NCBI RefSeq assembly: GCF_010672385.1
Contig: NZ_JAAHGT010000026.1
Location: 1-35,473, forward strand
From: Okeania sp. SIO2F4
GTDB taxonomy: Bacteria; Cyanobacteriota; Cyanobacteriia; Cyanobacteriales; Microcoleaceae
DNA: 35,473 nucleotides
Direction of reading: 5' to 3'
A program made the translations under genes and the position numbers. The notes beneath the pieces are model-generated. The model saw nothing but the letters and a program-made list of their open reading frames with translations, was not told where the DNA came from and ran no database searches. Shown piece by piece: positions 1 through 35,473 of the stretch (positions are counted from its first letter, which is position 1; each line of letters starts with the position of its first letter).

Positions 1-1
1 G

Positions 2-184
2 TACGATGGCCTTTCGGCTGACGATCAGGCCGCAGTGCCCAAGCAAATCGTCAAGATGCTCGAAGAACGGGCGGTCGGATACGATTTCAACGGCTATCGC
101 GACGCCCCGCCAAGCCTTCGCATCTGGTGCGGCGGCACTCTGGAACAAGAGGACATCAAGCGTCTCCTGCCCTGGATCGAGTGA
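2..184 (+). CDS. serC: Phosphoserine aminotransferase, C-terminal end (partial)
   Basis: Open from the window edge to TGA at 182-184, giving 60 residues. The motif YRDAPPSLRIWCG followed by a short helix and LLPWIE is the usual end of alphaproteobacterial-type SerC, the PLP enzyme that makes 3-phosphoserine from 3-phosphohydroxypyruvate and glutamate in serine synthesis. The piece is clearly GC-rich, with many GCC, GTC, CGC and CTC codons, unlike the AT-rich genes that follow. It ends only a few bases before cyanobacterial-type sequence begins in the same frame. The family call rests on this short but characteristic tail. Whether the piece belongs to this genome at all is doubtful (see findings). 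Confidence 0.72.
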   Translation, partial: YDGLSADDQAAVPKQIVKMLEERAVGYDFNGYRDAPPSLRIWCGGTLEQEDIKRLLPWIE

Positions 185-208
185 GGTCAAAGTGCTTTCT
201 TAAATTTA

Positions 209-598
209 ATGTTAATGTGTGCGGGTATTGGTAGTCCGGGTACTTTAGCGGAGGTGCTTAGAGGTTATACTGGGGATAAAAAAGCACCTCAATTGATTGA
301 TGATGATGAAGTAATTCATGCTAAACCTCTACCACCCCTAAAAGGTTCATTTTTTAATCTAGCAGGTGGAAAAGGTTTTCAACGTCCTTTTGAACTAGCG
401 ACACTGAGGTTAAGAAATATGACCGAAGTTCTTAGTAATTGGTCAACTTATGTGCCTAATTCTGCCTATTTAACCCAAAGAGGCGCAACTTTTCTATTTG
501 ATAACCAGGGGAATTTACTGTATAAATATTGCGATCGCGGCATTTTGGGTTTTGCTGAGAATAAAAGTAATCCTTTATCTTTTTTAAATAGGGAGTAG
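209..598 (+). CDS. Peroxiredoxin-like (AhpC/TSA-type) protein, N-terminally truncated
   Basis: 129 residues from the first ATG; the same frame is open from 185, directly after the serC stop. It matches the C-terminal half of the cyanobacterial peroxiredoxin-like AhpC/TSA_2 family: GIGSPGTLAEVLRGYTGD, then KPLPPLKGSFFNLAGGKGFQ, RPFELATLRLRNMTEVLSNW and a final GATFLFDNQGNLLYKY strand. The N-terminal thioredoxin-fold half, which would hold any redox cysteine, is missing. The family is normally about twice this length, so the gene is broken at its 5' side and probably not functional. No ribosome-binding site precedes the ATG. The last residues (NRE and the TAG stop) are already made of the 7-bp GGGAGTA repeat. 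Confidence 0.75.
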   Translation: MLMCAGIGSPGTLAEVLRGYTGDKKAPQLIDDDEVIHAKPLPPLKGSFFNLAGGKGFQRPFELATLRLRNMTEVLSNWSTYVPNSAYLTQRGATFLFDNQGNLLYKYCDRGILGFAENKSNPLSFLNRE

Positions 599-657
599 GG
601 AATAGAGAACAGGGAGTAGGGAGTAGGGAGTAGGGAGTAGGGAACAGGGAACAGAAA
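588..657. repeat. Heptanucleotide array (GGGAGTA and variants)
   Basis: About nine 7-bp units (GGGAGTA, GGGAATA, GGGAACA variants) begin inside the last codons of the peroxiredoxin-like gene and run to ~657. This is the short tandemly repeated repetitive (STRR) class known from filamentous cyanobacteria. The same unit recurs at ~10373, 11062, 12493, 22413, 23604 and 24413. Confidence 0.9.
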
Positions 658-763
658 ATCAGGAATAATATCATGTCCGCTTAATTGGCGATCAAAAAAA
701 TTTCTCCCCCTAATACCTTCTTTCTCCCTCCTGACTCCTGACTCCTACCCTTACCCATAAGAC

Positions 764-1438
764 TTATTCAGCAAACCCTAATAAACGTTGTAGAGAAATG
801 CTTGCTGCTTGAGATACTTGAGGATGAGTATCTTTTTCTAAGTATTTCAAAGCAGATATACTCTTGGGAGTAGACATATTTCCTAACGCTTCTGCTAACC
901 TTTGACGAATCAACCAATCTTCCGAAAGAGTAAACTTCAGAATATGATCTACTGCTTCTAAATCTCCAATTTCTCCTAAAGCAGCGATCGCTGCTTGTTG
1001 TATTACCAACTCCTGACTGTCTAGCGCTTCTATCAATAAATCATGAGCACGTTTATCTTTCAGGTTTCCCAGAGCAACTGCTGCACTAAACCGTACTAAC
1101 CAACTGGTATCTTCATAAAATGCTCGTGCTAGAGGTTCAAATGCTCTAATATCCTCCAGATAACCTAAAGCTCCTGCTGCATCAGCACGGACACCATAAT
1201 CTGCATCTTTTTCTAATAATTCTACTAAAATTGGATAGCACTCTTCTGTCTGTTTGACTCCCAGAGCAAATACTGCCATAGAGCGTACTGGTAAGTTGGG
1301 GTCATACAATACTTTTTTGATTAGAGGAACCGCTTCAGTCGCAGATACTTCTCGTAGATGAGCAAGAGCAAGGAGGCGATCGCGGGAATTTTCGCTATCT
1401 AGTTGAGCTGATATTTGTTCTAAACTCAGATTTTGCAT
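764..1438 (-). CDS. nblB: HEAT-repeat protein, NblB-like (phycobilisome degradation / bilin lyase-like)
   Basis: 224 residues made almost wholly of HEAT-type helical pairs, with recurring A..ALG.L and VR..AA.ALG patterns across about six repeats from residue 15 to the end. Length and organisation match cyanobacterial NblB (about 220 aa), a CpcE/F- and PBS-lyase-like protein needed for phycobilisome breakdown in nutrient stress, probably by binding or detaching bilin chromophores. No membrane or signal segment, so cytoplasmic. ATG start at 1438; no clear Shine-Dalgarno. The terminal LGFAE and stop coincide with a sequence (TTAGGGTTTGCTGAATAAGTC) resembling a dispersed repeat end also seen near 24470. 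The HEAT/PBS-lyase class is certain; NblB over a generic bilin-lyase paralogue is likely but not proven. Confidence 0.75.
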   Translation of the reverse strand: MQNLSLEQISAQLDSENSRDRLLALAHLREVSATEAVPLIKKVLYDPNLPVRSMAVFALGVKQTEECYPILVELLEKDADYGVRADAAGALGYLEDIRAFEPLARAFYEDTSWLVRFSAAVALGNLKDKRAHDLLIEALDSQELVIQQAAIAALGEIGDLEAVDHILKFTLSEDWLIRQRLAEALGNMSTPKSISALKYLEKDTHPQVSQAASISLQRLLGFAE

Positions 1439-1488
1439 ATTTGGCCTTTATTTTATAAAACTTTACATTTAGTTTATATTATAATCAA

Positions 1489-1716
1489 TAGACATCTCCA
1501 GAAAAGAGGGAACACTTAACTGGGAACAGGGAATAGGAATTGATAATTTCTGGATAATAATTGACTTTACTTTTGATTTTTGGAGATGTCTAATAGACTA
1601 ATTTTATTCTTTAAAAGAGGGAACAGGGAATAGGGAGGAGGAATTGATAATTTCTGGATAATAATTGACTTTACTTTTGATTTTTGGAGATGTCTAATAG
1701 ACTAATTTTATTCTTT
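1489..1716. repeat. Duplicated 104-bp unit with TAGACATCTCCA inverted ends
   Basis: TAGACATCTCCA at 1489-1500 is repeated in inverse at 1581-1592, delimiting a 104-bp unit. The right 78 bp (1535-1612) recurs exactly at 1639-1716, a 104-bp offset. The interior contains GGGAACA/GGGAATA heptamers and ACTTAAC heptamers. A diverged relative (GGATAATTGATTTG to GGAGATATCTAATA) lies at ~12568-12610, and GGAGATATCTATA at ~17578. It looks like a miniature non-coding element that was duplicated in tandem. Confidence 0.75.
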
Positions 1717-1901
1717 TGATTGTTTAGTTGTCATCAATATGTTTGACTTTCCTCGGCTAATAACTTAAGTCATCTTTGAGATGACTCTCGATTCGTATGT
1801 CATCTTTTTAGATTGTGGTTAATTAATGAACCTGGTATAAGTATGTTATACCAAATATCAAAAGTCTTGCTACATCTCCTTGAGAGTAGGTCGGAGAGAG
1901 T

Positions 1902-2246
1902 AGTTCAACAATTAATAATTAATAATTAATAATTAATAATTAATTATTACCTCTTCTTGAAAACGGATAGGATTGACTCAAAGAAAAATTTTTTCTTCTC
2001 TTGCTCGATTGGATATGGCGTTTAGCGCTCCGCACAACGCGCGTTTTTCAAGTCGCTCCGCGAAACGCGGAGCGACTTGAATTGCGTTTCGCTTTCCTAC
2101 GGAATAATTGCGCAAACGCGACATGAAACGCGGCTCTGTCAAGAGCGGGAGAACTCGCCATCCCATCCGTTTGTCATGCTCCGCTTGCCGACCGCTTGTT
2201 TCTCCACGGCGAGTGAGAGGCTTTAAACCTTAATTTTTCGGTAAAT
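1902..2246 (+). repeat. Dispersed modular element, copy 1 (forward)
   Basis: Begins GTTCAACAATTAATAATT, holds an (AATTAAT)n array at ~1909-1946, then ATTACCTCTTCTTGAAAACGG, a core with CGATTGGATATGGCG, a GC-rich stretch with CATCCCATCCG and CATGCTCCGCTTGCCGACCG, and ends GAGGCTTTAAACC followed by TTAATTTTTCGGTAAA. Same order as the copies at 15928-16152 (inverse), 18171-18448 and 23698-23952 (inverse). The GC-rich centre contains the palindrome CGCTCCGCGAAACGCGGAGCG. No convincing protein is encoded. Confidence 0.75.
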
Positions 2247-2407
2247 TAGAGATAAGATATCTTGGTTTAATGCTGATAATCCTTAAAAAAATTACTGAAC
2301 TATTATTATTAGTTAATAACTGAAGTATTGATGAAGTAGAGTATTATTTTTGGGAATTGGTATTAGGGGGCAAAAGCCAAACTACAAACAAACTAATAAG
2401 ATGAAAA

Positions 2408-2608
2408 TTAATCATAATTAGCTAACTCTTGTTCTGTGGTGAGGCGATCGCTCAAAGGATGTTCTGGCGAAAAAAATTCTTCGCGGAAGTCGATGTAATT
2501 AAAATTTTTTGGTAATTTTGCAGCTAAATTATTTCTTTCTCTCTGTGTAAAAATATTTTAATAATACTCACAATCTAATTCAGCGATTAAATATATCTCC
2601 CAATCGTC
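2408..2608 (-). pseudogene. Remnant of a protein gene with an internal stop
   Basis: Read on the minus strand, the same frame gives a protein-like segment (DDWEIYLIAELDCEYY), then TAA, then about 49 protein-like residues ending SDRLTTEQELANYD and a stop at 2408-2410. There is no start codon upstream: the frame is closed at 2609, and the inverted-repeat element at 2626-2748 lies just beyond on the 5' side. I read this as the decayed C-terminal end of a cyanobacterial protein. The family is not recognised. It could also be chance reading, but the amino-acid composition and the HIP1-containing codons argue for former coding. Confidence 0.4.
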
Positions 2609-2625
2609 CTAATGCCAATCAATCT

Positions 2626-2748
2626 AATATAGCAATTCCCATACTGGTAAGGTACAAAATTTTAGGTTTGAGGGAACACTTAACACTTAACAGGGAACAG
2701 AAAAGAAGAAAAACAACTGTACCTCATAACTTTGGGAATTGCTATATT
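2626..2748. mobile_element. MITE-like element with TATAGCAATTCCC ends (copy A)
   Basis: A perfect 15-bp inverted repeat, AATATAGCAATTCCC at 2626-2640 and its complement at 2734-2748, bounds a 123-bp segment. Homology of the arms continues imperfectly inward (GGTAAGGTAC against GAGGTACAG). The centre holds ACTTAAC and GGGAACA heptamers. It belongs with the elements at 13589-13726 and 17587-17724, whose ends read TATAGCAATCC. It encodes nothing, so it is a non-autonomous miniature element by inference. Confidence 0.75.
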
Positions 2749-2778
2749 TCTGGTGTCGGAGGATAGCTAAAAGAAGTC

Positions 2779-2822
2779 AAAATTCAAAAGTTAAAAGTTA
2801 AAAATTAAAAGTTAAAAGTTAG
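2779..2822. repeat. AAAAGTT heptanucleotide array
   Basis: Roughly six degenerate 7-bp units of AAAAGTT / AAAATTA. The rest of the gap to 2999 holds only ACTGATAA-like fragments and no supportable gene. Confidence 0.8.
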
Positions 2823-2999
2823 ATAGGGGGGAGTTGTCGGATTGGCGACAAACAAAAGTTAAATTTTTGCTGTAACTGAAAACTAATAGCTGAAAACTGA
2901 TAATTGATATAACCAAGAAAGAATTTGCCCTTAATAATTACTAATGATGAATCAAGATCGGGGGAATGTTTTTCCAACTCTTCCCTGCTATAACTGAAA

Positions 3000-4967
3000 T
3001 TATGTTTCATCTTCAGCGATCGTAATCAGTTCATCTGCAAGAGTTAGAGAAAACTTAGCATCCAAACTAGGAGCTAAATAAATACCAAAATTCTTATCTT
3101 TATCTTGAGCTTGAGAATCTATTTTCACACCAACACAAATTTCATCACGAGATTGAGCAGCAAATACACAATCAGCAAAAGATAATTTACCAATCTTTTC
3201 AGGAGGAAAGAAAAGCTCTATAGTTTTAATATACATTTCACTACCTTCTGCCGAAAATAGATCGCGGTAAACTAACATTACACCTGGATCTTGAGATACC
3301 TGAGCTAAAATTTTAGACACAAATTGATTTGATAGCAGAAAATCTTGAACCCCAGCTTTAATTACCAAATCTGTTTCCTCCGAGTCAGCAAGTTCTACCA
3401 CTAATTCTGTTGTAACTGGGTTTCCAGTTTCCTCCTTATATTCTTGGAATATTTGCCTAATTTCTAGTAATGTCGTCAGAGTTTTAGCATCAATTTCTTC
3501 AGAATTTTTACCTTTACTAGCTAAAATTGAGATACTATTATATTTATATAATTCGAGAGTTTTGAGTTCTTCAACAACATCTACATTTATTTGCCTAATT
3601 TGCATTAAAACTTGGGGATAAGCTTGACGAATTTCGTCAAACTTAGTTTCAATTTCCGATGTTAATTTATGAATTGCTAGATTAATTTCTGAACCTTCAA
3701 CTACATATTTAGCATATTCTCGGAGACAGATAGGAGTTTTTGAGTTCCAACCAATAATCAAATGTTTTTCTGTTTTTTTGTCAATAGTTTTTCTGAAGTC
3801 AACATAACCTAACACTTGAGGCTTAACTAAAGGTTCTTGGTGAAATTTTATTTGGGAATCATCTTCTGCTAAAACAATAATTGATTCAGCATCTTTTAAC
3901 TGATAATTGCTATCTGGTTTGATAATTACATCGCCACTTTTATCTAGCACACCGATAGGGATACTTTGATAAAAATGAAAATTTAATTCATAAAAGCTGA
4001 GGTTTTGCCAATCAACTTGAGGACGGTAAATATAAATTTCATTTCCAGCAAAACCAACTAAATTTAAGTATACTGTTGCTAACCCTACAGACCGTGAAGT
4101 TTGGACTAAAATTCTTGCTAAAATATCAGATTCATCCAAAGTAGTTACAGCTTCAGGAGCAATAGTTTTAGCTAAAATACGATATTGTTCTGAGCGAATT
4201 TCAGCTATTATTGGTGGTAGAGAAGATTTTTTTTCTTCATTAGCTGCTACAGTTGCTAAAATTGCTTTAACAACTCTCGCATCGGATAACTTTTTTACAT
4301 CTTGTGTATCCGAACCTTTAGCATTATTTAAAACAACTACCGATCTAGCAACTTTAACTCCTACTTTATTCAGATTATTTATATTTGTTACTACTCCATT
4401 ACGAGTAACTACTCTAGTAGTTTTTAAATCTCCTAATTTTTCCCGAAGAAAATCATCCATATATTCCTTATCTTTTTCTGATAGGATGACAATTGCTGCA
4501 TCAGATTCTGATTCATTTGCTATTACTAGCTCAGTAATAATATCTACAATTCTGTCATTAAAACCTAAGATTAAAGTATGGTTTTGTTCTACTACTAAAC
4601 TTTTTCCTTTTTTCAGCAAAGTCAGTCGTGATTCAAATTCTTGAGTAATAAAAGCTACTAAACTAGAGAAAAGTACCAAACCTAGAAAAATAGTTAAAAC
4701 CCCTATAGTTTTAGTGGCAAAATTTGCCTCGTCTCCCGTGTCTCTGAGACCGATGAGTTGTACAAATACATCCCAAAGCAAATCACTTTCTAAATCTTGA
4801 TTTGGGAAAATCCACTCAGAGAGGTAACGTATACCCGTCATTAATAGGAAAGTCCCAAAAAATGCTGACACTAATGCCAGAAATACCGAGAACCCACCCT
4901 TTGACATAAAGTTGTCAAATTTATACTGAAACTGTTCTTGCCAGGAAAATTTACTTTGAGCAGACAT
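3000..4967 (-). CDS. CASTOR/POLLUX-type ion channel with RCK/TrkA-N domains
   Basis: 655 residues from ATG at 4967; a TTG five codons upstream would also be in frame, but the ATG gives the usual MSAQ-type start. Two membrane helices (about residues 27-48 and 88-110) flank a pore-loop-like stretch DVFVQLIGLRDTGDEA. Next comes a large cytoplasmic part with two Rossmann-like RCK units: HTLILGFNDRIVDIITEL at ~135 and HLIIGWNSKTPICLREYA at ~405. This is the architecture of plant CASTOR/POLLUX and the bacterial proteins related to them, gated cation channels regulated by ligand binding to the RCK ring. Selectivity (K+ or Ca2+) cannot be read from this loop; it lacks a GYGD filter. It is transcribed alone, toward a repeat-filled gap. 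Confidence 0.85.
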   Translation of the reverse strand: MSAQSKFSWQEQFQYKFDNFMSKGGFSVFLALVSAFFGTFLLMTGIRYLSEWIFPNQDLESDLLWDVFVQLIGLRDTGDEANFATKTIGVLTIFLGLVLFSSLVAFITQEFESRLTLLKKGKSLVVEQNHTLILGFNDRIVDIITELVIANESESDAAIVILSEKDKEYMDDFLREKLGDLKTTRVVTRNGVVTNINNLNKVGVKVARSVVVLNNAKGSDTQDVKKLSDARVVKAILATVAANEEKKSSLPPIIAEIRSEQYRILAKTIAPEAVTTLDESDILARILVQTSRSVGLATVYLNLVGFAGNEIYIYRPQVDWQNLSFYELNFHFYQSIPIGVLDKSGDVIIKPDSNYQLKDAESIIVLAEDDSQIKFHQEPLVKPQVLGYVDFRKTIDKKTEKHLIIGWNSKTPICLREYAKYVVEGSEINLAIHKLTSEIETKFDEIRQAYPQVLMQIRQINVDVVEELKTLELYKYNSISILASKGKNSEEIDAKTLTTLLEIRQIFQEYKEETGNPVTTELVVELADSEETDLVIKAGVQDFLLSNQFVSKILAQVSQDPGVMLVYRDLFSAEGSEMYIKTIELFFPPEKIGKLSFADCVFAAQSRDEICVGVKIDSQAQDKDKNFGIYLAPSLDAKFSLTLADELITIAEDET

Positions 4968-5238
4968 AGATTTTTTTTTCAAACTAATATAACTTTACAC
5001 CAAGCTGCTTATATATATCCGACTACGTTAGATAACTATAATTTGATTTGTCATTGATATAGCGCTACTTGAATCGGGAATAGGGAACACTTAACTGGGA
5101 ACAGTAGACTATCAAAGGGTTTCATGATTTATAACTGTCCGCGCCCTTTGCTTCGACTGCTATAATTATACTATATATGTATGTTTAAAAAAATCGGGAA
5201 TTTTTCAGCAAAACTTCTAGACTGAAGAACCATTAAAA

Positions 5239-5270
5239 AGCAACATAGGTAATTAACTACCTATGTTGCT
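5239..5270 (-). terminator. 13-bp perfect hairpin, possible terminator for the minus strand
   Basis: AGCAACATAGGTA (5239-5251) and TACCTATGTTGCT (5258-5270) form a perfect 13-bp stem with a 6-nt loop. Read on the minus strand it is followed by TTTTAATGG, a weak U-run, so it could end transcription from the MscS gene about 600 bp upstream. It could equally be part of a small RNA or a repeat. Confidence 0.5.
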
Positions 5271-5601
5271 GCCAAAAATGTTTAAAAAATTCTTAGGGAT
5301 GTATCAATAAGTTTTAGAGTCTCAGCACATATTCTTCTTGTAAATAGACAAATTTAATTTTTTTTCAGAGAATATTTTTGTCTAGGAAGATAGGAAAATT
5401 GGAAAAAAATCTACTATTAATCTACATATAGTAAAAGGGAGGAGAAAAGAGCAAATATTAACTTAAATCAAGTTTAACAGCATCCCTATTGTCTAGCGAA
5501 TGGAGTTCAATTATACGTATAACCCCACCGTTCCATCTCCTCATCTCTCCATCTTCCTATCAATCTTTGCTAGCCAACATTAATGTATTTCATATTATAT
5601 A

Positions 5602-5716
5602 GAATCCGGTTATATAGTATATGTTGATAATTCTATAATTACTTCAATCCCCCCATCCCCTCATCCCCCCATCTCCCCATCTCTGCCAACTATACAATAG
5701 GTATTCAACCGGATTT
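5602..5716. repeat. Inverted-repeat element with AATCCGGTT ends
   Basis: AGAATCCGGTTATATAG at the left is mirrored by AACCGGATTTGATAT at the right; the arms share AATCCGGTT exactly and more loosely beyond it. The centre is CCCCATC-type heptamers. A single AGAATCCGGTTGA end recurs at ~32078. Interpreted as a MITE-like remnant. Confidence 0.5.
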
Positions 5717-5874
5717 GATATTAGATGCTCTGATACCAAAAGATATGATATTAATGCAGTGGTAGCAATATTGCTAAACTTAAATTATGATATCCCAATT
5801 TTTTGACTACAGTGAGGATAAATTAGTCTGGCTTTAATCCCAACAATTGAGGTAGATTTAGTTACGATCGGGAC

Positions 5875-7071
5875 TTACCCCATATCAAAATCTGTAGGGG
5901 CTGATGGTGATTCCTCCCTACTATAGATGGTTCTGGGTAAGTCATGATTATCCTTAATTGCCATTTTCATATTTTTTGTATAGGTCTCTTGGTCAGTAAT
6001 GATATAGAGATTATGAGTAGAAATACCCTCTTTTTCAAATAATCTCATTACACTCAAGTGAAATTTATTCTGATCGCGTCCGTAACCAGTAGGAAGATGA
6101 TATGCAACATATTTAATTACACGAGCATCACCTTCTAGACCTTGGAACATTACATAATACTCTAGAAAAGTACCCATAGTTTTAAATATTTCATCAATAC
6201 CCGCCATAATTATCTCTACTTGGTCTGCTGTAATGCCAGTAATTTTAAACTTTCCTGTGAATCCCCATTCATCAACATCAGCCCTATTTTGAGACCAGTT
6301 ATCTACAATACCACTCACCATTCTAGAATTAGGCATTTTAATAATAGAACCCCACTCCCATGAATACAATTTTGTAGTTCTTAAGCCTATTTCTACTACC
6401 TGAAAAAAACCACTTAACCCTGAAACTCCTATCCACTCACCAGGTTTGTACAATCTATCAGTATATATAATTACAGCACAACACCAGTCATAGATAATAT
6501 CTTTGAACAACAAACCTAGAGCAACACCAGCACCACCAAGCAAACCAATAAGAGCTCCTGCAGATGTTCCTAAAAATACTTCTGCTGCTTTAATAGATAC
6601 CACAACAATTGCTGCGATCCGAAATAGTCTTGGGAAATAAGGAACAAGCAAATCATCAAGGTCTGTTTGAGTATGCATAGTTAGGTACTGTAGTAAATTA
6701 CCCAGCAAAGGAGCTGCATTGTAAGTCACATAGGCACCCAGAGTAATAAAGGCTAAACCAAAAATATCAGTGATTATTTCTTGTAACTGAGAACTCAAAT
6801 ATTCTATTAAAATAATCTTTATTATCCATAGTCCAACTACCAAAATTAACCATGATAGGGGCTTTTTGATAATAGCAATTAATTGATCGTCTAAGTCAGA
6901 TTCAGTGTTGGCAACAAGAGCTTCGATCCGCTTAATGATTATTTCAGCAATAATTCCCTGTAGTATTGCTGTTAACAGCAGCACGCCAAATGCAATTAAT
7001 AGTTTATATGCGGGTATACCAGCAATACTAATTCCTTCAAGACTTTTCCAAAATGTTTCTAAGAATTCCAT
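5875..7071 (-). CDS. MscS-family mechanosensitive ion channel
   Basis: 398 residues. The start is ATG at 7071, because GAGGAA lies 5 nt before it, although TTG at 7089 is in frame. N-terminal helices at about residues 20-42, 68-90 and 98-120 are followed by the MscS core: a pore-lining helix with GALIGLLGGAGVALGLLFKD, then the beta domain with YTDRLYKPGEWIGVSG and the IKMPNSRMVSGIVDNWSQ strand typical of MscS (I/LPN motif), and a mixed alpha/beta C-terminal domain. Such channels release solutes on hypo-osmotic shock. It is larger than E. coli MscS (286 aa) because of extra N-terminal helices, as in MscM-like relatives. It sits between a CASTOR/POLLUX channel and a Cache-channel fusion. Confidence 0.88.
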   Translation of the reverse strand: MEFLETFWKSLEGISIAGIPAYKLLIAFGVLLLTAILQGIIAEIIIKRIEALVANTESDLDDQLIAIIKKPLSWLILVVGLWIIKIILIEYLSSQLQEIITDIFGLAFITLGAYVTYNAAPLLGNLLQYLTMHTQTDLDDLLVPYFPRLFRIAAIVVVSIKAAEVFLGTSAGALIGLLGGAGVALGLLFKDIIYDWCCAVIIYTDRLYKPGEWIGVSGLSGFFQVVEIGLRTTKLYSWEWGSIIKMPNSRMVSGIVDNWSQNRADVDEWGFTGKFKITGITADQVEIIMAGIDEIFKTMGTFLEYYVMFQGLEGDARVIKYVAYHLPTGYGRDQNKFHLSVMRLFEKEGISTHNLYIITDQETYTKNMKMAIKDNHDLPRTIYSREESPSAPTDFDMG

Positions 7072-8143
7072 TCTTTGTTCCTCGATCAAATTTCAATTTA
7101 GGTATTGTTTCTCAGGATAAAATACTTTCTACTCTAGTCAACTGAGGGATAGTCTGATGCCAAGTATAAGCCAAGCTTCCGAAACAAAAAGTTATACTTT
7201 TTGACTGAATATGGTTTATATTGTGCTTTTATACTTTACCAATAATCTTTTTATACAAAGTGCTAAGAAAATTAAGTTTTTCTTAAAATTGTTAGACTTT
7301 GAAGTAAAGTTGCAGTTTTTTTGTTATTCTCCCACAGTTATTTGTCTAGCTAGTAGAAAATTATATAATTGTTTCTTAATCTAAAACTCATAGTCACCGA
7401 CTATAATTTCAATATCCTTGCCATAGCCTGATATTTATACTTGATAATTACTTGTATTATTTGGCCTGGTTTTCAAAATTTGCCTAGAAATCTAGAGAAT
7501 TTAGATTAATAACAGAAATAGTTTTGCTAAATGAGGATAAATGATTTATACCAGGATTGTCAATGGGGAATGAGGGGTCATTTCAGTTATCAGTTATCAG
7601 TTATCAGTTATCAGTACCTCTGCAATCAGGAGGGTTGACACCAGGAATATTCTCTTTTTTTATCCCCAATTTTTTGGTCAAAAAATTAGGATTTTGGTTT
7701 GTGAGTAATCCTGGACAAAGATATTCCTATTTATTCTTGTATAGATAGATACTTTTGTATATATAAATAGACTTGCTGTTATAACTATTGATAGCTTAAT
7801 AGTACAACATGATAAATGTTAGGCATAAAACCAATAATCTAATAATACTTGAGTCAAAGTCTTATTTGAGCCTTCAATTCTCAATATCATCAAATTTTGC
7901 TTGTTATCAAAGCAGACAATTAAAATTGGGGAAAATCTATATTTATCTCCCTATATTTGTTGGTAAAATCTCAAATTACCTATAACTCATATATTTAGAT
8001 AGGAGAAATAGTTATTCACAGAAATATGATGGGGATAGCCGAGGCGATCGCTGCTTCATAAACACTAATAAACTAAGCTAAAAATCGTCAACATTCTCTG
8101 ATATTGTTTCCACAAACAAAAATTATATAGGCAAATAAAGATT
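7072..8143. other. Repeat-poor gap upstream of the Cache-channel gene
   Basis: About 1.07 kb without a supportable gene on either strand. It holds an (AGTTATC)n array at 7583-7614, one HIP1 site at ~8044, and otherwise AT-rich sequence. Promoters for the divergent mscS-like (left) and Cache-channel (right) genes should lie here, but no convincing -10/-35 pair stands out. Confidence 0.5.
7583..7614. repeat. AGTTATC heptanucleotide array
   Basis: Four and a half units, with GTCATTTC on one side and AGTACCTCTGCAAT on the other. The inverse of the same arrangement (TTGCAGAGGTAC, then ACTGATA units, then GAAACGAC) occurs at 24130-24182. Confidence 0.85.
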
Positions 8144-10372
8144 ATGAAAATCAACAAAAAAATCGAAGCTCCCCCGATGAAAAAACAGAAAAAATATCAA
8201 AAAATCAAAACTAAAATATACCTTTTCTTACATAAAACATTAACTATTAATAATGCTAGTAAACCACAAATAATAGTATTTTACACATCCTTAATCCTGG
8301 GTGGAATTAGTTTGACATTTGCAATATTAGGGTCATTATTATATACACTCGAACAAAAAGAGATATTTGATAATGCTAAACAGGAAGCTCAACGGGCAAC
8401 ATCTAGAGTTGCTCTTGAGATTGATCGGCGACTGTATTTTGCCCAACAATCAGCTATTTCTGTAGCCAACGACCTGAGTTCTGGTAAATTAAGCGATGAA
8501 GAATTATTAGAGCGACTTAAATTAGAAGTTGAGGAAAATACTGATTTTTTAGATGTTGGTGTTGCCTATAAACCCTTTGCTTATAGATCGGATGTCAAAC
8601 TTTATGCACCATATTATGCAAGAATAGATAACGAAATAGAGCTAAAAGAAACTAAAGTTAACTATACTAAACCTAAATATTCTTGGTATAGTAATACTAT
8701 AAATAAAGGACCAAATTGGGGTGAACCTTATTTCTGGAGTGATACTTCTATAATCAGCGATCCGGTCGTCGGATTTTTTACTCCTTTTTATAACTCAAAT
8801 ACTCAAGATAATTCTCCACGAGGTATTGTATATAGCGAATATTCATTAAGTAGAATCCTAGAGATAGTGCGGTCTCTAAACTTGGGTAAAACTGGCTACG
8901 GATTTATTATTTCTGAAACAGGAACTTACCTTTATCACCCTAATGAAGAATATTTTAAAGCTCAATTAAATATCTTTGACATTACCTATCAACAGCAGGA
9001 TGAACAACTCAGAGAATTGATTGTTAAAGCAATGAAAGGTATACCAGTAGAAGCAAATTTAACCGATAAAGTAACAGGTCAAAATTCTTGGTTATTTCTG
9101 CGGAAAACTAACCTGAATGGATGGGTAGTAGGAATAGTGTTTATTGAAGATGAAATTATCCCAGATTCAGACGTCACAAGACGGAAGTTAACTGCTATTA
9201 GCATCGCCTACCTTTGGTTTGCTGTTTTTTTCTCAGTTCTATTATTTAAAGTTTATATGGGAGGTGTAAAACGAATTTCATTAGTATCATTTATTATTAG
9301 TATATTGTTTGTAATAAATATTGGTTTTGTTTGGAGTTTAGTATTGAAAGCAAGAACTTATACAGCAACTCGAAACCTTTTGCTTAGTGATACTGGTGTT
9401 AGACAATTATTAGTTCCTCAAATACGCTTAAGTAGAGAATTAAATCAAAAACCTCCTCTAATTGTTCCTACAGGAGTTTTTATTCAATCATTTGATTTTA
9501 CCAGTCCGAAAGATGTTTTTGTTACGGGTTATATATGGCAAAAATACAAAGATGGGGTACATGATGATTTATCTCGTGGCATTATACTTGCTGATGCGAT
9601 TGAAGATAGTGATTATGAACTAAGAGAAGATTATCGATATAAAAAAGATGGTGTAGAAATTATCGGTTGGTACTTTGCTTATACCCTACGCATGAATTTT
9701 AATTTTGACTATTATCCTTTTGATGATAAAGATTTAAAAATTCGGATTTGGCATCAGGATTTTAACAATGGAGAGTTAAATCGTCGGGTAATTCTTGCCC
9801 CTGACTTTCAGAGTTATACTGTAATTAATCCACGAACTGCTCCAGGGGTAGACAAAGCAATTGTATTGGGAGAATGGTATCTCAGGGATAGTTTTTTCGA
9901 GTACCTATTTCAGACATACAATACTAATTTTGGTTTGATTGATACTGTACCAAGAACTAATTTTCCGGAACTTGCATTTACCATCATTCTACAAAGAGAT
10001 TTCTTGGGTTTGTTTATTTCTAAAGTTGGACCAATGATTGTAGTTTTAACCCTCTTATTTGCTGTACTCTTAGTTTCCAATCAAGAACAACCCATGGAAG
10101 TTTTGGGAGCTTGTGCAGGTTTTGTATTTATTGTTATCCTAGATCAGGTGACAGTTAGACAACAAATAATTACTAGAGGAATTGTTTATTTGGAGTATTT
10201 TTACTTTATTGTTTATTTATATATTTTCTTGGTATCTGTTAACTTTATCCTCTGGAGTTTGAAGCCAAATTTTCCTCTTTTTCAGTATAAAGATAACTTT
10301 ATTTTGAAGGCGTGTTATTGGCCAACTATGCTGAAGATTTTGCTGCTGGTCACTATTTTGGTATTTATCTAA
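8144..10372 (+). CDS. Cache sensor fused to a pentameric ligand-gated ion channel-like module
   Basis: 742 residues. TM1 (~43-67) is followed by a dCache-type extracytoplasmic sensor (~75-335), seen from WYSNTINKGPNWGEPYFW and GKTGYGFIISETGTYLYHP. TM2 (~346-368) and TM3 (~376-398) return the chain to the periplasm. Next is a beta-rich region (~400-618) holding YYPFDDKDLKIRIW at ~523-536, the PFD loop of the Cys-loop receptor family, which lacks the cysteines as in prokaryotic members. Four closely packed helices follow (M1 ~622-645 with a proline, M2 ~655-678, M3 ~684-712, M4 ~722-742), in the spacing of GLIC-type channels. Predicted role: an inner-membrane ion channel whose gating is coupled to a small-molecule-binding Cache domain. 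The Cache assignment is strong; the channel assignment rests on motif and topology. ATG chosen; a second Met at codon 12 is possible. Confidence 0.78.
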   Translation: MKINKKIEAPPMKKQKKYQKIKTKIYLFLHKTLTINNASKPQIIVFYTSLILGGISLTFAILGSLLYTLEQKEIFDNAKQEAQRATSRVALEIDRRLYFAQQSAISVANDLSSGKLSDEELLERLKLEVEENTDFLDVGVAYKPFAYRSDVKLYAPYYARIDNEIELKETKVNYTKPKYSWYSNTINKGPNWGEPYFWSDTSIISDPVVGFFTPFYNSNTQDNSPRGIVYSEYSLSRILEIVRSLNLGKTGYGFIISETGTYLYHPNEEYFKAQLNIFDITYQQQDEQLRELIVKAMKGIPVEANLTDKVTGQNSWLFLRKTNLNGWVVGIVFIEDEIIPDSDVTRRKLTAISIAYLWFAVFFSVLLFKVYMGGVKRISLVSFIISILFVINIGFVWSLVLKARTYTATRNLLLSDTGVRQLLVPQIRLSRELNQKPPLIVPTGVFIQSFDFTSPKDVFVTGYIWQKYKDGVHDDLSRGIILADAIEDSDYELREDYRYKKDGVEIIGWYFAYTLRMNFNFDYYPFDDKDLKIRIWHQDFNNGELNRRVILAPDFQSYTVINPRTAPGVDKAIVLGEWYLRDSFFEYLFQTYNTNFGLIDTVPRTNFPELAFTIILQRDFLGLFISKVGPMIVVLTLLFAVLLVSNQEQPMEVLGACAGFVFIVILDQVTVRQQIITRGIVYLEYFYFIVYLYIFLVSVNFILWSLKPNFPLFQYKDNFILKACYWPTMLKILLLVTILVFI

Positions 10373-10412
10373 GATAGGGAGTAGGGAGTAGGGAGTAGGG
10401 AATAGGGAATAG
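10373..10412. repeat. GGGAGTA heptanucleotide array
   Basis: About five units start immediately after the stop codon of the Cache-channel gene (GGGAGTA then GGGAATA variants). Confidence 0.9.
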
Positions 10413-10432
10413 GGGCGATTCGCGAATCGCCC
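10413..10432. repeat. Perfect 20-bp palindrome
   Basis: GGGCGATTCGCGAATCGCCC is an uninterrupted self-complementary 20-mer, of the highly iterated palindrome type seen in cyanobacterial intergenic DNA. It can form a cruciform or RNA hairpin 40 bp after the Cache-channel stop codon, but has no U-tract. Confidence 0.8.
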
Positions 10433-10649
10433 GTACCCGTAAGGGAGTAGGGACAAAGCATTTGTTTAGTATGACCTAGGATAGCTCCTCTCCTACCGAG
10501 GATACTTTTCATGTACATAGCAAACTGATAACTGATAACTGAATTGCGCAGTTCCTCCGATAGGAGGCTAACTGATAACTGAAATGACATCAGCTTTGGT
10601 AGAATGTAAAAGTAGATTATTCTTGAATTTAATCCAGAAAATATATATT

Positions 10650-11057
10650 ATGAGTGAAGCAGAAAATAATCAACAGCCTTCAACCCCTGTCTTAGATTCA
10701 GAAGCTAATAATGAAAAGGAAAATCTTACAAGAACACCACCTTGGGGTAAAGTCACAATTCTGGAACAAGGTCCTCGTTACAAAATTAATCGTATAGAGG
10801 TAAAACCAAAAAATCATATTAGTACCCAGATGCACTATCATCGTAGTGAACATTGGATAGTGGTTTCTGGTACTGCTAAAGTTGTGTTTGATGGTGAGGA
10901 ACAATTACTCTTGCAAAAACAATCAACTTATGTTCCGGCAAATACAGCTCATCGTGTAGAAAATCCTGGTACGATTCCTTTAGTAATGATTGAAATTCAA
11001 AATGGGGAATATCTTGGGGAAGACGATATTATTCGTTTTCCAGATGAGGATAATTAA
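10650..11057 (+). CDS. Cupin protein, type II mannose-6-phosphate isomerase C-terminal domain
   Basis: 135 residues from ATG at 10650. An in-frame ATG at 10584 would add 22 residues, but it lies within a CTGATAA repeat and that extension has no cupin-like character. After a disordered acidic N-terminus (~1-28), the cupin fold is clear: WGKVTILEQGPRYKINRIEV, then metal-site motifs MHYHRSEHWIVVSG (two His, Glu) and VPANTAHRVEN, then DDIIRFPDED. This is the stand-alone cupin of bifunctional mannose-6-phosphate isomerase/GDP-mannose pyrophosphorylase enzymes, interconverting fructose-6-P and mannose-6-P for GDP-mannose and exopolysaccharide. The nucleotidyltransferase half is absent here. Heptamer arrays flank it on both sides. 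Confidence 0.82.
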   Translation: MSEAENNQQPSTPVLDSEANNEKENLTRTPPWGKVTILEQGPRYKINRIEVKPKNHISTQMHYHRSEHWIVVSGTAKVVFDGEEQLLLQKQSTYVPANTAHRVENPGTIPLVMIEIQNGEYLGEDDIIRFPDEDN

Positions 11058-11061
11058 GCAA

Positions 11062-11094
11062 GTAGGGAGTAGGGAGTAGGGAGTAGGGAGTAGT
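11062..11094. repeat. GGGAGTA heptanucleotide array
   Basis: Four to five units begin 5 bp after the cupin stop codon. Confidence 0.9.
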
Positions 11095-11102
11095 CTATTA
11101 AA

Positions 11103-11162
11103 GTGCGTTAGACGGCTATAATTTAAGCTGTCAAAGGTATTTAGGAATCCGTCGTAACGCAC
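11103..11162. mobile_element. 60-bp MITE-like element with GTGCGTTA ends
   Basis: GTGCGTTAGACGG on the left is mirrored by CCGTCGTAACGCAC on the right (one-base offset). The interior is short and non-coding. Ends of the type GTGCGTTACG are widespread in cyanobacterial miniature elements. Confidence 0.6.
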
Positions 11163-11182
11163 CATTTTGGCTGTGTCGCTCT

Positions 11183-11361
11183 AGTAGTGGCGCGTCAAGC
11201 TTGAAAATGTGGGTTAAAAAAACCTAACCCCCCAACCCCCTTCCCTACTAGCGTTGGGGGAGATACTCCCCTCTTCTTGCAGGAGAGGGGTTGGGGGAGA
11301 GGTCTTCGCTTGTTGCTCGCTCCTAAACCACAATTTTATTTAGTCTAGACACGCCACTACT
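11183..11361. mobile_element. 179-bp MITE-like element, AGTAGTGGCG(C/T)GTC ends (copy 1)
   Basis: AGTAGTGGCGCGTCAAG at the left is mirrored by AGACACGCCACTACT at the right; the arms continue through TGTGGGTTA / TAAACCACA. The middle holds CCTAACCCCCCAACCCCC and its inverse GGGGTTGGGGGAGAGG, so the whole element folds back on itself. The second copy is at ~33480-33649. It lies between the 3' ends of the cupin and hpd genes. Confidence 0.82.
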
Positions 11362-11396
11362 GTGGTCTACCGTGCAGGAAAACCGCTGTAAATTTT

Positions 11397-12458
11397 TTAA
11401 TTTTTCCCCAAACTACCTCGTTTCATTTGTTCTCTTTCAATTGCTTCAAATAAAGCTTGAAAATTACCTTGACCAAAACCAGGAGTCTCCATTTTTTTAC
11501 CATTTACCCAAACAACTTTACGCTCAATAAACTCAAAAAATACTGTTGGTTCGTTAAATATTGGTTGGGTAAAAATTTGTAGTAACATTGCTCCTGGTAT
11601 ACTTTCTTGCCAGTCTAACAAAATTTGACAATCTTGAACTTTCTCCCAGTCAGTTTCTGATAGATAACTTAATGCTTTTGTTTGCAGACTAGAATAATAT
11701 GTTGCTGGAACTTGTAAAAAAGGTAAACCAAGCGATCGCAACTCTCCCACCACTCCCAAAATATTTTCTGTGCGTAAAGCAATATGTTGTATCCCTGCAC
11801 CACGGTTAGCATCCAAAAATTCTTGAATTTGAGAATTAGCAGAAGTAGGTTCATTAATAGGAAATTTTACTCCTCCCTCTAGGTGTGTCATCACCAGACT
11901 ACGCAAACCAGATTTATTTGTCTGAATATCAAAATTTTGATGAGGTTGAAAATCTAAGATTTGATGATACCAGTTGAAAGCAGATTCTAAATTATCCTCA
12001 GCTACATTCAAAACTACATGGTCGATCGCTACAAGATCCCTAGAAAGTTGAGAATTAGAATTTAAAATTTGTGCATCATCAATTTTTTCAATCAAAGTAT
12101 GAGTCAAGTCTCCCCATCCAGAAATTTTTGCCCACTTCAAACCCTGTAAATTTTCCTGAATAGGTTGCAAAATTTCTGCACCGTTAACTGCTGCTTTCGC
12201 CACAACTGAGTTAATATCTCGAACCAGAAAAGCTACATCAGCTACTCCTGGAGGATGCAAACTGAGAAAATTAGCAACAGGACTTTCTGGTGTAATGGCA
12301 GAAGATAAAGCAAAATATACTTGACCTCTGTTGATAATTTCCTTCTGGGTGTGTTGACTGGTTTGAGAAGCAATAGCTTTAAAACCTAATTTTTCTCTAA
12401 ACCAGTCTCGCGACTCAATAGCATTTTCAACGTAGAAATGAATATGATCGAATTCCAT
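11397..12458 (-). CDS. hpd: 4-hydroxyphenylpyruvate dioxygenase
   Basis: 353 residues from ATG at 12458; a TTG two codons upstream is in frame but less likely. Two vicinal-oxygen-chelate modules are visible. The iron facial triad can be placed: His147 in IDHVV, His225 in GIQHIAL and Glu309 in FFEFIERK. The C-terminus GFGQGNFQALFEAIEREQ is the family signature that closes the active site. The enzyme turns 4-hydroxyphenylpyruvate into homogentisate, the first committed step of tocopherol synthesis in cyanobacteria and of tyrosine breakdown. Length fits the family (350-380 aa). No other tocopherol gene is in the window; it looks monocistronic. Confidence 0.93.
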   Translation of the reverse strand: MEFDHIHFYVENAIESRDWFREKLGFKAIASQTSQHTQKEIINRGQVYFALSSAITPESPVANFLSLHPPGVADVAFLVRDINSVVAKAAVNGAEILQPIQENLQGLKWAKISGWGDLTHTLIEKIDDAQILNSNSQLSRDLVAIDHVVLNVAEDNLESAFNWYHQILDFQPHQNFDIQTNKSGLRSLVMTHLEGGVKFPINEPTSANSQIQEFLDANRGAGIQHIALRTENILGVVGELRSLGLPFLQVPATYYSSLQTKALSYLSETDWEKVQDCQILLDWQESIPGAMLLQIFTQPIFNEPTVFFEFIERKVVWVNGKKMETPGFGQGNFQALFEAIEREQMKRGSLGKN

Positions 12459-12492
12459 AATCAACTTTTATGATTTTCATCAAAATATTATA

Positions 12493-12543
12493 GGGAGTAG
12501 GGAGTAGGAAGTAGGGAGTAGGGAGTAGGGAGTAGGAAGTAGA
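12493..12543. repeat. GGGAGTA heptanucleotide array plus degenerate repeat
   Basis: About seven units, followed at ~12568-12610 by a diverged copy of the 1535-1612 unit ending GGAGATATCTAATA. The remainder to 12720 is CTCCCCA/CTCCCAC pyrimidine-rich heptamers. Confidence 0.85.
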
Positions 12544-12721
12544 GGGAAATAATTTATTATTTCTTTTGGATAATTGATTTGATTTTTTATTATTGGAGAT
12601 ATCTAATAATGTTCTTCTGTTTCAGTAGAGTATCTTTTCCTACCGAATGCTTTGTAAACAAATTTCCTCTACTCCCCACCCTTCCCACACCTCCCACACT
12701 CCCCACACCTCCCCCACTCCC

Positions 12722-13429
12722 TTAGAAAAATAAGTGACTATCTGGTTGAATATTAATTTCCATCGGTACTGCTTGGGGTTCTGCATTGAGAGCAAACATA
12801 ATTGCATCAGCAGCAGTTTCCGAACTAAGCATTTTTGAGCGATCGACTTTCAGACTGACATTATCCCAAAAAGGAGTATTAACTCCTCCGAAATAGAAAA
12901 GAGTTACTTTAATACCATAACGCCGTAATTCATCTGCCATACATTTACTGAGTCCCACCAAACCAAACTTAGAAGCACAATAAACACTTCCCATTGCCAT
13001 TGAATGTTTGCCAAGAATTCCAATAACATTACAAATATGGCCTGATTTTTGTCCTTTCATAATATTGGCAGCAGCTTGACAAGTGTAAAAACTGCCTTTC
13101 AAATTCAGGTCAAGCATAGTATCCAGGTCAGCAGGTTCAATTTTGTTCCATTGCTTGAGAATACCTGCTCCTGCTGCATTGACCAAAACATCTATTTTAC
13201 CAAAATGGTTGGTAGCTTTTTCCATCAGGGTTTCTACTTCCTGTGGGTTAGTGATGTTTGTTGGTACAGTAATAATTTCGGTAGTAGATAGTTGGGTTGC
13301 TAAAGCGTCTAATCTATTATTATCTCTGGCGGCCAAAACTAAATTTGCGCCGGAGTTTGCCAGTTTCTGTGCCACTACTGAACCTATACCTCCAGTGGCA
13401 CCGACTATTACTACAACCTTGTCCTTCAT
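12722..13429 (-). CDS. Short-chain dehydrogenase/reductase (SDR), atypical active site
   Basis: 235 residues, classical SDR fold. GATGGIG (10-16) is the dinucleotide-binding turn, NAAG (84-87) follows strand 4, and YCASK (150-154) supplies the catalytic Tyr and Lys. The segment LTKLxxE-like tail is replaced by a short end, PMEINIQPDSHLFF. The position 13 residues before the Tyr, normally the catalytic Ser, is Gly137 in CNVIGILGKHS; Ser143 is nearby but not at the canonical spacing. It presumably oxidises or reduces a carbonyl or alcohol with NAD(P)(H), unless the lost Ser makes it inactive. The substrate cannot be told. It is about 260 bp upstream of hpd on the same strand, separated by repeats, so an operon is doubtful. 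Confidence 0.85.
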   Translation of the reverse strand: MKDKVVVIVGATGGIGSVVAQKLANSGANLVLAARDNNRLDALATQLSTTEIITVPTNITNPQEVETLMEKATNHFGKIDVLVNAAGAGILKQWNKIEPADLDTMLDLNLKGSFYTCQAAANIMKGQKSGHICNVIGILGKHSMAMGSVYCASKFGLVGLSKCMADELRRYGIKVTLFYFGGVNTPFWDNVSLKVDRSKMLSSETAADAIMFALNAEPQAVPMEINIQPDSHLFF

Positions 13430-13499
13430 TTACTTTTTCTTTACTTTTCTTTACATTCTCTCTTATCATATAGCATTTCTAAGAGAGAGTAGGGAGGAT

Positions 13500-13582
13500 A
13501 ATTAATAATGGATAATGGATAATGGATAATTAATAATGGATAATTAATCCCTAGAAGTTTTTACTTATGGATAATGGATAAT
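13500..13582. repeat. GGATAAT / AATTAAT heptanucleotide array
   Basis: About eight degenerate units of GGATAAT with interspersed AATTAAT. Confidence 0.85.
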
Positions 13583-13588
13583 TAGAGA

Positions 13589-13726
13589 TACAGCAATCCT
13601 GTTTTATTCATGTCAAAAATCTTGCTACTTTTTGGAAATAGGTTTGGAGGCAATGGTTAATGAGTAAGAGTTTCGGAGTTTATTTCTAGTTTTTAAATTC
13701 TTACAACATAAGTAGGGATTGCTATA
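13589..13726. mobile_element. 138-bp MITE-like element, TATAGCAATCC ends (copy B)
   Basis: TACAGCAATCC at 13589-13599 is mirrored by GGATTGCTATA at 13716-13726. The interior shares several stretches with the element at 17587-17724 (TTTTATT, AAAATCTT, CTTTT.GG, AGAGTTTC), and both copies are exactly 138 bp, so they are the same family. Confidence 0.8.
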
Positions 13727-13764
13727 ATTTTCATGATCAATTATCCATTAATGAAATTATTCCT

Positions 13765-13995
13765 TTAACTTAAGCTCACAAACCAACGACCTTCTTCAGA
13801 TTTATACAACTTCAGCGAACTACATAACTCCAAAAACTTAGGAAACTTTTTACTTGGTTGAAACAGCTTAATAGCCTTTGTAATTGGTTGACCATATAAC
13901 CGATGAAACTCACTGCCAAGATTAGAAATAGGAACATAACTTCCCGGAGATTCAGCAGTTAAATTGCTCAAAATTTTGACTAATACTTTTTCCAT
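13765..13995 (-). CDS. OST-HTH/LOTUS domain, displaced C-terminal part of the upstream NYN gene
   Basis: 76 residues from ATG at 13995. The whole length is one winged-helix-like unit: LVKILSNLTAESPGSYVPIS, LGSEFHRLYGQ, KKFPKFLELCSSLKLYKSEE and WFVSL match the OST-HTH/LOTUS pattern, a small RNA-binding (G-quadruplex-binding in eukaryotes) domain commonly attached to NYN nucleases. The frame is open upstream of the ATG to about 14070 and would join the NYN gene if the A10 run had 11 A (see the 14071-14080 entry). I therefore read it as the tail of one ~480-aa NYN-OST-HTH protein rather than a free gene. No ribosome-binding site is evident, although GGAAGAT precedes the ATG. Confidence 0.72.
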   Translation of the reverse strand: MEKVLVKILSNLTAESPGSYVPISNLGSEFHRLYGQPITKAIKLFQPSKKFPKFLELCSSLKLYKSEEGRWFVSLS

Positions 13996-14066
13996 ATCTT
14001 CCTGGGAAAGAATTTCAGAAGCATCTGTAATCTCAGTATCTTTTTCAACCTTATTTGGGGGAGGAT

Positions 14067-15173
14067 TTAATTTTTTTTTTGTGGTTTAAACAGATTAAAA
14101 ATACTGACATAAGTTTGAGATTTTTCCGATGTTTTATGAACTGCAAAATAAACTGGATAATTGATAAATATATGCCTTGAATGTTGACTAGGAAAGTGAG
14201 TGGCAACTACATCTTTAAGATTCAACTTATAAGTTTCTTTATACAAAGCAGAAATTCTCGAAAATTTAATCCATTGCTGTCCGATTTTTGCTGTTTCTGC
14301 TCGAATTAACTCCTGCAACTGAATAATAAATTGATTAATAGTAGGAATATCTGGAACCGACAAAGCATATATTTTTGATTCCCCAGTTTGACTATTTAAA
14401 ACAGTAATTTGATTTTTATACTTCCGCACCTGATACACAGTTAACCCATGAGATTGTAGAGTAGTACCAAGATGAGTTAATCCTCGATCAGAAGAACAAA
14501 CTAAAACTTCCTTAGCCTTGGGATAATTGAGAAAAATAGAAGCACCTACCGTTGCCATTTTTAAATCTGCACTATCTTTTCCAGGAGGAACATGAATTAA
14601 TTGATAACCACGTTGATGAAATTCTTCATCTTTTTTCCCCATACTGCGCCAGTTAGCAAAAGCCACCTTAATTTGAATTGGATAATTGCAAATATCTACA
14701 AGAATTTTTTCTGTTTCAGGATCGAGTGGTAAATTTTCTACATCTAACAGTAAAATAGCAATTCCTGGCTCTACTAATTTAGTTCCATTTGTGGATAAAT
14801 CGGAAACCTGATAATTAGTAATTTTATCTGATGAAACTAGACTGATTTCTGGATAAATATGTTTTTCTATCTCAGCAATTAAAACATTATATCGAGCCGA
14901 ATTAATAAACTCTGGAGTTAGAATAATTTGGAGATAATTTTTGACTTTCAGCTTCAAAGCATCCTGGTTTTTAACATTAGAAAACCCTTTGATAAACTTA
15001 TTAGTCAAAGTAGATTGATACTTGGGATAATGCCAAGGAATGCTCCTGTACTTTGGAGTTATCCATTCTGGATGTTGCTGTTGAATGGAAACAATAGTTT
15101 GGTAAAGATAGTGGCTAATAGCGTTAATAGTAGCAGAATTATTCGTCACTAGCAAACCAGAATTATCTGACAT
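14067..15173 (-). CDS. NYN-domain (PIN-like) ribonuclease
   Basis: 368 residues from ATG at 15173. Residues 1-135 are a helical N-terminal extension of unknown role. Residues ~136-275 are an NYN domain: IAILLLDVENLPLD with Asp144 and Asn147, KDSADLKMATVG with Asp200 and Asp203, and CSSDRGLTHLGTTLQSHG with Asp229, together the usual acidic metal-binding set of Limkain-b1/PIN-like RNases. Residues ~285-360 continue with RISALYKETY...FPSQHSRHIF, itself resembling a first LOTUS-like unit. The frame ends just after a run of ten A residues, and a second LOTUS-like domain follows in the shifted frame. Expected activity is RNA cleavage, in the cytoplasm, with RNA recognised by the LOTUS unit(s). Target unknown. 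Confidence 0.82.
   Translation of the reverse strand: MSDNSGLLVTNNSATINAISHYLYQTIVSIQQQHPEWITPKYRSIPWHYPKYQSTLTNKFIKGFSNVKNQDALKLKVKNYLQIILTPEFINSARYNVLIAEIEKHIYPEISLVSSDKITNYQVSDLSTNGTKLVEPGIAILLLDVENLPLDPETEKILVDICNYPIQIKVAFANWRSMGKKDEEFHQRGYQLIHVPPGKDSADLKMATVGASIFLNYPKAKEVLVCSSDRGLTHLGTTLQSHGLTVYQVRKYKNQITVLNSQTGESKIYALSVPDIPTINQFIIQLQELIRAETAKIGQQWIKFSRISALYKETYKLNLKDVVATHFPSQHSRHIFINYPVYFAVHKTSEKSQTYVSIFNLFKPQKKN
14071..14080 (-). other. A10 homopolymer at the NYN/OST-HTH frame break
   Basis: Ten consecutive T on the plus strand, hence A10 in the message, six bases before the NYN stop codon. With ten A the frame ends KKN-stop. With eleven A it reads KKKLNPPPNKVEKD and on without a stop through GAAGATATG into the OST-HTH segment down to 13765. 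With nine A it stops within about eight codons. The break could be a sequencing or assembly error, a phase-variable tract, or a transcriptional-slippage site. Confidence 0.8.
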
Positions 15174-15445
15174 GGCCTATAAGTGATTAATGCTTACTCA
15201 ATTTTGGATGATTCACAATTGCCTTGGATCAAGCATTTTGAGAACTATATACCGCTACGGGTCAGGCAAAAGGCAAAATTTGACTGTAACAAGGTTTCAG
15301 CTTTTACCAATGTCAAACACCTTCAACCTTAATGCGTAGTGCTATATATAAATCATACACGAAAAGGTAAAATTGGACCATTGTTCACTTTACTATCCTG
15401 GTAGGAACGAGGAAGGGCAACACAACCAAGAACTGCAAACTTTGC

Positions 15446-15469
15446 AGGGAGGTTTCATGGAACCTCCCT
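15446..15469. repeat. AGGGAGGTT hairpin
   Basis: AGGGAGGTT (15446-15454) pairs with AACCTCCCT (15461-15469) across TCATGG. A TCTAAAAAAATG tract lies 10 bp beyond. It may act as a bidirectional terminator or be one copy of an iterated palindrome; no gene abuts it closely. Confidence 0.55.
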
Positions 15470-15639
15470 ACTGTTGTCTAAAAAAATGATCGATGGTATA
15501 ATACCAAGCGTAATAAATGTTTGCTACAAATAACCAGACTATTTTTTAGGAGCCAGGTAGGGGAGTCTTCGGATTGGCGACCTATACTCAAAAGTCAGAA
15601 TGAATGGCTTTAGTACAATTTTTTAGGTCGGAAATTATC

Positions 15640-15815
15640 TTTTTCTCTTGGTGCGCGTTCCCTCTCTTGGTCGATTGGATATGCCTCACTTCGGAGCGGC
15701 TCTGTTAAGAGCGGGCAACCCATCCATCCCATCCTAGGTCATGCTCCGCTTTCCGACCGCTTGCGCCGTGAGACGGCACGGGGTCCGACCGCTTTGTCAA
15801 AGAGAAATCTGTTCT
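15640..15815 (+). repeat. Dispersed modular element, partial copy 2
   Basis: Carries only the central modules of the element family: TCTCTTGGTCGATTGGATAT, then AGAGCGGGCAACCCATCC, CATCCCATCC, GGTCATGCTCCGCTTTCCG and ACCGCTTG. The terminal CCTCTCC and GGTTTAAAGCC arms and the heptamer array are missing. Confidence 0.6.
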
Positions 15816-15927
15816 ACAGTCTTTTAATCATACTTATTATTCGTAACATTCTTTTTTCACGCTTGGTATAATATCTGTAAAATTAACAGAAAAACTATTG
15901 CCCTGCACCCTATTCCCCATTCCCTAT

Positions 15928-16152
15928 TTACCGAAAAAACTAAGGTTTAAAGCCTCTACTTTCAAGGAGAAAAATTGGTTGAGGGATGGCGAGGTTTCCC
16001 TTCCTTCCAGGACGCTACGCGTTTCATGTCGCGCAGCTAAATGCCATATTCAATCGACCAAAACAAAAGAAAAAAATTTCCTTTTAACCTTACCTTTTCT
16101 TAAAGAGAAGAGGTAATTAATAATTAATAATTAATAATTAATAATTATTGAA
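15928..16152 (-). repeat. Dispersed modular element, copy 3 (inverse)
   Basis: Inverse orientation: TTACCGAAAAAACTAAGG then TTTAAAGCCTC, a core containing GGATGGCGAGG and CATATTCAATCGACC, then GAAGAGGTAAT followed by an (AATTAAT)n array at ~16112-16147 and TTATTGAA. It abuts the 3' end of the flavoprotein gene at 16160. Confidence 0.72.
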
Positions 16153-16159
16153 TCAAGTC

Positions 16160-17434
16160 CTAATTATTAGATAAAACTTTTATTCCTTGACCTGCTAACC
16201 ATCCAGTTGTCCATGCACTTTGAAAATTAAAACCACCTGTAACTCCATCAATATCTAAAATTTCTCCGGCAAAATACAATCCCTGACAACAACGACTTTC
16301 CATAGTTTTAAAATTAACTTCTTTCAAACTTACCCCACCACAAGTAACAAACTCTTCCTTAAAAACCCCTTTTCCTCGAATCTCATATTTACCTTGAGTC
16401 AATTCCAAAATTAACTTATTAATAACTTTATTTGATAACTCCGCCCAACGTTTTTGAGAATCAATATCCGCAGCAATAATTAAACGTTCCCATAAACGAC
16501 GGGGTAGAGAAAACGGACAACTATTAACGATCGCCTTCTTCTCCAAACTCTTAAACTCTAACAACTTAGTTCGTATATCCTCTGGATTAATATTCGATAA
16601 CCAATTAATTAATAAATCAGATTGATAATTATTTTCATAGAGAAATCTAGCACCCCAGGCAGATAACTTTAAAGTTGCTGGCCCACTTAAACCCCAATGA
16701 GTCACCAGCACAGGGCCAATTTGTTTTAACTTAGCCTTCGGAAGTTGCAAGCAGACATTCTCAACCGAAATACCTGCCAAATCTTTGAGACGCAGGTCAG
16801 AAATATTGAAAGTAAACAGAGAAGGAACAGGAGGAACAACTTTATGGCCTAATCCTTTTGCCAAACGATGGCCAATAGAACTACTGCCAGTTGCCAGGAG
16901 TAAGCGATCGCATTCTAGAAATTCTCCCGATCTTAACTCAACTACAAATAAATTCCCCCCTTCATCTGTTGTCTTGCATTTGACTGAAACCACTGCTGCA
17001 CCTGTACGAATATTTATTCCTTTAGACAAAGCAACCTTAGTTAAACATTCAACTATTGTGGTAGAATCATCAGTAGTGGGAAACATCCGTCCATCTGCTT
17101 CAGTTTTTAACTGCACCCCTCTTGCAGCAAACCATTCCACAGTATCACGAGCTTGAAATCTAGTGAATGCACCCCGAAGTGCTTTGCTACCTCTGGGGTA
17201 GTTTTGGATAAATATTGCTGGGTCAAAACAAGCATGGGTGACATTACAACGTCCGCCACCAGATATACGTACTTTAGCCAGAGGTTGTCGCCCTGCTTCT
17301 AAAATGGTGACATGGGTGTCGGGAGAGTTACAGGGGATGTCGGCCGCTGCCAACGCTCCAAAAAAACCTGCTGCTCCCCCACCAACAACTACAATTTTAA
17401 CAGGTGGGACAGACATTTTATATGTATTAGACAT
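16160..17434 (-). CDS. HI0933/YhiN-type FAD-dependent oxidoreductase
   Basis: 424 residues. An N-terminal Rossmann fold (VVVGGGAAGFFGALAAA at ~15-31) binds FAD. The family signatures KVRISGGGRCNVTH (~54-67), LLLATGSSS (~186-194) and the C-terminal GEILDIDGVTGGFNFQSAW (~390-408) all match the HI0933 flavoprotein family (PF03486), to which BaiN and YhiN belong. Length fits (about 400). The physiological substrate is not known for the cyanobacterial members. Start taken at ATG 17434; a second ATG at 17416, nearer the first strand, is equally plausible, and neither has a good ribosome-binding site. It appears to be a single-gene unit, bounded downstream by repeat copy 3. Confidence 0.87.
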   Translation of the reverse strand: MSNTYKMSVPPVKIVVVGGGAAGFFGALAAADIPCNSPDTHVTILEAGRQPLAKVRISGGGRCNVTHACFDPAIFIQNYPRGSKALRGAFTRFQARDTVEWFAARGVQLKTEADGRMFPTTDDSTTIVECLTKVALSKGINIRTGAAVVSVKCKTTDEGGNLFVVELRSGEFLECDRLLLATGSSSIGHRLAKGLGHKVVPPVPSLFTFNISDLRLKDLAGISVENVCLQLPKAKLKQIGPVLVTHWGLSGPATLKLSAWGARFLYENNYQSDLLINWLSNINPEDIRTKLLEFKSLEKKAIVNSCPFSLPRRLWERLIIAADIDSQKRWAELSNKVINKLILELTQGKYEIRGKGVFKEEFVTCGGVSLKEVNFKTMESRCCQGLYFAGEILDIDGVTGGFNFQSAWTTGWLAGQGIKVLSNN

Positions 17435-17586
17435 CTGGTGAAAAAGATATAGACTTTTTGTAAGAGTAGGGAATAGGGAACAGGCAAGATATTTTCAGGA
17501 AAAAGGTACGAAAAATGATTTTTTTACGAACTTTTACAACTATAGCTGATGCTAAATAAAAGGCAAGTTTATTTTCTGGAGATATC

Positions 17587-17724
17587 TATAGCAATCCTAT
17601 TTTATTTGTCTATAAAAATCTTACTGCTTTTAGGGAAGAGGGAAGAGGAAAGAGGGAACAGGTGAGAGTTTCAGTTTTTTTATCTACTTTTTGATTACCC
17701 GCAACCTATGCGCGGATTGCTATA
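17587..17724. mobile_element. 138-bp MITE-like element, TATAGCAATCC ends (copy C)
   Basis: Perfect 11-bp inverted ends: TATAGCAATCC at 17587-17597 and GGATTGCTATA at 17714-17724. Same length and partly the same interior as copy B. Its right end lies 4 bp from the rubredoxin stop codon, so it will be transcribed as a 3' hairpin of that gene. GGGAAGA/GGGAACA heptamers occupy the centre. Confidence 0.82.
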
Positions 17725-17728
17725 TTAG

Positions 17729-17893
17729 TTACTCTTCAACTGGTTCAAACTCATCTTTGCCTACTCCACAAACCGGACAAACCCAATCATCAGGGATTTC
17801 TTCAAAGGCAGTTCCTGGATCTATACCGCTGTCTGGGTCTCCTTCTTCTGGGTCATATATATATCCACAGACAATACAAACATACTTTTCCAT
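17729..17893 (-). CDS. Rubredoxin
   Basis: 54 residues, start CAT (ATG) at 17891-17893, stop at 17729-17731. Two Cys pairs, [12 protein letters not shown] (residues 4-15) and [13 protein letters not shown] (37-49), bind one Fe(Cys)4 centre; the spacing and the DPxxG...[12 protein letters not shown] middle are canonical. It is a small soluble one-electron carrier. There is no C-terminal membrane anchor, so it is not the thylakoid RubA-type protein linked to photosystem I assembly. Possible partners are oxygen- or peroxide-detoxifying flavoproteins; the nearby HI0933-type flavoprotein is on the same strand about 300 bp downstream, but a link is speculative. Confidence 0.93.
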
Positions 17894-18170
17894 CTTAATT
17901 TATTCCTCTGTAATTAGTTCATCTGGATTTTACAAGTTTGTGGACTAGAGCTTCTACTATCAAATTGCAAAGTTTTATTAAATTGTCAATTCAAGTAGTG
18001 CGGATAGATCGCTGGATAGGTTGATTTTATCAAGAGCGCGAGGAAATAGTATACTGTCAAAGAGTTTTAGCATTTAGAGATGTCCTAATCTTAATGTGTA
18101 GCGCTATAGTATCTAGTGGTTGTAGTCCTATTAATTTAAACTATAGCCTACGCATTTAGGGCACAGACAT

Positions 18171-18448
18171 TGTTCAACAATTAATAATTAATAATTAATA
18201 ATTAATAATTAATAATTAATTATTACCTCTCCTTGAAAACGGATAGGATTGACGAACAGGAAAAATTTTTTCTTCTCTCTTGGGAGATTGGAGGCAAGCG
18301 AGGAGACCTCGCCATCCCATCCTAACGGACTGCTCCGCTTGCCAACTGCTCTCTTGGTTGATTGGATATGGCGAGGGGACCTCGCCATCCCTCAACCGCT
18401 TTTTTCCCTTTAAAAGGGGAGGCGCATACCCACAATTTCTCGGTAAAT
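18171..18448 (+). repeat. Dispersed modular element, copy 4 (forward)
   Basis: GTTCAACAATTAATAATT opening, (AATTAAT)n at ~18179-18222, ATTACCTCTCCTTGAAAACG, then GGATAGGATTGACGA and GAAAAATTTTTTCTTCTC, with two tandem partial cores (GGGAGATTGGAGG and GGTTGATTGGATATGGCGAG), two CTCGCCATCCC motifs, CTGCTCCGCTTGCC, and the end TTCTCGGTAAATCC. It is more GC-rich than its surroundings and has no credible protein. Confidence 0.75.
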
Positions 18449-19701
18449 CCTGTTTGCGGAGCATTTGGACAGAGATTACTTTTAACTAGCTATCAGCTTG
18501 AGCGCATTTAGCTGGAGCGCTCTTCAATTCGAGGGTAACGGTCCCCCACAAGAGGAGCGAAAAAATTAGTGGTGCGCTTTGCGTGGGGGGGGGGAAAGAA
18601 TCCCCCATTATACACCTTGAATAAGCTGACTGCTGTTAGCGTTAGCGAAGCTCCTCTGTAAGAGGCAGCTCCTCTGAAAGAGGCTAGCTGAGTGCTGAGT
18701 GTTACTTCAATTAATAATTATTAATTATTCGGTAATTATTTTTTGATCGGCAATTTATCAACCTCGTTCTAGGCACTTTTTCCAATCTATAATGCTTTCC
18801 TGCCCATTAGTGACCCAAACGCGCAGGCAACAGGCAATAGAGGGAATAAAAAACCAATCGGATAATACTTTATAGCAATTATGAATCCAACAAGTTTATA
18901 GATATACCAACTCGTCTGCTATAGGATTAAAAATGTAGGCTTTCTCATAATTGGCAAGATACATAAGTTTTAGATTTTAGGGCTAACTACTGAAGTTAAA
19001 TAATTTGAAAAATTAGGATAAATCTCAATAAATCATTAGAACAAATTGATTATCTGAGATAATACCGACAAGTCAAAAAAAGAAGCTAATTTCATTCTCT
19101 TGTCAAATAATTTATATCATTGCTAACCAGTTGAAATGAAATCTTTAACTGAACAATCTAAAAGTTAATAAGTAGAGCGTGGTAAATTTTGTGCATTATA
19201 TATCAAATTGTAAATTAGCTCAAAAGTCAGTTATATCATTCTTTTGAAATATTTTGTGACTAAATATGCAACCTATTTTTTTTAGCTTGGTCTACTTAAT
19301 AAACAAAAAACAATACTCCCTCAAAACGCTGGTTTTGCACATCATGCTTATAATTGGAAGTCTATTATTTATACCAAAAATTTATTGTACAAACCGGGTT
19401 GATTTGCCTAAGTCCTATAATATTAAAGCCCCTATAATATAGGTTGAGGTAAGTTGAGTAGAACAGATTTTTTTTATTTATATAATTTCGTCTAAAATTT
19501 GATTATTAGTTTGTCAGTCTTTCTATACTTTCTAATATTTATTTATTCCTCAGTTATCAATCCTGAAACGACCTTTAAATAAGGTGCAAAATTCAAGAAT
19601 AGAGTCAGGTATATATCCCCTAACTGTCTTCTAAAATATTCCTCGATCATCTCAATTAGGGGTTTAGTAGTGGGAAATATTCCAGTAAAAATTACATAAT
19701 T
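18449..19701. other. 1.25-kb gene-free gap
   Basis: No supportable coding frame. 18500-18600 holds a G-run (GTGGGGGGGGGG at ~18583-18594). 18635-18700 holds two adjacent small hairpins, CCTCTGTAAGAGG and CCTCTGAAAGAGG, followed by TAGCTGAGTGCTGAGTG. The rest (18720-19700) is plain AT-rich sequence with no repeat or hairpin that I could define; it probably includes the promoter of the following gene. Confidence 0.5.
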
Positions 19702-21606
19702 ATGTTATCCCCAAAATCTCCTAAATCTAACCGTTCACCTTTATTATTCTTAAGTGAACGAATTATGGCATTACTAATTCTTGCCAACGTAATTTTAGTA
19801 ATATTTGATGTTACCTATATACAATTTCGCGATCTGTATCTGAAGGCAGATTTAAACTTACAAAAACTTACTGATACTCCCCAAGAAAAATATCTGCAAA
19901 AAGTAGATAAGTTACAAGAAGAATTAGAGAAAAAGGGTTTACAGTCATCAAACATAGAAAATTTATTAGAAGATTTACGCCTTAGTAGTATACAGATATT
20001 TATTAATCGCCCTCCATTTCGAGTCATAGATAACTATGGTGCTTTAGCAAAAATTAAGCAAAGATTTACTACTCATCTCGGCAGAAAAAATTTTTCACAA
20101 GCAGTACAAGTATTCTGGCAACAAGATTATTTAGAAGCACAGGGTTGGCAAAGTCAGTTAGATTTTTTCAATGAACAAATCCGCCCTTTAATGTTATTGT
20201 ATGAACCACAATTAGGATATGATTTAATTAAGGGAATAGAGCCATTCCGTGATTCACAAGATTATCTAATCGCAGTTAATGAACTGAGAATACTGTTGGA
20301 AAGACAAGGTCTAGAAGCAGCAGAAATAGAACTCTTACTCAAAAATTTGCGTAACAATAGTACCGAATTAATTGATAGAGATTATTATTTCCAGATAGTT
20401 AATCAAGTTATAGTTTTAACTCAAATCAAATACGAGATTAAGCAACATATTTATAGCCAGACTATAAACAGTAATATTGATATTGATTTAACTCCCACTC
20501 TCCAATTTTTACAATCATTAAACTGGCTTCAATATTTAGCACCGGATATTTTGTGGGCAGATAAATCATCAAAAGCAGCATTTAATATATTCTGGAGTCG
20601 CCAACATCTAGAAACATATCAATGGGAACGAGAGTTAGATTTTTTTGATAAAAATATTAAATTTTTGATGCAGTCCTATTACTTCCGTAATTTAGATACA
20701 AATGGGAAATTTGTAGATAGATTTTGGCTAGTAGACTTGCCTTGGATGGCTATATTTTGGATAGAGTTTCTACTACGTCTTTTAGTAATTATTCGTCGTC
20801 GTAATTTAACTTTATGGGTTGCTATTAAACAGCGTTGGTATGATGTTTTTTTATTGCAACCGTGGCTACCTGAACTACGAATGATTACTGCTTTTATTCG
20901 TTTAGACAAAGTTAAATTACCAAACATGGAACAGTTATATACTGATATTCGGTTCAAGTTAATTCGTAGTTTTGCTAAAGAAATAACTCAAGTTGTAGTC
21001 AGTGGAGGTATTGAGAAGCTACAAAAGAATGTGAGTAAAGGTTCTCTAAAAAGAGCTATTTTTGAGTCAAAAAGTAAGCCTGATAAAGTTTATGTAGAAA
21101 ACAAAGATTCAGGCAAAATCCAAGAAATTATTAACCGTCTATTCCAAGTAACTGCTTGTCAAGTTCTTCCAGAAATTCATGGAGACCTTGAAGATTTTTT
21201 GCATTATCAAGTCGAAAAATCTATGCAGCAATTATCTATATATCGAGGTTTGCAAAAAATACCTTTTATTCGTCGCTTACCCGATCAAATTGTTAATAAT
21301 TTAGTAACACAAATATCTAGTACAATTACTACAGGTCTGCAAAAAGCCTATCAAACACCACCAGATGCGGTAAGTATCAAACTTAGACAACAGTTAGTAG
21401 AACACTTTAGCAGTAAGTTAGTCTCAGAATTACAGGAAAAACAAACTTTTGATGAAATAGAAATTTTAATTATTGATTGGCTTGAAGAAGTGAAAAATAG
21501 TTACGTTAAACCTAATTTAAAATCTTCTGAATCAACTATTCCTAAAATTGTACCTACAACAGTAATTGAACTAAAAGCTGAAAATGAAAGTAAAAATAGT
21601 GAGTAA
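19702..21606 (+). CDS. Membrane protein with voltage-sensor-like helices and a duplicated domain
   Basis: 634 residues; not assigned to a named family. TM1 at ~18-40 (RIMALLILANVILVIFDVTY) looks like an S1 helix. A ~300-residue insert follows with an internal duplication: residues ~70-168 and ~193-327, each ending in a similar block (VFWQQDYLEAQGWQ...LDFF...I..LM..Y versus IFWSRQHLETYQWE...LDFF...I..LM..Y). Then IFWIEFLLRLLVI (~351-363) resembles S2, with its Glu and Arg; RWYDVFLLQPWL (~378-389) resembles S3, with its Asp; and LRMITAFIRLDKV resembles a short S4. A ~220-residue cytoplasmic tail rich in helices completes it. I infer a voltage-sensor-derived membrane scaffold without a pore. No ribosome-binding site stands out before the ATG. 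Confidence 0.6.
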   Translation: MLSPKSPKSNRSPLLFLSERIMALLILANVILVIFDVTYIQFRDLYLKADLNLQKLTDTPQEKYLQKVDKLQEELEKKGLQSSNIENLLEDLRLSSIQIFINRPPFRVIDNYGALAKIKQRFTTHLGRKNFSQAVQVFWQQDYLEAQGWQSQLDFFNEQIRPLMLLYEPQLGYDLIKGIEPFRDSQDYLIAVNELRILLERQGLEAAEIELLLKNLRNNSTELIDRDYYFQIVNQVIVLTQIKYEIKQHIYSQTINSNIDIDLTPTLQFLQSLNWLQYLAPDILWADKSSKAAFNIFWSRQHLETYQWERELDFFDKNIKFLMQSYYFRNLDTNGKFVDRFWLVDLPWMAIFWIEFLLRLLVIIRRRNLTLWVAIKQRWYDVFLLQPWLPELRMITAFIRLDKVKLPNMEQLYTDIRFKLIRSFAKEITQVVVSGGIEKLQKNVSKGSLKRAIFESKSKPDKVYVENKDSGKIQEIINRLFQVTACQVLPEIHGDLEDFLHYQVEKSMQQLSIYRGLQKIPFIRRLPDQIVNNLVTQISSTITTGLQKAYQTPPDAVSIKLRQQLVEHFSSKLVSELQEKQTFDEIEILIIDWLEEVKNSYVKPNLKSSESTIPKIVPTTVIELKAENESKNSE

Positions 21607-21710
21607 AAATAGTGATTAAAAATAGATAGAGTAGGTTAGGTTTCGTTCCTCAACCCAACACTATAACCCCTTGAAATTATATCAAAAACAACAATTGATT
21701 TATAAGCTGA

Positions 21711-22067
21711 AAAAAAGTTTCATTATGTCCGTTAGATGATTATTCCGAACGACAACCAGATATAGCTTTGTTGGCACCGAAAGCAGATTTTTACGAATTT
21801 GGACATCCTAAACCTGCGGACATATTTCTCATAGTGGAAGTGGCATACACTACTATTAAATCAGACCGTGAAGTCAAAATTCCTCTCTATACAGAAGATA
21901 ATATTATTGAAGTTTGGTTGGTAGATATTAACAACCAATGTGTGGAGGTATATAGACAACTTATTGCCAGTCGTTACGAACAAGTGCAAAAATTACAGCG
22001 GGGTCAAAATTTATCTATTCAAAGGTTTCCGAGTATTAATATTCAAGTGGATGAAATATTAGGATGA
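21711..22067 (+). pseudogene. Uma2-family (DUF820) endonuclease, N-terminally truncated
   Basis: The frame is open from 21711, just after a TGA, to TGA at 22065-22067 (118 residues), with no ATG near its beginning; the first usable start is a TTG at 21768. DDYSERQPDIALLAPKADFY and VEVAYTTIKSDREVKIPLY are the central PD-(D/E)xK-like motifs of the Uma2 family, very abundant in filamentous cyanobacteria, and EVWLVDINNQCVEVYRQ follows. The first ~70 residues of the ~190-aa family are missing and I find no matching frame just upstream. The retained catalytic Asp, Glu and Lys suggest recent decay. Whether a short product is made from TTG cannot be told. Confidence 0.7.
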
Positions 22068-22153
22068 GATTTTGCCATATTGTATTGAGTTGGGGGTGGT
22101 GGCGCATTGTAATGGTCGTGCATTATCCGGCAATATTTGCTCTTGAAAACAGT

Positions 22154-22170
22154 GGGAGCATCTTGCTCCC
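22154..22170. repeat. GGGAGCA hairpin
   Basis: GGGAGCA-TCT-TGCTCCC, a perfect 7-bp stem with a 3-nt loop, of an iterated type common in cyanobacterial intergenic DNA. No U-tract follows. Confidence 0.6.
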
Positions 22171-22221
22171 GTGAGAGGTATTTCTTTTTCCCGCGTTGCT
22201 GAAACCTTGGGATGAATCTTT

Positions 22222-22260
22222 CACGGACCACACGGACCACACGGACCACACGGACCACAC
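22222..22260. repeat. 9-bp tandem repeat (CACGGACCA)
   Basis: Four full units plus partial flanks of the 9-mer CACGGACCA. This is the only non-heptameric microsatellite in the window. A reading of it as a VWSVWS protein on the minus strand is an artefact of the repeat. Confidence 0.9.
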
Positions 22261-22419
22261 TAATTCATCCCACATATAAGCAACGCCCTTTTTCCTGTAT
22301 ACCATTACGCAAGCAGGAGTACCTAGTTGGGTTGCGATGTCGCTTAACCCAACCTAACAACTAATAAAAAACCTGCACTTTTTATCCCACAGAAATCATC
22401 AATTTTTTCCTCCTACTCC

Positions 22420-23661
22420 CTACTCCCTACTCCCTACTCCCTCTTTTAACGAATTAATATGACTTTTCATTTGGGTTAAATATTTTTCCAATAACAAATA
22501 ATCTCTAGACTTAAGTAAAGGATAGTTTTTATTAGTAACAACCTGCTCTAAAGACAAAACCCGAAAGTTTAATTTCCCATTTTTCCGATAACGATGTACC
22601 CATGTCGGTAAAGCTTCCACGGCAGAAATTTCAATCGTTTCTTCTGGAAAACTTTTCTGAATATTAACTTGAAAAATTACTCCCAAATCAGTATATTTTC
22701 TAGTCTGATTGGAAATAAAATTCCCCATAGAATAAATCGCAACTGCCTGACGAGTATCCCCATTTTCTTCAGTAATTTTAAAAATTTTATAAGGTTGAAC
22801 TACATGAGGATGACTACCCAAAATAATATCTGCTCCCCCATTAACCAAACTTTCCACTAATTGTTTTTGTTGAGTATTAGGTAGACGTTGATATTCTGCA
22901 CCAAAATGTAGAGAAACTGTAACAATATCTGCCCCTTGTTGTCTGGCTTTACTAATATCTTGAAGAATTTTTTGTTCGTCAATTAAATTTACCAGATAAT
23001 CTTTCCTTTTGGGAATAGGAATGCCATTAGTGCCGTAAGTGTAAGCTAAAAAAGCCATCAAAATTTCATTTTTTTCCACCATTAAAATTTCTTCAGATTC
23101 CGCTAAAGAAGCTGCCGTACCCACTGGATAAATGTCGCGATCGCGCAGATTTTCTAAAGTTTTCAAGACACCTTTTTCTCGTCTATCTAAAGAATGATTA
23201 TTGGCAGTAGTTAAAATATTAAAACCTGCCCATTTAATAGCATCAGCTAATGTTGCTGGAGCATTAAATAAAGGATATCCTGTATATCTAGATTCAGGTC
23301 CTGCTAAAGTTGTTTCTAAATTACCAATTACCCAATCGCCAGCAGACAAAATATCCTTTACTTCCGTGAAAAAACTCTGATAAGAATAACTCTTAGTTTG
23401 AGAATTATAACCCGATTTTATTTGCATACCGTGCATCATAATATCTCCAACAGCAATTAATTTTGCCTCCGTAAAATAAGGAGTTGGTAGAGGTAATTGA
23501 ATTGATTCTACAGGCAAAATTTCTGGTGTTTTTTCTGCTTTACTTTCAGGAAATATATTGCAACCAGAAATAAATAGTATTGCAGTAAAACAAATGAATT
23601 TGAAGATAGGGAATAGGGAATAGGGAATAGGGAATAGGGGGAAGATACTATTATTTTTCAT
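22420..23661 (-). CDS. CapA-type metallophosphatase-fold lipoprotein
   Basis: 413 residues. The N-terminus has a signal-peptide core (FKFICFTAILFISG) ending in a lipobox with Cys34. The CapA/PgsA domain (PF09587) covers ~65-385: AVGDIMMHG, GNLETTLAG, TTANNHSLDR, VSLHFGAEYQ, GSHPHVVQPYKIF and YSMGNFISNQ supply the metal and phosphate site residues. Family members are linked to poly-gamma-glutamate or capsule synthesis, but most bacterial homologues are uncharacterised; here it would sit lipid-anchored outside the inner membrane. Oddly, residues 5-20 (SIFPLFPIPYSLFPIF) and the last eight residues are translated from GGGAATA and GGGAGTA heptamer arrays, so repeats have grown into both ends of the gene. 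An internal ATG does not rescue the signal, so the annotated start stands. Confidence 0.85.
   Translation of the reverse strand: MKNNSIFPLFPIPYSLFPIFKFICFTAILFISGCNIFPESKAEKTPEILPVESIQLPLPTPYFTEAKLIAVGDIMMHGMQIKSGYNSQTKSYSYQSFFTEVKDILSAGDWVIGNLETTLAGPESRYTGYPLFNAPATLADAIKWAGFNILTTANNHSLDRREKGVLKTLENLRDRDIYPVGTAASLAESEEILMVEKNEILMAFLAYTYGTNGIPIPKRKDYLVNLIDEQKILQDISKARQQGADIVTVSLHFGAEYQRLPNTQQKQLVESLVNGGADIILGSHPHVVQPYKIFKITEENGDTRQAVAIYSMGNFISNQTRKYTDLGVIFQVNIQKSFPEETIEISAVEALPTWVHRYRKNGKLNFRVLSLEQVVTNKNYPLLKSRDYLLLEKYLTQMKSHINSLKEGVGSRE
23604..23640. repeat. GGGAATA heptanucleotide array inside the capA-like signal peptide
   Basis: Four to five units that translate in frame, because 21 bp (three units) equals seven codons, as FPIPYSL-type peptide ahead of the hydrophobic core. 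Confidence 0.9.
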
Positions 23662-23697
23662 TATATTGGTGGCTCAACAGGTTTCTTAATACTTATT

Positions 23698-23952
23698 TTA
23701 CCGAAACAATTAAACAATTAAACAATTAGATAATTCACCCTTTAAAGCCTCCCCAATAAAGGGGAAAAAAACGGTCGTTTAGCTAGCGCACAACGCGCGT
23801 TAACGCGGAGCGACTTGAATTGCGGAGCTTCCCGAAGGGTGGGATGCCGAGGTCTCCTCGGCATATCTAATCGACCAAGAGAAATAAATTTTTTCCTTTT
23901 AGTCAATCCTCTCCCTAAAAGGGAGAGGTAATTATCCATTATCCATTATTGA
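23698..23952 (-). repeat. Dispersed modular element, copy 5 (inverse)
   Basis: Inverse copy: TTACCGAAACAATT with a three-unit AACAATT heptamer expansion inside the end, then CCCTTTAAAGCCTCCCC, GCGCACAACGCGCGTT, GGAGCGACTTGAATTGCGG, CTCGGCATATCTAATCGACC, GGGAGAGGTAAT, two ATTATCC-type heptamers and ATTATTGAA. The array here is ATTATCC, not AATTAAT as in the other copies. Confidence 0.72.
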
Positions 23953-24146
23953 AAAACAGTCTCTTATATCATGTCTCATTGATTATCCGAACATGATATT
24001 ATTCAATAGTTTTTTTTATCAAAAAAATACTTTATTTATCAAAATAATTTTACCTAAAAATTGTGGTCTAAAGTCTCCCTTTTTAAAGGGATAAAAAAAG
24101 AGACTATTCCTTATGTCAAGTATCCTTATTGCAGAGGTACTTATAA

Positions 24147-24179
24147 CTGATAACTGATAACTGATAACTGATAACTGAA
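24147..24179. repeat. ACTGATA heptanucleotide array
   Basis: Five units between TTGCAGAGGTACTTATA and GAAACGACTCC, the inverse arrangement of the 7583-7614 array. CTCCTGA heptamers follow. The gap 23953-24146 holds only AT-rich sequence and a CTCCCTTTTTAAAGGGA palindrome. Confidence 0.85.
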
Positions 24180-24216
24180 ACGACTCCTGACTCCTGACTT
24201 CTCCCTAATTATTTCT

Positions 24217-24478
24217 AATTAGGACTTGCTGATTAAATCTAAAAGCATTGACATTCTAATGGTAAAAGCATTTTCAGGTCGCCAAAAGTAATATATTTTT
24301 GGCTGATAAGGCTCAAAAAGTTAGTATTTTAGGTAAGAATTGGACAGAAAAATCAAGGGATAATTTTTCCTTCTACCTCCTCTTTTACTCCCTATTCCTC
24401 TTGACTCTTCACTACTCCCTACTCCCTACTCCCTACTCCCTACCTCAACCAAAAGACTTCCATAAGCAAACCCTAATT
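24217..24478. mobile_element. Inverted-end element AATTAGG(A/G)(C/T)TTGCT
   Basis: AATTAGGACTTGCT at 24217-24230 and AGCAAACCCTAATT at 24465-24478 are inverse matches at 12 of 14 positions, and the match continues loosely through GATTAAATC / GACTTCCAT. The 262-bp interior ends in CTCCCTA heptamers. The right end supplies the last Asn codon and the stop of the neighbouring GGDEF-EAL gene. Confidence 0.5.
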
Positions 24479-27400
24479 AGAATTGTTATTTATACTAGCA
24501 ACTAAACCAGTTGCTGCTGCCATATCTAGGGGTTTAGAAAATAAATAACCCTGACCATATTCACACCTTAAAGCTTGAAGCTGAATCACTTGCTCTGAAG
24601 TTTCTACCCCCTCAGCAACAACATCTATACCTAAATTATGAGACAAAGTAATAATTGAACGGATAATTTCGGTTGGCTCAATTGAACCCTCACTTACCAA
24701 ATTAACAATACCTATTCTATTGACAAAAGAACGGTCAATTTTTAAAGTATTCATGGGAAAACGGTGTAGATAACTTAAAGAAGAATATCCAGTGCCAAAA
24801 TCATCAATACATAACTCAATATTCCTTGCCCTTAACTGAGACATTTTTTCTGTGACAGACTCATTATTTTCAATCAAAGCACTTTCGGTAATTTCCAGTT
24901 TTAAATTACTACCATCAAGCTGAGTTTCTAAAATAATTTTGTCTATTTGCTCGATTAAATCTGTTTGAGCAAACTGCTTTACAGAAAGATTAACACTCAT
25001 TTTCAAAGGATAATTATTCGGCCATTGATTTTGCCATTGACGTAATTGGAAGCAAGCTTTTCTTAACACCCACAAACCAAGAGGTATAATTAACCCTGTT
25101 TCCTCCGCAAGAGGAATAAATTCACAAGGAGAAATTAAACCAAGTTCTGGATGCTGCCAACGTATCAGTGCTTCAAAACCAATAATTTGATTTGTTGTGA
25201 GGGAAACAATTGGTTGATAGTTAAGCAGAAACTCAGATTGATCGGTAAGTGATTGATTCTTAAGATTTTTGAGAGCGCGTTGTAAATTATTCTCCAACTT
25301 TAAACGTTTTAGAAGTTCAGTGTGCATAGAAGTACAAAAAATTTGATGAGACCCTCTACCTAAATCTTTGGCAGAGTGCATAGCTATTTCTGCATCTCGC
25401 AAAATATGTTCTGCAGCTCTAATACTCGTGGAACTGGAGCTAATACTTGTGGAACTCAGAGCAATACCAATACTAGCAGTAATAAATACCTCATTTCCAT
25501 CTAAAATAATTGGTAAAGTTAGTTGTTTGTGGATACGATTAGCAACAGAGGTAGCATCCCTAACCGCAGAAATATCTTCTATCAAAATTACAAATTCATC
25601 TGCACCAAGACGAGCAACTGTATCTCCATTACGCAGCAATTCTTTTAGTTTCTTGGCGATCGTAATTATCAGTTCGTCTCCTATATGATGACCAAGACAA
25701 TCATTCACAACTTTAAATCGGTCAATATCTATAAATAGCACTGCAAACAAAAAGTTTTTTCGGCGTTCAGCATATTTAATTGTTTGCTGCAAACGATCCA
25801 TAAACAGAGTACGGTTAGGGAGATTAGTCAGTAGATCGTGGAGTGCATCATGTTTCCATTGTGCTTCAGTTCGCTTACGCTGAGTAATATCGTGACTGTT
25901 GATAATGATACCTCCCACTGCTGGATCGTGTAAAAGATTAGTTACAACACCTTCAAAGAAGCACCAATAACCACAACGATGCTTAACTCGATACTCAATA
26001 GGTGATTGACTTATACCAGGGTTTTCAATTGCTTTGTTGAGAGTGTAAGTAATGAGTAAGAAATCATCAATGTGAATTAGATCGAAGAGACTATTACCCA
26101 CAGCTTTTTCTGGTATATATCCCAAAATTTTCCTTACTGATGGACTGACATAACTAGAAATTCCATGAGCATCAATAATCAAGATCAAATCCGTAGCATT
26201 TTCAATCAGAGCGCGAAACCTCCGTTCATTGTCTAGCAATGCTTTTTCTGCTTGTTTGCGCTGAGTAATATTACGCAGAATCGCAATCATCGCTACCAGC
26301 TGTTGTTGACTAGCAATAGCAGTTTCTTCTGCTTGCTTACACTTTGTAATATCTGTCTTTGTTCCCATCATCCTAAATGCTTTTCCTTGACTATCTCTAA
26401 TAGCAACTCCACGACAGAAAAACCATCGGTAACTGCCATCTTTATGTTGTATCCTATGTTCCATTTCATATTTCGGTGTTAATTCTGCCAAGTGATAATT
26501 TTTTGCTGTTATCATCTGTTCTCGGTCTTCTGGATGAACTAGCTGACTCCAATCATCTATGTGGTTTCTAATTTCCCAATCTTCAAAACCAAGCATTGCC
26601 TTCAATATAGGGTCAAGGTAAATTTCGTTAGTTTGTAAATCCCACTCCCAGATTCCTACATGACCTGCTTCAATAGCAAGTGCATAATGTTCCTGACTTT
26701 TGCGTAGTTCTTCTTCTACTCGCTTGCGTTCTGCTATTTCTATTTGTGCTTGTTCATATAATTCTGCTTGGTGGATAGCAATAGCACAATGATCGGCAAT
26801 TGACTTTAATAAAGATAGTTCATCCTTACTCCATTGTCTTTCCCGATCGCATTGATGTAGAATAATTCCGCCTAGATAAGTATTCTGATACAACAATGGT
26901 GTAATTAAAACCGATATTACTTGACACTTATCAATAATATTTTTTACTTCTGGCAGTATGGTTGTATCAAGATTACTAATTTTTACCTGTTCTCCTCTAG
27001 CTAGTGATTCAGAATAATACTGATGAACTTGGTAACAGAAACATACTTGATTCTCACATTCAACTGTTATTTTACTGAAATGGCAAAGCTTAATGTTATC
27101 TTGACAGTATGGTCTCACAATTAAACAACGGCTAACTTGCAAAACTTGATGTAACTGCTCAAGAGTTTTTTGTAAGACGTCATCAAGCAATAAAGTATTT
27201 CGCATTCCCTGAACAATGCGATTAATAATTGTTTCTTGTTGAGCTTGTTGTTGTAATTTTTGAATCGCCAGTTGCTGTTCTTTTTTTAATCTACACTCAG
27301 CGATCGCCCGCTCTAAAATAATTGATAAAGTAAATAATCTATCTTTTAAAAGATAATCATTAACTCCAGCCTTTAAAATTGACAAAGTTTCCTTTTCTTG

Positions 27401-27706
27401 TAATTCGTTTGTAATTAGAATTACAGGAATTTCTTGTCCTGATTGTTGTAGTAATCTCAGTACGTCAAAGATATCAAAATCAACTAAATGATAGTCTGAT
27501 AATATTGCATCATATACATTATCATTGAGCAATTGTCGGTAATCTAGATCACTGTCTGCAATATCATAAGTAAACTTTATACTATCAGATTTTAAGATGC
27601 GTAGGATGAGCTCTACATCTTCCATAACATCTTCCACAATTAGCAAATGTAGTTCCTTGCTGGCTTCTGGCATAATTTGATGCTTTGCCTGTGTTGGCTC
27701 TACCAT
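24473..27706 (-). CDS. Response regulator with GAF, PAS, GGDEF and EAL domains (c-di-GMP turnover)
   Basis: 1077 residues, soluble. Order: receiver domain ~18-135 (acidic LLIVED, phosphoacceptor Asp71 in LSDYHL, LLKD lysine); coiled linker; GAF ~165-315 (CRLKKEQQ linker before it); PAS with PAC ~335-465; a short spacer repeating ITQRKQAE; PAS ~500-620; GGDEF ~625-790; EAL ~815-1065. The cyclase signature is GADEF at ~702, a Gly-to-Ala variant, with an intact RxxD inhibitory site (RNGD) five residues before it. The phosphodiesterase motifs EALIRW, NLSVKQF, EITES, DDFGTGYSSL, KIDRSFV and EGVE are complete, so hydrolysis of c-di-GMP is likely active and synthesis possible. No histidine kinase is adjacent. 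ATG at 27706, no clear Shine-Dalgarno. Confidence 0.93.
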   Translation of the reverse strand: MVEPTQAKHQIMPEASKELHLLIVEDVMEDVELILRILKSDSIKFTYDIADSDLDYRQLLNDNVYDAILSDYHLVDFDIFDVLRLLQQSGQEIPVILITNELQEKETLSILKAGVNDYLLKDRLFTLSIILERAIAECRLKKEQQLAIQKLQQQAQQETIINRIVQGMRNTLLLDDVLQKTLEQLHQVLQVSRCLIVRPYCQDNIKLCHFSKITVECENQVCFCYQVHQYYSESLARGEQVKISNLDTTILPEVKNIIDKCQVISVLITPLLYQNTYLGGIILHQCDRERQWSKDELSLLKSIADHCAIAIHQAELYEQAQIEIAERKRVEEELRKSQEHYALAIEAGHVGIWEWDLQTNEIYLDPILKAMLGFEDWEIRNHIDDWSQLVHPEDREQMITAKNYHLAELTPKYEMEHRIQHKDGSYRWFFCRGVAIRDSQGKAFRMMGTKTDITKCKQAEETAIASQQQLVAMIAILRNITQRKQAEKALLDNERRFRALIENATDLILIIDAHGISSYVSPSVRKILGYIPEKAVGNSLFDLIHIDDFLLITYTLNKAIENPGISQSPIEYRVKHRCGYWCFFEGVVTNLLHDPAVGGIIINSHDITQRKRTEAQWKHDALHDLLTNLPNRTLFMDRLQQTIKYAERRKNFLFAVLFIDIDRFKVVNDCLGHHIGDELIITIAKKLKELLRNGDTVARLGADEFVILIEDISAVRDATSVANRIHKQLTLPIILDGNEVFITASIGIALSSTSISSSSTSIRAAEHILRDAEIAMHSAKDLGRGSHQIFCTSMHTELLKRLKLENNLQRALKNLKNQSLTDQSEFLLNYQPIVSLTTNQIIGFEALIRWQHPELGLISPCEFIPLAEETGLIIPLGLWVLRKACFQLRQWQNQWPNNYPLKMSVNLSVKQFAQTDLIEQIDKIILETQLDGSNLKLEITESALIENNESVTEKMSQLRARNIELCIDDFGTGYSSLSYLHRFPMNTLKIDRSFVNRIGIVNLVSEGSIEPTEIIRSIITLSHNLGIDVVAEGVETSEQVIQLQALRCEYGQGYLFSKPLDMAAATGLVASINNNSN

Positions 27707-28171
27707 ATAAAAGCAACTTAATAAAATTAGCTGAGTTTATCGTTGTTATTATAATCTATCTTTGATTGACAGTATGACATCAAATATTGGAAATATCCTG
27801 ACATCAGTAGTTGTCGAGAGTTAAATATGCGGAGTTATATACAATTAATTATGGTTTTGGCACAAGACATAGCATTTTTTTGGCAAATCGTAAAGGTGGC
27901 AAAAATATTCGATTGTTTTTATTTCTCATTATTACTTTTGTAAGTCCCATAGTTTAGCAAAATTTTGATAAGCTTAATAAAATGAATATCGTTAGTGGTA
28001 AAGAAGTAATGATAAGCAGTAGAGAACAGGGAATAGTTCTAATATCCTTGAGCCTTACTATTTGAGGACTACCTAATTATGTATAGCATTTTAGTTATAG
28101 TTTAGATTGATAAAATCTGGGATTAAACATCTAAATAGAAAAAATATTACTGAAAAAAAAAGAACAAAAAC
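27707..28171. other. Divergent intergenic region
   Basis: 465 bp between divergent genes. There is no coding frame, array or inverted element that I can define; only single GGGAACA/GGGAATA units near 28025. Promoters for both flanking genes must lie here. Confidence 0.5.
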
Positions 28172-29908
28172 ATGAAATTAAAGAGAATCATTATCATAAT
28201 TATTATTAGCAATCTACTCAATATAAATACAACAAATATCAGGAATTTTATTGTTAGGATTGCAACCATTATTCCACTAATAACACCAAAAATTGCTATT
28301 GGAGCGACAGAATCAGAAATTAACAAAATCGCAGCAGAAATTACAGTTAGAATTGACGGACAAAATAGAAGTGGTTCAGGAGTAATTGTCGAAAAACAAG
28401 GAGACACATATTATGTACTCACCAACTGGCACGTTGTCAATAAAGTAGGAGACTATCAAGTACGCACACCTGATGGAAAAATGCACCAAGTTTACTATAC
28501 CCTAATCAAACAAGTGCCAAATGTAGACTTAGCGATCGTACCATTTAGCAGTTCTCAAAACTACCCCATTGTGGAAACAGGAGACCCAACTCAGTTAGTT
28601 CCCGGAAAAAAGGTATTTGTCGGGGGATGGCCTCGTTCTGGCAGCAACCTCAAGCAACGAATTTTTCTCAGTACCGCAGGAATGGTAACAGGTCGTCAGC
28701 AACCTGTTGCTGGTTATAGTTTACTCTATGATAATTTAGTCAGAGCAGGAATGAGTGGCGGACCTGTACTAAATGAAGAAGGTCACTTAGTAGGTATTAA
28801 CGGTATTGTCAAATTGCAAGAAAACTCTGATGTCATTGTCTCAGGAGGTATTGAAATTGATACTTTTTGGAACTGGCGACAACGGGTTTCATTGCCAATT
28901 GTTTCCCAAGTACCTCAAACTATTCAAACCCCAGCAACTCCAACAGAAACAACAAATTCTGTTCCTACAACTACTTCCACCAAAGAAAACGGAACCGAAA
29001 CTACTGTAAACTTTACTCTAGCAAAAGCAATTACCGATGAAATTAGTGGAATAGTTAATTCTATAGTAGCTCTAAATGCTTACATCGTTATGGGTAGCAG
29101 TAACGGTATGATTTCAGTGTGGGATATTAAGAATGGGGAAATTATAGCTACCTGGAAAGCACATCCAGAGTCAGTAAACTCCGTCACAGTGACTCCTGAT
29201 GAACAATTCGTTATCAGTGGTAGTGATGACAAAACTATCAAAATATGGAAACTACCCAAAAATAAAAATATTACTGATATTACCCTGGTGGGAACTCTCA
29301 CAGGACATACTGATGTAGTAGATGGAGTAGCGATCGCTCCTAACGGTCAAATTTTAGCAAGTGGCAGTTGGGATGGAACTATTAAAGTTTGGAATTTGGG
29401 TAGTGGGGAGTTGCTCCAAACCTTAGAAGGACATGCTGAGATAGTCAACGCGATCGCAATTAGTCCAGATGGGCAATTTTTAGCTAGTGGTAGTAAGGAT
29501 AATCAGATTAAATTGTGGAATTTGCCAACAGGTCAACTGGTTCGTACTATCAATACTAATTCTCTCTCAATTTTATCTGTAGTTTTCAGTCCTGATAGTC
29601 AGATATTAGCTAGTAGTAGTAGTGATGGCATGATTAATATTTGGAACTTACAGACAGGTCAATTAATCCATAATTTAAAAGAACATATAGATGGAGTTTG
29701 GTCAATAGTTATTACTCCTAATGGTAAAACGTTAATTAGTGGTAGTTGGGATCAAACAATCAAATTTTGGGAATTAAGTACAGGTAAATTAAAAGGAAGT
29801 TTAAGCGGACACAACAGTTATATTAGTGCAGTAGCAATTAGTCCTAATGGGCAAACAATAGTTAGTGGTGGTTGGGACCGGAAGATTAATATTTGGAAAG
29901 TTCCTTAA
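28172..29908 (+). CDS. Trypsin-like serine protease fused to a seven-blade WD40 propeller
   Basis: 578 residues. N-terminal hydrophobic segment (~5-44, ending IAIGA) is a likely signal or anchor. Protease domain ~45-235: His87 in LTNWHVV, Asp119 in NVDLAIV and Ser195 in RAGMSGGPV form a complete triad, and GSGVIVEKQGDTYYVLT is the HtrA-like first barrel. A Thr/Pro-rich linker (~240-280) leads to seven WD40 repeats (~288-578), ending SVWD, KIWK, KVWN, KLWN, NIWN, KFWE and NIWK, one closed propeller. No PDZ domain. It is expected to act outside the cytoplasm, the propeller docking substrates or partners. Protease-WD40 fusions are known in filamentous cyanobacteria; the substrate is not. ATG at 28172 lacks a strong ribosome-binding site. 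Confidence 0.9.
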   Translation: MKLKRIIIIIIISNLLNINTTNIRNFIVRIATIIPLITPKIAIGATESEINKIAAEITVRIDGQNRSGSGVIVEKQGDTYYVLTNWHVVNKVGDYQVRTPDGKMHQVYYTLIKQVPNVDLAIVPFSSSQNYPIVETGDPTQLVPGKKVFVGGWPRSGSNLKQRIFLSTAGMVTGRQQPVAGYSLLYDNLVRAGMSGGPVLNEEGHLVGINGIVKLQENSDVIVSGGIEIDTFWNWRQRVSLPIVSQVPQTIQTPATPTETTNSVPTTTSTKENGTETTVNFTLAKAITDEISGIVNSIVALNAYIVMGSSNGMISVWDIKNGEIIATWKAHPESVNSVTVTPDEQFVISGSDDKTIKIWKLPKNKNITDITLVGTLTGHTDVVDGVAIAPNGQILASGSWDGTIKVWNLGSGELLQTLEGHAEIVNAIAISPDGQFLASGSKDNQIKLWNLPTGQLVRTINTNSLSILSVVFSPDSQILASSSSDGMINIWNLQTGQLIHNLKEHIDGVWSIVITPNGKTLISGSWDQTIKFWELSTGKLKGSLSGHNSYISAVAISPNGQTIVSGGWDRKINIWKVP

Positions 29909-30378
29909 TTCTGGCAAAAACCAAGTTTAGGAACTTAGAGAATATAAGATAATTACTGATTTTTGCCTATAAATTTTATTGTGGTAAAATCAAAATATTT
30001 AAGTTATCATTGTGTGTAGATAGCATTCTCAAAGCTATCTCTTAATACCATATTCGGTTAAATACTTAGAAATAATAGATAATAGGGAACAGGCACTAGA
30101 GTATAAGCTTTCTATGGAACGTCTATACAAAGATATTTTATTTATAATTATGCTCCGAACATAATATATAAGTAGATAGGCACAAATCAACCTAAATTCT
30201 GAAACAAAATCGAACATAAGCAAAAACTCTTGATATTTCTTGCTTATGACATAGTTATATTTAATTCTGCGGTGCTACTTCAAAACTAACTTTTGTCAGA
30301 ATCAAATTTGTACAACTGTAAAGCAAAATATAAGATTCTGTCATTCAAAATCTGAGAGTATTTCAGGAGGAATAATTG
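29909..30378. other. Intergenic region upstream of the DUF1800 gene
   Basis: 470 bp without a gene. CATAAGCAA (30215-30223) and TTGCTTATG (30240-30248) form a 9-bp stem with a 16-nt loop. Nothing else is definable except a strong ribosome-binding site, AGGAGG at 30365-30370, at the right edge. Confidence 0.5.
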
Positions 30379-31860
30379 ATGAAAAAAGCCTCTAGGTACT
30401 GGATTATATCTTTGCTATTAGGCTTAATTATTTTGTTAGGATTACCAAGTCCTAGCTATGCCGATAGTCAATTTATTACTACCAAAACAATCCATGTTTT
30501 AAATCGCCTGAGTTTTGGTCCTAGACCAGGAGATATAGAACGAGTTAAATCTATGGGAATTAATAATTATATTCAATCTCAACTGAGACCAGAAACTATT
30601 AGAGAATCTCCTCAAATTACACAAAAAATGGCTAAGTTAACCAACTTCTACTTAGCTCCCACAGAATTATATAAAAAAACTGTTCCTCCACTCAAAAAAG
30701 GAGCTAAAGACTTTACTCAAAAACAACGAATACAAATGAACAAAAGTACCAGAAACGTTTTACGAGAATCAGAAAATGTACGTTTACTTCATGGGATATT
30801 TAGCAACAAACAACTACAAGAAGTAATGGTAGATTTTTGGTTTAATCACTTCAATATTTCTGTAGATAAAGGTAACTTAGCTCGCCTCTTGGTAGGTACT
30901 TACGAAAGAGACGCTATTCGACCTCATGCACTTGGTAATTTTCGTAATTTATTAGGAGCAATAGCTTATCATCCAGCCATGTTATTTTATTTAGATAATG
31001 CCCTAAATACTGCTCCTGGTAGTAAAGGTGCTCGTGGCAGACATAAAGGCTTAAATGAAAACTATGCCCGTGAACTTCTGGAGCTTCATACTATCGGAAT
31101 CAATGGAGGCTATACACAACAAGATATAATAACTTTAGCAAGAATTTTTACAGGTTGGGGAATACAACGTCGTGGTGGAGATGGTACTGGATTTAAGTTC
31201 GATTCAAATCGCCATGATTATAGTGACAAAATATTCCTAGGAATACCGATTAAAGGTAGTGGAATAGAAGAAGGAGAAAAAGCATTAGATATTCTTGCAA
31301 GCCATCCATCTACCGCCAGTTTTATTAGTTATAAATTAGCTCAATATTTTGTTGCCGATACACCTCCCGGCAGTTTAGTTAATAAACTCGCTAAAAGTTT
31401 TCAAGAAACTAATGGCAACATTCGTTATGTGTTAGAAACTTTATTTAATAGTCCTGAATTCTGGAATGAAAAATATTATGGGAGCAAATTTAAAACCCCT
31501 TATCAATATATTATTTCTGCTGCTAGAGCAACGGGCACCGAAAAACCAAGATTTGGCAGAATTAAAAGAATTTTAGACCAATTAGGAATGAAGCTTTATG
31601 GCTGTAAAACTCCTGACGGCTATAAAAATACTCAAGAAGCATGGTTAAATCCCGATGCCATGATGCGTCGAATTAGCTTTGCTACAATTATATCTCGTGG
31701 TCAGTTAAACCAAGGGAAACCAATACGAGTAAATCATCAGCAACTTAGGGCAACTTTAGGAAATAATTTTTCTGCCCAAACTCAAGCCGTAATTAACAAT
31801 AGTCCAGGTAATTTACAAGCAGCATTAATTTTAGGTAGTCCAGAAATGATGGAAAGATAA
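30379..31860 (+). CDS. DUF1800 family exported protein
   Basis: 493 residues from ATG at 30379, fixed by AGGAGG eight bases upstream (TTG at 30376 rejected). Sec signal peptide ~1-27 (WIISLLLGLIILLGLPSPSYA). The DUF1800 domain (PF08811) fills the rest: HVLNRLSFGPRPGDIERVKS near the N-terminus, VMVDFWFNHFNI, NENYARELLELHTIG, DIITLARIFTGWGI, and PDGYKNTQEAWLNPDAMMRR toward the end. Function is not established; the family is nearly always encoded next to a DUF1501 protein, as here (391 bp downstream, same strand), and the two are thought to work together outside the cytoplasm. The gap between them is filled with repeats, so co-transcription is likely but unproven. Confidence 0.9.
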   Translation: MKKASRYWIISLLLGLIILLGLPSPSYADSQFITTKTIHVLNRLSFGPRPGDIERVKSMGINNYIQSQLRPETIRESPQITQKMAKLTNFYLAPTELYKKTVPPLKKGAKDFTQKQRIQMNKSTRNVLRESENVRLLHGIFSNKQLQEVMVDFWFNHFNISVDKGNLARLLVGTYERDAIRPHALGNFRNLLGAIAYHPAMLFYLDNALNTAPGSKGARGRHKGLNENYARELLELHTIGINGGYTQQDIITLARIFTGWGIQRRGGDGTGFKFDSNRHDYSDKIFLGIPIKGSGIEEGEKALDILASHPSTASFISYKLAQYFVADTPPGSLVNKLAKSFQETNGNIRYVLETLFNSPEFWNEKYYGSKFKTPYQYIISAARATGTEKPRFGRIKRILDQLGMKLYGCKTPDGYKNTQEAWLNPDAMMRRISFATIISRGQLNQGKPIRVNHQQLRATLGNNFSAQTQAVINNSPGNLQAALILGSPEMMER

Positions 31861-32096
31861 ATTAATGGATAATTGATAATGGATAATTGATAATGAAAGA
31901 GTTTTTTAAATCTCTAATTTTCTATCTAATAATGCTCCAATTATCAATTAATGAAAGCCCTTTACATTAAGCTAATAACTGATAAATGATTTGGAGGTAC
32001 CGCTATCCCGTGCAAGATGCCCGCACTACAATAATTTTACTATTTAAACTCTAACTCATAGGAGGTACTAATAATTTAGAATCCGGTTGAACAGTT

Positions 32097-32214
32097 GTCA
32101 TTGCGACCGAAGGGAAGCAATCTCAGGGGTTGAGGAGATTGCTTCCTTCCACTCCGTTCCAGTCGCAATGACTAGGGTACTGATCCGTTTCAGTCGCAAT
32201 GACTAGGGTACTGA
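32097..32214. repeat. Inverted and tandem repeats in the DUF1800-DUF1501 gap
   Basis: GTCATTGCGAC (32097-32107) is mirrored by GTCGCAATGAC (32162-32172), with nested GGAAGCAATCTC / GAGATTGCTTCC, giving a long imperfect hairpin of a type frequent in bacterial intergenic DNA. The right arm is then duplicated in tandem: a 31-bp unit at 32153-32183 is repeated at 32184-32214 with one difference. GGATAAT/TGATAAT heptamers lie at 31862-31895 and a CTGATAACTG piece at 32210. An AGAATCCGGTTGA end is at ~32078. Confidence 0.8.
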
Positions 32215-32251
32215 TAACTGAAAGGGCAATATTTAATGTTTTGGAGGCGAC

Positions 32252-33478
32252 ATGAAAAGACGTAATTTTATACAATTAGCTAGCTTATTATCAGCTTCAG
32301 GAATTATCTCCATTGGTAGTCATGGTTGGGTAGCAAAAGGATTAGCTCAAACCAATAATCGTAAAAAACTAATAGTTGTTTTTCTCCGAGGAGGAGTTGA
32401 TGGATTAAATGTAGTTATTCCCTATCAAGAAGACGTTTATTATGATGTACGACCCAATATAGCAATTCCTGCTCCAGGAGAAGAAAACGGAGCAATAAAT
32501 TTAGACGGTCAATTTAGTTTACATCCTGCTCTAGCAAGTATCATACCCCTCTGGCAAAATCGCAGTTTAGCTTTTATTCACGCCTGCGGTTTAAACAACG
32601 ATACTCGCTCTCATTTTGATGCTCAATATTATATGGAAACAGGAATTCCAGGTAATAAAAAAATTCCTGATGGATGGATGAACCGTCTGTTAGCAAATCT
32701 CCCAAAAGATAGACCTACTCAAGCAGTCAACTTAGGAGATACACCACCCCGCATTCTCATGGGTGAAATGCCAGTTGCCAGTCTCCCCACAGGTAGAAAG
32801 TCAACCCGCGCTTTGCCAATAGACCGCCCCAAAATTTATGCAGCATTCGATCGCCTCTATAGCGGTAATGATGAATTGAGTAGAGTTTACCAAGAAGGTC
32901 GTCAGGCAAGAGATTTATTACTTGCAGACCTGGAGAAAGAAATGGAAGAAGCTTCTGGAGGCGCACCACCACCAAAAGGTTTTGCTGGCGATGCTAAAAA
33001 TTTAGCTCAAATAATGGTTGGTGACTCCAGAACTCAGTTAGGATTTCTTGCTGTCGGTAATTGGGATACCCACGTTAACCAAGGTAACACTCAAGGTGCT
33101 TTAGCAAGAAGATTAAAACCTCTGGGGGAAGGTTTAGTGACTCTAGTTCAGGAGTTGGGGTCGCTTTACTCAGATACTGTAATTTTAGTAATGTCAGAAT
33201 TTGGTCGCACAGTTAAAGAAAATGGTAATGGTGGCACCGATCATGGTCATGGTAATGTGATGTGGGTCTTGGGTGGTGGCGTGCGTGGGGGTCAGGTTTA
33301 CGGACAGTGGCCTGGTTTAGATGAATCAGAATTGTTCCAAAAACGCGATTTAGCAGTGACGACGGATTTTCGGAGTGTGATTTCTAGTGTTTTAGAACAG
33401 CATCTTGCTTTTGAGCGATCGCAAATAGCACAGGTGTTTCCTGGTTATTACTCTAATCAGGGTTTAGGTTTACTTTAG
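32252..33478 (+). CDS. DUF1501 family Tat-exported protein
   Basis: 408 residues; ATG preceded by GGAGG at 32243-32247. The N-terminus KRRNFIQLASLL is a twin-arginine motif with a following hydrophobic stretch and cleavage near GLAQT, so export of a folded protein, possibly metal-loaded, is expected. The DUF1501 domain (PF07394), distantly related to the sulfatase/alkaline phosphatase fold, shows FLRGGVDGLNVVIPY, FSLHPALASIIPLW, NNDTRSHFDAQYYMETG, AVGNWDTHVNQG, VILVMSEFGRTVKENGNGGT and DHGHGNVMWVLGGGVRGG. The conserved Asp/His set would fit a metal site. Partner of the DUF1800 protein upstream. Substrate unknown. Confidence 0.9.
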   Translation: MKRRNFIQLASLLSASGIISIGSHGWVAKGLAQTNNRKKLIVVFLRGGVDGLNVVIPYQEDVYYDVRPNIAIPAPGEENGAINLDGQFSLHPALASIIPLWQNRSLAFIHACGLNNDTRSHFDAQYYMETGIPGNKKIPDGWMNRLLANLPKDRPTQAVNLGDTPPRILMGEMPVASLPTGRKSTRALPIDRPKIYAAFDRLYSGNDELSRVYQEGRQARDLLLADLEKEMEEASGGAPPPKGFAGDAKNLAQIMVGDSRTQLGFLAVGNWDTHVNQGNTQGALARRLKPLGEGLVTLVQELGSLYSDTVILVMSEFGRTVKENGNGGTDHGHGNVMWVLGGGVRGGQVYGQWPGLDESELFQKRDLAVTTDFRSVISSVLEQHLAFERSQIAQVFPGYYSNQGLGLL

Positions 33479-33479
33479 A

Positions 33480-33649
33480 GAGTCAGTCAAACTTGAAAAT
33501 GTGGGTTAAAAAACCTAACCCCCCAACCCCCTTCCCTGCAAGGGAAGGGGGAGCATTTCTCCCCTCTCCTCGCAGGAGAGGGGTTGGGGGAGAGGTCTCC
33601 AAGGTTGCCCGCTCCTAACCCACAATTTTAGTTTTGACACGGCACTACT
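33480..33649. mobile_element. MITE-like element, TGTGGGTTA...CACTACT (copy 2)
   Basis: Second copy of the 11183-11361 element: AACTTGAAAATGTGGGTTAA, CCTAACCCCCCAACCCCC, GAGAGGGGTTGGGGGAGAGG, CCCGCTCCTAACCCACAAT and a right end GACACGGCACTACT. The left end is degenerate and begins within a few bases of the DUF1501 stop codon. Confidence 0.78.
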
Positions 33650-33663
33650 GAAGTGACTCAATT

Positions 33664-33904
33664 TTAATTTTTATCCCATTCATTTTTAACCCCATCCCAG
33701 TCTAACCATTTTGCTTTTTGGGGGTTGCCACCAGCATTTTTTAATTCTTTCATCGCTTCAGATACAATAGTTTTATATTCCGTATTTTCGTTCCAATTGA
33801 TAATAGTTTCCCCAAGCAGTAATGCTCAATTGCACTGTTGTTTTGTTGCCTTGAGAATCCACCAAAAATCTGATATATTTCAAGATTTCTTGCAAATCGG
33901 TCAT
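33664..33904 (-). pseudogene. Small antitoxin-like gene with a one-base frameshift
   Basis: ATG at 33904 (GGATGG a few bases upstream) starts MTDLQEILKYIRFLVDSQGN, the opening style of small cyanobacterial proteins often annotated as type II antitoxins. In the second half the sense moves to another frame, continuing ETIINWNENTEYKT and KNAGGNPQKAKWLDWDGVKN to a TAA at 33664-33666. Removing one G from the GGGG run at ~33811-33814 joins both halves into one 79-residue protein. As it stands the first frame runs to a TAA some 12 codons later. No toxin gene lies beside it. The protein-like second half is convincing; the antitoxin label is tentative. Confidence 0.55.
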
Positions 33905-34035
33905 GGTTTTACCATCCTTTTTTTGAAACGCTTTTTATCAATTATATATAGTCGTAAGTCAAAAGTTAAAAGTATTGCTCTTTATTTCTCATAAATCATT
34001 CCTGATTGCTATATTTTTATTCTGATATTACTAAC

Positions 34036-34125
34036 AGGACTTACGCATAGCCACCATATCTGATAGGGGTTAACGGCCATCTACCCCTACAGGTGGTGTA
34101 TATTTTTATATTTTGTGTAAGTCCT
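34036..34125. mobile_element. 90-bp MITE-like element, AGGACTTACGCA ends
   Basis: AGGACTTACGCA (34036-34047) and TGTGTAAGTCCT (34114-34125) are inverted with one mismatch. The inside contains GATAGGGGTTAACGG and TACCCCTA, which also pair. GACTTACGCA ends are a widespread cyanobacterial miniature-element type. It lies just upstream of the IQG-motif gene pair and may carry or disturb its promoter. Confidence 0.75.
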
Positions 34126-34161
34126 CGTTAATAACAACAAAAAATTTTAGAGGTAAATTCT

Positions 34162-34620
34162 ATGACTAATAATGAAGATAATCAAACTACTATTACTAAA
34201 GACAATTATATTGTAGGCAACCTTAATATTCAAGGTAGCGACAATAAAAATAGTATTGAGGGTGATTATAATGTTCAAGGTAATAATAATGTTTTAGCTG
34301 GAGAACAAATAACAGCTACTGAAGTAGTTAAGATGTTGGCAGAGTTGGAAGAGAAAATTCATAATTTTACTGCACTACCTGAAGCTGACCGAGAAAAGTC
34401 TACCACCCGTTTAAAAGCAGCTCAATTAGAAGTAAAAGAATCTGAACCAGATAAAGAGTCTATTGCTAAGAGTATTAAGCGAGTGAATGAAACTTTGAAT
34501 GAAGCAGGTAAGACAACTAAGGAAGTAAAAGAGTTAGTTGGAGAACTTTTTCCCACTGTTGTTAAAGTTGCTGGATATTTAGGATATGCTGCTGGAAAAA
34601 TTTGGATGATGTTACCTTGA
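34162..34620 (+). CDS. Small Asn/Gly-motif protein with a helical, hydrophobic C-terminus
   Basis: 152 residues; AGAGG at 34149-34153 supports the ATG. Residues ~14-45 carry a repeated short motif ([11 protein letters not shown] and [15 protein letters not shown]), the composition of beta-solenoid or amyloid-like sequences. Residues ~50-125 are charged helices: [18 protein letters not shown], a central ...[15 protein letters not shown]... and [20 protein letters not shown]. The last ~28 residues are apolar ([20 protein letters not shown]) and could insert in a membrane or pack as an amphipathic helix. Not a named family to me. It is 8 bp from the next gene, which has the same IQG motif at its N-terminus, so both are probably one transcript. 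A role as an assembly adaptor or membrane-acting effector is inference. Confidence 0.7.
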
Positions 34621-34628
34621 TATTTTTT

Positions 34629-35473
34629 ATGAGTCAATTACCTAGTCGGTCAAATCAGTCTGGTCAATTTATTATGAATAAGTCAATCATTTCAGGTAAT
34701 GAAATACAGGGCAGTGAGAATATACAGGGTAATAATAACAATAATGAAATACAAGGCAATAATAATATACAGGGTAATTATAATAATGTTGATAAATCTG
34801 ATGTGAAAGTTGATGTGACGGTTAATTTAGTCAAGAATAAATCTATTGAAAAAAACGCAGATGGTTGTCAAGAGGAAGATGAGGAATATGAAATTAACTT
34901 TGTTATTTCTGGGACAGCTAAAAGAAAAGATAAAACTACTTTGAAAGCCATTGAAAAGCATTTAAGAGGAATTTTAAATGCAGCTTCATTGACAATTTAT
35001 GATATTGATGAAGGAAGTATTAAACTTTTCTTTAATGGTACTCAAGAAGATTTGGAAAAGTTAGAAAATTCTTTTAAGTCAGGAGAACTGAAAGATATTT
35101 TTGATATTCCAATAGAAGATGTGAGTTTTGTTGAAGATAATGAGAATAAGTTAGCATTTACTATTGCTGGAAATGTTTCTTATACTGATATTGCTAAGTT
35201 AAAATCTGCTCTTACTGGTGTCGGGCAAAAAGAAATTTTAGTTCAGAAGATTAGAAGTAATAGAAGAGATTTTAAAATTCTAAATCTTGCGAAAGCTGAC
35301 CTCATTGGAGCTGACCTCATTGGAGCTAACCTCAGTGGAGCTAACCTCAGTGGAGCTGACCTCATTGGAGCTAACCTCAGTGGAGCTAACCTCAGTGGAG
35401 CTAACCTTAGTGGAGCTAACCTTAGTGGAGCTGACCTCATTGGAGCTAACCTCAGTGGAGCTAATCTCAGTGG
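34629..35473 (+). CDS. Pentapeptide-repeat protein with N-terminal IQG motif (partial, runs off the window)
   Basis: At least 281 residues, open at the right edge. It starts 8 bp after the previous stop; no ribosome-binding site is visible, so translation may be coupled, or begin at Met16. Residues ~18-53 repeat (N)xIQGNN ([20 protein letters not shown]). Residues ~85-200 form an alpha/beta region containing two similar halves ([10 protein letters not shown]...[10 protein letters not shown] and [10 protein letters not shown]...[10 protein letters not shown]) around [20 protein letters not shown] and [17 protein letters not shown], a type of domain seen before pentapeptide or NTPase modules in cyanobacteria. 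From ~218 on, A(D/N)L(I/S)G pentapeptides, a right-handed beta-helix, continue to the edge. The repeat DNA is nearly identical unit to unit (15-bp periodicity), so recent expansion is likely. Function unknown. Confidence 0.8.

Follow-up and report, generated by a model that had tools for sequence, protein, structure and literature searches.

The window, a stretch of 35,473 nucleotides from the genome of Okeania sp. SIO2F4, carries a gene for a protein that is predicted to join an N-terminal Cache sensor domain to a C-terminal half of the pentameric ligand-gated ion channel (pLGIC) type (Table 1). The reading frame begins with ATG and contains no internal stop among its 742 codons, and the window copy is the only full-length match to the protein in this genome. 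The gene stands alone. Upstream lie a divergent MscS-like gene (5875-7089) and, on the reverse strand, a gene for a CASTOR/POLLUX-like channel with Castor_Poll_mid and Slo-like RCK matches (3000-4982). Both of the closest relatives also have the MscS-like gene, and the Okeania relative L006 has the CASTOR/POLLUX-like gene too, in the same gene order. A role of the window gene in an operon was rejected, as conservation of these neighbours is confined to the closest relatives. The window also encodes a trypsin-like protease fused to WD40 repeats (28172-29908, forward strand).

The source assembly consists of 1512 contigs, which raises the question of whether two unrelated halves have been fused by an assembly or frameshift artefact. 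This reading has a negligible probability and was rejected. The frame is free of stops and of any change of frame, and homologues in independent genomes carry the same fusion, which recurs in many unrelated assemblies, including single-contig genomes and a Vibrio replicon. The order of parts, TM-Cache-TM-TM-ECD-4TM (TM, transmembrane segment; ECD, extracellular domain), is kept in homologues at 22-87% identity.

Table 1. Parts of the Cache-pLGIC gene, with positions in the window and the evidence for each
Feature	Residues	Position	Strand	Evidence or remark
Cache-pLGIC fusion gene	742 aa	8144..10372	+	single ORF; dN/dS 0.17-0.25 against three relatives
Basic cytoplasmic N-terminal tail	1-41	8144..8266	+	K/R-rich
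TM1, in to out	42-69	8267..8350	+	hydropathy 2.13; in 16/16 aligned sequences
Periplasmic double Cache (dCache_1)	70-347	8351..9184	+	Pfam and PDB matches
TM2, out to in	348-372	9185..9259	+	hydropathy 2.21; in 16/16 aligned sequences
TM3 (hairpin arm 2), in to out	376-403	9269..9352	+	hydropathy 2.59
Linker from TM3 to extracellular domain	404-440 (37 residues)	9353..9463	+	65-87% identity, three relatives
pLGIC-type extracellular beta-sandwich	441-618	9464..9997	+	hhalign, ECD alone, E=2e-19; GLIC match
Pro-loop YPFD	524-527	9713..9724	+	P in 18/18 family members and 20/20 other pLGICs
M1, after pre-M1 Arg618	619-649	9998..10090	+	hhalign, TMD alone, E=6.7e-7
M2, predicted pore helix	651-672	10094..10159	+	register agrees between hhalign and MAFFT
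M3	679-707	10178..10264	+	hydropathy; E/D at helix start in 18/18
M4	723-742	10310..10369	+	hydropathy; full-length hhalign alignment extends into M4

Membrane topology and the Cache domain

Hydropathy finds seven TM segments, the approximate limits of which are given in Table 1, and they follow the order proposed in the first-pass annotation: TM, Cache, two TM, a beta-rich domain with the YPFD loop, and four TM. The same annotation held that the Cache domain is tethered by membrane helices of its own, and this is borne out by TM1 and TM2, which flank it in all 16 aligned sequences. If the N-terminus is cytoplasmic, it follows from seven TM segments that the Cache and the beta-rich domain would both lie outside, which is the expected location for a Cache and for a pLGIC-type domain. 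The short turn between TM2 and TM3 bears 1-4 Lys/Arg residues in the 16 aligned sequences; here it reads GGVKRI and directly follows TM2. The hydropathy of TM3 spans 1.3-2.6 across homologues, and a Cache-less homologue from Acaryochloris (P0002) retains TM3 as an N-terminal anchor. The N-terminal tail is poorly conserved, with 54-81% identity to the copies in L005 and L006, and is mostly missing in other homologues.

The Pfam model dCache_1 matches the window protein with E=2.7e-10 and 40.6 bits, just below its gathering cut-off of 45, and two homologues exceed this cut-off (51.5 bits in L008 and 58.9 bits in L009). MCP-like_PDC_1 (37.6 bits, cut-off 27, E=3.3e-9) and dCache_2 (26.6 bits, just over the cut-off, E=4.1e-6) also match. 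In the PDB all matches to this half are sensor domains (3li8, PctB and other MCPs), starting from E=1.9e-7. As a prediction from sequence, the assignment of the N-terminal half to the Cache domains is secure.

The dCache_1AA motif of amino-acid sensors comprises residues Y121, R126, W128, Y129, Y144 and D173 of PctA (residue roles from PMC10104139). In the phmmer alignment to PctB, read by eye, four of the six are kept, as Y174, W181, Y182 and Y196. The protein differs from PctA at the other two, R126 being replaced by Tyr179 and D173 by Glu232. Since the motif is incomplete, with neither the carboxylate-binding Arg nor the conserved Asp present, the reading of the domain as an amino-acid sensor of the dCache_1AA type was dropped.

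The channel half and its pore helix

The first-pass annotation had looked to dCache_1 and the Neur_chan models for recognition of the two halves. On the sensor side this is largely so, with MCP-like_PDC_1 and dCache_2 over their cut-offs and dCache_1 just under, but the Neur_chan models do not match single sequences. Pfam and NCBIfam searches with the window protein found no channel model for the C-terminal half, and Pfam searches with single homologue sequences likewise gave no channel match. Homology was therefore shown via family profiles. A profile of 15 homologues matches GLIC in the PDB with E=1e-10, in an alignment that runs from before the Pro-loop through M3, and all 60 displayed PDB matches are variants of GLIC. 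Comparison by hhalign with pLGICs of the same phylum, as found by the Pfam LBD model, gives a probability of 98.3% (E=1.8e-14). With larger sets the values are 99.7% (E=3e-26) for the full length, 99.2% for the extracellular domain alone and 92% for the membrane domain alone, in which M1 to M3 are aligned, and reversed and column-shuffled controls give 0.5% or less. The membrane domain alone matches the smaller set only weakly, with a probability of 5%; the membrane half is therefore the more diverged one. Taken together the profile comparisons are decisive for the predicted homology of the C-terminal half to pLGICs in both its extracellular and its membrane domain. The presence of a Cache domain and a Cys-loop-type (Pro-loop) channel in one chain of 742 residues, as first annotated, thus holds, by Pfam and PDB matches for the former and by family profiles for the latter.

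Residues typical of the superfamily can be followed through the alignment. Pro525 of the Pro-loop is invariant in the 18 family members, the Asp of the PFD motif is kept in 13 of them and is Asn in the other five, and the spacing of M1-M4 is also retained, in agreement with what had been expected of homologues. Trp578 is conserved in 17 of the 18, the pre-M1 Arg618 in 17 of the 18 and in 17 of 20 other pLGICs, and an acidic residue stands at the start of M3 in every member. At the helix-bending position of M1, for which Pro or else Gly or Ser is expected, this protein has Pro (Pro630), as do 11/18 of the family. AlphaFold2 models of the full length and of the C-terminal half, built with three close sequences as alignment, have pLDDT values of 33 and 40, too low for use. 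AChBP, GLIC and GABA-A chains were among the many matches of a Foldseek search with the low-confidence model, no match reaching significance.

Surveys built on the Pfam channel models undercount bacterial pLGICs, as these models miss the family. Another case of this undercounting was met within the pLGIC tree. Two proteins from one bacterial family, in frames of 407 and 427 aa (L073:958-2175 and L076:925-2184, both forward), are placed there, and that of L073, which is identical to one in L022, has no Pfam match.

In the M2 register Glu652 corresponds to position -1', Val653 to 0', Phe662 to 9' and Arg672 to 19'. Position 9', the usual site of the hydrophobic gate, is Phe in 18/18 family members and Leu in most other pLGICs; in GLIC it is Ile, and the cytoplasmic end of the GLIC M2 is polar. 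Position 0' is Val or Ile in all 18 members and Arg in 13 of 20 other pLGICs, a basic 0' residue being common but not universal in pLGICs at large (79%; Jaiteh et al., 2016). Position 19' is Arg or His throughout the family. In the 10 of 18 members in which -1' is acidic, Glu652 here, this residue would fit cation selectivity if the register is correct. The M2 pattern as a whole (no basic 0', Phe at 9', Arg or His at 19') yields predictions on selectivity and gating.

As M2 is very hydrophobic and lacks the basic 0' residue, and as -1' is acidic in 10 of the 18 only, conduction is not assured. These features, together with the invariant Phe 9', would also suit a pLGIC-derived signalling module that does not conduct, in which the Cache ligand alters a protein interaction and not ion flow. 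Such a module is improbable, given that M1-M4 are conserved under purifying selection and that neither a cytoplasmic interaction domain nor a clade-wide partner gene was seen.

Distribution, gene arrangements and origin

Among samples of the phylum, a sequence search matched 16 of 292 genomes and a profile search 26 of 386. Fifteen of the 26, the window's own genome included, hold members of the clade (E<1e-100); the remainder hold ordinary or PBP-fused pLGICs. Outside the phylum the full architecture is found in a 692-aa protein of the Vibrio replicon, and a scan of viral contigs with this Vibrio homologue found no relative. In a maximum-likelihood tree built from channel modules, the 18 of this family form one clade (support 100/100), within which five single-Cache members group together (81/84), although the long branches of the tree call for caution on any finer reading. 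The sensor is thus a double Cache, a single Cache or absent on one channel scaffold, which makes the clade a natural series. The Cache-less homologue is encoded on an Acaryochloris plasmid, and its existence means that the channel can be retained without the sensor. Values of dN/dS are 0.16-0.26 in the Cache domain, the extracellular domain and the membrane domain alike. All modules are under purifying selection, and the sensor is therefore maintained as strictly as the channel.

In the Vibrio replicon (L036:445-4696) a solute-binding/permease gene containing SBP_bac_3, a short membrane-protein gene and the Cache-pLGIC gene follow each other with 4-base overlaps, and this operon-like run suggests a small solute as the ligand of the Cache-pLGIC protein. 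Two different families share another neighbour of the Cache-pLGIC gene, which encodes a protein that is large and probably secreted (L042:6047-8902 and L044:2221-6066). The two large proteins are 53% identical, with weak matches to a 5'-nucleotidase C-terminal domain and to PBPs, and in L042 the two genes overlap by 4 bases. One copy of the Cache-pLGIC gene is broken within M2 by a stretch of about 1.27 kb (L043:3735-5001, genome G002), which contains a 233-aa open reading frame without a Pfam match; the copies in sister genomes are intact.

A stand-alone TM-Cache-TM gene adjoins a canonical pLGIC gene in L026 and L029, in opposite orders, the L026 Cache copy matching dCache_3. These pairs repeat the arrangement reported from Rhodopseudomonas, where a stand-alone Cache gene lies beside a channel gene (Tasneem et al., 2005, PMC549065). 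They suggest that the hairpin may represent the second Cache helix and the former signal helix of the channel. The most likely source of the fusion would be such a joining of genes, in which a TM-Cache-TM gene was placed before a channel whose N-terminal signal helix persisted as TM3.

Coupling of sensor and channel

The periplasmic TM-dCache-TM module is shared with the dCache_1 chemoreceptors (PctA, PctB and the MmHK sensor 3li8), from which the window protein differs in that its predicted output is a channel and not an MCP, kinase or cyclase. Beyond the variable tail and short loops there is no cytoplasmic domain, so the signal of the Cache domain would go to the channel or to another partner, and given the absence of a cytoplasmic effector domain the channel is its only plausible output. 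The reading that we favour, with reasonable but far from full confidence, is that of a divergent channel receptor of the Pro-loop type (Cys-loop superfamily) in which a ligand-responsive Cache domain alters channel opening. Five subunits would assemble around a pore lined by M2, and a periplasmic small molecule would bind to the Cache domain and shift TM1 and TM2. By way of the neighbouring TM3 and the conserved linker this shift could reach the extracellular domain and M1-M4, and channel opening would change as a result. In this family membrane helices stand between the sensor and the extracellular domain, and it would lend itself to tests of through-membrane gating of a Cys-loop-type pore by a chemoreceptor sensor. 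A more specific proposal, which we put forward tentatively, is that the clade is a monophyletic pLGIC class whose interchangeable sensor, anchored in the membrane, governs a pore of atypical charge pattern by signalling of the chemoreceptor kind through an intramembrane hairpin, with TM1-TM3 packing on M1-M4.

The main rival to sensor-controlled opening places the stimulus at the extracellular domain of the channel itself, where ligands or protons would act as in GLIC and ELIC, the Cache domain being only a modulator, an assembly module or a concentrator of ligand. We regard this as rather unlikely. It is in line with the variation of the sensor, which in this one clade is double, single or lacking, and with the retention of the channel by the Cache-less Acaryochloris homologue. 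The N-terminal domain of DeCLIC modulates gating without switching it (PMC9897478, PMC12664993), and a role in ligand concentration was proposed for such extra domains by Tasneem et al. (PMC549065). The equal purifying selection on Cache domain and channel argues against this rival.

DeCLIC, too, is a pLGIC in which an extra periplasmic N-terminal domain influences gating, and according to PMC9897478 no other pLGIC with such a domain has a known structure. Its extra domain differs from that described here in consisting of two calcium-binding jelly-roll lobes, not a Cache domain, that pack on the extracellular domain and are not tethered to the membrane. The effect of extra N-terminal domains on pLGIC gating is poorly understood. 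GLIC, which the family profile matches best in the PDB, shares the extracellular beta-sandwich with its Pro-loop, the pre-M1 Arg and M1-M4, but has neither sensor domain nor hairpin (PDB 3eam and others).

Joining a Cache domain to a channel is not in itself a novelty. Fusions of Cache or MCP-N domains to bacterial and archaeal pLGICs were described in 2005, those with Cache from Methanosarcina, Cytophaga and Microbulbifer (Tasneem et al., PMC549065). The window protein resembles these in that a Cache-type periplasmic sensor precedes, in a single chain, a ligand-binding domain of the pLGIC kind and a channel of four TM segments. The 2005 text locates the extra domains after the signal peptide and before the ligand-binding domain and mentions no internal TM helices (PMC549065), whereas in the window protein TM2 and TM3 lie between the Cache domain and the extracellular domain. 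The open literature, to which the search was confined (subscription papers lay outside its scope), yielded no description of a membrane-tethered Cache domain on a pLGIC. What appears to be new is the seven-TM, hairpin-tethered topology, together with a clade of its own and the unusual pore, set apart from the earlier fusions by their description.

Other sensor fusions were encountered in the same searches. Cyanobacterial PBP-I-pLGIC fusions of about 750-780 aa (L072:1207-3543, reverse; L079:217-2478, forward), one of them in a genome from the window's own family, match the PBP-I type of Tasneem et al. Two tandem genes on the reverse strand of L050 (900-4463 and 4550-8101), with counterparts in L021 and L024, encode proteins of about 1185 residues in which Peripla_BP_6 (a type I PBP) is followed by a pLGIC module and, after M4, by SBP_bac_1, so that the pLGIC lies between two binding proteins.
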